Shown: piece by piece, positions 1-64,000 of the stretch
Position numbering within the stretch: position 1 is the stretch's first letter
How the letters are laid out: each line of letters starts with the position of its first letter
DNA from: an uncultured bacterium
GTDB taxonomy: Bacteria; Verrucomicrobiota; Kiritimatiellia; CAIKKV01; CAIJXV01
Reading direction: 5' to 3'
DNA: 64,000 nucleotides
Assembly: GCA_903824675.1 (NCBI GenBank)
Contig: CAIJXV010000103.1
Location: forward strand, 1-64,000
The notes under the pieces: model-generated
Told to the model about the DNA's origin: nothing
The model's input: only the letters and a program-made list of their open reading frames with translations
Database searches by the model: none
Translations under genes and position numbers: made by a program

Positions 1-194
1 GGATTTTTAGGCGGTAGGCGGTTAGGCGTTTCCTGCCCGATTTAACCACAGCACAGGGGTCCATCCGTCGAGCATCCGAGAATCTCTTCCGTTTCTCATC
101 CGGTTTTTCCCCCGGGTCATCCAATATCGGTCAAGTCCTGGTTTAAAGTTGTCACTTTGACGCTACTCTTTCTGTCATCCCCGCTTTTCTTTCT

Positions 195-222
195 GTCATC
201 CCGAGCGAAGTCGAGGGATGAC
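195..222. repeat. Dispersed CATCCCGAGC-type hairpin repeat
   Basis: GTCATCCC and GGGATGAC form a perfect 8-bp stem around GAGCGAAGTCGA. Variants recur at 350-428, 5373-5423 and 7083-7100. Similar CATTCCGAGC-type elements occur between genes in many unrelated bacterial genomes (family knowledge); the function is unknown. Confidence 0.7.
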
Positions 223-349
223 GGCGGGCGGGGGATGAGGGAAGAAGCGGGATAACGGACTGACGGCTGATCAGCGGGTTGAATTTAGTTGCAGTTCGAT
301 AGCCTAAGTATACCGGTTCATAAGTTCACTAACGTATCAACTGAAACAC

Positions 350-428
350 GAGATTCCTCGACTCCGCTACGCTCCGTTCGGAATGACAGGCGAAAAGTTG
401 TCATCCCGAGCGAAGGCGAGGGATCTCC
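350..428. repeat. Pair of inverted CATCCCGAGC-type repeats
   Basis: Two variants of the element at 195-222 face each other here: GAGATTCCTCG...GGAATGACAGG, then TTGTCATCCCGAG...GGGATCTCC. Together they could form a long imperfect hairpin downstream of bioA, which might help end its transcript. That role is inference. Confidence 0.6.
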
Positions 429-503
429 ATGCCGACTTATACGTCACTGTATTTACGCCGTCGGGTACTAAGCCCCTACCGCCTGGTATATCCCTGTGGG
501 ACG

Positions 504-1859
504 CTAGTGAATCCGTTCCAGCGCCTCATCCAGTCCACTCCGCCAATCGCGGATGAGTTGTCGCAGGATGGCCGGAGGGGTCGTCAACGGCGGCATCAGG
601 TAGTGCACGTCGCCCAACGGCCGCAACAACACCCCGCGTGCGCGCAAGGCGTTGCGCCAGGCCACCGACAAGCCCGGCTTCGGCTTCAATTCCACCACGG
701 CGATCATTCCCACCCCGCGCACATTGCGAACCTGGGGGTGCGCCGCGAAGGCCGACTGGACTCCGCTTTGTAGAAGACGGACCGAGGTTTGGACACGCGG
801 GAGAAAATCCGGTTCGGAATAAATCGACAAGGCTTCCCGCGCCGCCGCACAGGCGATCGGATTTCCGCCAAAAGTGTGACCATGATACAAGGTGTGATCG
901 ACCGGACGATCGGAAAAGGTTTTAAAAATCGATTCGCGGACCAGCACTGCGCTCAGCGGCAGGGTCCCCCCGGTCAAGGCTTTGCCGAGACAGATCAAAT
1001 CCGGGCGAATTCCGGCATGTTCAAAGGCAAACATCCGACCGGTCCGACCAAACCCCATGGCGATTTCGTCGACAATCAACAGTACCCCGTATTTCCGGCA
1101 GGCAGCGGCCAGGGCCTTGAGGTAGGCGGGGGGATGGATCCGCATGCCCCCGGCGGCCAGGCAGAGCGGTTCGAGGATGACCGCCGCCGTCCGCCGCGCA
1201 TGACGGGCGAGTAATTGTTCCATGGGCTCGAAACATTTCAGACTGCAGGTCTCCGGCTTTAAGCCCCAGTCGCAAGTGCCGCAACACGGGGACGGCGCTC
1301 GACGGACCGGAAAGAACAGGGGCTTGAAGGGCCGGTGAAAGGCCTCGACATAGCCTGCGGACATGGCGGCAATCGTGTCGCCATGATACCCGTTTTCCAG
1401 CGCGATAAATTCTGTCCGCCCGCGATCCCCCCGGTTGGCCCCATATTGAACCGCCATTTTCAAGGCCACCTCGATCGCACACGACCCATCGCCACCGGCA
1501 AAAAAAACCCGCCGCCGGTCGGGCAGGAGCGCGGTCAGGGCCTCCGCCACATCAATCGCAGGCGGGTGGGAAAGATTGCCCAGAATACTGTGCTGCAAAA
1601 TTCCCGCCTGTCGCCGAATAGCCCGAACCAACCGGGGATGGCCATGGCCCAGGCTACAACACCACCAGGAGGAAATCGCATCCAGGTAACGGCGCCCGTC
1701 GACATCATACAAATAGGGCCCCCGGCCCCGGCTTAAAATCGGCAGAGCTTCTTTGGCCAGAGACGAGCGGCGAGTGTAAGGATGCCAGAGCGTGCGCAAG
1801 TCCGCTGCGCGCAAGTCGCGAGGCGACCGGGTGCCGGCCTTTTTTTTCTGGGTGTTCAT
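504..1859 (-). CDS. bioA: Adenosylmethionine-8-amino-7-oxononanoate aminotransferase
   Basis: PLP-dependent class III aminotransferase that makes 7,8-diaminopelargonate from KAPA and S-adenosylmethionine in biotin synthesis; cytoplasmic. The 451 residues match the family length. The N-terminus has the BioA signature LWHPYTRR, followed by DAISSWW (substrate pocket), GHGHPRL, YHGDTIAAMS, VDEIAMGFGRTG (PLP-binding Asp) and GKALTGG with the Schiff-base lysine. The ATG is preceded by AGGAAC at good spacing. An A-rich run codes for KKK near the start. No other bio gene is visible nearby, so it is an isolated pathway gene in this window. Confidence 0.95.
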   Translation of the reverse strand: MNTQKKKAGTRSPRDLRAADLRTLWHPYTRRSSLAKEALPILSRGRGPYLYDVDGRRYLDAISSWWCCSLGHGHPRLVRAIRRQAGILQHSILGNLSHPPAIDVAEALTALLPDRRRVFFAGGDGSCAIEVALKMAVQYGANRGDRGRTEFIALENGYHGDTIAAMSAGYVEAFHRPFKPLFFPVRRAPSPCCGTCDWGLKPETCSLKCFEPMEQLLARHARRTAAVILEPLCLAAGGMRIHPPAYLKALAAACRKYGVLLIVDEIAMGFGRTGRMFAFEHAGIRPDLICLGKALTGGTLPLSAVLVRESIFKTFSDRPVDHTLYHGHTFGGNPIACAAAREALSIYSEPDFLPRVQTSVRLLQSGVQSAFAAHPQVRNVRGVGMIAVVELKPKPGLSVAWRNALRARGVLLRPLGDVHYLMPPLTTPPAILRQLIRDWRSGLDEALERIH

Positions 1860-1920
1860 GGGTTCCTATTTAACGCATTTATCGCCGACATACACGAAAA
1901 TAAGAGGCATTTTCATCTGC

Positions 1921-1996
1921 GGCGCGGGTGGCACCGCGCCCTCCCTCACCATCATCCTCCCGGGAGGGCCCGCTGCCACACGAGCCGGTTCCGTTC
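1921..1996 (+). repeat. RAYT-associated REP-like element, copy 1
   Basis: About 75 bp. It begins with a perfect hairpin (GGCGCGG, loop GTGGCA, CCGCGCC), then CTCCC...GGGAGGG, then CGCTGCCAC and GAGCCGG. Four related copies lie at 1921, 2020, 2252 and 2697, around and inside the transposase gene at 2088-2678. Confidence 0.85.
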
Positions 1997-2019
1997 GCAA
2001 CCGACGTGACTCCTGATTC

Positions 2020-2091
2020 GGCGCGGGTGGCACCGCGCCCTCCCCTGACCTCTTCTCTCTGGAAGGTACCGCTGCCACGCAGGCCGGTCAC
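2020..2091 (+). repeat. RAYT-associated REP-like element, copy 2
   Basis: Direct tandem of copy 1, starting 99 bp downstream. The first hairpin is intact; the middle has diverged (TCTCTGGAAGG replaces the GGGAGGG arm). Its end overlaps the last codons of the transposase gene. Confidence 0.8.
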
Positions 2092-2678
2092 CACCACAGC
2101 ACGTTCAATTCCCCTTGAAACGGCCATGCATCGGGATTACTCACAAGAGCTTGTCGAACGGGATTCATGCGCACGTAATCCCATTTTTCACGATAGTGAT
2201 TTCCGCTACGCAGTTGTGTGTCCCAAACATCGCGCTGCCAGAATCGTTCAACGCGGGGCGCACCGCGCCCTCCCTCACCATCATCCTCCCGGGAGGGCCC
2301 GCTGTCACGCGAGCCGGTTCCGTCTGTGGCACAAGTGGCACCCGGCCCTTCCGAATGAGCCGCACACGGGCCATATCCTTGAATACCGCGACTGACCAAA
2401 CCCTTCCAATACGCTGCCCAATCCTTCACGTTCTCCGCCTCTTGAACCGCAGGGGAACAGAATAGATGGAGGTGGTCAGGCATCACCAGATACCGCCCCA
2501 CCCGCCACTGACGAGAAAGGCCCCACGCCTTGACAAGCATCTCCTTGATGGCCGCATTCGCCAGCCTGGGGCGCCGATCATGCGTACAAACCGTCAGAAA
2601 GAGGATCACGGGTTCGGTGTGCCGTTGTAGATTGGACAAATGAACGGGATGTTTTCGCTTGGGGAGATCGAGCGTCAT
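2088..2678 (-). CDS. REP-associated tyrosine transposase (RAYT, IS200-like Y1 fold) with in-frame repeat insertions
   Basis: Single-strand DNA transposase-like protein of the Y1_Tnp/HUH family. Visible are VILFLTVCTHDRRP, the metal-binding HUH motif in MPDHLHLF, AYWKGLVSRG, FWQRDVWDTQLRSG and the catalytic tyrosine region EKWDYVRMNPVR, all in normal RAYT order. Between the SRG and FWQRD segments about 45 extra residues are encoded by REP-like copy 3 and a degenerate partial copy. The frame is open upstream to 2798, but that part is only translated repeat (copy 4), so I start at the ATG at 2678; no good Shine-Dalgarno is seen. RAYTs act on, and are thought to spread, REP hairpins. Whether this one is still active is unclear. 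Confidence 0.85.
   Translation of the reverse strand: MTLDLPKRKHPVHLSNLQRHTEPVILFLTVCTHDRRPRLANAAIKEMLVKAWGLSRQWRVGRYLVMPDHLHLFCSPAVQEAENVKDWAAYWKGLVSRGIQGYGPCAAHSEGPGATCATDGTGSRDSGPSREDDGEGGRGAPRVERFWQRDVWDTQLRSGNHYREKWDYVRMNPVRQALVSNPDAWPFQGELNVLWW
2252..2323 (+). repeat. RAYT-associated REP-like element, copy 3, inside the transposase gene
   Basis: Nearly identical to copy 1 from CACCGCGCCCTCCC through GAGCCGGTTCCGT. It lies in frame in the transposase gene and adds a Gly/Arg/Asp-rich segment (GTGSRDSGPSRE and following). Directly after it, GTGGCACCCGGCCCTTCC at 2334-2351 looks like a decayed second copy of the element's first arm. Confidence 0.85.
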
Positions 2679-2696
2679 GGTTGTTTGCCGGTTCGC

Positions 2697-2768
2697 GGCG
2701 CGGGTGACACCGCGCCCTCCCGCGACCTCGTCACCCTGGGAGGGCTCGCTGCCACGCGAGCCGGTTCT
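2697..2768 (+). repeat. RAYT-associated REP-like element, copy 4
   Basis: Copy just upstream of the transposase start (on the minus strand, its 5' leader). It has the GGCGCGG-type arm with slight divergence, CTCCC...GGGAGGG and CGCTGCCACGCGAGCCGG. Its reading frame is open into the gene, so the apparent N-terminus of the long frame is repeat-derived. Confidence 0.8.
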
Positions 2769-2872
2769 TTCGGCGGCACGGGATCCCCCATCGTTCATTC
2801 AGTGTCCCTCCTCGCCCCTTTGCCTTCAAACCAAAAATCATATGCCCTTCGACCCTGATCTCTCCCCTCCCG

Positions 2873-3229
2873 TTAAGTCACTCCAAATTCATGGAATTTA
2901 TTGGCGGCATCTTTCAACCGCCCCTTCTCAAACACCACTCCCTCCCGGGCCAGCAAATCCAATTTACGGCGGAGTGCGGGGCCGGTTCGATAGCCTTGAA
3001 ACCCGCCGATTCGTCCATTGGCGGCAATCACCCGGTGACATGGCACTTCGGGGGCATAGGGATTCCGGCGCAGGGCCTGCCCCACCGCGCGAGGGGAAGC
3101 CTTTCCCAAGGCCCGGGCCAGCTCACCATACGAGACCACCCGTCCGCGCGGGACCTGCCGTAATAGGTCATAGACCCGCAGGGCAAACTCCGTCGGTTCT
3201 CGCTCGATTTTTGTTTTTTTGATTTTCAT
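2873..3229 (-). CDS. Short methylated-DNA--protein-cysteine methyltransferase (MGMT C-terminal domain)
   Basis: DNA repair protein that removes alkyl groups from O6-alkylguanine onto a cysteine. At 118 residues it holds only the DNA-binding/active-site domain: winged-helix part GRVVSYGELARALG, arginine-finger region SPRAVGQALRRNP, the acceptor motif PCHRV with the cysteine present, and GGFQGY. Because PCHRV is intact it should be a true transferase, not an alkyltransferase-like protein with Trp in place of Cys. The N-terminal MGMT domain is absent, as in many short bacterial members. It stands alone between the RAYT locus and comF. Confidence 0.88.
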   Translation of the reverse strand: MKIKKTKIEREPTEFALRVYDLLRQVPRGRVVSYGELARALGKASPRAVGQALRRNPYAPEVPCHRVIAANGRIGGFQGYRTGPALRRKLDLLAREGVVFEKGRLKDAANKFHEFGVT

Positions 3230-3346
3230 GCCAAAATCCCGTTAGCCTTTTCGATTTCGTACACACCTCGTTTGGTGGTTTGTCCTAACGGCCTATCGCC
3301 TAAACCGCTACAGCCTCGGCGTCCTTATGGAGTACCAGTGTCATTT

Positions 3347-4060
3347 TCATCCTCGTGCCACCGACACCACATAAACGCCGGCCGCACCCGCCAACTTCAA
3401 TACCCGGGCGCATTCGTTGACGGTTGCCCCCGTGGTCATAACATCGTCGACCAGCAAAAACAATCGATTAACAATCCAATCCGCATCCCGAATCTCAAAG
3501 GCGCCCGTCATGTTCACCCTTCGCGCACCGGCAGATAATCGGGTCTGGGTCGGGGTATCGCGGACCCGACGCAAACCCCGACGCAGAAGAGATAATCCCC
3601 GACGCTTCGCCAACTCCGTCGCCAAAAGCTGGGACTGATTGAAACTTCGTTCCCGTTCCTTGCGGGGATGGAGCGGCACAAAAGCGACCGCGTCCAAGGG
3701 AATCCCCGCATAATGAACATCGACACAGGCCGACACGAGTCCGGCCAAATCGCCCCGCAACCAGACCGCATTCGAATATTTGAAGGCTTGCAAGGCATTC
3801 TTTACCACCCCTCGATAGCGAAGCGCCGATCGGGCTCGATCGAAATAAGGCGGGTGTTCGCGACAGGCCGCACAGTGGTACGCCATCGACACCGTCCCAT
3901 CTGCCGGGTCTCCGCACAACGCGCAAAAGGGATCCGTTATGACCGGAAAGAGTTGCCGGCAGGGCCAGCAAAAAAAGCCGCCTTCCGGCGCCGCATTTCC
4001 GCCGCATCCGGCGCAATACCGCGGCAAAATCACATCCAGCAAGGACGCCCCGATCGCCAC
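3347..4060 (-). CDS. ComF family phosphoribosyltransferase-like protein
   Basis: 237 residues with the standard ComFC layout: an N-terminal zinc-ribbon-like part with CxxC pairs (YCAGCGG, CWPC, CALCG, CAAC), RYRGVVKNALQAFKYS, VPLHPRKERERSFNQS, and the phosphoribosyltransferase signature LLVDDVMTTGATVNE. ComFC proteins assist uptake of DNA in transformable bacteria, but the family is widespread in species not known to be competent and its reaction is not settled. No other competence gene is in the window. Confidence 0.88.
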   Translation of the reverse strand: MAIGASLLDVILPRYCAGCGGNAAPEGGFFCWPCRQLFPVITDPFCALCGDPADGTVSMAYHCAACREHPPYFDRARSALRYRGVVKNALQAFKYSNAVWLRGDLAGLVSACVDVHYAGIPLDAVAFVPLHPRKERERSFNQSQLLATELAKRRGLSLLRRGLRRVRDTPTQTRLSAGARRVNMTGAFEIRDADWIVNRLFLLVDDVMTTGATVNECARVLKLAGAAGVYVVSVARG

Positions 4061-4110
4061 CCCTGTCCTCCTCCCCTCGACCGCCCATCCGAACCTGTGA
4101 AAAAATCGGC

Positions 4111-4190
4111 GGACGGCGTGGAGCCGTCCCTCCCTTATAAAACCCGACGTTTATTCCTGGGATTTGGGAGGGTCGGGTGCCACCCCGACC
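4111..4190. repeat. Paired-hairpin (BIME-like) intergenic element
   Basis: Two perfect 7-bp hairpins: GGACGGC/GCCGTCC (loop GTGGA, 4111-4129) and GGTCGGG/CCCGACC (loop TGCCAC, 4171-4190). Between them, CCCTCCC and GGGAGGG are complementary. The layout (GTGG-type loop, CTCCC...GGGAGGG, TGCCAC) mirrors the RAYT elements at 1921-2768, with different stem sequence. It sits between mtnP and comF. Confidence 0.75.
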
Positions 4191-4221
4191 GCTTCTGGCC
4201 GATTATTAAAAACCTTCTCCG

Positions 4222-5109
4222 TTACTTGTTGGGCAGATATTTATCAATCAACAACCCCAGCCGGTCCCGGGCTTCAGCCGGAATCGCAGCCGGCGCAGTC
4301 ATGATCGCCTGCTTCAACGCCGAGGAACAGGCGCAATTCCGTTTTTCAGACAGACGGGCGGCCAGACGCCGAATGAGTTTTTTGGCCAGCGCCACATTCG
4401 CCAGCAGATGGCCGATGATCATATCCACGCTCACCCCATCTTCCGCAACATGCCAGCAATCGTAATCGGTCACCATCGCCACCGGCTGATAACAGAGCTC
4501 CGCTTCGCGGCACAGTTTTGCTTCGGCCAGGCTGGTCATCCCGATCACATCGAATCCCAGTTTGCGGTAGACATTCGATTCCGCCCGGGTCGAAAAAGCC
4601 GGGCCTTCCATGTTCACGTAGGTCCCCCCGCGATGCAGACGAATGTCCGACAAGGTCTTATCCGCGGCCAGTTCGGCCGTCACCGTCTGCTCCACCAGGT
4701 CGCCCAAGGCTGAACAGACCGGATCGCCGAACGAAACGTGCGCCACCACCCCGCGCCCGAAAAAGGTATGCCCCATGCTCGACTTGGTCCGGTCATAATA
4801 CTGATCGGGCAAAACCACATCCCGGGGACGAAGGTCTTCCCGCAAACTGCCGACGGCACTGATCGATACCACCCGGTCCACTCCCAGGGCTTTAAAGGCA
4901 TAAATATTGGCCCGATGATTGATCTCGGCCGGCAGGAGTCGATGACCCCGCCCATGGCGCGGCAGGAAATAGACTTCGCAGGCGCCCAATCGGCCACAGA
5001 TCAAGGCGTCCGAGGGAACCCCAAACGGGGTCGTGAGGCTCCGCTCATGGACCTCCGTCAATCCTTCCATCTCATACAAACCACTTCCGCCGATGATACC
5101 CAATTTCAT
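4222..5109 (-). CDS. mtnP: S-methyl-5'-thioadenosine phosphorylase
   Basis: 295-residue purine-nucleoside-phosphorylase-fold enzyme that splits methylthioadenosine into adenine and methylthioribose-1-phosphate (methionine salvage and polyamine by-product recycling). Seen are IIGGSGLYEMEG, the phosphate-site segment RHGRGH, EGPAFSTRAES, and the adenine-recognising TDYDCW with two aspartates that separates MTAPs from guanine/hypoxanthine PNPs. The open frame runs up to 5280, but MKLGIIGGSG is the family N-terminus and is preceded by GAGGGAG, so the start is 5109. The methionine of the usual NMT motif is kept, but as GMT. Confidence 0.92.
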   Translation of the reverse strand: MKLGIIGGSGLYEMEGLTEVHERSLTTPFGVPSDALICGRLGACEVYFLPRHGRGHRLLPAEINHRANIYAFKALGVDRVVSISAVGSLREDLRPRDVVLPDQYYDRTKSSMGHTFFGRGVVAHVSFGDPVCSALGDLVEQTVTAELAADKTLSDIRLHRGGTYVNMEGPAFSTRAESNVYRKLGFDVIGMTSLAEAKLCREAELCYQPVAMVTDYDCWHVAEDGVSVDMIIGHLLANVALAKKLIRRLAARLSEKRNCACSSALKQAIMTAPAAIPAEARDRLGLLIDKYLPNK

Positions 5110-5575
5110 AAGCCGTTCTCCCTCTGGATTGGAATGCGGACCCGCCCGTGTGAGCGGAAGCTGACAGAATCGGATCATATCGGCCGCGAAATCGCAAGTC
5201 AAACTCCAGATGATCCGGCAGGAGGTGGATGGTAAAGTTAAATGCCGCACAAGTTTTCCCTGATCTCCGACCGTTTTCAATCGATGTCGGCCCGCCCTCG
5301 GTGGCGGGCGTCTGGTGATCGAGGGGATTGGATCAGCGGATACCGGGCGCAGAGGCCCGGCCTATAACCCATGAGATCCCTCGACTTCGCCTGCCCTGAG
5401 GATGTGGAAGGGCTCGGGATGACAATGGGTAGGGCGAGCTCTTCCAGCCTTCGTAGTCACGACTTGGCGTGACGGAGTAGGCCAGAGCGAGCCGGAGCTG
5501 AATATAAAGGGCTCACCGCTCGCATTTATAAAGCGGTATTTTACTTTACAATTCTCTGATGACCCGGCAGGGAAA
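5110..5575. other. Intergenic repeat-rich region between mtnP and the esterase gene
   Basis: No gene seen. It holds a CATCCCGAGC-type element (5373-5423), a short hairpin GGGC...GCCC around 5345-5360 and, at about 5430-5505, a GC-rich stretch with GTAGGGCGAGC and a CGTAGTCACGACTTGGCGTGACG segment that looks like another dispersed element. The mtnP promoter is presumably in 5110-5300 but I could not place it. Confidence 0.5.
5373..5423 (-). repeat. CATCCCGAGC-type repeat, inverted copy
   Basis: Reverse-oriented version of the element at 195-222 and 398-428: GAGATCCCTCGACTTCGCC ... GGGCTCGGGATGAC. About ten extra bases separate the arms. Confidence 0.6.
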
Positions 5576-6958
5576 TCAGAAGGCCGGCGAATTCGGCTCC
5601 GTGATCGGGGTCGTTTCAGTCAATCCATGCCTCAGAACTGTTCGCTTGAAAACTTTCCCGTTTGCCTCCGCGTATAGGATTTCATGGCCAGCTCCGCCGA
5701 ACGCCACGTCCGTCACGGGCAGGTTCCCCGGCAACGGCAGGATTGCATTATTTTGCCCGGAATGAGAGATCGTCTGGATTCCCATCTGCGTAGCCGCATA
5801 AAGGCATTCCCGCGTATCGATACAGATCGCCGATGCCCCGAGCGTCAGAATGTCGTCTGCCAGATGAAGATGCGCATGGGCATAACAATCCTTCAGTGCC
5901 CCATCCTTCCCGATCGCCATCACGTAAACAAAGCGACGGTTCCGATCGGCAATATACAGTCGCCAACGATCACAGGACATTGCGATGGAGGTGATGTCAC
6001 GGTTCGTTTCGGCCGCGATCATTCGGGTCCCATCCAGGCGGTTAAGCCAGATGCGTCCGCGGTTGTCGAAACTATAATATCCTTCCGCAATCGTCGGCAC
6101 ACAAACTTTCGGCATCGGTTCAGAGGTTTCGACCCAGGGCTCGTTCAGCGTGACGATATCGGCCACGCGCGGGGAGAGCCCCATCGGCTTGATGGCTTCC
6201 GTTCGCCAGTTTTTCCAGATGAAGCGCATGGCTTTCTCGAAGACGTGGGCGTCACCGAAACCAGCCCCATGCGGCCCGTTTTGGATCACTTCAAATTCAC
6301 AGTCGTAGTTCGCGTATTTCAGCGCTTCTCCAGCTGACAACGCTTCCAGATACCAGTCGCCGGCGGAGTTACGCATATCGTCCGTCCCGACCGTCATGAA
6401 GGTTCGGATGGATTTCGTTTCATACTTCCGCATGAGCACCGTCAGGGAATCGCCGCCCCGGAAGGCGGAAAAGGTGGGACTATTCATATAGACCCGATGA
6501 AAAAAGTCGTTCCGCTCCCAGGCGGCATTCCACGATGATATCCCGCCCGATGAACAGCCCGCGATCAGGTGGAAGTCAGGATCATCCGCAAAAGTCAGGC
6601 CGTATTCCTTCTTTACAAACGGGATGAGTTCATCAATGAGAAAATTCGCATAGTCAGGGCCCAACCCGTCATATTCGGACGAACGGGTCGATCTCGCGAA
6701 ACCGCCCTCCCGCGTCACGGGAAACGAGCCTGACACAACACCCAGCGCAAGGCAGGCAGGCATGGCGCCCTCCGCACTCAGCTTTTCAAAAATCTCAGGC
6801 ACGAAATCCAATAGTCCGTCCTGCTGGACATACAAGGCCATCGGCGAGGCGCGGTCGATTTTTGAGGGACTATAAAGTTTGTAGTGGTGAACGGTTCCCG
6901 GCTTGATTCTTGAGCCCGCAAAATCGCCCTCCCGGATCGTGTATTTTGCAATATCCAT
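5576..6958 (-). CDS. Esterase D/enterochelin-esterase-like hydrolase fused to an SMP-30-like beta-propeller
   Basis: 460 residues without a signal peptide. Residues about 1-245 are an alpha/beta-hydrolase of the esterase (Fes/esterase D) family: YSPSKIDRASPMALYVQQDG, LIPFVKKEYG, the nucleophile elbow AGCSSGG, VGTDDMRN and a late histidine region GPHGAGFGDAH. Residues about 265-450 resemble the SMP-30/gluconolactonase propeller (GYYSFDNRGRIWLNRLDG, RWRLYIADRNRR, NLPVTDVAFGG, ILYAEANGKVFKRTV). The ATG follows GGAGAAAT. The likely job is hydrolysis of a sugar ester or lactone. Divergent from the MFS gene at 7364. Substrate unknown. Confidence 0.8.
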   Translation of the reverse strand: MDIAKYTIREGDFAGSRIKPGTVHHYKLYSPSKIDRASPMALYVQQDGLLDFVPEIFEKLSAEGAMPACLALGVVSGSFPVTREGGFARSTRSSEYDGLGPDYANFLIDELIPFVKKEYGLTFADDPDFHLIAGCSSGGISSWNAAWERNDFFHRVYMNSPTFSAFRGGDSLTVLMRKYETKSIRTFMTVGTDDMRNSAGDWYLEALSAGEALKYANYDCEFEVIQNGPHGAGFGDAHVFEKAMRFIWKNWRTEAIKPMGLSPRVADIVTLNEPWVETSEPMPKVCVPTIAEGYYSFDNRGRIWLNRLDGTRMIAAETNRDITSIAMSCDRWRLYIADRNRRFVYVMAIGKDGALKDCYAHAHLHLADDILTLGASAICIDTRECLYAATQMGIQTISHSGQNNAILPLPGNLPVTDVAFGGAGHEILYAEANGKVFKRTVLRHGLTETTPITEPNSPAF

Positions 6959-7363
6959 ATTTCTCCATCCTGTGATAAATCATCTTTTAGGATTAGGGAT
7001 ACACCATTAGTTGAAATGATCGATGGACGCAAGTTCGGATTCACCGTAAAGGGAAAAGCCGCCTTATGCTTATGATTGAACTTGTCATTTCGAGCGAAGG
7101 CTTTTGGCCGACGCAATATTCAAAAGCTTTTTAGCAGAAAACAATGGCCATCCGTGAACACTGCGACAGAGTCTTCCAAACACGATCCAGCAAAGGATAT
7201 CGAAAAACCCAGATGATCCTATGAACAATATCTTCGCGAATGCGCTGTTTCCAAGACGGTCATCGATGTTCCGGTTTCCCGGTCTTACTTATCCGCTTGC
7301 CAAACACCCGGGGTTCGGTTTGACTACACCGCGTTTTGCGGCCCGAACCGAAGGAGCTTTCCC
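6959..7363. other. Divergent intergenic region, esterase fusion / MFS gene
   Basis: No gene. It contains part of a CATTTCGAGC-type dispersed repeat (7083-7100). Just before the MFS start there is an inverted repeat GGTTCGG (7312-7318) / CCGAACC (7343-7349) whose second arm abuts the Shine-Dalgarno AAGGAG, so the leader hairpin could mask or regulate translation. Promoters for both genes should be here; none is clear. Confidence 0.5.
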
Positions 7364-8536
7364 GTGATGATTTTCGCCTGTCCCGCCTTGATGGACTTGG
7401 TTATTTTCCTGGTCTATTTCGCCGTCTTTTACAGCGCGGGTCGCAGTGGGCTGACCGATCGGGAATGCGCCTGGATCGGCGGGATCTTCCAGCTCACGTA
7501 CATGGCCACCAGCCTGGGCGTCGGCTGGGCCTTGACCCGCCGTAATGCGCGCACCTTTCTCGGTGTGGGCATTCTCACCTGCATCGCCACCGGAATCTGG
7601 AGTATCACCACCCGGCACTTCGGCCCGGTCTTCGCCGGGATGGCCTGTTTTGGAGTCGCGGCGGCCATCTTCTTTAATGCCTTTCAAACCTTCATGCGCG
7701 GGGACGCCCCTCCCGGCGGATTGGCCCGGGCGACCGGACTTTACACCCTGGCTTGGAGCGGGGGATCGAGCTTGGGCTTCCTGTTGTCCGGAACCCTCTA
7801 CAATTTCGGGTCTACCGTTCTCATCGTTCTGATTTTGGTGGTCGGGGGTCTGATCAGCGCGCTTATTCTCCGTCATCCGGCCCGACCGGACTCGGCGCCC
7901 TCGGCGGATGAACATGTGGAAAACGGCCCCCCGGGATCCGCCCCGGTCCATGGCGCCTATATCGGCGTGGCCTGGCTGATTATTTTCACCGCCATGTTTG
8001 TCCAGCGCCCGATTCAAACTTTTTATCCAGCCCTCTGCGCCAGCGCACACATCGCTCCCTGGCTGGCGGGACTGCCGCTCTTCCTGCACATGTTCATCCA
8101 GGCGCTGGCCGGGGCGGGTATGATTCCCCTGCGTTTCCTGTTATATCGCAAAACTCCACTCGTCCTGATTCAGGGCGCCGCGGCCGGATTGTTGATCTTC
8201 ATCGGATTCCACCCCGCGATCGGGTTCCTGGCGGCCGGCATGAGTTTGCTCGGACTCTGGGCGGGGTTCGCCTATTTTTCAGCCGTCTATTATGCCGGCA
8301 ATTCGGGACTGCGCTCGCGGAATATCGGCATCAATGAATGCCTGGTGGGATTGGGCTCGTTTTCCGGGCTGATCCTGAGCGAATACTTCATGAAAAAGAG
8401 CGGGAACCCCGCGATGATGTACGGGGTCTGCGCCGGGGCATTAGGTGTATCGATCGTTCTGCAGTGCGCGGTGGCGTGGGCCGGGACGGGGCGGTTCCGG
8501 ACGGTCTGCAGCGCTCCGGGCCCGCGCCGGACCTAA
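7364..8536 (+). CDS. Major facilitator superfamily transporter
   Basis: 390-residue inner-membrane protein with about 12 hydrophobic segments in two bundles split by a hydrophilic loop near residues 170-190 (HPARPDSAPSADEHVENG). It has an MFS-like loop after TM2 (WALTRRNARTFLG) and GLW/GxxxG-rich helices. AAGGAG lies about 9 bases before overlapping GTG and ATG codons (7364, 7367), so the start may be either. The substrate cannot be told; the divergent sugar-ester hydrolase suggests a sugar or sugar-acid derivative. The last ~95 bp overlap the convergent gene at 8441. Confidence 0.85.
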   Translation: MMIFACPALMDLVIFLVYFAVFYSAGRSGLTDRECAWIGGIFQLTYMATSLGVGWALTRRNARTFLGVGILTCIATGIWSITTRHFGPVFAGMACFGVAAAIFFNAFQTFMRGDAPPGGLARATGLYTLAWSGGSSLGFLLSGTLYNFGSTVLIVLILVVGGLISALILRHPARPDSAPSADEHVENGPPGSAPVHGAYIGVAWLIIFTAMFVQRPIQTFYPALCASAHIAPWLAGLPLFLHMFIQALAGAGMIPLRFLLYRKTPLVLIQGAAAGLLIFIGFHPAIGFLAAGMSLLGLWAGFAYFSAVYYAGNSGLRSRNIGINECLVGLGSFSGLILSEYFMKKSGNPAMMYGVCAGALGVSIVLQCAVAWAGTGRFRTVCSAPGPRRT

Positions 8537-9166
8537 CCGGTTCGTGAACCGGCGCGGGGCGCCTCCCCGTTCCCCCTCGAGCGCCGCATGACGTTCATCC
8601 TCCCGGCGCAAAGCCATCCGGCGCCGTGCCACGGCCAGCGGCATGAGCCCCAACACGACATCCGTTGCGGCTTCCAGCGGCAGTCCTTCATTTTCGCGTA
8701 AACGCAGAATCTGTTCCGCCACCGTTCGATAGTGTTCGATGGCATGCAACCGGACCCGCGGTAGAACATCCTCACCGCCGCCTTGAACGCGTTCGCCGGA
8801 CAGCACTATTTTAGCCACGAACAAAGCCTCGCTCACCCGGCGGAATGGCCCGCCCCCGGTGGTCATCAGCTCGTGCGCCAGAAAATACGGGGCATACGGA
8901 TAAATGTTTTCCAAATCGGCGATGCGTAAATTCTGATCCAAAATCGCACCTTGCAAGGCGGGACATTTCGCGGCGCCGTCCAACCGGGCCGCCTCGGCCA
9001 CGGTGACCTTCCCCTCCACCACCGCCCACGCGATCCAAGGGCTGAACTTGAACTGACGACACAGAACCAAGGCTCGCTGGACCATCTTCGGAGTGCCCCG
9101 GCGGGCCAGGGCCAATTCATCTATCATCCGCCGGAATCCTTCCGGTAACTCGTGCTTGGGGGTCAT
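8441..9166 (-). CDS. Hypothetical protein, charged and mostly helical
   Basis: Not recognised. About 241 residues from the second ATG (9166), which has AAGGAG at 8-base spacing; the first ATG (9172) is only 2 bases from it. The sequence has predicted helices with alternating charge (FRRMIDELALARRGTP, PRVRLHAIEHYRTVAEQILRLRE), a segment IADLENIYPYAPYFLAHELM and an Arg/Pro-rich tail. No signal peptide or membrane segment. The last ~30 residues are coded opposite the end of the MFS gene and have low-complexity Arg/Pro/Ala content, so the natural C-terminus may be unstable in evolution. Confidence 0.6.
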   Translation of the reverse strand: MTPKHELPEGFRRMIDELALARRGTPKMVQRALVLCRQFKFSPWIAWAVVEGKVTVAEAARLDGAAKCPALQGAILDQNLRIADLENIYPYAPYFLAHELMTTGGGPFRRVSEALFVAKIVLSGERVQGGGEDVLPRVRLHAIEHYRTVAEQILRLRENEGLPLEAATDVVLGLMPLAVARRRMALRREDERHAALEGERGGAPRRFTNRLGPARARSAADRPEPPRPGPRHRALQNDRYT

Positions 9167-9279
9167 GGGCATTGCTCCTTGTCGATCCCCATCAGATTAC
9201 CGGACCGGCGCCGGGATGCAACTGAATTATAAATTCCAGGATTCCAATTTTTCCCCATTCCCATTATTATAAGGTCCCC

Positions 9280-11190
9280 TTGAATCTCCAACGTAAAATC
9301 CTGTTGGTCGTCGGGCTGGCCGTCATCCTGCTCAGCGCCGGTCTTTATTTAACCCTGCGCTTCGCCGTCCTGGCCGGCTTCGAACACCTTGAACACCGCA
9401 TCGCCCACCGGACCATGGGGCGGGTCATCCGCGCCTTGAAAGAGGACCTGAAGGATGGGGCCGGGGGAATTCATGAAGATCCGGAAAAAATCGCCGCCTT
9501 GAGCGAACAAACCCACGCGGCCGTGACGCTTCTGACGAAACCTTCCCTTGAAAGTCCGGAGGCGACGATCTGGAACCGCCTGCTGTCTGCTGACACATCC
9601 CAGACCCTGATCGATTCAGGCGACGGCAAAAATCTGATCGGATACCACCTGTTCCGCGACTCCAATGGTCAACCGCTGGCGGTGGTCAAGGTCGTCTTCC
9701 CGCGGGAAATTTTCGATATGGCACGCACCAGTGTCAACCTGATGATCTGGCTGGTGATTGGGGTCGCCCTGATGCTGGGCATGATCGCGCTGGCGCTGGT
9801 GCGGCAACTGATCCTCGTCAATCTGATCCAATCGCTGACCAGCCTGAATACCGGCATTTACCGGATCGCCAAGGATGGCAATCCCGCCCGACGGGTGAAG
9901 CCGGCCGGTGGGGACGAGATGAGCGAGTTGGCCGAAGGCATCAATCGGATGCTGGAAACACTGGAGCAGGCACAAACCCGCCTGCGGGAATCGGAGAACA
10001 GATACCGCTCACTGGTGGAATCCGCGCCCGACGCCATCTTCACCCTCGATGCCCAGGGCCGGATCCAATCGATGAATTCGACCACCGCCGGCTTGTTGAA
10101 TCCAACGGAAGAGAATCCCGCCCCGGCCACAGTGGAAGGACTTTTTCCCCTGGACGCCGCAGCGGTTCTCCAGCCCGCCCTGGCCCGGATTTGGGCGGGG
10201 GGCGAACCGGTCGCGTCCCTCGAAGGTCGCCGGCATATCGCGGGCGAGGATCGATGGTTTGCCATCTCCCTGACCCCCGTCCGGCACGAAGGAACCCTCC
10301 TGCATGTTTTGGGGATCGCCCGGGACATCACGGAACGAGTCCTGGCCGAACGACACACCCAGGAACAGCAACAGCAATTGATTCAGGCCCATAAACTAAT
10401 GGCGCTGGGCACCCTGGTCTCCGGGGTGGCCCATGAGATCAACAACCCCAACAACGTGATCATGTTGAACACCCCCATGATCCGGCGGACCCTGGATCGT
10501 CTGGTGCCCCAACTCGAGGCCCGGACCCGTGAACATCCGGATGAGGGGCTGGATCCGGAACTGATCACTTCTTTGCCGGACATGCTCCGCGGCATCGAAG
10601 ATGCCAGTCGGCGCATTCAGAAAATTGTCGAAAGTCTCAAGGATTTTGCCCGTCCTAATCCCACCCGGCTGAATGAGCCGGTCGATTTGAAATCAGCACT
10701 CGAGGCGGTCCTGCAATTGCTCGACCATCCCCTCCACCGGGCCACTCACCACTTCCAGTGGACCTGTCCGGATTCCCTTCCGCTTTTGACCGGCAACAAA
10801 CAACGCTTGGAACAGGTGTTTATCAACCTCCTGCAAAACGCCTGCCAGGCTTTGCCCGATCCCGAGTGTCAAATCACCCTGACCGTGGAAGCGCCGACCC
10901 GACCCGACCAACCGATCCGGGTCTTGATCCGGGATGAAGGCATCGGGATTCCCCCGGACCACCTTCCGCTATTAACCACGCCGTTTTTCACCACCCAGCG
11001 CGCCCGCGGCGGCACGGGACTGGGCCTGTCCATCTCCCTGGGTATCCTCAAGGAGCATGGGGGCGACCTGGCCTTCGAATCCCAACCGGGCGTCGGCACC
11101 ACGGTGATCGTAACCCTTCCCCCTCGCCGGGATTCAAATATTGAAACACCGACCCGACCCGTGCATAATAGCTCCTCGCAAGGCCCTTGA
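9280..11190 (+). CDS. Membrane sensor histidine kinase (HAMP-PAS-HisKA-HATPase)
   Basis: 636 residues. TM1 about 6-28, a periplasmic sensor of ~120 residues, TM2 about 150-172, HAMP (LNTGIYRIAKDG...), a PAS domain about 242-350 (SLVESAPDAIFTLDAQGRIQ), a dimerisation helix with phosphoacceptor His385 in GVAHEINNPNN, N box NLLQNACQ, G1 RDEGIGIP and G2 GGTGLGLSI. It starts with TTG, preceded by AAGG. It is 18 bp upstream of an NtrC-like regulator, its probable partner. The HEINNPNN form is typical of NtrB/AtoS-like kinases paired with AAA+ regulators. Confidence 0.93.
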   Translation: MNLQRKILLVVGLAVILLSAGLYLTLRFAVLAGFEHLEHRIAHRTMGRVIRALKEDLKDGAGGIHEDPEKIAALSEQTHAAVTLLTKPSLESPEATIWNRLLSADTSQTLIDSGDGKNLIGYHLFRDSNGQPLAVVKVVFPREIFDMARTSVNLMIWLVIGVALMLGMIALALVRQLILVNLIQSLTSLNTGIYRIAKDGNPARRVKPAGGDEMSELAEGINRMLETLEQAQTRLRESENRYRSLVESAPDAIFTLDAQGRIQSMNSTTAGLLNPTEENPAPATVEGLFPLDAAAVLQPALARIWAGGEPVASLEGRRHIAGEDRWFAISLTPVRHEGTLLHVLGIARDITERVLAERHTQEQQQQLIQAHKLMALGTLVSGVAHEINNPNNVIMLNTPMIRRTLDRLVPQLEARTREHPDEGLDPELITSLPDMLRGIEDASRRIQKIVESLKDFARPNPTRLNEPVDLKSALEAVLQLLDHPLHRATHHFQWTCPDSLPLLTGNKQRLEQVFINLLQNACQALPDPECQITLTVEAPTRPDQPIRVLIRDEGIGIPPDHLPLLTTPFFTTQRARGGTGLGLSISLGILKEHGGDLAFESQPGVGTTVIVTLPPRRDSNIETPTRPVHNSSSQGP

Positions 11191-11208
11191 AACAGGTGAC
11201 ACGTTGTT

Positions 11209-12633
11209 ATGGCGACCCCGCCGAAAAAACTTTTCCCTTCGCGCCCGCTGCTACTGGTGGATGACGAACTCGATCTTTTGCACAGCTTTGAATGGGTTCT
11301 GCGCAGTCATGGCATCAATAACCTCGTCCTCTGCAACGAGGGACGCCGGGTTGAAAAACTCCTCACCGAACATTCCTTCGAAGGGATTCTCCTCGACTTG
11401 ATGATGCCCGATATCCGCGGCGAAGACTTGCTGGAACGAATCATCAGTTGCCGCCCCGAGATCCCGGTCCTGATTGTCACCGCCGTCTCCCAAATCGAAA
11501 CAGCGGTCCGGTGCATGCAAAACGGTGCATTCGACTACCTCGTCAAGCCGGTCGATGAAACCCGCCTGGTCACCGCCATCCGTCGCATCTTGGATTTGAG
11601 CGCGCTCCGGCAGGAAAATCTACGGCTCAAACAGTACTTCATGCCCGGCGAACTCGCCCATCCCGCCGCCTTCGAGCCGATTATTACGCAAGATCCCTCC
11701 ATGCACCGGTTATTCCGGTATGTCGAAGCGGTCGCCGCATCGGTCCAACCGGTTCTGATCACCGGCGAAACCGGAGTCGGCAAGGAATTGATCGCCCGCG
11801 CCCTGCATACGGTCGGGAACCGTTCGGGGACCTTTATCCCGGTTAATCTTTCCGGTCTCGATGAAACCGTCTTCTCCGATTCCCTGTTCGGTCCGGGTTC
11901 AGGGGTTCTTCCGGGCCCATCCTTACCCCCCGCCGGACTGATCGGGAAAGCGACGGGAGGAACGCTCTTTTTGGATGAAATCGGCGACCTGTCGCCAACT
12001 CTCCAAACCAAATTGTTGCGTTTTTTACAGAATAACGAATTTTTCGCAGTGGGATCGGATGTGCCCCGGGGAATCGATGTGCGAATCCTGGTGGCCACCA
12101 ACCGAAATATCATGGAACGGGTGGCCTCCGGCCAGTTTCGTGAAGATCTCTATTATCGCCTGATGTTCCACCATATCCATGTCCCCCCTCTCCGGGAACG
12201 ACCCGGCGATATCCCCCTGCTTCTCGAATACTTCCTCGAGCAATCCGCCCAAGCCCTGGGCCGGAAAAAACCAACGCCTCCCCGCGAGCTGGTCAACCTG
12301 CTCACGCTCTATTCCTTTCCCGGGAACATCCGCGAATTAAAAGCCATGGTTCACGACGCCGTCAGCAACCACACCGCCGGGATGTTATCCATGGAATCTT
12401 TTCTTCTCCATATTCAGACCCACCAGCAACGCCCCCTCCCCCGCGCCGATGGCGAAACACCCCCTTCCAACCAAACCCTTTTCCCCCAAACCCTCCCCAC
12501 CTTCGATCAGGTCCGGGAGGAACTGGTGGCCGAAGCCCTGCGCCGAACCCACAACAATCAATCCATGGCCGCCCAGTTGCTCGGCGTGACCCGCCAGACC
12601 TTGTTGCGTTACGTTAAAGAGGAGACCTCATGA
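11209..12633 (+). CDS. NtrC-type response regulator with AAA+ domain lacking the GAFTGA motif
   Basis: 474 residues. Receiver domain 1-125 with phosphoacceptor Asp63 (LLDLMMPD) and the VKPVDE lysine; AAA+ domain about 150-385 with Walker A GETGVGKE, Walker B GGTLFLDEIGDL and arginine fingers near FREDLYYRL; C-terminal Fis-type helix-turn-helix (NNQSMAAQLLGVTRQTLLRYV). In the L1 loop, where sigma-54 activators carry GAFTGA, this protein reads LFGPGSGVLPGPS, so the sigma-54 contact is missing. It may regulate through another polymerase form or act as a repressor. Follows its likely kinase and overlaps the next gene by 4 nt. Confidence 0.92.
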   Translation: MATPPKKLFPSRPLLLVDDELDLLHSFEWVLRSHGINNLVLCNEGRRVEKLLTEHSFEGILLDLMMPDIRGEDLLERIISCRPEIPVLIVTAVSQIETAVRCMQNGAFDYLVKPVDETRLVTAIRRILDLSALRQENLRLKQYFMPGELAHPAAFEPIITQDPSMHRLFRYVEAVAASVQPVLITGETGVGKELIARALHTVGNRSGTFIPVNLSGLDETVFSDSLFGPGSGVLPGPSLPPAGLIGKATGGTLFLDEIGDLSPTLQTKLLRFLQNNEFFAVGSDVPRGIDVRILVATNRNIMERVASGQFREDLYYRLMFHHIHVPPLRERPGDIPLLLEYFLEQSAQALGRKKPTPPRELVNLLTLYSFPGNIRELKAMVHDAVSNHTAGMLSMESFLLHIQTHQQRPLPRADGETPPSNQTLFPQTLPTFDQVREELVAEALRRTHNNQSMAAQLLGVTRQTLLRYVKEETS

Positions 12634-13373
12634 AATTCGGCATCGCGGATTACGGGATGAATGTATGGGATGGCGGTCTGTTCGATATTGAAGCGCGCCT
12701 GGAAGGCCTGAAATCCATCGGCTACGAAGGCACCGAACGACTGGTCGCCCTGTCCGCTTCCGATGCGTTGCAGAAAGCGGCGATGTATAATCGATGGGGA
12801 ATGGATTTCGCCCTCTGTCTGGGACCCGACGCCCAGTCCACCCTTCAATGGACCAGTGCATTCCGCAAAGGGTACATCTGGACCCAGGTCAGCGGCCGGG
12901 ACTTTGAGACCTTTTGCCGGCAGGTCAACTACCAATGCGAAATGGCCTCCCGCTGGGGCGTCCGCGTTGGGTTACACAATCACTTGGGATCGCTCGTTGA
13001 ATCCCAGGCGCAACTGGAAACTTTTCTGGCGAAATGCCCCCGCTGCGGATTGATCCTGGATACCGCACACCTGGCGGCGGCGGACGGAGACGGTTTGGAA
13101 ATCGTCAAGAAATATGCCGATCGGCTGGTCGCGGTGCATCTCAAAGACTGGCTGGTCACCAACCCTGAAATCGGCCTGGACCGCTGGCCGGAACGGGGCC
13201 GGTTCTGCGAGCTGGGCGCCGGTAATATCGGGCTGGATAATGACGCCATCCTGAAGGCCGTCGCCCGAAGCGGCTATTCGGGTTGGGTTTTCGTCGAACA
13301 CGACACTCACTTGCAGGATCCCCTGAAGGATCTGGCCATCAGTCGTGAATATATTCGTAAAGCGGGATTTTAA
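12630..13373 (+). CDS. Sugar phosphate isomerase/epimerase family protein (xylose-isomerase-like TIM barrel)
   Basis: 247 residues of the AP-endonuclease-2/xylose isomerase-like barrel: LKSIGYEGTERLVALS, GLHNHLGSLVES, LILDTAHLAAADGD, LVAVHLKDW, LGAGNIGLDNDAILKAV and GWVFVEHDTH, with the metal-ligand Glu/His/Asp set in the usual places. Its ATG overlaps the regulator's stop (ATGA), so it is co-translated with the two-component pair. It probably interconverts a keto-sugar or inositol-type compound; the coupling to the sensor suggests its substrate is the signal or target. Only 11 bp from the convergent gene. Confidence 0.85.
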   Translation: MKFGIADYGMNVWDGGLFDIEARLEGLKSIGYEGTERLVALSASDALQKAAMYNRWGMDFALCLGPDAQSTLQWTSAFRKGYIWTQVSGRDFETFCRQVNYQCEMASRWGVRVGLHNHLGSLVESQAQLETFLAKCPRCGLILDTAHLAAADGDGLEIVKKYADRLVAVHLKDWLVTNPEIGLDRWPERGRFCELGAGNIGLDNDAILKAVARSGYSGWVFVEHDTHLQDPLKDLAISREYIRKAGF

Positions 13374-13384
13374 ATGGACGACGT

Positions 13385-16135
13385 CTACAGTCCGTCGTAA
13401 TTTCCCGGAACCGGCGTAACGCCGACACCGGTCCAAGGGCCCCCAATATCCATGGTGCCGTTCGAGAAGAGAAAGTACCATAAACCGTTGCCCTCATAGT
13501 AGACCACCTGATCGGCAATGCCGTCCGCATTGTAATCGCCCGGAACGGGAACGGCACCGGCGAAGCCCCAATAGTTCTCCCACTTGAGGATGGATCCGGA
13601 TATTTTGCGGATGAACCACCGGCCCGTGTTCTGATCGAAGATGGCAAGGTCATCAACCCCGTCACCATCATAGTCACCCGGAACCGGAGTCACCCCCGGC
13701 CACCCCCAGAAAATCGACCAGCCTAATATCTCGCCGGATATTTTGCGGATGAACCACCGGCCCGTATTCTGGTCAAACACCGCCAGATCGGAAATCCCGT
13801 CTCCATCATAGTCGCCGGAAACCGGCTTAACGCCCGGCCACCCCCAGAAAATCGACCATCCCAATATCTCGCCGGTGATTTTGCGGATGAACCACCGGCC
13901 CGTATTCTGGTCAAACACCGCCAGATCATTGGTCCCATCCCCATTATAGTCACCCGGAACCGGAGTCACCCCCGGCCACCCCCAGAAAATCGACCAACCC
14001 AATATCTCGCCGGTGACTTTGCGGATGAACCATCGGCCGGTATTCTGGTCGAACACCGCCAGATCGGAAATTCCGTCCCCGTCATAGTCGCCGGAAACCG
14101 GATCAACGCCGGCCCAGCCCCATTGATGCGTAGCCGCAGAACCCTGCCCGGCGAAAAGAATGTGCCAGTTACCGGTGCGCCTATTGAATACGGTGGGATC
14201 CATGCCCGCGACCGTCATCCGGGGAAACGAATTCGTAACCACCACCGGCACATCGGCCATCTCGGAATTGGTGTGAATCCCATCCGTGACTTCAGCCCGT
14301 AAATAATACGAATCGTTTGCCAGGCCGGCCATGTTCCAAATCAGTCGCTGGGATCCATTCGTCAATTGGACATCGATCAAAGGGGCAGACATTTCCTGGT
14401 AGCCGAGCGGCGTGTAATAGCCATAGAAGAGCTTGAGATTGACCGTCGGGGTGTCTGGATCGGTCAAGCGGCAGACCACTTCGTAAATCCCCCCGGTCGG
14501 GCTGTTATCGGCACAGAGCCGGACATCATCCAACCAGAACGGCACGTTGACATCGGACTCCAACGGATCAAACCGCAACGTCGTGACGCGGGGAATCTCC
14601 TCCAAGCCGGCCCGATAAGGCGCACTGGGATTGAGCAGGGTGTTGTCGCGTAAGTCGACCGAATAGGAGTGAAAATCCTCAAAGATGTGGAGATCCCGGC
14701 TGTAAGATCCATCCCGCGCCAGATCCTGATTCCACCACGCCAGCTTGACAACCCAGCCCCGGATCATCCGGCTCCAGAGATCGGGTCCGCCGGAACTATC
14801 GGCTTTAAAACGATAGGTGAGATACCGATATCTTTGGGTGTCGATGGGGACCGTCACTCCGTTTTTCTTCAGGTTCAGAAAAATCATATTGTCCAGACTC
14901 GCCGGGGCCACACCGGACATCATTCCCCCGCTGAACTGGGGTGACCCGACTTGATAGGTGCGGTCAATATCGGCGGCGCTAGACATATCCCAGGGATTCC
15001 CGAGTTCGACCGTGGCATAGTCCGGCCCGCTGGTCCGCGTCGGGGCCTCGAACTGGACAAACGGGGGATACCCGATCTGGATCGGAGCGCTATAGTCGCT
15101 GGTCGCAACCACCTGAAAGCCGCCGTTCTGGTGGTACACCACCTGCAGGTAGACATAATAATTCCCGGGAGGCAATGCCGCGGTCTTCAGGGTATACGCC
15201 CCATCGTTCTTGAGGCCGGAGATCAGCAGATCCCCATCGTATCCCGCCCCGTCGCGATCGATAAACAGCCATACCGAATAAAAGGGATCGGCCGGATTGT
15301 CCCCGGTGGGAACCCCGGTTGTCGACCAGGTGATGGGCACTTCGGGAGATGACAGGGGATCGTAGAGCCGGGCCCAGTCAACGCTGACCGGCGCACCCGC
15401 CGGCAGGGCGGTCGAGGGAATGATGATCAGCCCATACATCGTGTTCGTCCAGGCGGCTTGACCGTAACTCGCAGCCGGACTCCGGAGCCACGACAAGACT
15501 TCTGACGCATCCGGATCAGCGCCCGCCAGATCGATATTATACAACCGGAATCCGGATTCGTTCTTCACCTGGAGCGGGGTTCCCCCATTGTAGGTCGGCT
15601 TGACATCCAGAAGTTGCGCATAGCCCACGTTGCTTGATTTGGCAATTTCCACCGGCCATACCGTTTTGTCATTTGACCATTGCACATTGATTGAAGCCCG
15701 GTGACTTTGCTGCAGGGAGGTCCGAAAGGACAGGCGACGGTATTTTCCAGCACGGATCGGATTCAAGGGACCAAAGGGCATGGCATCCGAGACGGAATAC
15801 ATCATCGTCACATTCTGATATTGAGGATTGGGGAACCCCGTATTCAAAAGGAAGAAGGAGGGCGCTCCAGCCAGGGTACTCGTCGCCGACCAGATTCCCG
15901 AGGTTGCCGTCGGTTGATTAAATCCCATCTCGAAGGGAATGTCCCGAAGTCGGTCCATGCTCCACGGGTTGCCCAGGATCTGTTCGGCAAAATCCTCCCC
16001 ATCCCGAACCGTGACAGGCGTGGAGGGCCCGGTCAGACTGATATCGGCCCCGGACACCATTCGCGCCCACAGGAATATGCCCCACACGACCAGCGCCCTC
16101 AATCCGTACAAAATTGTCATTTTAAGTTTCATCAT
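13385..16135 (-). CDS. Secreted protein with carbohydrate-binding-like domains and VCBS/FG-GAP repeats
   Basis: 916 residues with an N-terminal signal peptide (hydrophobic LRALVVWGIFLWARMVSG, cut near AD). The first ~630 residues are beta-rich with two related blocks (NPWSMDRLRDI... and NPWDMSSAADI...), resembling carbohydrate-binding or Ig-like modules; not firmly assigned. The C-terminus has about six repeats of ~46 residues, each PVPGDYDGDG...DLAVFD...GRWFIRK...WGWPGV, the calcium-binding DxDxDG propeller-blade type. Four of these are nearly identical in DNA. It shares this C-terminus with the proteins at 28497 and 31464. Start 16135 or the next ATG (16132); a strong promoter lies at 16184-16212. 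Confidence 0.85.
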   Translation of the reverse strand: MMKLKMTILYGLRALVVWGIFLWARMVSGADISLTGPSTPVTVRDGEDFAEQILGNPWSMDRLRDIPFEMGFNQPTATSGIWSATSTLAGAPSFFLLNTGFPNPQYQNVTMMYSVSDAMPFGPLNPIRAGKYRRLSFRTSLQQSHRASINVQWSNDKTVWPVEIAKSSNVGYAQLLDVKPTYNGGTPLQVKNESGFRLYNIDLAGADPDASEVLSWLRSPAASYGQAAWTNTMYGLIIIPSTALPAGAPVSVDWARLYDPLSSPEVPITWSTTGVPTGDNPADPFYSVWLFIDRDGAGYDGDLLISGLKNDGAYTLKTAALPPGNYYVYLQVVYHQNGGFQVVATSDYSAPIQIGYPPFVQFEAPTRTSGPDYATVELGNPWDMSSAADIDRTYQVGSPQFSGGMMSGVAPASLDNMIFLNLKKNGVTVPIDTQRYRYLTYRFKADSSGGPDLWSRMIRGWVVKLAWWNQDLARDGSYSRDLHIFEDFHSYSVDLRDNTLLNPSAPYRAGLEEIPRVTTLRFDPLESDVNVPFWLDDVRLCADNSPTGGIYEVVCRLTDPDTPTVNLKLFYGYYTPLGYQEMSAPLIDVQLTNGSQRLIWNMAGLANDSYYLRAEVTDGIHTNSEMADVPVVVTNSFPRMTVAGMDPTVFNRRTGNWHILFAGQGSAATHQWGWAGVDPVSGDYDGDGISDLAVFDQNTGRWFIRKVTGEILGWSIFWGWPGVTPVPGDYNGDGTNDLAVFDQNTGRWFIRKITGEILGWSIFWGWPGVKPVSGDYDGDGISDLAVFDQNTGRWFIRKISGEILGWSIFWGWPGVTPVPGDYDGDGVDDLAIFDQNTGRWFIRKISGSILKWENYWGFAGAVPVPGDYNADGIADQVVYYEGNGLWYFLFSNGTMDIGGPWTGVGVTPVPGNYDGL
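13547..14098 (-). repeat. Four 138-bp tandem coding repeats
   Basis: Exact 138-bp period (46 codons) within the gene at 13385: units 14098-13961, 13960-13823, 13822-13685 and 13684-13547. The first three are nearly identical in DNA and alternate VSGDYDGDGISD and VPGDYNGDGTND forms; the fourth has diverged at its end. This points to recent unequal exchange or slippage. Confidence 0.9.
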
Positions 16136-16183
16136 GCCCTTTTCAAAGCCTCACCCATTGCTTGGATGAAATCCTTATTACCA

Positions 16184-16212
16184 ATTATAGTCTACTGGTG
16201 ATCGACCGGCAA
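16184..16212 (-). promoter_or_regulatory. Sigma-70-type promoter for the gene at 13385-16135
   Basis: On the minus strand: -35 TTGCCG (16212-16207), a 17-bp spacer, and a perfect -10 TATAAT (16189-16184), about 50 bp before the start codon. Confidence 0.7.
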
Positions 16213-16271
16213 CTTCTTTGCTTTTGGGTCAGGAATCTGTGGAACTTGCCAAAGACGCCGTCGGGCGATTC

Positions 16272-17792
16272 CTAGTGCAGATCGCTGACTGGTTTCTGCA
16301 ATACGATCGTCACCAGCGATTGATGAAGTTCGGCAACCCGGAGTTCGGGCGTTCCCAAGGGTTGCAGCAGGGATTGATACAATGCATAAGTGTCCGGGAA
16401 GTATCCGCTCAAAAACCACAGGCGTTGCCCCGGCAGATCCTGGCTGGCCTGACGCAAAAATTCTTCGCGTAACTGCTGGGAATCATTATCTGACAGGGTA
16501 CGAGCGCCCTGCGGCAAACTCCAGGCGAGCAAGGGGTGGCCAGCCGGGAAACAGGCGGCTCGATGAAAAAGAAAGGTGTAGTAGTCGGGGCCATTGATAT
16601 ACAACCGGTCACCGGCCCGAAAGTCTTGCGCAAGAAGGGTCATGGCCCGTCGGGCGGTATCCGGAGGCCAGGCTTTCCCTTGGGTCAGGTTGCGCTGGAT
16701 GGCCCCTCCGAAAAGGGCAACCAGAATAACCGCGATTACGAGGTTCCACTTCACCCGACGAGCCCAATCCGGTAAACGGGGCAGAACCTGATCGAGCAGT
16801 TGACCCAGAGCAACGGCAGCGCCGGCATTCATAATTCCATACAGGTAGTAGGACGGCCGGTCGAGCAGAGGGTAAAGCCGAAGGGCTGAGGCCATCACCT
16901 GAAAGCCCACTGGAAGGAAGAATAAAATCCAGACTCCGTCGCGGCGACGAATCGAGGTGATCGGCAGCACCAGAAAGAAAAGGACGGTCAGAACCGGCCA
17001 ACCGAAGAGGCTGTAGGCATTGAGATAGACAGGGTACTGTCGGATCAGTCGGATCCCCTGGTCCATACTGGTCAGGTAGTTGGCCGCCCAGAAGCTTGCC
17101 GTACCCGCAGGGTTCTGGGGTCGCAGAAAAAAGACATAGACGGCCCCGAAAAGAATCAGGGGTACACTGAACGCGAGCAGAGACTGGAACCTGACCGGAC
17201 GGGTACGAACCCACCAGAAGACCAGCACGCCGGGAAAGATGAAGGGAAAAACCAGCGACGAACAGGCCATCACCGAAAGCAACAGGACCAGCAACCCGAG
17301 GCGCCGCTGTTCCACCGCCCGCAGGACCGCCCAGAGCGTCCACAGGGTCAGGGCCAGGTCGAGGGCGTAGGGCTTGAATTCCCGGGCGTGATAAATGAAG
17401 CCCCAAGCCGTTGCGATAATCAATGCGGGGAGCAGGGCGATTTCCCGCTGGCCTGCGCGCCGCACGAAGACGAATATCCCCGCCACCGCCGCCAAGGAAA
17501 AAACGAAGGGCCAAATCCGGAAGCCGAACGAGGCCTGTCCCCAGGCCAGCCAACTCACCTTCCCGAGCAGCCATTCGGACAGCAACAACATCTCGTTGTT
17601 GTGACTCATATACGACAGGAATGAAACCGGGCCCTGAGTGATCGAAACCGCATAGGCGCGCCAGGCCTCGTCAAGCCAGAGGAAGGACTGCGGATATTCA
17701 GGCCATCGGGCATAGGCGGCCAGCGCCAGCACGGCCAGCACCGGAAGAAACCCGGCCAGGAATTGGAGAAGGCTGCGTTGAAGACGAACCAT
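16272..17792 (-). CDS. GT39-like polytopic membrane glycosyltransferase
   Basis: 506 residues with 10-12 hydrophobic helices. The first periplasmic loop carries FLWLDEAWRAYA, the acidic motif of the GT-C (PMT/ArnT/RgtA) superfamily that transfers sugars from polyprenyl-phosphate donors on the outer face of the inner membrane. The C-terminal soluble part (LYINGPDYYTFLF...) ends the protein. The frame is open upstream to 18128, but that stretch is out-of-frame readthrough of the GT2 gene; the ATG at 17792 opens a typical N-terminus (MVRLQRSLLQF). Last gene of the glycan locus. Confidence 0.82.
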   Translation of the reverse strand: MVRLQRSLLQFLAGFLPVLAVLALAAYARWPEYPQSFLWLDEAWRAYAVSITQGPVSFLSYMSHNNEMLLLSEWLLGKVSWLAWGQASFGFRIWPFVFSLAAVAGIFVFVRRAGQREIALLPALIIATAWGFIYHAREFKPYALDLALTLWTLWAVLRAVEQRRLGLLVLLLSVMACSSLVFPFIFPGVLVFWWVRTRPVRFQSLLAFSVPLILFGAVYVFFLRPQNPAGTASFWAANYLTSMDQGIRLIRQYPVYLNAYSLFGWPVLTVLFFLVLPITSIRRRDGVWILFFLPVGFQVMASALRLYPLLDRPSYYLYGIMNAGAAVALGQLLDQVLPRLPDWARRVKWNLVIAVILVALFGGAIQRNLTQGKAWPPDTARRAMTLLAQDFRAGDRLYINGPDYYTFLFHRAACFPAGHPLLAWSLPQGARTLSDNDSQQLREEFLRQASQDLPGQRLWFLSGYFPDTYALYQSLLQPLGTPELRVAELHQSLVTIVLQKPVSDLH

Positions 17793-17870
17793 GTCGGCAC
17801 CGCATAGACAGTCACGGGTTGTTGCAGCACGGCACGGACACCTGCCCGTTGGGACCGGCCGGATCAAGAT

Positions 17871-17903
17871 CGAAGGCTGCCAAAAGGACGGGGCAGAGTC
17901 AAG
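17871..17903 (-). promoter_or_regulatory. Repeated intergenic element / candidate promoter, copy B
   Basis: 28 of 33 bases match the element at 23290-23322. On the minus strand it reads CTTGACTCTG...CCTTTTGGCAGCCTTCG. Like the other copy it sits just after one gene's stop and ahead of the next gene, here 17792. TTGACT and CAGCCT are 17 bp apart, so it may be an internal promoter with an unusual -10. Confidence 0.45.
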
Positions 17904-17934
17904 TCCGGCCGTGCCGGAAGGGTTGCCTGCCGGA

Positions 17935-18909
17935 TCACGGAGCCGACCGGCGTGCCCCCCGCGCAAGCAGGCGGCCCAGGGCGGATCGCGCGAAATAGCG
18001 TTGCAGCGCCACCAGATGTCGCAGGCTCTGCAACTCGGACCGATGCTGCTGGACTTCGGACTCCAGAAGTTGGCATCGGGTATTCCAGTCTTGGGCGAAA
18101 TGCTGGAACTCCGCCAGCGCCTCGACATAGCGTTGATGATATCCGGCCACCAAGCGCTCGTATTCTAGCATCGTCAGTTCCCGGCTGATCAGGAGTTCCG
18201 GCCAGCAGGCCGCGTAGAGCGGCTTGTGTTTTTCAATCAGTTGATTAACCAGTTTCTGCCGGACGTCCGGCTCATTACAGGCGCTGACCATGGAATGGGG
18301 GCGAACCCGGTAGTCAAACAGCACTTCGGGAATGAGAACAAACTGCCACCCTTTTTCGATGACACCCAACCAGAAGTCCCAGTCCTCGTAGCCCTGGCGA
18401 AACCGTTCTTCATCATATCCCCCAACCTCCCGCCAGACCTGTTTCCGAAATACGGAACAGGCTTCCACGCCATTTTCCAACAGCATCTTATGCGGGTCGA
18501 GAGGAGGAAATTCCCAGATGCCGCCCCGTGCACCGAATCGTTCAGCCCAACCATACACCACGCCGACCGATGCCTGTTCGGAGAGGATTTGTACGGCCCG
18601 GGCAAGATAGTGCGGCCGGATTTTATTGTCGGCGTCGAGCGACAGAATGCATTCACCCGTCGCCTGTTCAATACCCGTATTGCGCGCGGCGCTGACTCCT
18701 TTGTTCGGTTGCCGGACAAAACGTACGCGCGGATCGCCCGCATAGCGTTGTTCCAGACGCGAGACCTCCTCCCGGGTCCGTTGTTCGGTCGAACCATCGT
18801 CCACGACCATCACCTCAAAATCCGGATGGGTGGATTGAAGGGCGCTGGCGAGCGACTCCCCGAGATAAGCGCCCAGGTTGTAACAGGTGATGACGATGGA
18901 GGCTTTCAT
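17935..18909 (-). CDS. Family 2 glycosyltransferase
   Basis: 324 residues. GT-A fold: SIVITCYNLGAYLGESL, MVVDDGSTE, GVSAARNTGIEQATGECILSLDADNK (the DxD-type motif as DAD), GVEACSVFRKQVWREVGGYDEE and GYEDWDFWL, the ED(W)D acid region. A helical C-terminal tail (about 235-324) could be a coiled coil. The ATG at 18909 overlaps the upstream gene's TGA by 4 nt; the longer frame to 19260 is only readthrough. Cytoplasmic, adding one sugar to a lipid-linked glycan. Confidence 0.9.
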   Translation of the reverse strand: MKASIVITCYNLGAYLGESLASALQSTHPDFEVMVVDDGSTEQRTREEVSRLEQRYAGDPRVRFVRQPNKGVSAARNTGIEQATGECILSLDADNKIRPHYLARAVQILSEQASVGVVYGWAERFGARGGIWEFPPLDPHKMLLENGVEACSVFRKQVWREVGGYDEERFRQGYEDWDFWLGVIEKGWQFVLIPEVLFDYRVRPHSMVSACNEPDVRQKLVNQLIEKHKPLYAACWPELLISRELTMLEYERLVAGYHQRYVEALAEFQHFAQDWNTRCQLLESEVQQHRSELQSLRHLVALQRYFARSALGRLLARGARRSAP

Positions 18910-19967
18910 GTCGATCTGGCCTTCCGGTGTTGTGTATTGCGTACGACGGTTTCGATGGCGTCGGCCCACTGGGTCGCGCAGACGGCCAGGGTCCGGTTTG
19001 CGCCAACCCATTGTCCGGCAGAGAGCGCCAGACGTCGGCGAAGGTCGGGTTGATGGATCAGTTCCGCCAATCCGTCCCGCCAGTCCGATACGGTATTCCC
19101 GGCCAACCACCCGGTGACTCCATGTTGCACCGTATGCCGGTAGGCTTCGACCCGGCTGTAGATCCCGGGAATGCCCATCAGGCTGTAATCCAGGAACTTG
19201 ATATCGGACTTGCACCGCGTAAAGGGCGTATCCTCCAGTGGCGCGAGACCCAGATCCCATTGCAAGGCCGACCCCATCCAGCGAATAAAGTCCGGATATT
19301 CATGATGCCCCGCCGGATTGAGTACCTGGATCGAAAGCGGCTGGAATCCTTTCAAAATGGCCGCATCGGAAATGCCGCCCACTAATTGCAATTCAATGTG
19401 CCCGGCATGGGCACGCAACGCCTCGAGGATCAGGTACAGGTCGTCATCGTGGGTGAACGTCCCCATGTAGCCGACCACCAGCGGCCGGGGTGCCGTCGCC
19501 GCGCGAAGGGCAGGGTCGGGGAACAACCGTTCGTCAAGCGCATTGGGCAGAACGTAAATCGCCTCATTCATCCGGCGCAACCGCTCGGCCAGGGCGGGGG
19601 TTGAAACCAGGAGGCCATCCGCCTCGCGCGCCAGCAAGCGGATCACGGTCAATTGTTCCAAGGTAAAGGAAGAGCGGAAGCCCCCCGACAAATCGAGGTC
19701 GAGCAGGTTATCGTCGATGCTGTACAATAAACAGGCGCCCGCCTCCCGGATTTGGGCGATCAGCGCTTCCACCGCGTGAAGCGTGACATCATACTTCCAG
19801 GTGCGATCCACAATCACGACCTCGGCCGATTGGAGATCCTCTCCGGCCGTGAGTTCGACACGACCGGCAATCGAAGGGTGGCGCAAGGGATTGAGGAGCC
19901 GGATGTACGCCGAACCATGCGGACGGTGGTCGACCCCATATTCGTAAAGGACGTGAACACGGATCAT
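18906..19967 (-). CDS. Family 4-type glycosyltransferase
   Basis: 353 residues, GT-B fold. N-terminal half: LYSIDDNLLDLD, DGLLVSTPALAERLR; C-terminal half: PLVVGYMGTFTHDDDL, GLAPLEDTPFTRCKSDIKFLDYSLMGIPGIYS, the donor-nucleotide region where EX7E is replaced by a KSDIKFLDY form common in GT4-like enzymes of multi-GT operons. ATG at 19967 overlaps the preceding stop (ATGA). The frame further upstream to 20129 is not coding. Confidence 0.87.
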   Translation of the reverse strand: MIRVHVLYEYGVDHRPHGSAYIRLLNPLRHPSIAGRVELTAGEDLQSAEVVIVDRTWKYDVTLHAVEALIAQIREAGACLLYSIDDNLLDLDLSGGFRSSFTLEQLTVIRLLAREADGLLVSTPALAERLRRMNEAIYVLPNALDERLFPDPALRAATAPRPLVVGYMGTFTHDDDLYLILEALRAHAGHIELQLVGGISDAAILKGFQPLSIQVLNPAGHHEYPDFIRWMGSALQWDLGLAPLEDTPFTRCKSDIKFLDYSLMGIPGIYSRVEAYRHTVQHGVTGWLAGNTVSDWRDGLAELIHQPDLRRRLALSAGQWVGANRTLAVCATQWADAIETVVRNTQHRKARST

Positions 19968-22168
19968 CGGGGTCCCCCTTTGCCGCCTGGGCGGGAATCG
20001 AACAGGGCCTCCAGAATCCGCAGCGCGGCTTTCTCCGGAGTGTAGGCACAGACATCGGCCAACGCCGCGGCGCGCAGGGCCTGGAGCAAGCCGGGGTCGG
20101 TCACCAGCCGTTCCGCCGCCGCCAGGCAATCCGCTTCGGACGAGCTGTCCACCATCCAGGCATTTTTCCCGTGTTGCGCGAACGCCTCGGCCCCGCCAGA
20201 CCGGGGCAAAATGACCGCCGTTCCGCAGGCCATGGCTTCCAGAGCGGTCAGACCCATCGCCTGATAGGTGGAAAAATCCAAAAACAGATCCTGATCGGGA
20301 AGCAGCGAAGCCAGTTCGGTCCGGGTGATAATCCCCAGATGCCGGTGAGGGAAGGAGCCGGCCAGGCGCTTACAGAGTGGAGCGTCGGGCTCGCAACCAA
20401 AAAGAGTGATCGCGATCTTTTCGCCGAACCGCTGATGGAGTAAATCCAACACGCGCAACGTTCGTTCGGGGTTTCGGCGCGCCGTTTCCGGGCGGATCAT
20501 GGCGATGATCTGCAGGGCCGAGGAAGATCGCACGCTTTGCCGGGGATAGAATCGCTCCAAGTCGACGCTGGGCCCGATGACCGTACAATCCTGCCCGGTT
20601 TGCTCCAGGACCACCCGCCGGTTCCATTCCGTTTTGGTCAGGCGCACCAGGTTGGGAATCTTCGTGTAAGACGCCACGGCTTCCGTCCATTCGGCCGAAC
20701 CGGTCTCAAAAAACCAGGGTTCATAGTCCTGAATATAGTATCCGCGCAGGGTATTCGGCGCCCCCGTCCGTTCCGGATCGATCCAGTTGACGGATAAATA
20801 CAGGGTGGCCATTACCGCATCGAACCCGGGCAGCAATCGAGTCAGGTCATCGATCCCGTGCCCATACAGGACCGGCACCGTGATTTCCGGATAGGCCGCC
20901 TGAAAATCCGTTTTGTTGATTGAAAAATTAAACAGCCGCGCATCCACCCCCATTCGCTGCAAGGCGCGCGCCTCTTGAATAATGACATGGGACCCGCCGC
21001 CGGGACGCGCGGTCGGCAAGACAAAGAGAATTCGCCGTCCTTCATATTTTTCCATCCCCTGCCGGATGCATTCGGTTCTGTCCCTTAAGGCGCGAGTCCG
21101 GGCGCGGATGGAGAGGATCGAAGGATCCGAAAGATAGAAGCCACACCCGGCGGTGAAGGTCTCGGCCCCATGCAGGGCGTTCAGCGTCTCCTGGGCATTC
21201 GCCGCGAGTGTCTTCCGGCGTTCGTGCGAATAACTCCGGGATTGTTGATGCCAGACATAGGCATCATCCGCAATCGCCAGCGCCCATCCGGCTTTTCGCG
21301 CCCGGACGGCGTAGTCGTTTTCCTCCCCATACCCCGGCCCGAAATGCCGCTCATCAAAGAGACCGATCTGATCCATGACCGCGCGCTTGATCAAGAGACA
21401 GAATCCATTGAGAAAAGGGACGCGCGGATAAAACGGGATGGCGTTTCGTCCGATCAACAGGGCCAGGGTCCGCAGATCGCAGCCCTCCGGCAAGGCATTC
21501 TCCATCCAATCGCCATCGGCGCCCATGACGTCCGGCACGGACTGCCAGGAGGCCGCATTGGACAGGGGCCCCACCAACCCAATGCGGGGTTCGGATTCGG
21601 CGCAGGCCACCAGGCGGTCGAGCCAGAGCGGGGTAACCTGGGTGTCGCTGTTCAGCAGGATTACGCAGTCGGCCGTCGAAGCGCGCAATCCCGCGTTAGC
21701 CGCACCCGTATAGCCAAGGGCCTGCTCGTGACGTAACAACAAGGCCCCTTGTTGTTGCGACCACTCCTCCAGGTGTTGGCGGGTATCCGGTTCACTGCCA
21801 TCATCAACCAGGATGACGCGATACGGCGGACGCGTATATCGAACGACCGACGAGAGGCAGGTTTGCACATCGGACAACGCATTATGAATACAAACGATGA
21901 GGTCCACGCTGGCCGTATGCGGCAGGATCCGTTGGTGATGGGCGCGAATCAACCGGGACAGAAAAAGATTATCCGGCACACGGGGACAGCGCTGATACAG
22001 CGGGCGAACGCGGCGGGCCCACACGGACCCCAAAGCACGCCCCAGCCCCCGGTTCTCCCACGTCTGAAGGAAACGATTAGACGCCAGCCATATATGGCCC
22101 CGCAGCGTACGCTGGGGACACAGCGGCTGGAGACGGCGCAGACCGAATTGAGCGATCGCAAGCAACAT
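19964..22168 (-). CDS. Bifunctional glycosyltransferase (GT2 + GT4)
   Basis: 734 residues in two catalytic parts. Residues about 85-340 form a GT2: DLIVCIHNALSDV, ILVDDGSE, CVILLNSDTQVT (DxD), GFCLLIKRAVMDQIGLFDE, GYGEENDYAVRA. Residues about 375-715 form a GT4: ILFVLPTARPGGGSHV, GYYIQDYEPWFF, the nucleotide-binding end DLFLDFSTYQAMGLTALEAMACGTAVILP with EAMACG. A ~65-residue helical lead precedes the GT2. Such fusions add two successive sugars in O-antigen or capsule synthesis. Shares ATGA with the next gene. Confidence 0.9.
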   Translation of the reverse strand: MLLAIAQFGLRRLQPLCPQRTLRGHIWLASNRFLQTWENRGLGRALGSVWARRVRPLYQRCPRVPDNLFLSRLIRAHHQRILPHTASVDLIVCIHNALSDVQTCLSSVVRYTRPPYRVILVDDGSEPDTRQHLEEWSQQQGALLLRHEQALGYTGAANAGLRASTADCVILLNSDTQVTPLWLDRLVACAESEPRIGLVGPLSNAASWQSVPDVMGADGDWMENALPEGCDLRTLALLIGRNAIPFYPRVPFLNGFCLLIKRAVMDQIGLFDERHFGPGYGEENDYAVRARKAGWALAIADDAYVWHQQSRSYSHERRKTLAANAQETLNALHGAETFTAGCGFYLSDPSILSIRARTRALRDRTECIRQGMEKYEGRRILFVLPTARPGGGSHVIIQEARALQRMGVDARLFNFSINKTDFQAAYPEITVPVLYGHGIDDLTRLLPGFDAVMATLYLSVNWIDPERTGAPNTLRGYYIQDYEPWFFETGSAEWTEAVASYTKIPNLVRLTKTEWNRRVVLEQTGQDCTVIGPSVDLERFYPRQSVRSSSALQIIAMIRPETARRNPERTLRVLDLLHQRFGEKIAITLFGCEPDAPLCKRLAGSFPHRHLGIITRTELASLLPDQDLFLDFSTYQAMGLTALEAMACGTAVILPRSGGAEAFAQHGKNAWMVDSSSEADCLAAAERLVTDPGLLQALRAAALADVCAYTPEKAALRILEALFDSRPGGKGGPR

Positions 22169-22207
22169 GGTCAGAATCCCTGGGAAGCGAACAAGACGGG
22201 CTCCTGT

Positions 22208-23269
22208 TCAGGTTTTCTCGGATCGCGGGCGGGACGGGGCTTCAGGATACCGGCTATCGTCCCCCACAACGGCTCCGAGATCGGAGGGCCAACGGAAATT
22301 ATCCAGTTGCAGGTCCGATGTTTTACGGCACAGAATACTGGCGCTGGCAAACGCGGCGGCATTCGGAAATCCAGCCTGCCCCTTGCGCAGGGTTCGAAAA
22401 TGCGTGCTGACAGGATCAAACAGGCCCGCCCCGAGCAATTCATACCCCAAGGCCGGTGAAAACAGCACTTTCAAACCTTCGTCCGACAAACGCCAGAAAT
22501 CCCAGGGCCGTTCATGGGCCGGCCATGAAAAAACCGTTCCGTGATAGGTCAGGCCGCCTGGACGCAACACCCGGTTTATCTCGCGCGCAACAATCCAGGG
22601 CATGGCCAGATGTTCAAACACCGCAATGGAGAAGATGGCGTCGAATTTCTTGTCGCCCACGATTTCAGAAAGACGGTGGGCATCGCCGACGATGTCGGTG
22701 TTCGCATCCGGATAGAAATCGAACCCGGTATAAGAACCGGCATTCGGAAAAAGACTGCGCTTGCTCTCGCTGTCCGGCGAAACAATCCGGGATCCGATCT
22801 CCAAAACGTGCCAGTGGCGCGCATTCACCTCCTGGACAAACCGATCAAATAATGTCTCGCCATCCGGAACCTCCAGTCGTTCCGTGCAATCGGGCGGGGG
22901 CTGCTTGACGCGCAAGGGCCTCCAGCGACCGTTGCATTTCACCCGGAAACTCAAGTCCATCGGCGCGGCATGCGCCACCTGAAAAGTAAACCCCTTGACG
23001 GAACCGACCGGCTTGCACAGGGCGGAGGCAATATCCGGGCGGGCCTCCAACTGCTCGGCACCGACCCAGGTATTCCCGGCCTTGAGTTCAATCGATTCGA
23101 TATCCGCCTGGGGACCCGCCATCCACCCTTGAACCGCGCAATGCCGCTCATCCGACCAATACCGGTCGATCGCAAACGTGACATCGCTATACCCCAACAG
23201 GCGTCGACGGACCCACCGAACACTGTGGACCGCCCTGCGAAATAAAGCCTGCCTGATCCTGTTAAACAT
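22208..23269 (-). CDS. SAM-dependent methyltransferase of the glycan locus
   Basis: 353 residues. Residues 1-125 are a leader not recognised, perhaps a binding module (SDERHCAVQGWMAGPQADIESIEL). Residues about 145-290 form a class I methyltransferase: HVLEIGSRI (motif I), GFDFYPDANTDIVGDAH, FDAIFSIAVFEHLAMPW, INRVLRPGG and HERPWDFWRLSD. The ending is seen in methyltransferases beside O-antigen genes. It probably caps or decorates the glycan. A TTG-started extension to 23302 is possible, but ATG 23269 has AGG at good distance. Confidence 0.83.
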   Translation of the reverse strand: MFNRIRQALFRRAVHSVRWVRRRLLGYSDVTFAIDRYWSDERHCAVQGWMAGPQADIESIELKAGNTWVGAEQLEARPDIASALCKPVGSVKGFTFQVAHAAPMDLSFRVKCNGRWRPLRVKQPPPDCTERLEVPDGETLFDRFVQEVNARHWHVLEIGSRIVSPDSESKRSLFPNAGSYTGFDFYPDANTDIVGDAHRLSEIVGDKKFDAIFSIAVFEHLAMPWIVAREINRVLRPGGLTYHGTVFSWPAHERPWDFWRLSDEGLKVLFSPALGYELLGAGLFDPVSTHFRTLRKGQAGFPNAAAFASASILCRKTSDLQLDNFRWPSDLGAVVGDDSRYPEAPSRPRSEKT

Positions 23270-23289
23270 AACCCAAACCTGTTCTTTTT

Positions 23290-23322
23290 CGAAGGTTGCC
23301 AAAAGGGGGAGTCAGAGTCAAG
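23290..23322 (-). promoter_or_regulatory. Repeated intergenic element / candidate promoter, copy A
   Basis: Begins one base after the ATPase stop codon. On the minus strand TTGACT, 11 bases, TTTTGGCA, then ACCT; 28 of 33 bases match 17871-17903. TTGACT and CAACCT are 17 bp apart, placing a start site about 17 bp before the methyltransferase ATG. Confidence 0.45.
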
Positions 23323-23323
23323 C

Positions 23324-24097
23324 TCACGAGCTTTTCTGCTGATAGGCGGCAAGAATCTCCTCCGTTGGCCCTTCCCTTTTCAACCGTCCATGCTCCAGCC
23401 AAATCACCCGCCGGCATAACTGCGAAACTTGTCCGGGACTGTGCGAAACAAATAAAATGGTTTTCCCCGCCTCTTGGAATTGCCGGATGGATCGCGAACA
23501 TTTGATCTGGAAGGACTGGTCACCCACCGACATCACCTCATCCATGATCAGAATCTCGGGATGGATATGAATGGCGACCGCAAAGCCCAACCGGACCTGC
23601 ATACCCGACGAATAATTCCGCAGGGGAACATCGATGAAATCCCGTAATTCCGAATAGGTCACGATATTTTCGAACTGTTCCTCGGCTTCCTCCCGTTGGA
23701 GCCCCAGCAGGGAGGCATTCAAAAATACATTTTCACGCCCGGTCAAATCAGAATGGAATCCCGCACCCAGTTCCAATAACGCCCCCACCCGGCCGGACAC
23801 GGTCACCCGGCCGCACGTCGGCGAAATGGTTCCGGCGATCAGGCCCAGCAGGGTTGATTTTCCCGCCCCATTCCCCCCCACCACGGCCAGAGACTCTCCG
23901 GGCTGAATCGACAGGCTCAATTCCCGGATCGCCCAAAAATCTTCTCCTGATGTCCCGCGCCCCAACAATCGCTGAACCGCATCATGTACCAGGAACGGTT
24001 TTTTCTTGTTGAGCCGGTACATCTTGGCAACCCCATCCAGTTGAATGATGGGTTGCTTCCCCGCTTGAGTTGTATTCGTGGTCATCACTGCTTGCAC
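23324..24097 (-). CDS. Polysaccharide ABC exporter, ATP-binding subunit (Wzt/TagH type)
   Basis: 257 residues. Walker A GGNGAGKST, Q-loop region, ABC signature YSSGMQVRLGFAV, Walker B ILIMDEVMSVGD and H-loop FVSHS, with the family-specific lead DFWAIRELSLSIQPGE and GRVGALLELGAGFHSDLTGREN. It drives export of undecaprenyl-linked glycan across the inner membrane. It lacks the extra C-terminal glycan-binding domain of O9a-type Wzt, so export need not depend on recognising a terminal modification. Three bases after the permease stop. Confidence 0.93.
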   Translation of the reverse strand: MQAVMTTNTTQAGKQPIIQLDGVAKMYRLNKKKPFLVHDAVQRLLGRGTSGEDFWAIRELSLSIQPGESLAVVGGNGAGKSTLLGLIAGTISPTCGRVTVSGRVGALLELGAGFHSDLTGRENVFLNASLLGLQREEAEEQFENIVTYSELRDFIDVPLRNYSSGMQVRLGFAVAIHIHPEILIMDEVMSVGDQSFQIKCSRSIRQFQEAGKTILFVSHSPGQVSQLCRRVIWLEHGRLKREGPTEEILAAYQQKSS

Positions 24098-24100
24098 CGC

Positions 24101-24940
24101 CTAAATCTTATCCGCAAAATGCCGTTCTTTCCGGCTGAAAATCGCCCAGCCCAGCAGGAGCAGGAGGACGGCTACTCCCGTTGAAATCCCCAACGGCAGA
24201 CCTTCCGGCGCTTTCCCCTCCAGGACCACCCGCCGAAACGAATCGATAATTCCCGCCAGGGGGTTTAATAGGTAGACTCGATAGATCCAGGGCTTCAGAC
24301 TGGTTTTAACCACCGACAACGGGTAAAAAATCGGCGTGAACCAAAACAAAATGGTCAATCCCGACTGGACCAGGTACAACGTGTCCCGATAATACACATT
24401 CAGCGCCGACAAAATGAAGGCGAATCCCAGCACTACGCCGAGTTCCACCACGAGCAACACCGGTATCCACACCCACGCCAGATTCGGCGACACCCGGGAA
24501 ACCGCCAAAAAAACTGCCAGCAAAACGAATTGAATCACCACATGAATGATTTGGGCTAATACAACGGAGACCGGCAGAATATGCCGGGGAAAGATGACTT
24601 TCTTAACCAGCGCCGCATTATCCAGAATACACATCGTTGAGGGCGGCAGGGTCATTGAAAAGAAATTGAACGGAATCATGCCGAGTAATAAAAAAACCGC
24701 GAAATGCGCGTCCGGACGGGAGGTCAATCGGATATAGGAGAAAACGACGACCAAAACCCCCAGCATGACCAGCGGATTGAGAATCGACCAGATCATGCCC
24801 AGTGACATATTTCGGTATCGAATGCGAAAATCCTTGAGAATCAGGTTCCAGAGGGCAAATCGATAGGCCCAGATTTCCCGGAAAAGGTTTCGGGAATCTG
24901 ACGTCAGGTCAATCGTTAGTGGTCTATGCGGCCCATTCAT
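24101..24940 (-). CDS. Polysaccharide ABC exporter, ABC-2 permease subunit (Wzm type)
   Basis: 279 residues with six transmembrane helices: an amphipathic start NLFREIWAYRFALWNLILKD, FRIRYRNMSLGMIWSILNPL, then paired helices and the ending WAIFSRKERHFADKI. This is the ABC2-membrane layout of TagG/Wzm/KpsM proteins. The ATG at 24940 is taken because the 17 residues upstream (to 24991) are cysteine-rich and atypical. Forms the channel with the ATPase at 23324. Confidence 0.92.
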   Translation of the reverse strand: MNGPHRPLTIDLTSDSRNLFREIWAYRFALWNLILKDFRIRYRNMSLGMIWSILNPLVMLGVLVVVFSYIRLTSRPDAHFAVFLLLGMIPFNFFSMTLPPSTMCILDNAALVKKVIFPRHILPVSVVLAQIIHVVIQFVLLAVFLAVSRVSPNLAWVWIPVLLVVELGVVLGFAFILSALNVYYRDTLYLVQSGLTILFWFTPIFYPLSVVKTSLKPWIYRVYLLNPLAGIIDSFRRVVLEGKAPEGLPLGISTGVAVLLLLLGWAIFSRKERHFADKI

Positions 24941-25054
24941 TGAAAAACTATCCTGACATTTTGAACCGCACCTGTAAACGGCGAAATACACGAGTTGTGC
25001 AACTCCTGGCCCCCCGGGGCTGATCTCCCCCCGATGCCTGCGGATCGCCCGTTT

Positions 25055-26692
25055 TTACCGGCAATATACCGCTGAAGCGGGTCGACCCGGCCCCTCCCCG
25101 CTCGAATATACAAAAAAATACTCCCGGTCCAACTGGGCCCGCACGATCCGATGCACCTTGGGGGGCAATGTTCCCGCGTATAAAACAGTATCTGCCGGAA
25201 GCTCAGCCTTCCACGGCTCACCCGGCGCTATCCCTTTTTGGGAACTGAACCCGCGCTGAAGCCAGTCATATTGCACGGCGCGCCGCAAATCGATATTCCC
25301 GTCCTGCGTCCAATATGCGTCCAGCAGTCGATACCGATTTTCCAGGCTCGGGCAATGATAAACCACCGCTTCCCGCTCCAGGAATTTGAGCAATTTAGGC
25401 CAAAATAACGAATCCCCGGCAACCGCCTGTCGGACTAAAGGCCGAAACGATTCGACATTGTAAAACCAATCGACCAGACGCGACAGACGTTGGGCCTGAA
25501 GAAGATGCGAGGGGGTCATGGTGCGGGTTTGCAGAACCTCATAGGGCGGATCCGCCGCCGCCTGAATGCCCCAGGTCTCCCGCTGGCGTTCCAATTCGGT
25601 CCCCGGCAGGACCTTTAATATTTCCATCTGAATTTCCAAGGGCCCGATTTGGGTCAATTCATTCAAATCCCGAAGCACCTCATCCCACCCCACGCCCGGC
25701 AACCCGGAGACCAAATCGAGGTGTAAATCAATGGTCTTCACGGATGACAAGAGCGCCAAGCCCCGACGCATTTCCGCCGCCGTCCCCCGACGCCCGAGCA
25801 AATCCAGCGTTTCCGGCTGGAAGGTCTGCACCCCCACTTCCAAAAAAAGATGGCGGGGCGGGGCGAGTTTCAAGGTCTCTATCAATTCCGGCGTCACGCG
25901 GGCCGGATCTATTTCGAGGTGGAAGAAGAGTTCGGAAAAGTCCTGACGAAACATCGTCAGTAGTTCCACCGCACGTTTCGGGGGATCGTTGAAGGTCCGA
26001 TCCACCAGTCGAATTTGTCGGATTCCCTGCCGGCGGATCAGCTCCAAATCGGAACGCACTCGGTCCAGGCTGTAAAACCGAACACCCCGCTGGCTCCCGC
26101 TCGTGCAAAACGCACAGGTATTGGCACATCCCCGGGAAGTTTCCAATTGAATGAAGGGTTTTGAAAATCCCGAAAGTTCATCGGCATAGGGGGAGGGAAT
26201 CCGGTCCAGCGAGGGAATGGGGTCTGCCCACCCGCCATCGTGATAAACACCGGAGGATAAAAAACATAAGCCGGGGATATCGTTCCACAAAGACCGATCC
26301 CGAAAGACCCCGACAAACCGTGCCAACGCGCTTTCCCCTTCACCCCGAACCACCGCATCCACGGCGGGTTCCCGACGAACCAGCGATTCATTGGCACCGG
26401 AAAACTCAGGGCCGCCGGCTAGGATGACACAGTCGGGCCGACAGATCTTGATCCGGCGCAAGAGGGCATACACCGGAACGGCATTGAACAAATAAACCGA
26501 CACCGCCAGCAAATCCGGCTGGGCATCCAGGATCCGCCCCAACAGGGCATGGGAATCTTCCGCCGGAGTCGCTTCGATGGTCTGCCAGTGAAACGGCGTT
26601 TTATCCGTCGGAAGGCTTGCTTTTAGAAACCACCCCGCCAGCATCGTATGGGCATAGGAGGCATTGATCGCCAGATACACTAATTTCGGCAT
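25055..26692 (-). CDS. B12-binding-domain radical SAM protein, DUF4080 type
   Basis: 545 residues. N-terminal cobalamin-binding Rossmann domain about 1-140 (ISPL-type strands, VILAGGPEFSG, VVRGEGE), radical SAM domain about 175-400 with ETSRGCANTCAFC (CxxxCxxC for the 4Fe-4S cluster), EVGVQTFQPETL and DLVSGLPG, and a C-terminal DUF4080-like region about 400-545. Such enzymes do methylations or rearrangements by radical chemistry; the substrate is unknown. It ends 115 bp before the exporter genes and starts 1 bp after a GT2 gene, so it probably modifies the glycan, its lipid or a linked protein. Confidence 0.88.
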   Translation of the reverse strand: MPKLVYLAINASYAHTMLAGWFLKASLPTDKTPFHWQTIEATPAEDSHALLGRILDAQPDLLAVSVYLFNAVPVYALLRRIKICRPDCVILAGGPEFSGANESLVRREPAVDAVVRGEGESALARFVGVFRDRSLWNDIPGLCFLSSGVYHDGGWADPIPSLDRIPSPYADELSGFSKPFIQLETSRGCANTCAFCTSGSQRGVRFYSLDRVRSDLELIRRQGIRQIRLVDRTFNDPPKRAVELLTMFRQDFSELFFHLEIDPARVTPELIETLKLAPPRHLFLEVGVQTFQPETLDLLGRRGTAAEMRRGLALLSSVKTIDLHLDLVSGLPGVGWDEVLRDLNELTQIGPLEIQMEILKVLPGTELERQRETWGIQAAADPPYEVLQTRTMTPSHLLQAQRLSRLVDWFYNVESFRPLVRQAVAGDSLFWPKLLKFLEREAVVYHCPSLENRYRLLDAYWTQDGNIDLRRAVQYDWLQRGFSSQKGIAPGEPWKAELPADTVLYAGTLPPKVHRIVRAQLDREYFFVYSSGEGPGRPASAVYCR

Positions 26693-26693
26693 A

Positions 26694-27629
26694 TCAGGGA
26701 CCTTGCCTTTTATTCCAATAGGCTTTATGCAAACTCAAGGCTCGGCAGACCCGCGGGGGCAGGCAGGGTTCGGCAAAAGCACAGAGGGTGGCGACCACCC
26801 GGACCAGAGTCAGTGCCGCATAACGCGGAAAAAAACCGGGGTGATCACGGAGCAGGGTCCACGCTTCCTGCCGCAGGTAAGATCGCCCCAGTCGGGAGCT
26901 GGTTCCCAGTCCAAAATTCCGACCAAAAACCTGCCGTAACGCCACAATGCTGTCAAAATACCGCTGAAAATAGTGCCGCATCGAGTAGGTATGGGAATGG
27001 ATCACCTGTGCGGCCGGGGCATAGGCCACAGCATATCCCTTGCGCAGAACATCGCGCGAAAACTGTTGGTCTTCGCACATCAACAAGGCTTCGTCAAACG
27101 GATTTTCCAGCAGAACAGACCGCCGAACCGCCGCATTGACATTGGAAAAAAAAGCTTCTTCGTAACCGATCGGGGTTCCTGCAGAATACCGACGGGTTTG
27201 CATTTCCCCCGCTGGAAAACGATAGGACAAGAAAAGGCGTTCCAACGGAGTCGCCTCTGGCCGGGGCAATTGCCGGCCATACACGCCCGCCACCTGTGGG
27301 TCCCCGAACGGCACCGTCAGCTGATCCAGCCAGGCGTCATCCGCCGGTTCGGCATCCTGGGTCATTAAAACCACCACATCGCCCTGGGCCACCCGCGCCC
27401 CGAGATTTCGAGCGCCACCGTGACTGAAGGGCGAGATGGTCGTTGTCCGAAAGCCCAATCGTCGGGCCACCGCCACGGTATCATCCGTGGACCCGGAATC
27501 GACCAACACCACTTCCATCGGCGGGGCGGGCTTTTGGGCTTGAAACCATCGGGCCAGCAAGGGCAGGCGTTCCGCCGTGTTTAACACGGGAATGACAATC
27601 GACACGGTTAAACCGGCGGTTGATGGCAC
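26694..27629 (-). CDS. Family 2 glycosyltransferase
   Basis: 311 residues. VSIVIPVLNTAERLP, VVLVDSGSTDDT, GGARNLGARVAQGDVVVLMTQDAEP (DxD position TQDAE), NVNAAVRRSVLLENPFDE and MCEDQQFSRDVL, as in rhamnosyltransferase-like GT2s. The start is a GTG at 27629, 10 bases after the preceding stop and with AGGAT overlapping it; the open frame extends to 27794 but that N-terminus is a basic, atypical readthrough of the overlapping upstream gene. Confidence 0.87.
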   Translation of the reverse strand: MPSTAGLTVSIVIPVLNTAERLPLLARWFQAQKPAPPMEVVLVDSGSTDDTVAVARRLGFRTTTISPFSHGGARNLGARVAQGDVVVLMTQDAEPADDAWLDQLTVPFGDPQVAGVYGRQLPRPEATPLERLFLSYRFPAGEMQTRRYSAGTPIGYEEAFFSNVNAAVRRSVLLENPFDEALLMCEDQQFSRDVLRKGYAVAYAPAAQVIHSHTYSMRHYFQRYFDSIVALRQVFGRNFGLGTSSRLGRSYLRQEAWTLLRDHPGFFPRYAALTLVRVVATLCAFAEPCLPPRVCRALSLHKAYWNKRQGP

Positions 27630-27639
27630 AGGCGAAATC

Positions 27640-28473
27640 CTATTGACCCATCTGGGGATGCATGCGGATAAAATCTTCAAACGTGGTCGGATTGGTCGAA
27701 ATGGTTGGCTTCGGCATACCCGCTTCCTTGGCCATCTGCTCAAGCGCGGCTTCCATTCCCTGCCCTTTAACTGCATCAGCGCGGGCTTTTTCAATGAGTT
27801 CCGGATGATCCTTCATGGCCGCTTCGATTCCGGGGCCTAACCCCGTTACGGCTGACGTCTGGATGTTCGCTTCCAATTCCGGATGTGCTTTCAAGAAGGA
27901 CTCAATCCCCTCCCCCATCCCTTGGGCGGGTGGCTGGTTGGTGGGGAAATCATAACGGGCCCCTTCGGAAGCCTGCAAATCGGGATGCTCTGCCAGGAAA
28001 TCTTCAAGGGTTTTGATTTTCCCGGAGGCCATTTCTCCGGGTGGAGGATGGATCGCGGTGGACCCCGTGGTCGCCGCAGTGGGCGCGGGCGCCATCACGA
28101 CATGGGCGGTGAGATCATCCTTCAAACTCAAGCCGTACCGGGCCATTCCCTTGCGCAGAACAACCCGCTCCGATTGATAATCCATGGCCTCCAACACAAA
28201 TCCAAAGAAAGGATCCCCCTGCGCGACCAGATAGGCCTTGCCGGTGGTCGAATCGACAAAACCGACTCGGAACTTCTTCTCCCCATCAATCAAGGCTGAA
28301 ACCCGGAATCGATCCAGAAACGCCGCGTCGGGACCGCCGGTGGCCTGGGGTAACATCGCGCGTTCCGCTGGTTTCTGCGGGGGAACACGGGTTTCCGCCG
28401 TCTGCCCCACCGGGATGAATATTACTCCGGCCCACAATCCACCCACCATAACCGCCCATTTGATTATGCGCAT
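27640..28473 (-). CDS. Secreted protein with HPEL-type short repeats
   Basis: Not recognised. 277 residues with a signal peptide (IIKWAVMVGGLWAGVIFIPVGQTAE). A middle region (about 50-120) is beta-rich (FRVSALIDGEKKFRVGFVDS). The C-terminal ~120 residues hold repeats of one pattern: EDFLAEHPDLQ, ESFLKAHPELE, EAAMKDHPELIE and EDFIRMHPQMG, three of them preceded by Gly-rich or Pro-rich linkers with GIE. GGAG precedes the ATG. It lies 23 bp after the secreted VCBS gene and ahead of the GT2 gene, so it may work at the surface with the glycan. Confidence 0.75.
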   Translation of the reverse strand: MRIIKWAVMVGGLWAGVIFIPVGQTAETRVPPQKPAERAMLPQATGGPDAAFLDRFRVSALIDGEKKFRVGFVDSTTGKAYLVAQGDPFFGFVLEAMDYQSERVVLRKGMARYGLSLKDDLTAHVVMAPAPTAATTGSTAIHPPPGEMASGKIKTLEDFLAEHPDLQASEGARYDFPTNQPPAQGMGEGIESFLKAHPELEANIQTSAVTGLGPGIEAAMKDHPELIEKARADAVKGQGMEAALEQMAKEAGMPKPTISTNPTTFEDFIRMHPQMGQ

Positions 28474-28496
28474 CTCCTGAAACTCCTCAATTCAAT

Positions 28497-31376
28497 CTAT
28501 TTCCCACGACTGCCCAAAGGGATGGCTCCCGGGAATCCCCATTGGTAACCATAGGCTAAATCAAAACCCCGCCCCGTTGACCAGATATACCATTTGCTCG
28601 CATTTTTATCGAATACGGCAATATCCTGAAATCCATCGCCATCATAATCGCCTGGAGTTGGGATCATGGATGACGTCCCGTATTGAACCGACGACAACAA
28701 GGTTTGATCGTTTTGCGACGAGCGACTAAACCACCGTCCGGAAGAGGCATCGTAAATCGTCAAATCGTCAAATCCATCGTGATTAAAATCGCCCTGTACC
28801 GGTATCACTCCCGCCCACCCCCAATTGAAAGCCCAGCGCAACAACTTGCCGTGTTTGCGAATATTCCATTGGGCTTTGCCCGGATCAAACAGAGCCAGTT
28901 CCGTTTCGCCATCCCCATCATAATCCCCGGGAACCGGACGCATGCCCGCACTCCCCCAAGCCGCATTGGACATGAGCGATATATTACGAAACAGGGAATA
29001 GACATGCCAACGGTTACGGGCAGCATCGAAAACGGCCAGATCCGAGGCTCCATCGCCATCATAATCCCCGGCCACCGCCTGAACCCCTGAATACCCCCAG
29101 TTCACGGCATTGGCCAAAACCGTTCCCCCCAATGTGCGGACATACCAATTTCCCGTGGCCGGATCGAAGACGGCCAGATCGGCCCGTCCATCCCGATTGT
29201 AATCTCCAGGCACCGCCGTGGTTCCAGGGAAACCCCAATTAACCCCATCCGCCAGTACCGTCCCGGACAAGGTCTGAATATACCATTTGCCGCTGGCGGA
29301 ATGATAGACCGCCAAATCATTGGTGTGATCGCCATTGTAATCGCCAGGCACCGGTATGCATCCCGCAAAGCCCCAATTCATCTCCCACGCCAGAATCTCA
29401 CCGGTTAACTGCTTGATATACCAATTTCCGGTGGCCGGGTTGAACACCGCCAGATCATTGGTGTGATCGCCGTTATAGTCGCCCGGTACGGCGACCGTTC
29501 CCCGGAACCCCCATTCCACGGGAAAAGCCAGAACCGTGCCGGCCAGGGTACGAATATACCATTTGCCCGCCGCTGAATCGTAAGTCACCAGATCGTCCGC
29601 CCCATCCCCATTATAATCCCCGGCCAGGGTTGCTGCCGTTGGCCAGCCCCACCCTACTCCGTCCGCCAAAACCAGATCCAGTTCCTTGATATACCAATTG
29701 CCGTTCGCAGGATCAAAAATCGCCAAATCGTCACGTCCATCCCCGTTGAAATCGCCGGGAACCGCCTTGGATCCGGGGAATCCCCAATTCAATTCGGTGC
29801 CCAGTTTTTTTCCGGTTTTCAATGAGATGGCATACCAATCGCCTGCGTTCTCGGAATACACCATTAAATCGGCCGACCCATCGCCATCATAATCTCCCGG
29901 AACGGGAAGCATGCCCGATGACCCCCATTGGAAGGGATTGGCCAACGCCTGGTTTTTGGCCAGCGACCAAATGAACCAGTTCCCGGTTCCCGGATGAAAA
30001 ACGCCCAGATCCGCAACGCCATCCCCGTCATAATCCGAAGGCACCGGCAAAGTCGCGGACCAGCCCCAATTGTGATCCCAGAGCAGCGTGGTATCATTGC
30101 TCAGGTTCTTGACGTACCAATTGGCGGTATTGGGGTCAAATATCCCCAAATCATCCCGCCCATCACCATTGTAATCACCCGCGACCGTCAGACAGGGGGT
30201 TCCGCCAGACATCAACAATTTGCGATATTTTATTCCGCGATTGCTGTACACGATGTGCAGATTGCCACGGGGATCGGTGCAAATGGAACTCAAATTTCCG
30301 GCACTGATGTCCCATTCGGTTCCGGGCACACCGGCGGCGGAAATATACCGTAGCTTCACGCGGCCCCCGCGAACCCAGGTAATAAAAACCCCGCCGTTTT
30401 TAGCGGGTGCCAATTGCGGCGCAAACCGGCGCATCCCGCACGACCCCGCCGGATCCACCGACAAGATGGCCGTCGATGGGAAAACCATGGCCGACCCATT
30501 CCAGATATTCATGGCCACGCCGGCCGTCCCGCTGATTTTACCCCCAATCGAAAAATCCGTCGTCATATACGCGATTTGTGGATTGATCGTATCCGATACG
30601 CAATCCACATAAGTCCCGTCATCTTCCATCGTCGTGTAAGGGGAATAGGAAGCCCACGTCACCCGGGGCAGCCCCAAGGCCTGTCGGATTGAATTTTGAT
30701 ACTGGTCGGGTTCTGCGGCGCTGTAGCCCCCGATCGCCAGATGCCAGACCCCGCGGGTGGATCGATCGGCATGGGACACGTTGCCCGCCTTGGAAATCCA
30801 GAATCCTTTCTTCTCGCCATCCGCTCCGGCATACATGGCGCCACTGCCCACCTCCGTCACCCGGCTGGGTTCAGTGGCCGAATACCGCACTTTCTTCCAG
30901 CGGCCCCGGGCGCTCATTAACACGCTGTCCAAGGGGGCACCGGGATCGATCGATAAATTACCCGAATCCCAGGCACCCTGAATCCGTTGGTCTGAAAAAA
31001 ATGCAGTCGATGGCGTCGTGCTCATGTTTTCCCGTACAATCAACCCCAGCCCCGATACCAGAATGCCCGAAACCCAGGCGCGATCCGCCGAATCGATCTC
31101 GAGATGTGGGTTGTAATATTGCTTATACCCCAGGGTACCTGCATCAAACGAGGACGCCGCCCAAGTCCCGCCGATTTTATCGTAAAAATAGGCGAAGGTT
31201 CCTCCATCGCAAACGATATGCGGCTGGTTCAGGCTGTCCACCGCAACCGACGACAACCGACCACTCCCTCCGGCCGATTCCTCCGTCCCAATCGACAATA
31301 ATTCCGGCCCCTGTGCCCAGAGCCGACTTCCACTGATTAATAAACCGACAATCGCTAGGCTTAGTGCTTTGTTCAT
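28497..31376 (-). CDS. Secreted VCBS/FG-GAP repeat protein (paralogue 1)
   Basis: 959 residues with a signal peptide (ALSLAIVGLLISGSRLWA). Residues about 20-385 form a BNR-like beta-propeller domain (GSGRLSSVAVDS, HIVCDGG, GRWKKVRYS, GEKKGFWISKAG). Residues about 385-955 are 12 repeats of ~47 residues (VPGDYNGDG..DLAVFDP..GNWYIR..G..WGF) with calcium-binding DxDxDG loops. About half-identical by eye to the protein at 31464 over its full length, so a duplication. First gene of the long minus-strand glycan operon. The role is probably adhesive or structural at the cell surface. Confidence 0.87.
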   Translation of the reverse strand: MNKALSLAIVGLLISGSRLWAQGPELLSIGTEESAGGSGRLSSVAVDSLNQPHIVCDGGTFAYFYDKIGGTWAASSFDAGTLGYKQYYNPHLEIDSADRAWVSGILVSGLGLIVRENMSTTPSTAFFSDQRIQGAWDSGNLSIDPGAPLDSVLMSARGRWKKVRYSATEPSRVTEVGSGAMYAGADGEKKGFWISKAGNVSHADRSTRGVWHLAIGGYSAAEPDQYQNSIRQALGLPRVTWASYSPYTTMEDDGTYVDCVSDTINPQIAYMTTDFSIGGKISGTAGVAMNIWNGSAMVFPSTAILSVDPAGSCGMRRFAPQLAPAKNGGVFITWVRGGRVKLRYISAAGVPGTEWDISAGNLSSICTDPRGNLHIVYSNRGIKYRKLLMSGGTPCLTVAGDYNGDGRDDLGIFDPNTANWYVKNLSNDTTLLWDHNWGWSATLPVPSDYDGDGVADLGVFHPGTGNWFIWSLAKNQALANPFQWGSSGMLPVPGDYDGDGSADLMVYSENAGDWYAISLKTGKKLGTELNWGFPGSKAVPGDFNGDGRDDLAIFDPANGNWYIKELDLVLADGVGWGWPTAATLAGDYNGDGADDLVTYDSAAGKWYIRTLAGTVLAFPVEWGFRGTVAVPGDYNGDHTNDLAVFNPATGNWYIKQLTGEILAWEMNWGFAGCIPVPGDYNGDHTNDLAVYHSASGKWYIQTLSGTVLADGVNWGFPGTTAVPGDYNRDGRADLAVFDPATGNWYVRTLGGTVLANAVNWGYSGVQAVAGDYDGDGASDLAVFDAARNRWHVYSLFRNISLMSNAAWGSAGMRPVPGDYDGDGETELALFDPGKAQWNIRKHGKLLRWAFNWGWAGVIPVQGDFNHDGFDDLTIYDASSGRWFSRSSQNDQTLLSSVQYGTSSMIPTPGDYDGDGFQDIAVFDKNASKWYIWSTGRGFDLAYGYQWGFPGAIPLGSRGK

Positions 31377-31390
31377 CGATTTCCTTTGGT

Positions 31391-31427
31391 GTAATAATAA
31401 AAAGGCCGGAGGTTTCCCTCCGGCCTT
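31391..31427 (-). terminator. Rho-independent terminator after the gene at 31464-34382
   Basis: Perfect 11-bp stem AAGGCCGGAGG/CCTCCGGCCTT with a GAAA tetraloop on the minus strand (31427-31402), followed by TTTATTATTA. It separates the two VCBS paralogues transcriptionally. Confidence 0.9.
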
Positions 31428-31428
31428 A

Positions 31429-31458
31429 TTTATATCATATCAATCGACGGCTTCGCAA
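31429..31458 (-). promoter_or_regulatory. Candidate promoter for the gene at 28497-31376
   Basis: Minus strand -35 TTGCGA (31458-31453), 18 bp, -10 TATAAA (31434-31429). The predicted start site falls inside the first arm of the terminator at 31402-31427, so the new transcript could not form the full hairpin while readthrough from upstream could. Confidence 0.45.
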
Positions 31459-31463
31459 ACTTC

Positions 31464-34382
31464 TTAGTTGGCCGCGCCGATCGGCATAAAGCCGGCACCA
31501 CCCCAATTACGACCAAATTCAAGAATGGTCGCAGGCGCCGTCAGGGACTTCAGGTACCAGTCGCCAACCGTTTGATCAAAAAACATCTGATCGGTCAGGC
31601 CATCCCCGTCATAATCACCGGAAACGGGCGTCACACCACTCCAGCCCCAGGCATTCCCATTCGCCAGAACAGTCCCGCCTAAGGTCCGGATATACCACAA
31701 ACCATTCCCGCGATTAAACGCCGTCAGATCCGATCCGCCGCCGTTGAAATCGCCGGGGACCAATACCGCCCCATTCCACCCCCATTGAGTTCCGGAGGCT
31801 AATACCGTCCCGCTCATGGTCTGGATATACCAGAGTCCACTGTTGGGATAAAATACCGCCAGATCGTTGGTGCCGTCGTTATTGTAGTCGCCCGAAACCG
31901 GAACGACTTGATTCCATCCCCACTGGCGGGCCCACGCCAACTGTGTTCCGCTCAACGTCCGAATATACCATTTGCCCGTGGCCGGATCAAACAACGCCTC
32001 GTCACTCAAGCCATCGCCATTGTAGTCGCCCGGAACCGGCACCGCACCATTCCAGCCCCATTGAGTTCCTCCGGCCGCCAACACCGTTCCGCCCAAGGTC
32101 CGCACATACCAGCGACCCGTAGGGGGATTGTAAACGGCCAAATCATTGACCTGATCGCCATCGTAGTCGCCCGGAACCGGTTTGCAGCCTGCAAATCCCC
32201 AATTGCTATTCCAAGCCAGCGTCTGTCCGGACAAACTCCTGATGTACCAATTGCCCGAGGTGGTATCAAACAAGGCCAGATCATTCGTTTGATCGCCGTC
32301 GTAGTCGCCCGGAACCGGCAGCGCGCCATTCCAGCCCCATCGCGGATAGTAGGTCGATTGGGGATCATCTTCGGATTTCAGAATATACCAATTGCCGTTG
32401 GCCGAATTAAAAACGGCCAGATCCACATTGGTATCCCCATTAAAATCACCGCGAACCGGAGTTCCACCCGGGAAGCCCCATTGACGGACAAACGCCGGAC
32501 TCGTCCCGACCAGCGACCGGTAAATCAACACATTCCGCGTCGCGTCATAGACGGCTAAATCCGCGCTTCCATCGCCGTTAAAGTCAGCGGGAATCGGCTT
32601 GGATCCCGTCGGTCCAAATTCGAGATTCCACGCCAGTTTACTCCCCAAGTTGGTGCCATCCAGGATATACCACTTAGCGCTGGCGCCGTCGAAAACCGCC
32701 AAATCCGCCGTTCCATCGCCATTGTAATCGGCCGGCACCGGCGTCATCGTGGCCGTTCCCAATTGTTGGCCATTCACCAACACGGAACCGCTGATCAAAT
32801 CCTTCGCAAACCAGGTCCCATTGGCCGGGACATACATCCCGAGATCATCCCGGGTGTCCCCGTTGAAATCGCCAACCACCGGAATGGCGCCCTGTAAATT
32901 GGCGCTAAATTGGGTCGGAGAATTGGGCAGGGCCGCGGCTGTTAAAGCATTCTGAATGTGCCAGACGTTCAAAACCGGATCGAACACCACCAGATCGGCC
33001 TTGCCATCGCCATCGAAATCTCCCGATAACGGCGCACCCCCAACCGGTCCGAATACCCGCCCATCCACAATTCGGTTGGTGCTCGCGACCTGCTGGATAT
33101 ACCACTGGCTATTCGCCGGATTGAACACCGCCAGATCGTCGATCCCATCCCCATCATAATCGCCGGGCAAAGAGGACGCCGTAACCGAGCCGGACATCGT
33201 CCACTTCTGATATTTCACGCCGCCGTTGACATAAGAAATATGCAGGTTCCCCTGCTTGTCGACGCAAATATTCGCATAGGTTCCGGCCGCCACATCCCAT
33301 TCATCACCCAGGGCGCCCGTCGGCGAAATCCAACGAACCTTGACCCGCCCACCCCGATGCCATACGGCGTAACAACCGCCATCCTTGGCCGGAGCCAACT
33401 GGGGCGAAAACCGGCGCAGGCCGCTGGTCCCGTTACCATCGATCTTCAACAAGCCCCCATTCGCATTGAAAACCATGCCGTTGCCGTTCCAGATGTTCAT
33501 GGAAACACCGGCCGAACTTCCCAGAATGCCGCCAGCGGTAAAATCGCAAATCATATATGCGGTTTCCGCTTCTTTGCTGTCAGAAACGCAATCCACATAA
33601 GTGCCGTCGTTTTGCATGGTGGAATACGCACCATAGGTGGCCCAGACGACCCGAGGAAGGCCCTTGGCATGCCGCATCGAATTCTGATATTCATCCGGAT
33701 AGGCTGAGTTATACCCACCGATGGCCAGATGCCAGACGTTCTGCTTCCGTCCCCCGGGATGTTGCACCGCACCGGCCTTGGAAACCCAGAATCCCTTTTT
33801 CTCGCCATCCTGCCCGGCATACATGCGCCCCATGCCGGCGTCCACAACGCGATTCCCCGATGACGCCGAATAAGCGACTTTCTTCCAATACCCATAGGCA
33901 CTCATCAGGACGCATTCGGTCGGATATTCGGGATCAATCGACAAATTTCCCGTATCCCAAGCTCCTTGTACCCGTTGATTGGAGAAATAAGGCCCAGTGG
34001 GATTCGCGGCCACGTTCTCACGCACAAACAAACCCAGTCCGGCCACCATGATGCCCGAGGACCAGGCGCGATCCGCCGAATCGATCTCCAAATGGGGGTT
34101 ATAATATTGACGGAATCCGTAGGACGCTATGTTCAAACTCTTCACACGCCACGGGGTTCCACCAATTCGGTCATACATATACAAAGAAGGTCCGCCATCG
34201 GCCATGATATGCGGTTGATTCTGCGAATCCGTCGCAATCGTGGTCAGCCGTCCACTCCCGCCTACGCTCTCCTCTGAGCCCCGAAACAGAACCTGCGGTG
34301 GATCAATCGCGTAAACGGATACTGCCAATAGGCCCAAAGCTGAACCGATCGCCCATGATTTTTGCAAAAAAGACTTCAACAT
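31464..34382 (-). CDS. Secreted VCBS/FG-GAP repeat protein (paralogue 2)
   Basis: 972 residues from ATG 34382, where AGGTG lies 7 bases ahead and a signal peptide begins (SFLQKSWAIGSALGLLAVSVYA). The same plan as its neighbour: propeller-like domain about 25-395 (GSGRLTTIATDSQ, YNPHLEIDSADRAW, GEKKGFWVSKAG) then 12 repeats of ~47 residues with DxDxDG loops. The upstream frame to 34481 is spacer. It is a monocistronic unit with its own promoter (34458-34486) and terminator (31391-31427), unlike its paralogue, so the two can be expressed independently. Confidence 0.87.
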   Translation of the reverse strand: MLKSFLQKSWAIGSALGLLAVSVYAIDPPQVLFRGSEESVGGSGRLTTIATDSQNQPHIMADGGPSLYMYDRIGGTPWRVKSLNIASYGFRQYYNPHLEIDSADRAWSSGIMVAGLGLFVRENVAANPTGPYFSNQRVQGAWDTGNLSIDPEYPTECVLMSAYGYWKKVAYSASSGNRVVDAGMGRMYAGQDGEKKGFWVSKAGAVQHPGGRKQNVWHLAIGGYNSAYPDEYQNSMRHAKGLPRVVWATYGAYSTMQNDGTYVDCVSDSKEAETAYMICDFTAGGILGSSAGVSMNIWNGNGMVFNANGGLLKIDGNGTSGLRRFSPQLAPAKDGGCYAVWHRGGRVKVRWISPTGALGDEWDVAAGTYANICVDKQGNLHISYVNGGVKYQKWTMSGSVTASSLPGDYDGDGIDDLAVFNPANSQWYIQQVASTNRIVDGRVFGPVGGAPLSGDFDGDGKADLVVFDPVLNVWHIQNALTAAALPNSPTQFSANLQGAIPVVGDFNGDTRDDLGMYVPANGTWFAKDLISGSVLVNGQQLGTATMTPVPADYNGDGTADLAVFDGASAKWYILDGTNLGSKLAWNLEFGPTGSKPIPADFNGDGSADLAVYDATRNVLIYRSLVGTSPAFVRQWGFPGGTPVRGDFNGDTNVDLAVFNSANGNWYILKSEDDPQSTYYPRWGWNGALPVPGDYDGDQTNDLALFDTTSGNWYIRSLSGQTLAWNSNWGFAGCKPVPGDYDGDQVNDLAVYNPPTGRWYVRTLGGTVLAAGGTQWGWNGAVPVPGDYNGDGLSDEALFDPATGKWYIRTLSGTQLAWARQWGWNQVVPVSGDYNNDGTNDLAVFYPNSGLWYIQTMSGTVLASGTQWGWNGAVLVPGDFNGGGSDLTAFNRGNGLWYIRTLGGTVLANGNAWGWSGVTPVSGDYDGDGLTDQMFFDQTVGDWYLKSLTAPATILEFGRNWGGAGFMPIGAAN

Positions 34383-34457
34383 GTTTTCACCTGCCCACGA
34401 ATAGGGTTTTATTAAACCGACCACTTTCAAGCCGACAAAGCCCTGAAATTGCGGTAT

Positions 34458-34486
34458 ATTGTGCTTTTTTAAAGACAACATGTCAA
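34458..34486 (-). promoter_or_regulatory. Sigma-70-type promoter for the gene at 31464-34382
   Basis: Minus strand perfect -35 TTGACA (34486-34481), 17-bp spacer, -10 CACAAT (34463-34458; 4 of 6). Start site about 70 bp before the ATG. Confidence 0.65.
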
Positions 34487-34646
34487 GCGATTTATCGGAT
34501 TTAGTGAGAATTACTATCCAAAGTCAGACGAAAAACCCGTCGACGACCAAAGTCTTCAAACCGGACGTCGACCGGATCGGGTGAATGCCGGGTTATCGGG
34601 AGCAGGTTTTCGCGACCGAATCGCCACCGGAATGACCCGCCGTCTT

Positions 34647-35699
34647 TCATCGAAACCGATAGGAAGTACAATGGGTGTATTGATCGCCGGGGCGAAGGAT
34701 GTATGAAGGCCTCCCGGACCGGTCCGGCCATACCGGAAAACGTTGGGCCTCAAGACAAAACGCGCTCCACTTGCCGTAAATTCGGCCCGCCTTCCCCCGG
34801 GTCCCCTCAGGCAGGAGGTTACAGGTATAGAACTGGAAACCGGGTTCAGTGGTGGCCATTTCCATTGCGCGACCGGTCGTGGGTTCCGAAACCCACGCCA
34901 CCGTTTGGAGCGACCCGTCCACTTTGTCCAGGAGCCAGTTCTGATCGAATCCACCCGCCAGTCGCACCTGCGCATGATCGGAACGCATCCGGTCCCCCAA
35001 TCGCGCCGCCCGGTTGAAATCAAACGGGGTTCCTTGAACGGGGGCCACCTCGCCGGTGGGAACCAGATCTTTGTCGATCAGATTGAACCCGTTTCCCGCC
35101 AACCGGATCTCGTGATCCTGAATGGTGCCTTGTCCCTGTCCGGCCAAATTAAAATAGCCGTGATGCGTGAGATTCACGATCGTGGACTGGTCGGAGGCCG
35201 CCTCGTAATCAATTTGGAATTCGTTCGCGTGGGTTAAGCGGTAGGTCGTCGTCACCGTCAAATTCCCGGGATAACCTTCCTCCCCATGCGGGCTCAAATA
35301 AGACAATCGCACGCCCACTTCGTGGGCGCTTTCCATCGGCTCGGCGTTCCACAGCACTTTATCGAAACCCCGAAGTCCGCCATGGAGATGATGCTTACCT
35401 TCGTTCGCCACCAACGGATAGTCGACGCCATCCAGGGCAAAATGAGCACCGAACAGGGGCCCGGCGAAACGGCCGATGATCGCGCCGTAATAAGGGGTGA
35501 AATGAAGGTATTCAGCCAGAGTGTCGTAACCCAGGACCACATCGTCGCTCCGTCCGTTCCGGTCAGGAACAGACAACGAAACGACAATCCCACCGTAGTT
35601 CGTGATCCGGACGTCCATTCCCTGGTCGTTGGTCAAAGTGTAGAGGTCTGCTGTTTTCCCATCGGGTAAAGAGCCAAATGTTTGCCGGGTTACATGCAT
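34647..35699 (-). CDS. galM: Aldose 1-epimerase (mutarotase)
   Basis: 350 residues, normal length. Interconverts alpha and beta anomers of glucose/galactose-type sugars. Seen: ITNYGGIVVSL, VVLGYDTLAEYL, GRFAGPLFGAHF, the catalytic-histidine segments HHLHGGLRGFD and NLTHHGYFNL, and the catalytic glutamate in CLEAQRFP. The final LRPGDQYTHCTSYRF matches the family's LRPGE...T.Y.F. GGAG precedes the ATG. It is 12 bp after the URO-D-like gene in the same operon, suggesting a joint sugar role; the cytoplasmic location follows from the absence of a signal peptide. Confidence 0.93.
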   Translation of the reverse strand: MHVTRQTFGSLPDGKTADLYTLTNDQGMDVRITNYGGIVVSLSVPDRNGRSDDVVLGYDTLAEYLHFTPYYGAIIGRFAGPLFGAHFALDGVDYPLVANEGKHHLHGGLRGFDKVLWNAEPMESAHEVGVRLSYLSPHGEEGYPGNLTVTTTYRLTHANEFQIDYEAASDQSTIVNLTHHGYFNLAGQGQGTIQDHEIRLAGNGFNLIDKDLVPTGEVAPVQGTPFDFNRAARLGDRMRSDHAQVRLAGGFDQNWLLDKVDGSLQTVAWVSEPTTGRAMEMATTEPGFQFYTCNLLPEGTRGKAGRIYGKWSAFCLEAQRFPVWPDRSGRPSYILRPGDQYTHCTSYRFR

Positions 35700-35711
35700 G
35701 AGCCTGACTCC

Positions 35712-36893
35712 CTATCGCCCGCGTTTCCAGGCCTCGATCAACGCCCGGGTATTATCCCACGTCCCGGGCGTATCCACTCGAACGTTATCCACGGGAGAGA
35801 GGATAAACCCTCCATCGGGGCCCAAGGTATCCAGGGCGCGTTGCACCGCTTGCTCCGTCTCCTCCCGGGTTCCTTGCTCGACCGTTATAGCGCCACTGAC
35901 ACCCCCCCACAGGGCGCGCCCCTTGGCGCGGAATCGGGCTTTGACGTCGACCAGGTTCGTGCCCTTCCCTTCCTCGGGATCCAGGCCGATCAGTACGTCG
36001 ATCCCCGTATCCAAAATATCGTCGAGAATCGGGAGGAAGGCGCTCGTCGTGATGAGGCCCAAAAGGCGCCCGGCCTGGTGCACGAGATCCACTTCGCGCT
36101 TAAGAAAAGGAGCCAGGATCGTCCGGTAGGCCGCGGGGGTCCAGAATTCGGTGGTTTCATACCAGGCTCGGCGGATGATCAATTCCGCGTCGCACACATC
36201 CAGATAAATCTCGAGTTGTTTGAGATTCCACTCATGAATGATCCGCGCATATTCCCGAATGATCTCCGGCTGCGTGAGGGAGAGCACCATGATGTCCTCG
36301 TAACCGGAGAGCCAGGCCATGGCATCGGCGCCCATGACGCCATCATCGCCCCGGCCCCGGAGCGAATTTCCTGAACTCCAGCCTCCGGCAAGGAGGACTT
36401 GGTGGTGATCGGCCATTGCCCGCGCCGCTTTCGCTGATTCACGGAGCGCACGAATATGCTCTTTGTCAAAAGGCCCCAGGAGATAAGGCAATTTCTCAAG
36501 GTCTTGTTCCGGCTTCACCAGCATTTCCCGGCAGCGGGGCACGATCCAATCGTTAAAACGCCAAAAATCACCTTCCTGCGGCCATCCCTCCTCCTGAACC
36601 ACCTGCTGGGTTAGCGGCCCCTTGGGGGTATCGATCCGCCGATGGAAAATGGTCGCCTTCCCCTCACGGGTCGTCCACGTTTTTTCAGAGGCTTCCGGAT
36701 GAAGGGACGGTTCAAGATAACCGACTTGCGCGTAGGCATCCAAGCCCATCTCGACTTGTTTGGCTAAAAATTCGCCTTCGGATGGGCACTGTTGGTGGAG
36801 GTTGAAAAAGGCCATGAATGAACAGGGGATATGATCCGGTTTTCCACCGCGGAGACTCGTCAACATTCGTTCTTTGGATGTCATACTATTCAT
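35712..36893 (-). CDS. Uroporphyrinogen-decarboxylase-fold protein (MtaA/CmuA-like)
   Basis: 393 residues. TIM-barrel URO-D superfamily: SKERMLTSLRGGKPDHIPC at the start, WLSGYEDIMVLSLTQPEII, YETTEFWTPAAYRTILAPFLKRE, LVHQAGRLLGLITTSAFLP, GVSGAITVEQGTREE and the family ending GGFILSPVDNVRVDTPG. The superfamily includes heme-pathway HemE and methyl/cobamide-transferring MtaA, but this sequence is neither; such genes are numerous in PVC bacteria beside carbohydrate enzymes and their reaction is unknown. ATG 36893 follows AGGAGATCTCCTT; the frame upstream to 36968 is spacer. Confidence 0.82.
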   Translation of the reverse strand: MNSMTSKERMLTSLRGGKPDHIPCSFMAFFNLHQQCPSEGEFLAKQVEMGLDAYAQVGYLEPSLHPEASEKTWTTREGKATIFHRRIDTPKGPLTQQVVQEEGWPQEGDFWRFNDWIVPRCREMLVKPEQDLEKLPYLLGPFDKEHIRALRESAKAARAMADHHQVLLAGGWSSGNSLRGRGDDGVMGADAMAWLSGYEDIMVLSLTQPEIIREYARIIHEWNLKQLEIYLDVCDAELIIRRAWYETTEFWTPAAYRTILAPFLKREVDLVHQAGRLLGLITTSAFLPILDDILDTGIDVLIGLDPEEGKGTNLVDVKARFRAKGRALWGGVSGAITVEQGTREETEQAVQRALDTLGPDGGFILSPVDNVRVDTPGTWDNTRALIEAWKRGR

Positions 36894-37213
36894 AAGGAGA
36901 TCTCCTGGGCCGGTCTGATGATGTTCTTCCCCACCGAAGGAGCATAAAGGGTCGGCGTTGCCGATCAAAGCGAAAAAAGAACGCCGGCCAACAAAGCTAC
37001 GATACCGTCATTTTGGGATTGCGGTCAGCATTCCAATATTCCACCATGCCAACCATGTCTATTGTAATTCTCGGGTCGCCCGCCGTCGTTTTAATACCGC
37101 CCCTTTGCTCACGCCTGCCGATCTCATTAAACCCTGGATTAGATTCCCCCGTCCATTCCGAGGGCCACACCCGGGGTTTGACCATGCGTAAGGAGTCCTA
37201 CGGGTAAAATAAT
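36894..37213. other. Divergent intergenic region, URO-D-like / amidohydrolase
   Basis: No gene. It should hold promoters for both operons. I see no confident -35/-10 pair; an AT-rich patch AATATT at 37034-37045 between TTGGGA and ATTCCACC is the best candidate core for the plus strand. TAAGGAG lies 17 bases before the amidohydrolase ATG. Confidence 0.45.
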
Positions 37214-38014
37214 ATGAAATCACAACTGATCGATATTCATCAACATGTTCCGTCCGACCCTGAATTGGATGCGCGCGTCCAGGCATGCGCGGAAACCGGT
37301 GTTGTCAAACAAGTCCTGCTGGGTCTGCCGGAATCCCGCTCCCCGGGCGACAACGCCCGCGTTTTAAAAGCCCACCGATTGCACCCGGATTTATTTATTC
37401 CCTTTTACGGGGTGGATATGGATATCGACGGACCCGGCGACATCCTTCGCGCCCGGGACCGGGGATTTACGGGTCTGAAATTCATCGGTCCTTTGCGGCC
37501 GTACAATGATCGGGCCTATTTCCCGTTTTACGAAACCGCCGCCGAGCTCAACCTGCCGGTCCTGTTTCACCTCGGCATCGTGGCCAATATGAATGGCTGG
37601 CGAGATTGCGACAGCAACCTGATGCGCCCGATTCACCTCGATCATATCGCCCGGCGCATGCCGGAACTCACCGTGATCGGCGCCCATCTGGGCAACCCCT
37701 GGTGCGAAGAGGCCGCCATGTCCTGCCGCTGGAACCCGAATCTCTTTTTCGATCTCTCCGGCTCCCTCCTGAAATATCGGTCGCCCCACTTTTTGAACGA
37801 CCTGCTCTGGTGGAAGCCGGAAGGCCCTTATCCCGCGCCGGACAAAACGTTTGCCTGGCAGAAGATTCTGTTCGGCACCGATGTGGCTTCCAGCCAGATG
37901 GAAGACGTCCGGCAGGATTATGAAAAGTTAATGACCGCTCTCAACTTGAGCGCCCCGATCCGTTCGGGGATCTGGACCGATACCGCCGCCAGGATTCTCC
38001 GTCTCACCCTCTAG
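37214..38014 (+). CDS. Amidohydrolase family protein (TIM barrel)
   Basis: 266 residues of the amidohydrolase-2/decarboxylase type: LIDIHQHV (metal-binding HxH), GLKFIGPLRPYNDR, LPVLFHLGIV, LTVIGAHLGNPWCEE and ILFGTDVAS with the catalytic aspartate. Members hydrolyse or decarboxylate lactones and aromatic or sugar acids; substrate unknown. Divergent from the URO-D/galM operon. Confidence 0.85.
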   Translation: MKSQLIDIHQHVPSDPELDARVQACAETGVVKQVLLGLPESRSPGDNARVLKAHRLHPDLFIPFYGVDMDIDGPGDILRARDRGFTGLKFIGPLRPYNDRAYFPFYETAAELNLPVLFHLGIVANMNGWRDCDSNLMRPIHLDHIARRMPELTVIGAHLGNPWCEEAAMSCRWNPNLFFDLSGSLLKYRSPHFLNDLLWWKPEGPYPAPDKTFAWQKILFGTDVASSQMEDVRQDYEKLMTALNLSAPIRSGIWTDTAARILRLTL

Positions 38015-38017
38015 AGC

Positions 38018-38041
38018 GATGCCCGAGGGGATCCGGGCATC
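38018..38041. terminator. Hairpin between convergent genes
   Basis: Perfect 8-bp stem GATGCCCG/CGGGCATC with loop AGGGGATC, right after the amidohydrolase stop and touching the stop of the convergent gene. No T tract on either side, so it may be a weak bidirectional terminator. Confidence 0.5.
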
Positions 38042-40001
38042 ACAACACGTCTTCCAGGATCACGATATCCCGGGCGCGGTTCAGATAGATCGAACGGCCC
38101 TGGATGGTGATGCTGAGAACCTGGGGATCTTTTCTGAGCAATTTCAGACATTTCCATTTCCGCATATCCCAGAGTTCCACGCCCTTGTTGCGATACAGCA
38201 CAAATAATCCCGGACGACCGGCATACAAAATCTTCATGCGCCACAAGTCGGCCGGAGAAGACCACATCTTCGGCGGAGGCTCCAGGAGTTGTCCCGCCTC
38301 CGGCGGGGTGAATCGCTCGCGGTCGATGACCGCCAGATAGGGTTGCCACGGTTTACCCTTCACCTCGGCCGCGTAGTGGCCGAGGAATGTTTTTTGATCC
38401 AAAGGCCCGAGGATCCCGGAGGCATGGATCTGGCGCGGCAGGGGCACCGCATCCACCACGGATAAATCCGCGGCGTTTAAACGCAGGTGATAGGTGATAT
38501 CCGTGGTCGGCGAACAACTATTGCCATCCGCACGAAACGTCGTACTGCACAACAACATTTGACGTTGCCGATCCAGCCAGATTTCAAAAACGCTCTGGTC
38601 TTTCACCGGATTGACATGGAATAGATAGTGTCCGGTCCGGGTGTCGTATTTCGTCACGGTGGAACCCAGTTTCCCATAATGCGCATTGCACGCATAATAG
38701 AGATGGCGACCATCATCCGCATAGCAGGTCGGGCGCATAGCCCCAGGGGGTTCGGCCACCACATGGGGGTTTTCCGGGAAGCGGGGGGGCCGTTGAGGAT
38801 CATATTCGAGCAGATTGCCGGTGCCATAGCTCGTCAGGTAGACCTTTCCGCCGATCTTCCAGAAATGTTCCACCTGCCCGCCCCCCGGCGCCGCCTGCCC
38901 GCAATCAAATCCCTTGCCCGTTTTAACATTCGCCTCCCAAAAGCGTTGGGTAATGAATCCCGCCCCGATCAACCGTTCCCGGTCCAGGCGCAACAGGCGG
39001 AAGCCGGGCTGCACGGCATCCGTGGGCGGACACCGATAGAGTTCAAGCCGCCCGGTGGCGATATCATGCCGTCGGAATTCGCCATAGGTATTGAAACTCA
39101 CCAGCTTGCCCGTGCGCGTTAAACGGATGCCCTGGGCATAGCAGGCCGGGATCGAGACGACTCGTCGCACCTGCCCGGTGGACAGGTCCCAGGCATACAC
39201 AACGGCTCCCCCGTTGGGTTCCCCCTCATACCCGATGGCCAGGTTGCCTTGCCGTTGAAACCACATCGTCTCGCGTTCCGGTTTGGGGCCATCGGTCACA
39301 TGGGATTTCGTGGTGAGATCGTACCAGCCGCGGCCGGGAAAATAGGGCCGCCCGTGATCGTCGACAATCCATTGGGGATGGCCCGAGGAGATCGATTGTG
39401 GGTCCAGCAAACGATGAGATTCCATCTTTTCGGTCCGGGGATCCCACTGCAGGAGCGAGGTGCCGGGACAAACGACCAGCCCAATGTAAGTGCCGTCCGG
39501 GTTGCGATGGCAGGTATACATGAACTCATCCGGCGCCACATTGGAGTGGACCACCGCCTTTTTGGTTTTAACGTCAAAGGACACCGCCGTCGTGCCATTC
39601 CCTTCGCTGTCATTGAGGAAACCGAGTGAAAAAAACTTGCCGGTTGCCGGATCCAACGCCGCGCCGCAACAAACAAACGCCTTCCCGGCCCCGGTGGGAT
39701 ACAGGGTATAGGCCCCGGTTTTGAGATTCAAACGGGCGACTTGGGACAACCCGACACTCAGCCAAAGGGTGTCTTCATTTTCTGCCGCAGCGCTATAACA
39801 ATATTCGATGATCGGCCGGTTCAGCCGATACAAGCGATAGTCCCCATCCTCGTCAATGACGATCCCGGTGGAACCCTGGCCCCCGTTGCAGGAGGAGATC
39901 CAGAAGCGTTCCCGACCCCGGCGATCGACTCCCAACGAAATCAGCCCGGCATTGATGAAGGGATCGCGGCTTTTGGGGATGCGGACTCGAATCACTTTCA
40001 T
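38040..40001 (-). CDS. Hypothetical beta-propeller protein
   Basis: 653 residues, no signal peptide. Blade-like segments recur throughout (VDRRGRERFWISSCNGG, VARLNLKTGAYTLYPTG, FFSLGFLNDSEG, LLQWDPRTEK, VYAWDLSTGQVRRV, KVYLTSYGTGNLLEYDP, VTKYDTRTGHYLF, GVELWDMRKWKCLKLLRKD), as in WD40/PQQ-like and SMP-30-like propellers, with probably two propellers in one chain. No catalytic residues recognised. Part of a run of sugar-related genes; it may read out or bind a carbohydrate. Divergent from the SGNH hydrolase gene. Confidence 0.7.
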   Translation of the reverse strand: MKVIRVRIPKSRDPFINAGLISLGVDRRGRERFWISSCNGGQGSTGIVIDEDGDYRLYRLNRPIIEYCYSAAAENEDTLWLSVGLSQVARLNLKTGAYTLYPTGAGKAFVCCGAALDPATGKFFSLGFLNDSEGNGTTAVSFDVKTKKAVVHSNVAPDEFMYTCHRNPDGTYIGLVVCPGTSLLQWDPRTEKMESHRLLDPQSISSGHPQWIVDDHGRPYFPGRGWYDLTTKSHVTDGPKPERETMWFQRQGNLAIGYEGEPNGGAVVYAWDLSTGQVRRVVSIPACYAQGIRLTRTGKLVSFNTYGEFRRHDIATGRLELYRCPPTDAVQPGFRLLRLDRERLIGAGFITQRFWEANVKTGKGFDCGQAAPGGGQVEHFWKIGGKVYLTSYGTGNLLEYDPQRPPRFPENPHVVAEPPGAMRPTCYADDGRHLYYACNAHYGKLGSTVTKYDTRTGHYLFHVNPVKDQSVFEIWLDRQRQMLLCSTTFRADGNSCSPTTDITYHLRLNAADLSVVDAVPLPRQIHASGILGPLDQKTFLGHYAAEVKGKPWQPYLAVIDRERFTPPEAGQLLEPPPKMWSSPADLWRMKILYAGRPGLFVLYRNKGVELWDMRKWKCLKLLRKDPQVLSITIQGRSIYLNRARDIVILEDVL

Positions 40002-40114
40002 AAACCATCCTTTTGTTTCGGTGTATCCTATCGGAAACCCAGCAAGGGGTAAACGTCAATGAATTACGAAATCAGATACTCTATTGCGCATATTTTAAGG
40101 CCTCTATTTCATTC

Positions 40115-40143
40115 TTTACATTCGAATCTCCGATTGGAATCAT
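40115..40143 (+). promoter_or_regulatory. Candidate promoter for the SGNH hydrolase gene
   Basis: -35 TTTACA (40115-40120), 17-bp spacer, -10 AATCAT (40138-40143; 4 of 6). A start site near 40150 supports the downstream start codon at 40208 over those upstream. Confidence 0.4.
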
Positions 40144-40207
40144 GGCGCGTATTCGCCATTATTCCTGCGGTTCCTCCATGCAAGGGACTCAGGGGGAGAT
40201 GAGTTTG

Positions 40208-41419
40208 ATGCCGATGATCTCATATTCGGAATATCTTCGACAGAGCGCGGTCCCCAAGGCGGTCATTGACGTTTTTCTCGCGCAAACGCAACCCACTTGG
40301 GCGCAGTTCGATCCGGAAGTCGGATACCGCCTGGGCAGTTGTCTGCCCCATGACGGGTTGGATGGAAGCTGGACCCTCTCCAGTTGTCAGGCCAACGGCG
40401 CGCGCACCTCGCACCTTTATACTCAACAGCCCTGCCGGATTAATACTTATGGGAACAGCTTCACCCAAGGCCACCAGGTCAGCGACGGCGAGACCTGGCA
40501 GGAATATCTGGCGGCGCATCTGGGGGAACCCGTCCGCAATTTCGGCATGGGCGGCTATGGCGTTTATCAAGCCTATCGCCGGATGATCCGCACCGAACGA
40601 TCCCCCGATGGGGCTAAATATGTCGTTTTTTACGTCTGGGGTGATGACCATTGCCGAAGTATCATGCGCTGCCGGTATGCAACTCTTTATCAGGGTTGGC
40701 CGCATCTGCACGGGGCGATGTTTCATGCCAATTTCTGGGCTCACCTGGAATTGGCTTCCGGTGAATTTGTCGAGAAGGAGAACCTCTTACCCACCCCGGA
40801 AAGCCTGTACCGGATGACGGATCCCGAATTCATGCTTCACGCGCTTCGGGATGATCTCATGGTTCAGCTTTATGTCGCAGGCCTTGTCGATCCGGCCAGT
40901 CTGGACCGCGAACGCTTAAACGCTTTGGCCGATCAACTCGGCGTTCCCGGCCTGGAAACAGATACGCCGGAAAAACTGACGAAATCCGCGTATCAACTCC
41001 GGAATGCCTATGGGTTTGCGGCCACTCGCCGCATCCTGGAACTGACGCGTGAATTCTGTCGCCAGCACGATAAGGAATTGTTGGTGGTTCTCCTGTGCCC
41101 AACGGCACTGCGTGAATTGTTGTCCGGAAAACCGCGCTATGATCAGGTCATCCCCGATTATCTGGAGCAACAGGGATACCGCTATTTCGACATGAACCCG
41201 GTCCACCTGAGCGATTACCGGAGTTTCAACCTGTCCACCGAGGATTATTTGAAACGCTATTTCATCGGACACTACAGTCCGGCAGGAAATCACTTCTTTG
41301 CCTATGCCCTTAAGGATACCCTCGTTCAGTGGTTGAACCCCCGTCCGATCACCTATTGTGGCGAAGAAAGCCGGCGGGTTGATTTCAAGGGGTACCTGCC
41401 GGACAACAAGCCGGCGTGA
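40208..41419 (+). CDS. SGNH/GDSL-type hydrolase
   Basis: 403 residues. Block I is NTYGNSFTQG (nucleophile Ser in a GNSFT variant of GDSxT), block II NFGMGGYG (oxyanion Gly), block III-like VVFYVWGDDH, and a late histidine in YSPAGNHFF, all in SGNH order. Such enzymes remove acetyl or other acyl groups from sugars or lipids. An ATG-open frame reaches back to 40013, but AGGGGGAG stands 9 bases before 40208 and a promoter candidate lies at 40115-40143; ATG 40199 is also possible. No signal peptide, so cytoplasmic. Confidence 0.78.
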   Translation: MPMISYSEYLRQSAVPKAVIDVFLAQTQPTWAQFDPEVGYRLGSCLPHDGLDGSWTLSSCQANGARTSHLYTQQPCRINTYGNSFTQGHQVSDGETWQEYLAAHLGEPVRNFGMGGYGVYQAYRRMIRTERSPDGAKYVVFYVWGDDHCRSIMRCRYATLYQGWPHLHGAMFHANFWAHLELASGEFVEKENLLPTPESLYRMTDPEFMLHALRDDLMVQLYVAGLVDPASLDRERLNALADQLGVPGLETDTPEKLTKSAYQLRNAYGFAATRRILELTREFCRQHDKELLVVLLCPTALRELLSGKPRYDQVIPDYLEQQGYRYFDMNPVHLSDYRSFNLSTEDYLKRYFIGHYSPAGNHFFAYALKDTLVQWLNPRPITYCGEESRRVDFKGYLPDNKPA

Positions 41420-41543
41420 ATACGAGACGACACATGATTTGAAACTCGGGTGCCGGGCGCCCCAGGCCCAATAAATGACTTGTCGACATAGGTCCCCATC
41501 GATACCCTGTTTCCTTCATCTTCACTACGAAAGAGCCACCTCG

Positions 41544-42971
41544 ATGAACGCAAACTCGCAATGCCGTCCCCTCGTCGTTCCCTCCATAGGCTCGCGCCTG
41601 GAATTGATGATTGACGATTACCTGATTGAGCAAATGGACGACACGAGCCTCCAATTGCAAACCCCGCAAAAAATGCCTCAGGCCAGGAGTCCCTTGATCG
41701 GAGGGTATACCACCGTGATCAAGGACGGTGACCTGTATCGGGCGATCTACCGGGCCAACGATCCGAATTATACCGGCAAGCACTTTGACGGAGATCGGGG
41801 AGTCATGACCTGCTATGCCGAAAGCCGGGACGGACACGAATGGACCTTTCCCGAACTCGGACTTTTTGACCTCGGGGGAAGCCGCACCAATAATATCATC
41901 CTTCATGAAACACCGGCCTGCCACACGTTTGCCCCCTTCCTCGACACCCGCCCCGGCGTTCCGCCCTCCGAACGATTCAAGGCTTTGGCGGGCCTTCACG
42001 ATGAGGCCATCCGGGTCACCCGGTCACTCGATCCCGAGGCCCTGGCTCCAGACACGAAAGGCGGACTCTACGCCTTTGCCTCTCCCGACTGCATCCACTG
42101 GCGCAAAATATCACCCGAACCGGTCATTCCCTCCGCAGCAGCGGGAGATTTCGGCTTTGACTCGCAGAATGTTTCGTTCTGGTCTGAAACAGAAGGTTGT
42201 TATGTCTGTTATTTCCGTTCGTGGCAGATGCAGAACGGACAATCGTTCACCTGGACGGCTGACTTGCTCCGGACCATTCGGCGGGTCACCTCTCAGGACT
42301 ACCGAACCTGGAGCGATCCCCAAGAGCTGTTCCCCAATGAACCGAATGAGCATCTCTACACCAGCCAGACCCACCCCTATTTCCGCGCGCCCCACATCTA
42401 TATCGCCACGCCGACCCGCTTCATGGCTAGCCGGGGCGAGAGCACCGATATTTTATTCATGACCGCTCGCGGCAATGCGCCCTATACCCGCACGTTTAAA
42501 GAAGCCTTCATTCGGCCCGGCCCCGATTCGTCACGCTGGGGCAACCGGGCCAATTATGTCGCCCTGAACGTCGTGCCGACCGGTCCCGCCGAGATGTCCA
42601 TTTATCATGACCATAGCGGACATCGGTTCGTTTTGCGTACCGACGGTTTTGCATCCGTCCATGCCGGGTATACCAGGGGTGAAATGCTCACCCGCCCCTT
42701 CACATTTACCGGCGCAGAACTCATCCTCAACCTGAGCACCAGCGCTGCCGGCTCAATGCGCGTTGAAATTCAGGATGCCGAGGGCCGATCTCTTCCCGGC
42801 TTTGGACTCGACGACTGTACCGAAATGATTGGCGACGACATCGCGCGAACCGTCCTTTGGAAACAGGGTTCCGACGTGAGCGCGCTCGCGGGCCAATCCG
42901 TTCGGCTCCGTTTCGCGATGAAGGAAGCGGATCTTTTTTCTTTGCAGTTCCGAACGGGGCCGGCGCTTTAA
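41544..42971 (+). CDS. Glycoside-hydrolase-like five-bladed propeller protein (GH32/GH43-like)
   Basis: 475 residues. IGSRLELMIDDYLIEQMDD and TYAES-like GVMTCYAESRDGHEWTFPELGLFDLGGSRTNNI fall in a family of PVC proteins with GH32/43/68-type propellers; the DFGFDSQNVSFWSETEG and RVTSQDYRTWSDP blades fit. A C-terminal beta domain of ~100 residues (FTFTGAELILNLSTSAAGSMRVEIQDAEG) looks like a carbohydrate-binding sandwich. Catalytic acids not firmly placed. Its TAA overlaps the stop of the convergent gene (TTAA). ATG 41544 is chosen because the frame upstream (41475) is unlike family N-termini. Confidence 0.72.
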   Translation: MNANSQCRPLVVPSIGSRLELMIDDYLIEQMDDTSLQLQTPQKMPQARSPLIGGYTTVIKDGDLYRAIYRANDPNYTGKHFDGDRGVMTCYAESRDGHEWTFPELGLFDLGGSRTNNIILHETPACHTFAPFLDTRPGVPPSERFKALAGLHDEAIRVTRSLDPEALAPDTKGGLYAFASPDCIHWRKISPEPVIPSAAAGDFGFDSQNVSFWSETEGCYVCYFRSWQMQNGQSFTWTADLLRTIRRVTSQDYRTWSDPQELFPNEPNEHLYTSQTHPYFRAPHIYIATPTRFMASRGESTDILFMTARGNAPYTRTFKEAFIRPGPDSSRWGNRANYVALNVVPTGPAEMSIYHDHSGHRFVLRTDGFASVHAGYTRGEMLTRPFTFTGAELILNLSTSAAGSMRVEIQDAEGRSLPGFGLDDCTEMIGDDIARTVLWKQGSDVSALAGQSVRLRFAMKEADLFSLQFRTGPAL

Positions 42972-44869
42972 TTCTGCGGCACTTCGATGCGATAAAATGC
43001 GGCGGGGGGGCTTAACGGGTCATACCAGATATTGGTCAGGGAAACCGGCGACCGGGGAATGGATTCCGCCAGATCCCAAGAGGTTTGCCAGATATTGGTA
43101 CGTCGCAGAATGGAAAAAGGCGGTAAATCCGTGCATCCCCCGCCCGTCCATAAAACATAATTAGACCCATGGTCTTGACCTTGCCCGATAATCTGGAAAG
43201 ACGAGAACGCATTGGTGGGGTCCGTGCCGGCCTGATATTCCTGCCAATTATCCAGCCCATCATGATCGTCATCATCCAGGGCCGACAAGTTAAATGCCTT
43301 ATTCGTCAGTCCATGTGCGGCCAACCACCAGTCCGGCGTCGCATGAATTGACACATTGGGGGCGATGCGAACAAAAATGGAGCCATCTCCCAGGATATTC
43401 GTCCAGGCGACGGTCGCCTGGGTGCATCCGGCATCAAACGTTAACCCCGAATCGATCCCGTTCAAAAGAACCTTTTCAATGTGGTAATAGCGATCGCACT
43501 GGATCTGAAAGTTGGTCGCCCCACTCTGCACAACAGAAACGGACCCACTGGGACTGATGCTACCGTGTTCACTGGACGCGGCCGTGACAATATTGGTAAA
43601 TCCCAGATTCGCGGCCGGAACATGCAGCAGGGTGAATGGATAAATAATCGTCACGTACACCGAATAATCTTTCGCAACCATCATCGCCATATGATGGTAA
43701 CGGGGGACAATGACCGCATCCGGTAACTGCTCGAAACCATGCGCGGGCCAGGACTCGGTGTTGGGGCTTCCGGAAGTAAATGGATACCAATCAGCATTCT
43801 GCACCGCCAGCGCGCCCAAGTCGTTGATCGATCCGTCCCGGGGATTGTAATAGGTCAGATGATGCAACCAATGTTCACCGGACGCACTGGTAAATCCGGT
43901 CGTATTCCGCACTTTGATCACGGCAAAGACCTTGCCATCGGGGGCTACGCTAAGCGCACAGCGGGAATCGGGCAAAAGTCCCTCCAGCATCTTTCCCCGA
44001 TAATGGGCCGTGACGATTGTGCCGGTGGATAGTAAATCGATCTCCAATAACCGGGGGTCATTCATCAGGATAAGGTACGCCTTGGTCCGGTCGGGATGCA
44101 GATTCCAAGTCGGGATCGCACTGCTGTTGGTCCGCGCAAAAAGTTGTCCATCGGCATAAATCGGGCGGATTTGAAGACTCCCCGTATCGGGATTGTATTG
44201 CGCAAGGTTAAAGTTGGTCGACAGTAGGTTTGCCGTCCCTCGCGCATCGATGAGGGTACTGGCGTAGGGCGTGCCGGTAACGGATAGCTCGCTCAACTGA
44301 TCCGTCTGCCGGTTCAACAGCATCCAATGCTGCGCCTCGCAGGTGACCATGTAAATGAGTTGCCGGGCTTCATCGGCCACGGTGTCGATGAGACCCTGGG
44401 TGGGATACGCCATGCCCAGATTGGTCGCCCGGTCGGTATCCGGATCATAGGTCAGTAAATAGCCACCGGGATAACTGGACGTATCGCCCGCCACGGGATA
44501 TCCCTGCTTGCTTCCCACATAAATCGTCCCGGACGGGCCGACAAAATTGCGGGTATGAATTTTGGCTTGAGCGGCATATCCCGTCGCCGTCAAGCCACAG
44601 ACCTGATTGACATCGAGGACGATTCGCTGCTGCTCGGTCTGCGGATTAAACTCCACCAGATAGGCGTTCTGCTGGTATTTTGCGGTGCCAATATACATCC
44701 GGCCGTTTAACCCTTCGCAGATTGAAAAATAACCGGACTCTTCGCTGGTCGTCTGCGGCAAGACATGATAGGCCTTGGCCCACACATAACGAAAGGGCGC
44801 AGCAAAGAGGGAGGAAAAACTAATCCCAGCCAGAGCAATACTCAGAAGGAGATATTTTTTTGCATCCAT
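42968..44869 (-). CDS. Secreted beta-propeller protein with C-terminal calcium-loop module
   Basis: 633 residues with a signal peptide (YLLLSIALAGISFSSLFAA). Residues about 25-420 are propeller-like (ICEGLNGRMYIGTAKYQ, GTIYVGSKQGYPVAGDTS, LLTYDPDTDRATNLG, RLLEIDLLSTG). Residues about 430-520 are an Ig/InlB-like repeat (HGSISPSGSVSVVQSGATNFQI). Then WWLAAHGLT...DDDDHDGLDNWQEYQAGTDPTN, the thrombospondin-3-like calcium loop typical of PVC exported proteins, and a final ~80-residue domain. TGAGGTC precedes the ATG. Confidence 0.82.
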   Translation of the reverse strand: MDAKKYLLLSIALAGISFSSLFAAPFRYVWAKAYHVLPQTTSEESGYFSICEGLNGRMYIGTAKYQQNAYLVEFNPQTEQQRIVLDVNQVCGLTATGYAAQAKIHTRNFVGPSGTIYVGSKQGYPVAGDTSSYPGGYLLTYDPDTDRATNLGMAYPTQGLIDTVADEARQLIYMVTCEAQHWMLLNRQTDQLSELSVTGTPYASTLIDARGTANLLSTNFNLAQYNPDTGSLQIRPIYADGQLFARTNSSAIPTWNLHPDRTKAYLILMNDPRLLEIDLLSTGTIVTAHYRGKMLEGLLPDSRCALSVAPDGKVFAVIKVRNTTGFTSASGEHWLHHLTYYNPRDGSINDLGALAVQNADWYPFTSGSPNTESWPAHGFEQLPDAVIVPRYHHMAMMVAKDYSVYVTIIYPFTLLHVPAANLGFTNIVTAASSEHGSISPSGSVSVVQSGATNFQIQCDRYYHIEKVLLNGIDSGLTFDAGCTQATVAWTNILGDGSIFVRIAPNVSIHATPDWWLAAHGLTNKAFNLSALDDDDHDGLDNWQEYQAGTDPTNAFSSFQIIGQGQDHGSNYVLWTGGGCTDLPPFSILRRTNIWQTSWDLAESIPRSPVSLTNIWYDPLSPPAAFYRIEVPQN

Positions 44870-45024
44870 GGGTTGACCTCAAAGAATACCCACCCGAACC
44901 CACCAGCACAAGCATGGATCCGCACCCCGCCCATTGAGACCCGAATAGCCGGGGTGCATCCGCGTTTCGGTGCGATTTTGCCTGTTTCTCCCGACCCCGA
45001 TCCCCGACAACCCGATTCCCGACA

Positions 45025-45053
45025 TTGACTGTCTTCTCCGGTTTTGGCATTCT
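45025..45053 (+). promoter_or_regulatory. Candidate promoter for ald
   Basis: TTGACT (45025-45030), 17 bases, CATTCT. It shares TTGACT-N11-TTTTGGCA-N2-CT with the two minus-strand elements at 23290 and 17871, at identical spacing. Confidence 0.4.
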
Positions 45054-45127
45054 AACGCGACAACGGTCGGCGTTATTCCCGTCAACAAAACCGGTAGCGA
45101 TCCGACTTCAGCAAAAAGCAGGAAACC

Positions 45128-46234
45128 ATGAAAATCGGCATTCCCAAGGAAATCAAGGTTAAGGAAAACCGCGTCGCCTGCACTCCGGCCGGGGTGCGAA
45201 TGCTGACCGCCGCCGGGCACCAGGTTTTGGTCCAGCAAGGGGCCGGGGTGGGCTCGGGATTCAGCGACGATCAATATCAGCAATTGGGCGCGACCCTGGT
45301 CCCCACCGCAGCCGAGGCCTGGAGTGCCGAGCTCGTGGTCAAGGTCAAGGAGCCGATTCCGGCTGAATACGGATATCTGCGCCCCAACCTGTTGCTGTTC
45401 ACTTATCTGCACCTGGCCGCAGACCGGCCGCTAACCGAGCGCCTGCTCGCCAGCGGGACCATCGGCATCGCGTACGAAACCGTGCAAGTCGGCAAACGCC
45501 TCCCCCTCCTCGAACCCATGAGTGAGATCGCCGGCCGCATGAGCACCATCGTCGGCGCCAACTACCTGAGCAAGGCCCTGGGCGGCAAAGGCGTCCTGCT
45601 CGGAGGAGTGCCGGGCGTGCTCCCGGGCAAAGTGCTCGTGATCGGCGGCGGAACCGCCGGAGTCAATGCGGGACGCATGGCCACGGGACTGGGCGCCGAT
45701 GTGACGATCCTCGAAGTGGATCTGGAAAAAATGCGTTTTCTGGATATCTCGTTGCATAGCACTGCGCATACGCTCTTCTCCAATGAACAGAATCTCATCG
45801 AGGAACTGCCGTCCGTCGACCTGCTCATCGGTGCCGTGCTGGTTCCCGGCGCCAAGGCTCCGCGCTTGATCACGCGCACGATGCTGCGCAAAATGCGACC
45901 CGGCTCGGTGTTCGTGGATATCGCCATTGATCAGGGCGGCTGTGCCGAGACCTCGCGCGCCACCACCCACGAAAATCCCGTCTATATCGAGGAAGACGTC
46001 ATTCATTATTGCGTCGCCAATATGCCCGGCGCCTATGCGCGCACCGCGACCCAGGCGCTGACCAACGTCACCTTGCCCTATGCCGTCAAGATTGCCGACC
46101 TCGGAATCGCCGGGGCTCTCCAACGTTTGCCCGAGTTGCGCGGCGGCATCAATACCTGGAACGGCAAGCTGACCTACCAGGGCGTGGCAGATGCGCACAA
46201 TATTCCCTACTCCGCCTTGCCGGAAATCCTATAA
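45128..46234 (+). CDS. ald: Alanine dehydrogenase
   Basis: 368 residues. Reversibly turns L-alanine and NAD into pyruvate, ammonia and NADH. Signatures: [20 protein letters not shown], lysine in [21 protein letters not shown] with the catalytic His, [18 protein letters not shown]-binding [12 protein letters not shown], and [27 protein letters not shown] precedes the ATG. Its stop overlaps the next gene's start by one base (TAATG), so the two are coupled. It stands apart from other amino-acid genes. Confidence 0.96.
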
Positions 46235-47349
46235 TGTGGAATTCGAATCGGCCACCCCGGGAAATATTTGACGAGATCGAACGCCGGGAATTGACCGAGG
46301 ATCCCGCCGAATCCGCCTTCGCCATGAAAGGCGATTGGGACGGCAAACCCTGGGATCCTCCCGCGCGTCAGCAACCCGGCGTTTACGCCTGGGGCGAAGC
46401 CCATCTGCTCCTCGCCTATATCGTGCAATTTGAGGCGACGCAAGATCCTCGCTATCTCGACACCTTTGTTCGCCGTTTTAAAATGTTATTGAGCCTGCGG
46501 GACGATCAGGTGGGACGAGTCGATGAAGTCCGCGGCCGGATCATGCCCGGCTGGGGTTCGGTGCGTTTTTCAACCCAACCGCCCCACCAAGGGAAATACA
46601 CCAGTTGGGCCGTTCATGTGGGAATGATCCTCTTTCCCGCCGCCCGCTTTGTCCATCGGGTTGAATCGAATCCAACCTTGTCCATTCGTTACGCGGCAGA
46701 CAGCCAGGTTTTCCGCACGGCCATCATCGAGTCGCTTACCGCCTACGAGGACCAGTGGCACGAACGGCAACCCGCCGGCTCCGGGGACATCGAAGGATTC
46801 TATACCGAGCCGATGACCGGCGCTGCCCCCCTTCCTCTTAACATGATGAATACCCTGGGCCGTATCATGCTCGAACTCCACCTGGCCTCGCCGAATTCCC
46901 GGTATCTGGATCGCGCGACCAAGCTGGCCCGGTTCCTCAAAAACCGGTTGGTGCTTCGTCCCGACGGAGCGTATCAATGGGCCTACCGCCCCGGCCTTGA
47001 ACCGCCCTTTGATGCCGGCGCCGAAGACTTCAGCCACGCGGCGCTCAATGCCGACTTTATGGTTCAGTGCTTTCATGCCGACATCGTATTCAGTCAGGAG
47101 GATATGGAGCACTTGCTCCAGATGCTCCTCGCCGTGGTTTACCGGGGTCAGGGGAAGTTTGCCGACTTCATCAATGGTTCGGGTGATCAAAATCGTTTTG
47201 CCGATACCATCGCCTGGTGGGGCGAACTGGCCTCGATCAATCGACAGGTCGCCACGCTTATCCGGGAACGCTATGAGATTCGCCCCCACCCCGCTGGCGG
47301 CCCCGGCGGATTGCTGGCCGCCGCCATGTTGGGTAAATATGGATACTGA
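46234..47349 (+). CDS. Hypothetical protein, probable alpha/alpha-toroid
   Basis: 371 residues, not assigned to a named family. Helical-hairpin repeats with aromatic/acidic patches (AWGEAHLLLAYIVQFEATQDPRYLD, TSWAVHVGMILFPAARFVHRV, GRIMLELHLASPNSRYLDRATKLARFL, DFSHAALNADFMVQCFHADIVF) resemble six-hairpin glycosidase or epimerase folds. No signal peptide. Translation is coupled to ald. A carbohydrate substrate is likely but not shown. The frame upstream to 46009 is out-of-frame ald. Confidence 0.72.
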   Translation: MWNSNRPPREIFDEIERRELTEDPAESAFAMKGDWDGKPWDPPARQQPGVYAWGEAHLLLAYIVQFEATQDPRYLDTFVRRFKMLLSLRDDQVGRVDEVRGRIMPGWGSVRFSTQPPHQGKYTSWAVHVGMILFPAARFVHRVESNPTLSIRYAADSQVFRTAIIESLTAYEDQWHERQPAGSGDIEGFYTEPMTGAAPLPLNMMNTLGRIMLELHLASPNSRYLDRATKLARFLKNRLVLRPDGAYQWAYRPGLEPPFDAGAEDFSHAALNADFMVQCFHADIVFSQEDMEHLLQMLLAVVYRGQGKFADFINGSGDQNRFADTIAWWGELASINRQVATLIRERYEIRPHPAGGPGGLLAAAMLGKYGY

Positions 47350-47879
47350 GAAGTTGCCAATCGTCCAATATCGCCGGCCTCAGAAAATTCTAAAAATAGA
47401 CCCCTGCGCCGGTCCTTATATAAAAACGATGGAATCGGGAGTTGCCGGATCTTGAATCGGCCCGGTTCCCTGGGTAACCGATGCCGTTCCAAGGAGCGGA
47501 TTCAAGGACCCGGCCTTCTTCCATCGGGTGTTCCGCGCCACTGTCGGGTCAACCCCCTCGGCTTACCGCAAAAGCATATCCCCTTGAGCGACAATCCCCC
47601 GGGTGCCGCCGCTGGGGCTCTCTGCGGCGTTCTTCCTGATGCGGGCGAGAGGGACCTCGCCCCCAAGGCGGCAGTGCACTGCCGCACTCCAAAACTCTTT
47701 TTGGGGGGGACTGCGGCAGTTCACTGCCGCCTTTTCCCAGAGCAGTTCTCTGCGCCCTCCCAAAGCGGGACTGTAGTCCCGCACTCCAAAGGACTGCGAA
47801 CAATACTGTCAGACAAAGTGGGAGGGGCGCTCCGCCGCGCCGAGAATTCTGCAGTGGAAGCTTGCACTACTTCCGCCCG
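47350..47879. other. Intergenic region with hairpin repeats
   Basis: No credible gene; short frames here only translate the repeats. The right half (47643-47790) is a cluster of near-perfect palindromes each followed by ACTCCAAA or similar (annotated separately). The left half (47350-47640) shows nothing clear. It separates the convergent genes at 46234 and 47880. Confidence 0.6.
47643..47790. repeat. Cluster of palindromic intergenic repeats
   Basis: Four hairpins in a row: GGGCGAG/CTCGCCC (47643-47662), CGGCAGTGCACTGCCG (47669-47684), GCGGCAGTTCACTGCCGC (47713-47730) and GCGGGACTGTAGTCCCGC (47765-47782). The second and fourth are followed by CACTCCAAA. The unit GxxxGCAGT..ACTGC..CACTCCAAA recurs, so these are members of one dispersed family. 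Confidence 0.8.
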
Positions 47880-49841
47880 TTAGAGCCGATCCCAAACGAG
47901 TTGCCAATCGTCAATATAGCCGGACGCAAACCCCGCCTCGCAGTAAGCCAGGTAATAATTCCATTTGCGCTGAAACGCATCATCAAACCCCAGGCCTCGT
48001 ACCTCGTCGGCCCGGGCATTGAACCGCTCGCGCCAGGCCCGCAAGGTCGGCGCATAATGCCGTCCGATGTTCTCCGCCCGTGCCAGGCGCAACTGCGCAA
48101 CGCCCGCCAGGGCGGCGTCGAGAATCGCCCGCGAAGGCAAATGCCCGCCGGGAAAGATGTGTTTTTGAATCCAGTCCGGACTCTTCTGATAAGCCTCGTA
48201 GCGCGGGTCGGGAATCGTGATGACCTGCACCACGAGACGTCCTCCAGGTTTTAGGACCTCGGCGCACTTTTGAAAATAGAGCCCGAAATATTCGTGACCC
48301 ACGGCTTCCAGCATTTCAATGGAAACGATGCGATCATAGGCCCCTGTCAGCTCCCGGTAATCCATTTTTTTGAGTTCGATCCGATCCGACAGGCCTGCGG
48401 CCGCCACCCGCTCCCGCGCGAGCTGAAGTTGCGCGTCTGAAATCGTAATCCCGGTAACGCGGCATCCCGTCCGGCGAACCGCCTCCATCGCGAATCCGCC
48501 CCAGCCGCAGCCGATTTCCAGAAGATGATGGTCCGGGCCGATTCCGGCCAGATCGATCACCCGCTGGATTTTGGCCCGTTGGGCCTCGGCCAGGGTCTGG
48601 TCGGGCCGCTCGAATACAGCGCAGGAATACATCAGGGTCTCCGGATCGAGCCATAACCGGTAAAAATCATTACCCAGGTCATAATGGGCACGGATGTTGC
48701 GCCGACTGCCCGTGACGGTGTTGCGGCGGCCCATTTGCAGGAGGCGATTGATCAGGCGGTGCAGCACACCGGGGTTTACAGCCGCGGCATCCAACTGGTC
48801 GAGATTTTGAATAAAAAGCGCGATCAGGGCCGTCAGGTCGTCGGTCGTCCACTCCCCGTCCACATGCGATTCGCCAAATCCGACATCCCCTCCCAGCGCC
48901 AGTCGCGTGAATACCCGATAGTTCCAAACCCGCAGGGTTTGGGCGGTCGCGAGCGGATCCCCGAAGGTCCATTCTGTTCCGTCCGGCAATTTCACGATCA
49001 ACCGGCCTTTTTTTATCCCGCCGAGCAACCGCCGGACCCCCCGCATACACCCGCGCTGGAAGACGGTCGGCGGCGTCAGGACGAGGGTCAGGGGATGCGC
49101 CGGAGGGGGCTTGGGATGGAGGGGGAGTTTGCGGCGGAAGTACAGCAAACCGGCCTGCCAGAGAATCCGGGGCAGATTGGAAACGATACGCAATGGATGC
49201 CGCAGCACCTGGCCCCACAGCGTCCGGGTGTCAAGGGGGACCGCCCGCCCCCAGAGCATGGCGGTCAGAACTTTTTCCCCATCCCGGACCAGGTCGATCG
49301 TCACGCGCAAGTCGGGCCCGAGGGCTGACAGGCAGAACTCGTACTGACCCCGCCGGTCGTTGAAGGGCGACACATGGAACTGCTTCTCGTGCCGAAACCG
49401 CATTGGAAACTGGGTCGGCCGGCCTTCCGGATCAGGCAGAACGTAAAAATGCCGCTCGCCAAAAGTATTGTTGACCTCTGCCACGACACAACGAACCGAC
49501 CCATCCGCCCGATAACAATAGTAAAAACTCACAGGATTGAAGACGTGGCCAAACAAGCGCGGCAGGGTCAGCAGTTCCGTGCGCACCACGTCATCGGCGC
49601 ACCCCATTTCCTGCAGCAGCCGCATCAAGCGCTCGCGAATCGTTCCGTCCCCGCGAAGATAGTCCCGGTCATGCAGGGACATCAGCGCCGAACGATTATA
49701 CCCGAACCCGCACACCTCGCGGTCGAGCATCGGAAGTTCGTCGAGGTCGAAGGCGAACGTGAAGACCGGGTAGCAAAAGCGGTGCGCCACCGGCGTGTAC
49801 CGAACATGCATCGCATGGGCGATGTAGAGGCGCGAGTTCAT
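47880..49841 (-). CDS. DUF1365 domain fused to cyclopropane-fatty-acyl-phospholipid synthase-like methyltransferase
   Basis: 653 residues. Residues 1-235 are a DUF1365 domain (RLYIAHAMHVRYTPVAHRFCYPVFTF, LPRLFGHVFNPVSFYYCYR, FHVSPFND). Residues about 270-650 are a CFA synthase-type SAM methyltransferase: GDVGFGESHVDGEW, NRLLQMGRRNTVTGS, IRAHYDLGNDFYRLWLD, MYSCAVFERPDQTL, motif I LLEIGCGWGGFAMEAV, and EMLEAVGHEYFGLYF. Elsewhere DUF1365 and CFA synthase are adjacent separate genes; here they are one protein. It methylates unsaturated membrane fatty acyl chains. Overlaps the preceding oxidase gene by 4 nt. Confidence 0.93.
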   Translation of the reverse strand: MNSRLYIAHAMHVRYTPVAHRFCYPVFTFAFDLDELPMLDREVCGFGYNRSALMSLHDRDYLRGDGTIRERLMRLLQEMGCADDVVRTELLTLPRLFGHVFNPVSFYYCYRADGSVRCVVAEVNNTFGERHFYVLPDPEGRPTQFPMRFRHEKQFHVSPFNDRRGQYEFCLSALGPDLRVTIDLVRDGEKVLTAMLWGRAVPLDTRTLWGQVLRHPLRIVSNLPRILWQAGLLYFRRKLPLHPKPPPAHPLTLVLTPPTVFQRGCMRGVRRLLGGIKKGRLIVKLPDGTEWTFGDPLATAQTLRVWNYRVFTRLALGGDVGFGESHVDGEWTTDDLTALIALFIQNLDQLDAAAVNPGVLHRLINRLLQMGRRNTVTGSRRNIRAHYDLGNDFYRLWLDPETLMYSCAVFERPDQTLAEAQRAKIQRVIDLAGIGPDHHLLEIGCGWGGFAMEAVRRTGCRVTGITISDAQLQLARERVAAAGLSDRIELKKMDYRELTGAYDRIVSIEMLEAVGHEYFGLYFQKCAEVLKPGGRLVVQVITIPDPRYEAYQKSPDWIQKHIFPGGHLPSRAILDAALAGVAQLRLARAENIGRHYAPTLRAWRERFNARADEVRGLGFDDAFQRKWNYYLAYCEAGFASGYIDDWQLVWDRL

Positions 49842-51109
49842 AAGTCCAACCCGAACCCGCGGACCAGTTCAATGGCCGATCGTACGGCATCCTCATGGAA
49901 ACCGTATCCAAAGTAACTCCCGCAAAACCAGGTGCGACGCTGACCGTTGAGGGTGGGCAATTCCTGTTGGGCGGCCAGTGCCTTCCGGGAATAGGTCGGA
50001 TGATGATAGACCGTGCGGAAAAGGATCCGATCAGCCGCAATCGGGCCCTGCCGGTTGAGGGTCACGAACAGGGGTTCGTGCGTCCGGAGTCCCTGCAGAC
50101 GGTTCATATCATACGTCAAAGTGGCCGGCCCCAAAGGGTCATCGCCCCGTTCCCGGGTATAGTTCCAGGAGGACCAGACCCGGCGCAACGGCGGCATCAC
50201 GACGGAATCCGTATGCAACACCGTATCGTTGGCCTGGTATGTCCAAGCCCCCAATAGCTGACGTTCCAGATCGGACGGATCGGCCAACAAGCCCAGCGCT
50301 TCGTCGGCATGCGCCGCGATTACCACCCCGTCAAACTCCCCGGCCGGCCCCGTGGCGGTGTCCACCACTACCCGGTCGTCGAAGCGGCGCACGGAGGCCA
50401 CCGGGGCAGACACCCGGACTTCGCCTGTGAAATCCGCGAGCATCTTCCGGACGTAACAGTGACTGCCCCCCATGACCGTCCGCCATTGCGGCCGCTCGTT
50501 GACGGTCAATAGTCCGTGGTTGTGGAAGAATTGAATGAACGATTCCGCCGGGAATTCCATCATCTGACGGTCGGGCGTGGACCAGATGGCCGCCGCCATG
50601 GGAATGAGGTGATGCCGGATGAACATTTCCGAGTAGCCGCCGCACCGGAGATATTCCCCCAGCGTCATTTCCCGCAGAACGCCGGAGGCCATATCCCGTT
50701 CGGCCTCGCGAAAAAATCGAAAAATCTCGCGCACCATGCGGATGAACGCGGGACGCAAGACATTGCTCCGCTGGGCAAACAGGCCGTTCAGCCCGCCCCC
50801 CGAGTACTGCAATCCCGTAAGTTCATCCCAGTAGCCGAAGGACATCTCGCTGTCTCGCAACTCAACCCCGAGTTTTTGGAACAACCGCGTGAGGAGCGGA
50901 TAGTTACGATGGTTCATGACAATGAACCCCGTGTCCACCGGGGTTCCTTGGTCGGGGCCTTGGGGGACCGTGACCGTGTGGGTGTGCCCTCCCAGGTAAT
51001 CGTTCTTTTCAAACAGCGTGACCTGATGTTTGCGCTGGAGGATATAGGCGGCCGTAAGCCCCGCTACACCGGCACCGATAACGGCAATTCTGGATGGGAC
51101 CTGCAACAT
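49838..51109 (-). CDS. FAD-dependent amine-oxidase-like oxidoreductase
   Basis: 423 residues from ATG 51109. Rossmann dinucleotide site IAVIGAGVAGLTAAYILQRKHQVTLFEKNDYLGGHTHTV, then PVDTGFIVMNHRNYP and a long substrate domain ending TWFCGSYFGYGFHEDAVRSA, typical of the NAD/FAD oxidoreductases next to DUF1365/CFA genes. It may desaturate or oxidise the acyl chain modified by the neighbouring methyltransferase. A 20-residue extension to 51169 is possible but has no ribosome binding site. The TGA overlaps the next start (ATGA), so oxidase and methylase are made together. Confidence 0.9.
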   Translation of the reverse strand: MLQVPSRIAVIGAGVAGLTAAYILQRKHQVTLFEKNDYLGGHTHTVTVPQGPDQGTPVDTGFIVMNHRNYPLLTRLFQKLGVELRDSEMSFGYWDELTGLQYSGGGLNGLFAQRSNVLRPAFIRMVREIFRFFREAERDMASGVLREMTLGEYLRCGGYSEMFIRHHLIPMAAAIWSTPDRQMMEFPAESFIQFFHNHGLLTVNERPQWRTVMGGSHCYVRKMLADFTGEVRVSAPVASVRRFDDRVVVDTATGPAGEFDGVVIAAHADEALGLLADPSDLERQLLGAWTYQANDTVLHTDSVVMPPLRRVWSSWNYTRERGDDPLGPATLTYDMNRLQGLRTHEPLFVTLNRQGPIAADRILFRTVYHHPTYSRKALAAQQELPTLNGQRRTWFCGSYFGYGFHEDAVRSAIELVRGFGLDL

Positions 51110-51240
51110 AAACGAGAGTCTAGCAACACCGGCCGCGGTTGCAAGAAACGCTTTCATTCGGTTTTTCATGTGGTTATAGTGAAACCATGAACTGCGAATG
51201 TGCCAAAATCAGGGGCTCAGGCGATGGAACAGGACATCCC

Positions 51241-54030
51241 ATGCCCCTGAACGCACAAGGTCCCGATGCATACCCGCCCATACTCCCGGTGGACCTCCAT
51301 GGCCTTTCGACCGACGATGCGCTGAGGGCGCTTGACTCGTCGCGCGATGGGCTAACCAGGCCGGAATCCGCCGCGCGCCTCGTGCGCTTCGGGCCCAACG
51401 CGCTCAAGGCCCGGCACAAGACTCCCCTCATCGTCTTGTTTCTCCGCCAACTGGCGAATCCACTGGCATACATCCTCCTGGTGGCAGCGCTCGTCAAACT
51501 GTTCGTCAAAGGCGTTCTCGATGCGGCCGTCATTGGGGCCGTGCTGGCGCTCATGGCCGTGATCGGTTTTGTGCAGGAACTGCGCGCCGAGAAGGCCATG
51601 GAGGCGCTCAATAACATGGTGACGCCCCGCAGCCGCGTGCGCCGGGGCGGCCAGGTGACCGCGGTGGCGGCGGCGGACCTCGTGCCGGGGGATCTCGTTA
51701 TTCTGGAAGCCGGCGACCGGGTGCCCGTGGACGGACGCCTGATCGAAGCGACCAATCTGAAGATCAACGAGTCGGCCCTGACCGGCGAATCCATGCCGGT
51801 GGAGAAACACACTGCGGCGTTGACCGGGGTCGTGGCCCTGGCGGACCGCAAGAACATGGTCTACATGGGCACCGTTCTGACCAACGGCCGGGCCACCGCG
51901 CTGACCGTCGCCACGGGCATGCAAACCGAGATGGGGCGTATCGCCGCGGCGATCCAGAATGTGCCGCAGGAAAAAACCCCGCTGCAGCGGAGCGTCGACC
52001 GCTTCGGCCGCGTCATGCTGTTCATCGTGCCCGGTATCTGCGCCCTGCTGACGCTGGCCGGCGTATACCGCGGGCTGCCGACCATGGACATCTTTCTGAT
52101 GGTGGTGGCCGCCGCGGTCTCCGCCGTACCCGAAGGACTCCCGGCGGTGGTCACGGTGACGCTCGCCGTCGGCATGCGCGTCATGGCCAAACGGCAGGCC
52201 ATTATCCGCCGCCTTGTGGCCGTAGAGACCCTGGGATCCACCACCGTCGTTTGCTCCGACAAAACCGGCACACTCACCCTGAACCAGATGACCGTCTCAC
52301 GCCTCTACGCCGATGGGCGATTCTACGACGTGGAGGGCAGCGGGTATGATCCCGTTGGCCAGATACGCGCCGACGGCCAGGCTGTCGCGGTCCAAAATGT
52401 TGCGACGCTGGAATGCCTGCTGCGGGCCGGGGCTCTTTGTAACGACGCCTTGCTTACCGGCGCGCCGCCTACTAGCAGCATTCTGGGCGACCCCACGGAA
52501 GGCGCGCTGGTCGTTGCGGCGGCGAAGGCGGGCCTGCGCAAGGAGCAACTGGAACTGGCCTGGCCCCGCCTCAACGAGATTCCATTCCAAAGCGAGCGGC
52601 AGTGGATGGCTACGCTCCATTCCAACTCCGGTAAACGGGTGCTCTTTGTCAAGGGCGCACCCGAGCGCGTGCTGGCGATGAGCGCGAACTGCGCCTGTCC
52701 CGGCGGCTCGGAGCCCCTGGATGAGGAAACGCGCCAGGCGATTCTCAAGGCCTCCGATCACCTGGCGGGGTCCGCCTTGCGCGTCATCGCCCTGGCCTAT
52801 GGCGACTATACCGGCCAGCCGGGCGAACTCAGCGAGGAGTCGCTGCGCGGGCGGTTGACATTCCTCGGCCTGGCCGGGATGAGCGATCCGCCCCGCGCGG
52901 AAGCGGCGGCGGCCGTACGCCAATTCCAGGAGGCCGGCATCCGGGCCGTCATGATCACGGGCGACAACCCGACCACCGCCACCGCGATCGCCCGCAGCAT
53001 CGGATTGCCCGAAGGCCGCCCCGTGACCGGCGCGGAAGTCGGCCGGATGAACGAGGCTGAACTGGATGACGTCGTTCGCGACACCTCGGTCTTCGCCCGC
53101 ATCGAGCCGCTGCACAAGTTGCGAATCGTCCAGGCCTTCAAGCGACAGGGCGAAGTCGTGGCCATGACCGGCGACGGGGTCAACGACGCGCCGGCGCTCG
53201 AAACCGCCGATATCGGCATCGCCATGGGCATCACGGGCACCGACGTGGCCAAGGAAGCCGCCGACCTGGTCCTGGCCGACGATAACTTCGCCTCGATTCT
53301 GGCGGCGGTCGAGGAAGGACGTTCCATATTCAATCGCCTGCGGAACGTCACGTTCTTCCTGCTGACCACTTGCTTCGGGGAATTGCTGGCCCTGATGTTG
53401 TGCGTCTTCTTCCTGGGTGTCGCGCCGCTCGAACCGCTTCAGATTCTGTGGATCAACCTGCTCACCGGCTCGATCATGGCCATTCCGTTGGGGTTGGAGC
53501 CCCGCACGGGGTTCGAACTGCGCCAGGCCCCCCGCGATCCGCGCGTGGGACTCTTGTATCCCGGACTGCTGCTGCGCAGCGGCTTTCTGGCGGCACTGCT
53601 GGGCGTCGGAGTCACCCTGCTGTTTGCCTGGACCTTGCAACACCACAACCTGCAGGAATCGCGCACCTTCGCTTTTTGCACCATTGTGGTCTTCGAATGG
53701 CTCGTGGCCTTCAACGCGCGATCGGACGAACTGACCATCTTCCGGCTCGGTGTCTTGCGCAACCGTCCGTTGCTGCTGGCTCTGGCGATTGCCATTGCCC
53801 TGCAGGTGGCCGTGATCCATCTGCCGTTTCTGCACCTGCCGTTCAACACGGTGCCGATGGACGGACATGAGTGGATCATCGCGATTACCCTGGGTGTCGG
53901 CGTTTTTCTAACCGAAACAGTGCGTAAGCTCATTGCCCCGCGCCTGTTCTCGCTCGGCAAGTGGAATCCCATTCGGTGGCCCCCACGCGCAGGATCAGCA
54001 AGGGCAAAGCCTCCCTATCGGAATCGATGA
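51241..54030 (+). CDS. P-type cation-transporting ATPase (P2A-like)
   Basis: 929 residues from ATG 51241 (AGGAC before it; an ATG at 51187 is also open). Domains: N-terminal cation-ATPase leader (LSTDDALRALDSSRDGLT), actuator with LTGESMPVEKH, M4 with PEGLPAVVTVTLAVG, phosphorylation site CSDKTGTLTLN (Asp340), nucleotide-binding part with KGAPERV, hinge MTGDGVNDAPALETADIGIAMG, and six C-terminal helices. The PEGLP of M4 matches calcium-type pumps, but in M6 the usual NLVTDG ligand motif reads NLLTGS, without the aspartate, so the ion cannot be read safely. First gene of the plus-strand block. Confidence 0.92.
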   Translation: MPLNAQGPDAYPPILPVDLHGLSTDDALRALDSSRDGLTRPESAARLVRFGPNALKARHKTPLIVLFLRQLANPLAYILLVAALVKLFVKGVLDAAVIGAVLALMAVIGFVQELRAEKAMEALNNMVTPRSRVRRGGQVTAVAAADLVPGDLVILEAGDRVPVDGRLIEATNLKINESALTGESMPVEKHTAALTGVVALADRKNMVYMGTVLTNGRATALTVATGMQTEMGRIAAAIQNVPQEKTPLQRSVDRFGRVMLFIVPGICALLTLAGVYRGLPTMDIFLMVVAAAVSAVPEGLPAVVTVTLAVGMRVMAKRQAIIRRLVAVETLGSTTVVCSDKTGTLTLNQMTVSRLYADGRFYDVEGSGYDPVGQIRADGQAVAVQNVATLECLLRAGALCNDALLTGAPPTSSILGDPTEGALVVAAAKAGLRKEQLELAWPRLNEIPFQSERQWMATLHSNSGKRVLFVKGAPERVLAMSANCACPGGSEPLDEETRQAILKASDHLAGSALRVIALAYGDYTGQPGELSEESLRGRLTFLGLAGMSDPPRAEAAAAVRQFQEAGIRAVMITGDNPTTATAIARSIGLPEGRPVTGAEVGRMNEAELDDVVRDTSVFARIEPLHKLRIVQAFKRQGEVVAMTGDGVNDAPALETADIGIAMGITGTDVAKEAADLVLADDNFASILAAVEEGRSIFNRLRNVTFFLLTTCFGELLALMLCVFFLGVAPLEPLQILWINLLTGSIMAIPLGLEPRTGFELRQAPRDPRVGLLYPGLLLRSGFLAALLGVGVTLLFAWTLQHHNLQESRTFAFCTIVVFEWLVAFNARSDELTIFRLGVLRNRPLLLALAIAIALQVAVIHLPFLHLPFNTVPMDGHEWIIAITLGVGVFLTETVRKLIAPRLFSLGKWNPIRWPPRAGSARAKPPYRNR

Positions 54031-54179
54031 AAACGCCGGGAATTCGATTCCGATATCGCCCCCGAGCAGGAGGATGCGTCATCATTACCATTTGTGACTA
54101 CGCTATGGCCGTGGCGGGGCTTGCCATGCAGTTCGGGTTGTGATACGGATTGACTCTGTTCAACCGAAAGGAGTACTGC

Positions 54180-56195
54180 ATGAAAAGGACTGATCTGGCC
54201 AAGTGCCTGTCGGTGGGAATCCTGCTGGCCGCCGTTTCCGCGCAAGCGGCTGGCCTGCCTGGGGACGCGGAGGCCGCAACGCATGGCGACGAGGCCGCCA
54301 GCGTTCAAATCGTCCGGGAGACCGAACAGAAGACGCCCAATTTTGTCTTCCGGCAGTATAACCTGGCGGTCCTTTCGCACTACTCCTACCTGATCGGCAG
54401 TGGCGGCGAGGCGCTGATTATTGATCCTGCCCGCGATATCAGCCGTTACCTGAAAGACGCACAGGAACTGGGTTTGAAGATCACTCGGGTCTACTTGACT
54501 CACTCCCACGCCGATTTTGTGGCGGGGCATGCCGAACTCGCAAAGGCCACCGGCGCAGAGATTGTCATGAACGAGGCCACCCGGGCCGGTTTTGCGCACA
54601 AGCCCGTCAAGGACGGCGACGCCATCACGTTCGGCGAGGTCCGCGGCGTGATCGTGACCACGCCCGGCCACACCCCCGACGGGACGTGCCTGTATGTATA
54701 CTGCCCGGCGACTGAAAACAAACCCCGAATGCTCCTCACCGGCGACACCCTGTTCATCGGCAGCGTGGGCCGTCCCGACCTGATGGGCGAGGGCATGAGC
54801 GCCGCCGCGCTGGCCGAAATGGGCTTCCATTCCTGGAAGGATAAACTCTCCAAACTCCCCGACGACACGAAGTTTTTCCCGGCCCACGGCGCAGGATCCC
54901 TCTGCGGCGCCCATCTGAGCGATAAGCCGGTTTCCACGATCGGAGAACAACGCCGGGAGAACGTCTATCTTCAGCACAAGGACCTGCTGTCCTATGTGAT
55001 GGCCGTTATTGACGGCCTGCCGGATGCCCCGCAGTACTTCAAGCACAACGCCAAAATGAATCACGATGGCCCGCCCCTCGTGGATTGGGACCACACCACG
55101 CCAGCGGCCCTTCCCGCCGCCGCGGTGCTCGCCCAGGGGCAGAAGGGCGCGTGGATTATCGACGTCCGCGACGCGAAGGCGTTCGCCACCGCTCATCCGC
55201 AGGGCGCGATCAGCATCGGCATCAGGGGCCGGTTCGAGACGTGGGTCGGCATCATGGTCCCGTGGGGGGAATCCTTTGTTCTCGCGGGCTCGGACGACGA
55301 GGTGCGCGAGGCGGCTTTCCGCCTGAAGCGGATCGGTTATGACACGCCCGCCGGCTTCCTCCAGGGCGGCTTGGAGGCGTGGAAACAGGCCCAGTTGCCC
55401 GTCGGATCCCTGAAGCTCTTGAAGCCCCAGGATCTGTACCGGCAGATGCAAGCCGGCACCGCTCCGATTGTCGTGGACGTGCGGCTCCCGAGCGAGTGGA
55501 TGGCGTTGCGCATTGGCAATGTGCTCAACATCCCGATCAACAAGATGTTTACCGACAGTAAGCGGCTTTCCAAAGACATGCCGGTGCTGACGGTCTGCAA
55601 CTCCGCCTACCGCTCCAGCATGGGGGCTTCGGTCTTGCTCAAGCAGGGCTTCAAGGACGTGGTCAACATGGAAGGCGGCAGCGAGGCCTGGATCTCGGCC
55701 GGTTTGCCGACCCTGGGCGCCACCGGAGGCGGACACGAGACGGCCGCCACCCCGGCGCGGGCCGTCAGGCTGCCGGACCGTATTGCCTCCGCGGAACTCA
55801 AGCGACTGATCATGGACCTGCCTGGCACGTTCGACTTGGTGGACGTGCGACCTGCGGCGCAGTTTGCCGACTTCAGTTTGCCGGGCGCAAGGAATGCGGA
55901 CATCGCCGACGTGATCGCCAATCCCGCCTACCTGAACGGCGCGGTTCCGCTCGTGATCGTGGACCGCGACGGTTCCCTGGCCATGGCCGTGGGCGGTATT
56001 CTTTCGCAGAAGACGGCACGCCCCATCAAGGTGCTTTTTGGCGGGCTGGAAGCCTACTGGAGCGAGTCCGAAATATCGGCGCCATCCTCCGGTTCACCCC
56101 TGCCGGCGCCCGTTGTCAAGCCGGCCGCGCCCGCAGCGGCACCGGCGGCGGCGCCGGCTCCTGAACCGCCCAAAAAGAAGAGCGCCGGATGCTGA
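54180..56195 (+). CDS. Secreted metallo-beta-lactamase-fold protein with three rhodanese domains (persulfide-dioxygenase-like)
   Basis: 671 residues, signal peptide (CLSVGILLAAVSAQAAG). Residues about 45-270 are an ETHE1-like metallo-beta-lactamase domain: FRQYNLAVLSHYSYLIG, metal site THSHADFVAGH (His108), TTPGHTPDGT, LLTGDTLFIGSVGRPDL. Then three rhodaneses: about 325-415 (no active Cys), about 420-520 with Cys473 in VCNSAYRSS, and about 545-625 (Cys position replaced, VDRDGS). The tail is Ala/Pro-rich and ends KKKSAGC. It should handle glutathione-type persulfides or thiosulfate in the periplasm; AAAGGAG gives the start. Next gene overlaps: sulfur transporter. Confidence 0.9.
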   Translation: MKRTDLAKCLSVGILLAAVSAQAAGLPGDAEAATHGDEAASVQIVRETEQKTPNFVFRQYNLAVLSHYSYLIGSGGEALIIDPARDISRYLKDAQELGLKITRVYLTHSHADFVAGHAELAKATGAEIVMNEATRAGFAHKPVKDGDAITFGEVRGVIVTTPGHTPDGTCLYVYCPATENKPRMLLTGDTLFIGSVGRPDLMGEGMSAAALAEMGFHSWKDKLSKLPDDTKFFPAHGAGSLCGAHLSDKPVSTIGEQRRENVYLQHKDLLSYVMAVIDGLPDAPQYFKHNAKMNHDGPPLVDWDHTTPAALPAAAVLAQGQKGAWIIDVRDAKAFATAHPQGAISIGIRGRFETWVGIMVPWGESFVLAGSDDEVREAAFRLKRIGYDTPAGFLQGGLEAWKQAQLPVGSLKLLKPQDLYRQMQAGTAPIVVDVRLPSEWMALRIGNVLNIPINKMFTDSKRLSKDMPVLTVCNSAYRSSMGASVLLKQGFKDVVNMEGGSEAWISAGLPTLGATGGGHETAATPARAVRLPDRIASAELKRLIMDLPGTFDLVDVRPAAQFADFSLPGARNADIADVIANPAYLNGAVPLVIVDRDGSLAMAVGGILSQKTARPIKVLFGGLEAYWSESEISAPSSGSPLPAPVVKPAAPAAAPAAAPAPEPPKKKSAGC

Positions 56196-56206
56196 AAGGA
56201 AGGGAC

Positions 56207-56740
56207 ATGCAAACGAATACGGATAAAGCAACTATGGGTTCTCAACCCTATTCAAACCCCTATCTGGCCGGGGTTTTGCTCGGGCTTGTGCTGTTGGCTT
56301 CCTTCGTGATTCTCGGGGCGGGACTGGGAGCGTCGGGCGGGATCGCCCGCATCGGAGCTTCGGTCTCGATGTGCCTTTCGGCGCCCCATACGCTGGGCAG
56401 CGAATACTTCGGCAAATGGGGCGCCAGTCCTCTGAACTATTACCTGGTCTTCATGTTTGCGGGCACTTTTTTGGGGGCGCTTTTCTCGGCGCTCCTGGCC
56501 CATCGCGTGCGCATCCAGGTCGAGCGAGGAGCCGCGTCGTCCGTGAGTCGCCGACTCGGGTACACCCTCGCGGGCGGTGTGATTGTCGGATTCGCAAGCC
56601 GCCTGGCCCAGGGATGCACTTCCGGTCAGGCGCTCAGCGGAGGGGCTCTGCTGCTCACCGGCAGCCTCGTGTTCATGCTCTGCCTTTTTGCCAGCGGCTA
56701 TGCCACCGCCTGGTTCGTCCGGAGGCAATGGCATGATTAA
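56207..56740 (+). CDS. YeeE/YedE-family sulfur transporter, N-terminal half
   Basis: 177 residues with about five transmembrane helices (YLAGVLLGLVLLASFVILGAG..., NYYLVFMFAGTFLGALFSALL, LGYTLAGGVIVGFASRLAQGCTSG). YeeE/TsuA proteins import thiosulfate through a core of conserved cysteines in GxxxQGCTSG-type motifs; this half has RLAQGCTSGQALSGG. AAGGAAGGGAC precedes ATG 56207 (an ATG at 56189 is also open). The stop lies 8 bases inside the next gene, which carries the second half, so the pair should assemble into one transporter. Confidence 0.9.
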   Translation: MQTNTDKATMGSQPYSNPYLAGVLLGLVLLASFVILGAGLGASGGIARIGASVSMCLSAPHTLGSEYFGKWGASPLNYYLVFMFAGTFLGALFSALLAHRVRIQVERGAASSVSRRLGYTLAGGVIVGFASRLAQGCTSGQALSGGALLLTGSLVFMLCLFASGYATAWFVRRQWHD

Positions 56741-58769
56741 TACGCTGTATAACCTTGACACGCTCGGCACGCCGACGGCCTTTTTCCTGGCCTTATTGAT
56801 TGGGATCGGTTTCGGCTTTGCGCTGGAGCGGGCCGGCTTCAGCAGTTCAAGGCGCCTGGCCGGCGTCTTCTACTTCACCGACATGGCGGTCGTGAAGGTG
56901 ATGTTCTCGGCGCTCATCACCGCCCTGCTGGGCCTGTCCTATCTGGTCGCCTTCGACTGGATTCACCTGGACCAGATCTTCCTCATGCCAACCGTCTACG
57001 GCGCGCAGATCATGGGCGGCCTGTTGTTCGGCGTAGGATTCGCCATGGGCGGATGGTGCCCCGGCACCGCGGCGGCCGGCATGGCCGCAGGCCGGATCGA
57101 CGCGTTCGTATTCCTGGTCGGCACGGTCGGGGGAAGCATCCTGTTCAACGAACTCTTTCCCGTAATCCGCTCGCTGTACACGGCGGGGGACCAGGGCGTG
57201 CAGATGGCTTACGACTCTCTGGGCATATCGCGAAATGCGTTCATCCTGGCTTTCACGCTCGTTGCCGTGGTCGCATTCTGGCTGGTCGAATGGGCAGAGA
57301 AGGCACGCACGGGCTGTTCCACGTATCTGGGCACCCCGTTCCTCAAGGCGTTCAGCCTGGCCCTCGTGGTTGTGGCGGCCGGCCTGTTCGTGTTGTCACC
57401 CGCCGCCTCCCAAAGTTCCGACGAAAAGCCGGGCACCATCGGGGTGACCGCCCCTGAAGAAAAGACCCTTATGGCCGATGTCGACCGGGCGCGCGACCAC
57501 ATCGAGCCGGAGGCGTTGGCCGATCGCCTGATGGCAGGAGACCCGGATCTGGTGCTCGTGGATGTGCGGCCAGCGGCCGAGTTCAACGCCTTTCACATCC
57601 GCGGTGCCATCCATGTGCTCTTGCCCCAACTGGCGGAGACGCTTCAGCCCCACAAGAACCAGGGGCGGATTGTTCTGTACTCGAACGGCATGACCCATCC
57701 CGCCCAGGCCCGTGATTCGCTTCAGCGCCAGGGGTTCGGCAACGTCTACCTGCTCACGGACGGTCTCCAGGGATTCCGGGATCGCTGTCTCAAGCCCGTC
57801 TCGTTGCGGCCGGAACCGGTGTCGGCTCCAGCCGCCGCCCGGATCAACGCCTGGCGCGCGTTCTTTACTGCGCCCGCCCCCCTTCCCGCCCGGGCCGGCA
57901 TCGCCTCGCCGCCGGGAAACGAAGCCAAACCGCGCGTTGTCGAAACCGACTGGCTGGCCGCCAGACTTGAAGCGCCCGGCCTCAAGATCCTCGATCTTAG
58001 GCCTCAGCCGGAGTACAACACCTCTCACATTCCGGGCTCACTCAGCCTCAACGTGGAAAGCCTTCGGGGCAACCTGGGCGGCGTTCCGTCCATGCTTCTG
58101 CCCGCCCCGATGCTGGCAGCTCAGTTCTCGCTGCTGGGCCTGAATCCTGCGGATGCCATCGTGGTCGTCACCGGCGACAAGGTCCATGACGCCACCCTGG
58201 TTGGAATGGGGTTCGAGCGGCTGGGACACCTGAACTTCGCCATCCTGGACGGCGGCTATGCCAAGTGGGCTCAGGAGGGACGACCCACGGACGCCGCTTT
58301 GCCAGCCGTGACGGCATCAAGCTACCCGGCGCAGCCGGCTGCCGATCCTTTCACCGTGGACTACCGCTTTGTTTCGTCCAGGATTGGCAAACCCGACACC
58401 GCGATCATCGATGTTCGGCCAGCGGACTTCTTCACAGGAAAGAAGTCCGACGAGGCCCGTGCCGGTCATATCCCCGGCGCGATCAACCGCCCGTATACCG
58501 AGGACGTCATTTCGGGAACCAATAAGGTCGTCACCTTCAAGCCGCTGGCGGCGCTGGCCGCCGACTACGCCCGGATGATCCCGTCGAAGGATACGGAAGT
58601 CATTGTCCACTGCCGCACCGGCCACCAGGCCAGCCAGTCTTTCTTCGTGCTGAAGCATCTACTGGGGTATACGAATGTGCGCTGGTATGATGCGGGTTGG
58701 ACGGAATGGGCGGCGCGAAGCGAACTCCCCATCTCAAACGAAACACGCGGCGACTCACCGGCGAAGTAG
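56733..58769 (+). CDS. YeeE/YedE C-terminal half fused to three rhodanese domains
   Basis: 678 residues. Residues 1-235 are the second YeeE half (FGFALERAGFSSSRRLAGVFYF, GVGFAMGGWCPGTAAAGMAAGRIDA with the transport cysteine, ending in a helix FSLALVVVAAGLFVLSPAA). Then three rhodaneses: about 260-350 (active loop YSNGMT, Cys missing), about 410-520 (TGDKVHDAT, Cys missing), about 550-665 with active Cys627 in HCRTGHQAS. The last two form a thiosulfate-sulfurtransferase-like tandem. GGAGG 7 bases before ATG 56733. It probably takes sulfur from the imported compound directly at the membrane. Confidence 0.9.
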   Translation: MINTLYNLDTLGTPTAFFLALLIGIGFGFALERAGFSSSRRLAGVFYFTDMAVVKVMFSALITALLGLSYLVAFDWIHLDQIFLMPTVYGAQIMGGLLFGVGFAMGGWCPGTAAAGMAAGRIDAFVFLVGTVGGSILFNELFPVIRSLYTAGDQGVQMAYDSLGISRNAFILAFTLVAVVAFWLVEWAEKARTGCSTYLGTPFLKAFSLALVVVAAGLFVLSPAASQSSDEKPGTIGVTAPEEKTLMADVDRARDHIEPEALADRLMAGDPDLVLVDVRPAAEFNAFHIRGAIHVLLPQLAETLQPHKNQGRIVLYSNGMTHPAQARDSLQRQGFGNVYLLTDGLQGFRDRCLKPVSLRPEPVSAPAAARINAWRAFFTAPAPLPARAGIASPPGNEAKPRVVETDWLAARLEAPGLKILDLRPQPEYNTSHIPGSLSLNVESLRGNLGGVPSMLLPAPMLAAQFSLLGLNPADAIVVVTGDKVHDATLVGMGFERLGHLNFAILDGGYAKWAQEGRPTDAALPAVTASSYPAQPAADPFTVDYRFVSSRIGKPDTAIIDVRPADFFTGKKSDEARAGHIPGAINRPYTEDVISGTNKVVTFKPLAALAADYARMIPSKDTEVIVHCRTGHQASQSFFVLKHLLGYTNVRWYDAGWTEWAARSELPISNETRGDSPAK

Positions 58770-58850
58770 ACCGCTCCTCCGCGGAGAATTCCAATGCTGC
58801 TATCCCGATTCCAGACACGTGAGGACTGACCCGTTACGGAAAGGATGGTC

Positions 58851-59798
58851 ATGGACAAAATCAAGATCGGTGTCAGCAAGTGCCTCCTCGGTGAGCCGGT
58901 CCGGTACGACGGGCAGCATAAACTCGATCATTTCATCACTGACACGCTCGGCCGGTATTTTGAATTCGTCGGCGTCTGCCCCGAGGTCGAGTGCGGTCTC
59001 GGCGTTCCGCGCGAGTCCATGCACCTGGTCGGCGACCCCGCCCATCCCCGGCTCGTGACGACCCGCACCGGTATTGATCACACGGACCGCCTGACGGCCT
59101 GGTCCGCGAAGCGCGTCATCGAACTGGAGCCGGAAGACTTGGGCGGCTTCATCTTCAAGTCCCGCTCGCCCAGCAGCGGCATGGAGAACGTCAAGGTTTA
59201 CAACGGGCAGGGAGGTTTTTCCGGCAAGGCGCCGGGCCTGTTCGCAAAAGCCTTCCTGGCGCATTTCCCAACCCTGCCGTGCGAAGACGAAGGGCGGCTG
59301 AACGATCCAGACCTGCGTGAAAACTTCATCGAGCGGGTGTTCACCCTCTGGCGCTTCCGCCAGGCCTTGCGCGCCCACCCGACCCTCGCAACGCTGATGA
59401 CGTTTCACGCGCGGAACAAGCTGCTGATCCAGTCGCATCACGAGACGCTGATGCGGGAGATGGGGCGGGAGCTGGCCGGGCTAAAGGCCCGGGAGGCGCG
59501 CGCGCACATCCCGCAGTACGAGGCCAAGTTGATGCGGGCGCTCAAGACCCTGGCGACGGTCCGCAAGCACACGAACATCCTCCAGCACATGCTGGGATTC
59601 CTGCGCGAGGTCGTGGACGACGCGGATCGGAATGAGTTGGCCGGCATTATTGAGGACTACCACCGGGAACTCGTGCCGCTGGTCGTGCCGGTGACGATGC
59701 TGAAGCACTACGTGGAAAAACACGGCATCGAGTATCTCAAGGACCAATACTACCTCAACCCTCATCCGATGGAGTTGAAGCTTCGCAACCATGCGTAA
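58851..59798 (+). CDS. DUF523 (TudS-like) - DUF1722 fusion protein
   Basis: 315 residues. Residues 1-150 are DUF523, the family of thiouracil desulfidase TudS, an Fe-S enzyme: VSKCLLGEPVRYDG (Cys11), VCPEVECGLGVPRE (Cys43, Glu45). The later motif, normally SPSCG, is SPSSG here, so one expected cysteine is a serine. Residues about 175-310 are DUF1722 (YbgA): LMTFHARNKLLIQSHH, KHTNILQHMLGFLR, EYLKDQYYLNPHPMELKLRNH. YbgA and photolyase genes are neighbours in E. coli and here too: the stop overlaps the photolyase start by 8 nt. Possible role: cleaning thiolated or damaged pyrimidines. Confidence 0.9.
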   Translation: MDKIKIGVSKCLLGEPVRYDGQHKLDHFITDTLGRYFEFVGVCPEVECGLGVPRESMHLVGDPAHPRLVTTRTGIDHTDRLTAWSAKRVIELEPEDLGGFIFKSRSPSSGMENVKVYNGQGGFSGKAPGLFAKAFLAHFPTLPCEDEGRLNDPDLRENFIERVFTLWRFRQALRAHPTLATLMTFHARNKLLIQSHHETLMREMGRELAGLKAREARAHIPQYEAKLMRALKTLATVRKHTNILQHMLGFLREVVDDADRNELAGIIEDYHRELVPLVVPVTMLKHYVEKHGIEYLKDQYYLNPHPMELKLRNHA

Positions 59799-61233
59799 AG
59801 TCCTGCCACCCACCCTTCGCCCGGAACGGATCCGCTCCCTGAACGGGTGCGGGGAAGCGGCGCCCGGTCCGGTGCTCTACTGGATGAGCCGCGACCAGCG
59901 CGCCGATGATAACTGGGCGCTCCTTCACGCGCAAAGGGAGGCGTGCACCCGCGGAGTCCCCCTCGTAACCGCCTTCTGCCTTGCGCCGGTCTTTCTCGGC
60001 GCCACGCTGCGCCAGTACGGATTCATGCTGCGCGGACTCGCCGAAACCGAACGGGCACTGCGAAACCGGGCCATCGGCTTCGTCCTGCTGCGGGGCGATC
60101 CCGGTCGCGAGGTGCCCGCCTTTGCCCGGCGTATCGGGGCGGGTTTGGTGGTCACGGACTTTGACCCTCTGCGCATCAAGACCGGCTGGCGCACGGAAGT
60201 GGCCGCCGCCCTGCGCGTGCCGGCGGTCGAGGTGGACGCCCACAACATCGTCCCCGCGTGGCACGCTTCACCGAAGCAGGAGTACGGCGCCTACACACTG
60301 CGTCCGAAGCTCCGCAAGTTGCTGCCGGACTTCCTCACGCCCATCCCGGCCCTGCGGCGTCACCCGTATGCCTGGCCGCAAGACCCCGGCCCCGCGGACT
60401 GGGTCGCCGTCCAACAAAGCCTCCGGGTCGACCGGTCGGTCGGCGAAGTGCTGGGTCTCACCCCGGGTTCCACCGCCGCGCTGCGGGTCCTGCGGGATTT
60501 CCTCAAAAACAAACTCAACGGTTATCCGGAAGCGAGCCGCAATCCTGCCGTCGACGGGTTGTCGCACCTGTCGCCGTACCTCCACTTCGGACAGGTCTCC
60601 GCCCAGCGGGTGGCGCTGGAGGTCAATGCGGCCGGGGCCGCCCCGGCCGCCCGGGATGCTTTCCTGGAGGAGTTGATCGTCCGGCGCGAGCTCGCGGACA
60701 ACTTCTGTCTCTACAACCCGCACTACGACACGTTTCAGGGCTTCCCCGCCTGGGCCCGGCGAACGCTATCCGACCATGCGCGCGATGCGCGGCCCTACGG
60801 GTACCCGCGCGACCGCCTCGAAGCGGGCGAGACGCACGACGACCTTTGGAACGCGGCCCAACAGGAGATGGTGCAAAGCGGCAAGATGCACAGTTACCTG
60901 CGCATGTACTGGGCCAAGAAGATCCTGGAATGGACCCGGTCACCCGAGGAAGCCCTACAGACGGTGATCGACCTGAACGATCGGTATGAAATCGACGGGC
61001 GCGATCCGAACGGCTACGCGGGAGCGGCCTGGTCCATCGGCGGCGTCCACGACCGCGCGTGGGGCGAGCGTCCGGTCTTCGGCAAGATCCGCTACATGAG
61101 CTACAATGGCTGCAAGTCCAAGTTCGACATACCGGCCTATATCCGGAGGGTGCTGAAAAACCAACCGCTTACGACTGCCGTCGGGCGGACGAATCGGACT
61201 GGTGGGCGGCTTACGAATACAGAGGCGCCCTGA
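59791..61233 (+). CDS. phr: Class II deoxyribodipyrimidine photolyase
   Basis: 480 residues. Blue-light repair of cyclobutane pyrimidine dimers with FADH-. Class II hallmarks: YWMSRDQRADDNWALLHAQ, the N-terminal Rossmann part (FLGATLRQYGFMLRGL), RRELADNFCLYNPHYD, WNAAQQEMVQSGKMHSYLRMYWAKKILEW, RYEIDGRDPNGYAGAAWSIGGVHDRAWGERPVFGKIRYMSYNGCKSKFD. Translationally coupled to the DUF523-DUF1722 gene upstream (8-nt overlap) and to the FMN-protein downstream (TGATG). E. coli's photolyase is class I, so the shared ybgA neighbourhood arises with a different photolyase class. Confidence 0.95.
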   Translation: MRKVLPPTLRPERIRSLNGCGEAAPGPVLYWMSRDQRADDNWALLHAQREACTRGVPLVTAFCLAPVFLGATLRQYGFMLRGLAETERALRNRAIGFVLLRGDPGREVPAFARRIGAGLVVTDFDPLRIKTGWRTEVAAALRVPAVEVDAHNIVPAWHASPKQEYGAYTLRPKLRKLLPDFLTPIPALRRHPYAWPQDPGPADWVAVQQSLRVDRSVGEVLGLTPGSTAALRVLRDFLKNKLNGYPEASRNPAVDGLSHLSPYLHFGQVSAQRVALEVNAAGAAPAARDAFLEELIVRRELADNFCLYNPHYDTFQGFPAWARRTLSDHARDARPYGYPRDRLEAGETHDDLWNAAQQEMVQSGKMHSYLRMYWAKKILEWTRSPEEALQTVIDLNDRYEIDGRDPNGYAGAAWSIGGVHDRAWGERPVFGKIRYMSYNGCKSKFDIPAYIRRVLKNQPLTTAVGRTNRTGGRLTNTEAP

Positions 61234-61703
61234 TGCAATCCTCACCCATCGCCCTCGACACGCTGAGAACGCTGCTCACGACACAGCGTCTGGCCGTCGT
61301 GGCGACCCAGCAAAAAAAACATCCTTACACCAGTCTCGTGGCCTTTGTCGCTTCCGAAGATCTTCGGCGCATCGCGTTCGTGACCCGTCGCGCGACGACG
61401 AAATACCACAACCTGACCGAGGCGCCCGATGTGTCTCTGCTGATCGACAGCCGTACGCACTCTGAGGAGGATTTCAGCGCCGGGGCGGCGGTGACGATCT
61501 TGGGCCGGGCCGCCGAAATCGGAGACAAGCAGGAATCGGAGTTGCTCAGCGCTTTTCTCCGGAAGCATCCACATCTGGAGTCCTTCGCCCAATCGTCCTC
61601 GACGGCCTTATGCGGTGTGGACGTCGAGACGTATGTGCTGGTCACACATTTTCAGCAGGTCGTCGAGATGAAGGTCAGCGAATGGTCGTCCTCGAATCTC
61701 TGA
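61233..61703 (+). CDS. Pyridoxamine-5'-phosphate-oxidase-like FMN-binding protein
   Basis: 156 residues of the split-barrel flavin-binding fold: QRLAVVATQQKKHPYTSLVAFVAS, RRIAFVTRRATTKYHNL, DVSLLIDSRTHSEEDFSAGAAVTILGRAAEI. It is too short and lacks the C-terminal part of true PdxH. Members reduce F420/FMN-dependent or heme substrates; the job is unknown. Starts on TGATG, sharing bases with the photolyase stop; last gene of the plus-strand block, 141 bp from the convergent DUF3833 operon. Confidence 0.86.
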   Translation: MQSSPIALDTLRTLLTTQRLAVVATQQKKHPYTSLVAFVASEDLRRIAFVTRRATTKYHNLTEAPDVSLLIDSRTHSEEDFSAGAAVTILGRAAEIGDKQESELLSAFLRKHPHLESFAQSSSTALCGVDVETYVLVTHFQQVVEMKVSEWSSSNL

Positions 61704-61844
61704 TAAACCGAGACCCGACGCCAATGAACGGATAGCCTATCGGCTGGATCTGAACAGGAGTATCAACCACACCCTCGGCCATCCGTAGATCGTCGGTGAC
61801 TTGGAACAATCGCTCCGAGATCTGTTTGGGGCATCTGACAACGA

Positions 61845-62381
61845 TCACTTCTCGTTGCGCTGTTTCTGAAATGCCAGAGTGACCTCGCCCAACCGGAAGC
61901 CCCATTTGCTCATGGTGGCGCGGTTGATCATGATTTTATCGTCCATCAGGAACATCCAGTCGTCGAACTTCACGTTGTAGACCTTCTTGCCGACCGGCAG
62001 GGCCAACGTGTAACGCCAGTTCAGGGCATTGCCGAAGGCCTCGCCCTGCGCGACCCCGACCACATCGTCCGCCGTTCCGGTATAATGGTGGTCATCCAGC
62101 CGGGTAATCGTCCAGACGCGCCGCTGCGTGGCGCCATCGGAGTAAACGAAATCCTCTTCCAACCGACCGACGTTGTTGCTCCACGTACCGACCATCTTGA
62201 CGTGGAACCGTTTCACCACCTCCCCCTTCCGGTTCTGGAACATCCCCCAGGCTTCCAACGGACCCTCCAGATAACTGCGCAGGTCGAGGACCGGCTGTTC
62301 CGCTTGATACTGCCGCGGAGAAACCGCCGCACAGCCCCCACACATCAAACCGGCACTGATCAGACAAATCAAACGTTTCAT
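61845..62381 (-). CDS. DUF3833 lipoprotein
   Basis: 178 residues with a lipoprotein-type signal (RLICLISAGLMCGGC, cysteine at ~17). The body is a small beta domain: YLEGPLEAWGMFQNRKGEVVKRFHVKMVGTW, VGRLEEDFVYSDGATQRRVWTI, GEAFGNALNWRYTLALPV, FDDWMFLMDDKIMINRATMSKWG, matching DUF3833, a family found with CFA/DUF1365 gene clusters. Its ATG overlaps the previous gene's TGA. Likely anchored in the outer membrane and binding a lipid. Confidence 0.9.
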   Translation of the reverse strand: MKRLICLISAGLMCGGCAAVSPRQYQAEQPVLDLRSYLEGPLEAWGMFQNRKGEVVKRFHVKMVGTWSNNVGRLEEDFVYSDGATQRRVWTITRLDDHHYTGTADDVVGVAQGEAFGNALNWRYTLALPVGKKVYNVKFDDWMFLMDDKIMINRATMSKWGFRLGEVTLAFQKQRNEK

Positions 62382-62938
62382 GGTTTCACCTTCTTTTTCA
62401 CATCGGTTCCGTTTCCCAACAACTCCGCCCGAATCTTTGGATAACGGCAGTCCGCATCCATCCAGATGGCAAAAAAGGCCGGGCCAAACTCAGGATCCGC
62501 CATTTCTCCAAGCAGGCGATCACCCAGATAAAACAGAGCCGGGCCCGTCTGCTGTTGGAAGGCGGTCAGGCGGTCGCCGGATTTCACATCCGGCCAGAGG
62601 GCCTCAAGCTGTTGGGCCCAAGCGTCACGTTGAACCGCCGTTCCCCGTTTCATCCGCTGCCATTCCTTGCGCGTGGTTTCCACCAGCCGGTGGTGTTTGA
62701 TCGAAATGTTATAGCGGATGCTGAGCGCCGCAGGCCCCTTACTGGAATAAGTGGACTCCGGGGCATAGAACTCAATGTCGTAGACATGCAATCCGAACCA
62801 GTGCAGAGTCGCCTTCCCAATCGCTCGGAGTTCGGGTTGTTTCTCGCTCAACGAAGTCGGCAGGGATGCCGCCGGGAGCGAAAGGCACGCCAGAAGCAAC
62901 CCGACCGCCACCCTCCTGAGTAAGCCCCACCGCCTCAT
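62378..62938 (-). CDS. Exported chalcone-isomerase-like protein
   Basis: 186 residues with a signal peptide (LRRVAVGLLLACLSLPAAS). Body: ELRAIGKATLHWFGLHVYDIEFYAPES, SIRYNISIKHHRLVETTRKEWQRM, GDRLTAFQQQTGPALFYLG, matching the bacterial CHI-like family (PF16036-type), related in fold to fatty-acid-binding chalcone isomerases. Probably carries an acyl chain in the periplasm. Start and stop both overlap neighbours by 4 nt; the longer frame to 63424 covers the DUF2878 gene in another frame. Confidence 0.88.
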   Translation of the reverse strand: MRRWGLLRRVAVGLLLACLSLPAASLPTSLSEKQPELRAIGKATLHWFGLHVYDIEFYAPESTYSSKGPAALSIRYNISIKHHRLVETTRKEWQRMKRGTAVQRDAWAQQLEALWPDVKSGDRLTAFQQQTGPALFYLGDRLLGEMADPEFGPAFFAIWMDADCRYPKIRAELLGNGTDVKKKVKP

Positions 62939-63465
62939 GTTGCCCCTCCTGACTTCGCCCGGCCCTGCGCCAGCCAGACCAATAACGGCATCACGATCGC
63001 CCACCCCGCCGCCAGTGCGACCACCGTAAAAACACGGTTGGGATGGGGGATTACGGCACCCATTTGGGCCCCCCCTAGATAACTCATCGGGCCGGCCACC
63101 GCCCCCAGCAGGGCCGACAGCGCATAGCGGCCCGCGAGCCAATTCAATGATCCGCGCAGGGTCGTTCCAAACGCCGCCCAGAGCGCCACCAACCAGAGTG
63201 GACATAAATAGGGAAATCGAGGCACCCCGATCAGGGCAAAAACTCCAAAATAGAGGTGCACGGAATCGACGCACCATCCAATCCCTGCGACCACCAGAAC
63301 TAATTTTAAATCGCTGAGCCGGTCGGCATTCGATCGCCATAAACTCAGCCCGACAACCATGCTTGCGGCGGCTACAGCGAGCAGGGTCAGGTCGTGCGCG
63401 CCCCCCCATACACACGCAAACCAACCGGCTTGAAACACGATGACGTTAATGATCCGGGACTGCAT
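62935..63465 (-). CDS. DUF2878 membrane protein
   Basis: 176 residues with five or so hydrophobic helices and the family start IINVIVFQAGWFACVWGG, followed by DLTLLAVAAASMVVGLSL, GWCVDSVHLYFGVFAL, PRFPYLCPLWLVALWAAFGTTL and GPMSYLGGAQMGAV. DUF2878 genes go with DUF1295 and CFA genes in other bacteria; the function is unknown. Start ATG 63465, 2 bp after the DUF1295 stop; the frame above it is readthrough. Confidence 0.88.
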   Translation of the reverse strand: MQSRIINVIVFQAGWFACVWGGAHDLTLLAVAAASMVVGLSLWRSNADRLSDLKLVLVVAGIGWCVDSVHLYFGVFALIGVPRFPYLCPLWLVALWAAFGTTLRGSLNWLAGRYALSALLGAVAGPMSYLGGAQMGAVIPHPNRVFTVVALAAGWAIVMPLLVWLAQGRAKSGGAT

Positions 63466-63467
63466 GG

Positions 63468-64000
63468 CTAGGACTTCTTCGGAAACCACGGAAAAAACAT
63501 ACTCGTGGTTTTTTGATAATCCTGGTATTCCGGCTTGTCCTTGTATTTGGCCTCGAGCATGGGGATACCCGAAACGTATAAGAGAAGGAAATCGATCAAA
63601 ACCGGACTGATCAACGCCCACCCGCCGCCCGGCACATTTAAAGCGATCAGAAAACAACCCCACCAGAGCGTCGCTTCGCCGAAATAATTGGGATGACGCG
63701 TGAACCGCCATACCCCGGTGCGCATCACCCGCCCCTTGCTCGCGGGATTGCGCATAAATTTCAACAACTGGTAATCGCCGATGGCTTCAAACCCGAAACC
63801 TATCAGCCAAACGGCCGCTCCCAGTGCATCCAGCCCGTTGAGCGGGCCACCCCGGCGCGCATTCACCAGCCAGATCGGTGCGCACACCAGGAACATGACC
63901 GTGCCCTGTAATAGGTAAATCTGGAAATAACTGCGCACGTAAAACCAACGACCCCAGGTTTCGCGCCAGTTCCGATACCGAAAATCTTCTCCCGCCCGAC
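63468..64000 (-). CDS. DUF1295 (steroid 5-alpha-reductase-like) membrane protein, 5' end beyond the window
   Basis: The stop is at 63468 and the frame is open to the window edge with no acceptable start; the edge codes EDFRYRNWRETWGRWFYVRSYFQIYLLQG, which is family sequence, so the N-terminal ~100 residues are cut off. Then several helices, GFGFEAIGDYQLLKF, the cofactor-binding TGVWRFTRHPNYFGEATLWWG and IPMLEAKYKDKPEYQDYQKTTSMFFPWFP. Such enzymes reduce C=C bonds in lipids using NADPH. It heads the minus-strand operon DUF1295 > DUF2878 > CHI-like > DUF3833. Confidence 0.92.
   Translation of the reverse strand, partial: RAGEDFRYRNWRETWGRWFYVRSYFQIYLLQGTVMFLVCAPIWLVNARRGGPLNGLDALGAAVWLIGFGFEAIGDYQLLKFMRNPASKGRVMRTGVWRFTRHPNYFGEATLWWGCFLIALNVPGGGWALISPVLIDFLLLYVSGIPMLEAKYKDKPEYQDYQKTTSMFFPWFPKKS

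Follow-up and report, generated by a model that had tools for sequence, protein, structure and literature searches.

A conserved cassette of a secreted MBL-rhodanese protein and a rhodanese-fused YeeE half, a candidate for periplasmic sulfane-sulfur capture and import

A conserved three-gene unit

Within a window of 64,000 nucleotides (the whole stretch of DNA analysed), three adjoining ORFs lie on the plus strand, as do all features described below. They encode protein 1 (54180..56195, 671 aa), protein 2 (56207..56740, 177 aa) and protein 3 (56733..58769, 678 aa), with an 11-base gap between the first two and an 8-base overlap between the last two. Pfam assigned Lactamase_B to protein 1 and Sulf_transp to proteins 2 (profile positions 178-308) and 3 (6-217), together with three Rhodanese stretches each in proteins 1 and 3. 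ORFs and Pfam together bear out an earlier note on this DNA, which had described three adjoining genes with six rhodanese domains, an MBL domain and a split YeeE transporter.

The conservation of the cassette as a unit is real and rules out chance. Of the 80 best named loci, which come from about ten phyla, 68 have the full three-gene order. Twelve relatives carry a protein 3 homologue, 56-77% identical across most of its length or all of it, on the same contig as protein 1. In the relative G133, protein 1 is on a different contig from the protein 3 homologue. The cassette occurs in named sulfate reducers (Desulfoluna limicola, Desulfoferrobacter suflitae, Fundidesulfovibrio agrisoli and Desulforhabdus sp.) and in many anaerobic PVC bacteria, and unfused MBL-PmpA-PmpB operons are found in the host's own class. 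The covalent union of a transporter half with rhodaneses, as previously claimed, is genuine and conserved: protein 3 is a single open frame in 75 homologues, including the window, which rules out a missed frameshift or an assembly artefact behind the fusion. One relative, G015, has a broken protein 3 frame.

Among the genes neighbouring the cassette there was no clearly recurrent sulfur partner, and the three genes therefore look self-sufficient. A histidine-kinase-like cluster is found near 12 loci, its positions being scattered, and 4 loci have an RND/DUF6132-like cluster nearby. A plasmid search returned no full-length match, so that spread by plasmids was set aside. The earlier note suspected an undescribed domain set, and in the open-access papers searched, which covered this architecture, its connection to CstB, cysteine arms and periplasmic PDOs, we found no description of the fusion of a YeeE half to rhodaneses. 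Nonetheless, operons that combine a persulfide dioxygenase with PmpA and PmpB are a known theme; the cassette rearranges a known operon for sulfur handling in a so far undescribed way.

A secreted CstB-like protein with a C-terminal cysteine

Based on its ORF, Pfam domains, match to PDB 3TP9 and Foldseek comparison, protein 1 is a secreted CstB-like protein (MBL, pseudo-rhodanese, rhodanese) extended at its C-terminus by a third pseudo-rhodanese and a cysteine tail. Its first ~510 residues resemble CstB-type persulfide dioxygenases (PDB 3TP9, 3R2U), with residues 59-511 matching 3TP9 in sequence (E=6e-74) and in fold (Foldseek, E=1.1e-39); the MBL and rhodanese parts of the AlphaFold model were usable. 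The protein starts with a predicted Sec signal peptide, MKRTDLAKCLSVGILLAAVSAQAA (54180..54251), and a hydropathy heuristic showed all full-length homologues (66/66) to have a hydrophobic stretch at the N-terminus. Unfused CstB-like homologues lack the signal peptide and begin at or near protein 1 residue 54-65, except for two, in which the start codon may have been placed too far upstream.

The MBL domain (54348..54959) is persulfide-dioxygenase-like, with predicted metal ligands H108, H164 and D189 and a CstB-like C242. Six of its residues (H108, D112, H164, D189, H236 and C242) are invariant in 66/66 homologues, and H110 is kept in 62/66. Rhodanese 1 (55113..55394) has Ala369 at the catalytic position in the window, where 27 of 66 homologues have Cys. 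Rhodanese 2 (55419..55718) is of the active type, with the loop CNSAYRSS and C473 present in every homologue (66/66), and rhodanese 3 (55770..56084) is a pseudo-rhodanese with an invariant Asp595 in place of the catalytic Cys (VDRDGS, 66/66).

From this likeness to CstB, O2-dependent persulfide oxidation is a putative activity of protein 1. The cassette could be read as oxidative detoxification in the periplasm, with a relocated CstB whose MBL iron site would use O2 to turn outside persulfides into sulfite or thiosulfate and with the YeeE pair importing the product. That the CstB-like Cys and every MBL metal ligand are invariant agrees with this, as does the finding that CstB-type structures are the best match to protein 1. 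Against it, cytochrome bd and haem-copper oxidases were not detectable in this genome and COX1 was found in 0/12 cassette-bearing genomes from the class or order of the host, which indicates that O2 is probably rare, and four genomes without the MBL part keep the remaining cassette. We therefore regard detoxification as unlikely to be the main function.

Beyond rhodanese 3, protein 1 ends in a Pro/Ala-rich linker and an invariant (K)KSAGC tail (56085..56192), with C671 at 56190-56192. This tail was absent from the earlier note. Among all homologues with a readable end it reads SAGC in 70/72 and SVGC in 2/72, and identity reaches 96% in the tail compared to 20% in the linker, the whole region being unstructured in the predicted model. 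The four genomes that lost the MBL part, in which no full-length MBL/rhodanese copy was found elsewhere, retain the last pseudo-rhodanese and the tail, suggesting that the tail probably serves the membrane half of the cassette.

The tail codons (GCG GGG TGC TGA, with an ATG shortly after) could serve as the gene 2 ribosome-binding site in many loci; they are over-used, and part of their conservation overlaps that region. As a control, we considered the 20 loci in which the conserved NPY motif of gene 2 lies at least 60 bases past the stop. These still encode SAGC or SVGC with mixed codons, which disfavours conservation merely as a ribosome-binding site. A general sorting signal was dismissed, given a single occurrence of the full motif in this genome. 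Among the open-access papers searched, we found none on the KSAGC tail.

Transporter halves and fused rhodaneses

Protein 2 is the C-terminal half of a YeeE transporter, of the PmpA/YedE1 type, with four TM helices (N-in/C-in) and a cysteine, C137 (QGCTSGQ), kept in 72/72 homologues. According to Pfam and its conservation as one chain, protein 3 is the N-terminal half, of the PmpB/YedE2 type, fused to three rhodaneses. What had been taken for a split TsuA is no broken gene but the known PmpA/PmpB (YedE1E2) pair, an ordinary form of YeeE (PMC11582611, PMC10812762).

The PmpB-like membrane part of protein 3 comprises TM1-5 (56733..57335) and contains C109 (GGWCPGT), conserved in 75/75 homologues. 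Charge bias over the 75 homologues points to a sixth TM helix (57336..57398). Unfused PmpB stops short of this helix, at about residue 186, and its C-terminus is predicted to be inside. For protein 3, the charge distribution predicts an N-out, six-TM, C-out topology, all topology calls being derived from hydropathy and charge bias only. Owing to the added helix, the fused rhodaneses are predicted to be periplasmic, beside the secreted protein 1. In the AlphaFold model of the transporter half, pLDDT was <60 in most blocks and the TM part, unlike the rhodaneses, was not usable, leaving a contact between rhodaneses and pore without support.

Rhodanese 1 of protein 3 (57492..57797) is a pseudo-rhodanese with an invariant Ser317 (LYSNGMTHPAQARD), present in 75/75 homologues and in every relative found independently of that pattern. 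Rhodaneses 2 and 3 (57942..58724) form a tandem thiosulfate-sulfurtransferase fold, matching 8K55 (E=3e-35) and, by Foldseek, 1UAR (E=2.8e-20); the second unit is active, with the loop CRTGHQAS and C627 in 75/75 homologues. Across the cassette, only two of the six rhodaneses have a catalytic Cys in the window and four lack it; activity of all six was rejected.

The earlier note had also proposed that import and sulfur transfer could be channelled, which would place the protein 3 rhodaneses in the cytoplasm, where they would receive sulfur after import in the way that TsuB/YeeD serves TsuA. A partner logic of this kind is known for YeeE and YeeD, natural YeeE-YeeD fusions included (PMC11073785). 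However, the predicted C-out topology, the one helix fewer and inside C-terminus of unfused PmpB, and the secretion of the partner protein 1 all argue against it, making a cytoplasmic location improbable. With the rhodaneses predicted outside the membrane, channelling, if any, would take place where sulfur enters, in contrast to YeeE with its cytoplasmic TsuB/YeeD partner.

A candidate route for sulfane-sulfur entry

At roughly even odds (probability about 0.5), we propose that the cassette performs periplasmic sulfane-sulfur capture and import and derives from a cytoplasmic operon of the CstB-PmpA-PmpB type. The thiosulfate or persulfide uptake suggested previously survives in this form, with sulfane sulfur or thiosulfate as the best reading, while the split itself is nothing new. 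Substrate and transport direction are taken from homologues: YedE1E2 was shown experimentally to import zero-valent sulfur and requires one Cys per half (PMC10812762), and the equivalent Cys are invariant in the cassette homologues. Also in favour of the proposal are the conservation of the cassette across phyla, the thiosulfate-sulfurtransferase fold with its active CRTGHQ loop, the periplasmic site predicted for both soluble parts, the invariant tail on its variable linker, the retention of pseudo-rhodanese and tail where the MBL part was lost, and the apparent self-sufficiency of the three genes.

The opposite direction, in which the cassette would be a sulfur or sulfide exporter or a sensor and its rhodaneses would accept sulfur leaving the cell, finds a parallel in SoxT1B, a YeeE protein in signalling (PMC11582611). 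We consider it very doubtful: sulfur transport by YedE1E2 is inward only (PMC10812762), and no conserved regulator adjoins the cassette, the histidine-kinase-like cluster being scattered. Selenium import, considered because some YedE proteins are linked to selenium, is more remote still; matches to the NCBIfam selenium YedE/FdhT models were weak and far below cut-off, and among 13 genomes from the host's class or order SelD exceeded its cut-off in just one, which was not the genome of the window.

Under the proposed import, sulfur would be relayed through cysteines; those conserved in the cassette are C242, C473 and C671 in protein 1, C137 in protein 2, and C109 and C627 in protein 3. The rhodanese part of protein 3 would take periplasmic sulfane sulfur from thiosulfate, polysulfide or persulfide onto C627; the flexible KSAGC arm would ferry it between rhodanese sites and transporter mouth; and the YeeE pair would then hand it inward, through C109 and C137, to an acceptor in the cytoplasm. 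The MBL domain, given the four genomes without it, is proposed to be an accessory that may oxidise or hydrolyse surplus persulfide, and the pseudo-rhodaneses could be docking or assembly modules. The tail as a sulfur carrier is conjecture. We tentatively suggest that the tethered arm of the secreted partner shuttles persulfide sulfur between the rhodanese sites and the split YeeE mouth as a built-in stand-in for thiols of the glutathione kind, of which there is little outside the cytoplasm. If this relay is true, anaerobes could import sulfane sulfur without dependence on small thiols.

In sulfur-cycling bacteria it is still an open question how sulfane sulfur that arises outside the inner membrane reaches the cytoplasm (PMC11582611). 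The cassette is a compact, genetically linked candidate for such a route, which its conserved cysteines and the natural minimal version without MBL make directly testable.

Compared to CstB (Staphylococcus aureus, 3R2U; Alicyclobacillus homologue, 3TP9), protein 1 has the same order of its first three domains, the predicted metal ligands, the Cys next to the MBL site and the active Cys in the second rhodanese, preceded by the Ala369 rhodanese that has Cys in some homologues. CstB has about 450-480 aa, ends after the second rhodanese and has no export signal, whereas protein 1 adds a signal peptide, a third pseudo-rhodanese, a Pro/Ala linker and the KSAGC tail, and is encoded with a fused transporter. 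Mobile C-terminal Cys are known as persulfide carriers in the SoxY GGCGG arm and the DsrC arm; the cassette tail shares the invariant Cys at a flexible C-terminus but differs in its motif and in an unrelated domain, its carrier role being conjectural.

Like the zero-valent-sulfur importers PmpA/PmpB (Serratia) and YedE1/YedE2 (Cupriavidus, Sinorhizobium), the transporter consists of two separate halves with one conserved Cys each, and those pairs, too, are often near a persulfide dioxygenase gene. PmpA and PmpB have ~130 aa and four TM helices, compared to four in the 177-aa protein 2 and six predicted in protein 3, which also carries three rhodaneses; both cassette halves have diverged from the known short proteins. 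TsuA/YeeE, which takes up thiosulfate, shares the Sulf_transp fold and two of its three functional cysteines, but its 330-350 aa form one chain in which three Cys are conserved; protein 3 has no Cys before C109 and hence no equivalent of TsuA C22. TsuA works with the cytoplasmic, TusA-like TsuB/YeeD, whereas the sulfur-transfer domains of the cassette are predicted to be outside; the cassette contains no TusA-like gene, the nearest TusA domains being on other contigs. Finally, the rhodanese part of protein 3 matches the two- and three-domain sulfurtransferases SseA/TST, YnjE and EanB in sequence and fold, with the last domain active, but while those proteins have no transporter fusion, its rhodaneses are joined to a transporter half.

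Layout and domains of the cassette

Open reading frames and Pfam matches bore out the domain description in the earlier note, which placed a sulfur cassette at 54180-58769. Gene 1 (54180-56195, + strand; protein 1, 671 aa) encodes Lactamase_B and three Rhodanese stretches and is separated by 11 bases from gene 2 (56207-56740, +; protein 2, 177 aa), which encodes the C-terminal part of Sulf_transp. Gene 3 (56733-58769, +; protein 3, 678 aa) overlaps gene 2 by 8 bases and joins the N-terminal part of Sulf_transp to three Rhodanese stretches. All six rhodanese domains of that description are present, but only two are active in the window, the other four being Cys-less. Long antisense ORFs of 573 aa (54015-55736, −; opposite gene 1) and 523 aa (opposite the gene upstream, 51139-54030) are probably spurious, the DNA being GC-rich.

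Residues 59-511 of protein 1 match the persulfide dioxygenase-sulfurtransferase CstB type, both by sequence search (PDB 3TP9, E=6e-74; CstB 3R2U) and by predicted fold, with a metallo-beta-lactamase (MBL) domain, a pseudo-rhodanese and an active rhodanese in that order. Compared to CstB, protein 1 adds a putative signal peptide (a hydropathy heuristic shows an N-terminal hydrophobic stretch in 66/66 homologues), a third rhodanese whose Cys site is occupied by Asp (66/66) and a C-terminal tail. This tail ends in SAGC in 70/72 homologues and SVGC in 2/72, and follows a linker that is unstructured in the predicted model and contains 31% Pro and 22% Ala, with Cys lacking throughout the 35 residues inspected. 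Right-aligned pairwise identity was 20% in the linker versus 96% over the last five residues. The tail DNA of many loci may double as the gene 2 ribosome-binding site, and the codons GCG GGG are over-used. However, in 20 control loci with gene 2's conserved NPY motif at least 60 bases beyond the stop, the tail was still SAGC or SVGC, with GCC, GCT, GCA and GCG all in use; this favors protein-level selection over a nucleotide-level cause, making selection on the protein the better reading of these sequences.

Short PmpA and PmpB (YedE1/YedE2) are two YeeE halves with one essential Cys apiece that jointly import zero-valent sulfur (PMC11582611; PMC10812762). Their essential residues are matched by C137 of protein 2 (invariant in 72/72) and C109 of protein 3 (75/75). 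Based on charge bias averaged over 75 homologues, protein 3 is predicted to have six transmembrane helices, one more than unfused PmpB from the same class, which stops sooner, and both termini outside, so its triple rhodanese is predicted to be periplasmic. The first of these rhodaneses has Ser at the Cys site (75/75), and the last two match two-domain sulfurtransferases, with an active loop of CRTGHQAS and C627 in 75/75.

Conservation and spread

Among 146 genomes (the window's own and relatives), homologues of protein 3 occurred in 12 relatives at 56-77% identity, all full length except in G015, where the reading frame is broken. A protein 1 homologue shares the contig in relatives other than G133 (separate contigs), the order 1-2-3 is retained wherever a contig includes the cassette, and G016 carries two complete copies (contigs C17 and C30). 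A scan of 84,980 species using two exact peptide patterns (G[VI]FYF[TR]DM and LYSNGMTH), which misses more divergent members, yielded 118 relatives. Among the best 80 of these 118, the complete ordered cassette was found in 68 loci, a shortened protein 1 in 4 and one or two missing members in 8. Seven of these 8 are truncated by a contig boundary, and the remaining one (L148) has protein 3 only in part. While searching with LYSNGMTH in part guarantees its apparent invariance, the motif was also seen in the homologue set collected without patterns. Given the homologues in 12 relatives and the fixed gene order across the species scan, the fused architecture reported in the earlier note is not an artefact.

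Based on record titles, the loci derive from Planctomycetota, Thermodesulfobacteriota, Lentisphaerota, Verrucomicrobiota, Kiritimatiellota, Myxococcota, Omnitrophota, Walliibacteriota, Acidobacteriota and a few Pseudomonadota bins. These labels are intermixed across the tree (24 changes versus a minimum of 9), a pattern consistent with horizontal spread, although foreign contigs in bins or paralogues could also split groups.

Reduced loci, unfused relatives and genome setting

In four loci (L083, L099, L142 and L145), protein 1 is replaced by an exported protein of 185-255 aa that retains the linker, the tail and, of the domains, just the third pseudo-rhodanese, and no full-length MBL/rhodanese copy was found elsewhere in these genomes. 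Of the hints that the tail acts for the transporter side, the strongest is its survival, together with the pseudo-rhodanese, where the MBL domain was lost. L083, Accumulibacter by title, falls among Lentisphaerota sequences on the tree, and its contig may be misplaced.

Six same-class loci, one set of which was checked by Pfam, encode in cassette order a CstB-like protein of reduced length (predicted 458-585 aa), PmpA (172-200 aa in most) and PmpB (181-197 aa). Fused and unfused forms coexist in the related genome G106, and in Desulfoferrobacter an unfused CstB-like gene adjoins the cassette. This suggests that the cassette arose as an exported offshoot of the unfused CstB-PmpA-PmpB operon and did not replace it, a direction of evolution that we infer. 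The predicted N-terminus of the unfused CstB-like ORF of G060 (L068:4520-6277) is longer by ~120 residues, which may reflect a misplaced start or an additional segment.

No clear sulfur partner was found among genes neighboring the cassette loci, the sole notable recurrences being a histidine-kinase-like cluster (12 loci) and an RND/DUF6132-like cluster (4 loci). At L082, L100, L130 and L154, the cassette lies close to a TolC-like gene, genes for RND efflux and a gene for a small membrane protein that contains Cys and is DUF6132-like by eye. Outside the window, the window's own genome has a 783-aa open frame with TusA and NIR_SIR (sulfite reductase) matches (G000:C105:26497-28467, −), an unusual fusion and a possible acceptor of sulfur in the cytoplasm, and an 844-aa open frame with rhodanese and TusA matches (G000:C61:23635-24198, +).

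Cytochrome bd and COX1 were undetected in the window's genome (96% complete). COX1 was absent from 12/12 cassette-bearing genomes tested from the host's class or order, its own included, but present in 4/4 sulfate-reducer genomes, so the MBL domain may have an O2-using role, though probably not a central one. SelD was above cut-off in just 1/13 genomes of the host's class or order, which disfavors a selenium role.

Proposed sulfur route and known systems

At the level of sequence, the analysis establishes the anatomy, conservation and co-occurrence of the cassette parts, and the soluble parts are predicted to lie outside the membrane. There, thiosulfate or polysulfide would donate sulfane sulfur to C627, transfer would proceed via the KSAGC arm and C473, and C109 and C137 would hand the sulfur inward, with any surplus disposed of by the MBL domain.

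The open-access literature searched, outside which most subscription papers fall, yielded no account of a comparable YeeE-rhodanese fusion, of CstB as an exported protein or of the KSAGC tail. Every single domain of the cassette is already known; as a whole, it departs in defining features from CstB, PmpA/PmpB and TsuA as these have been described.
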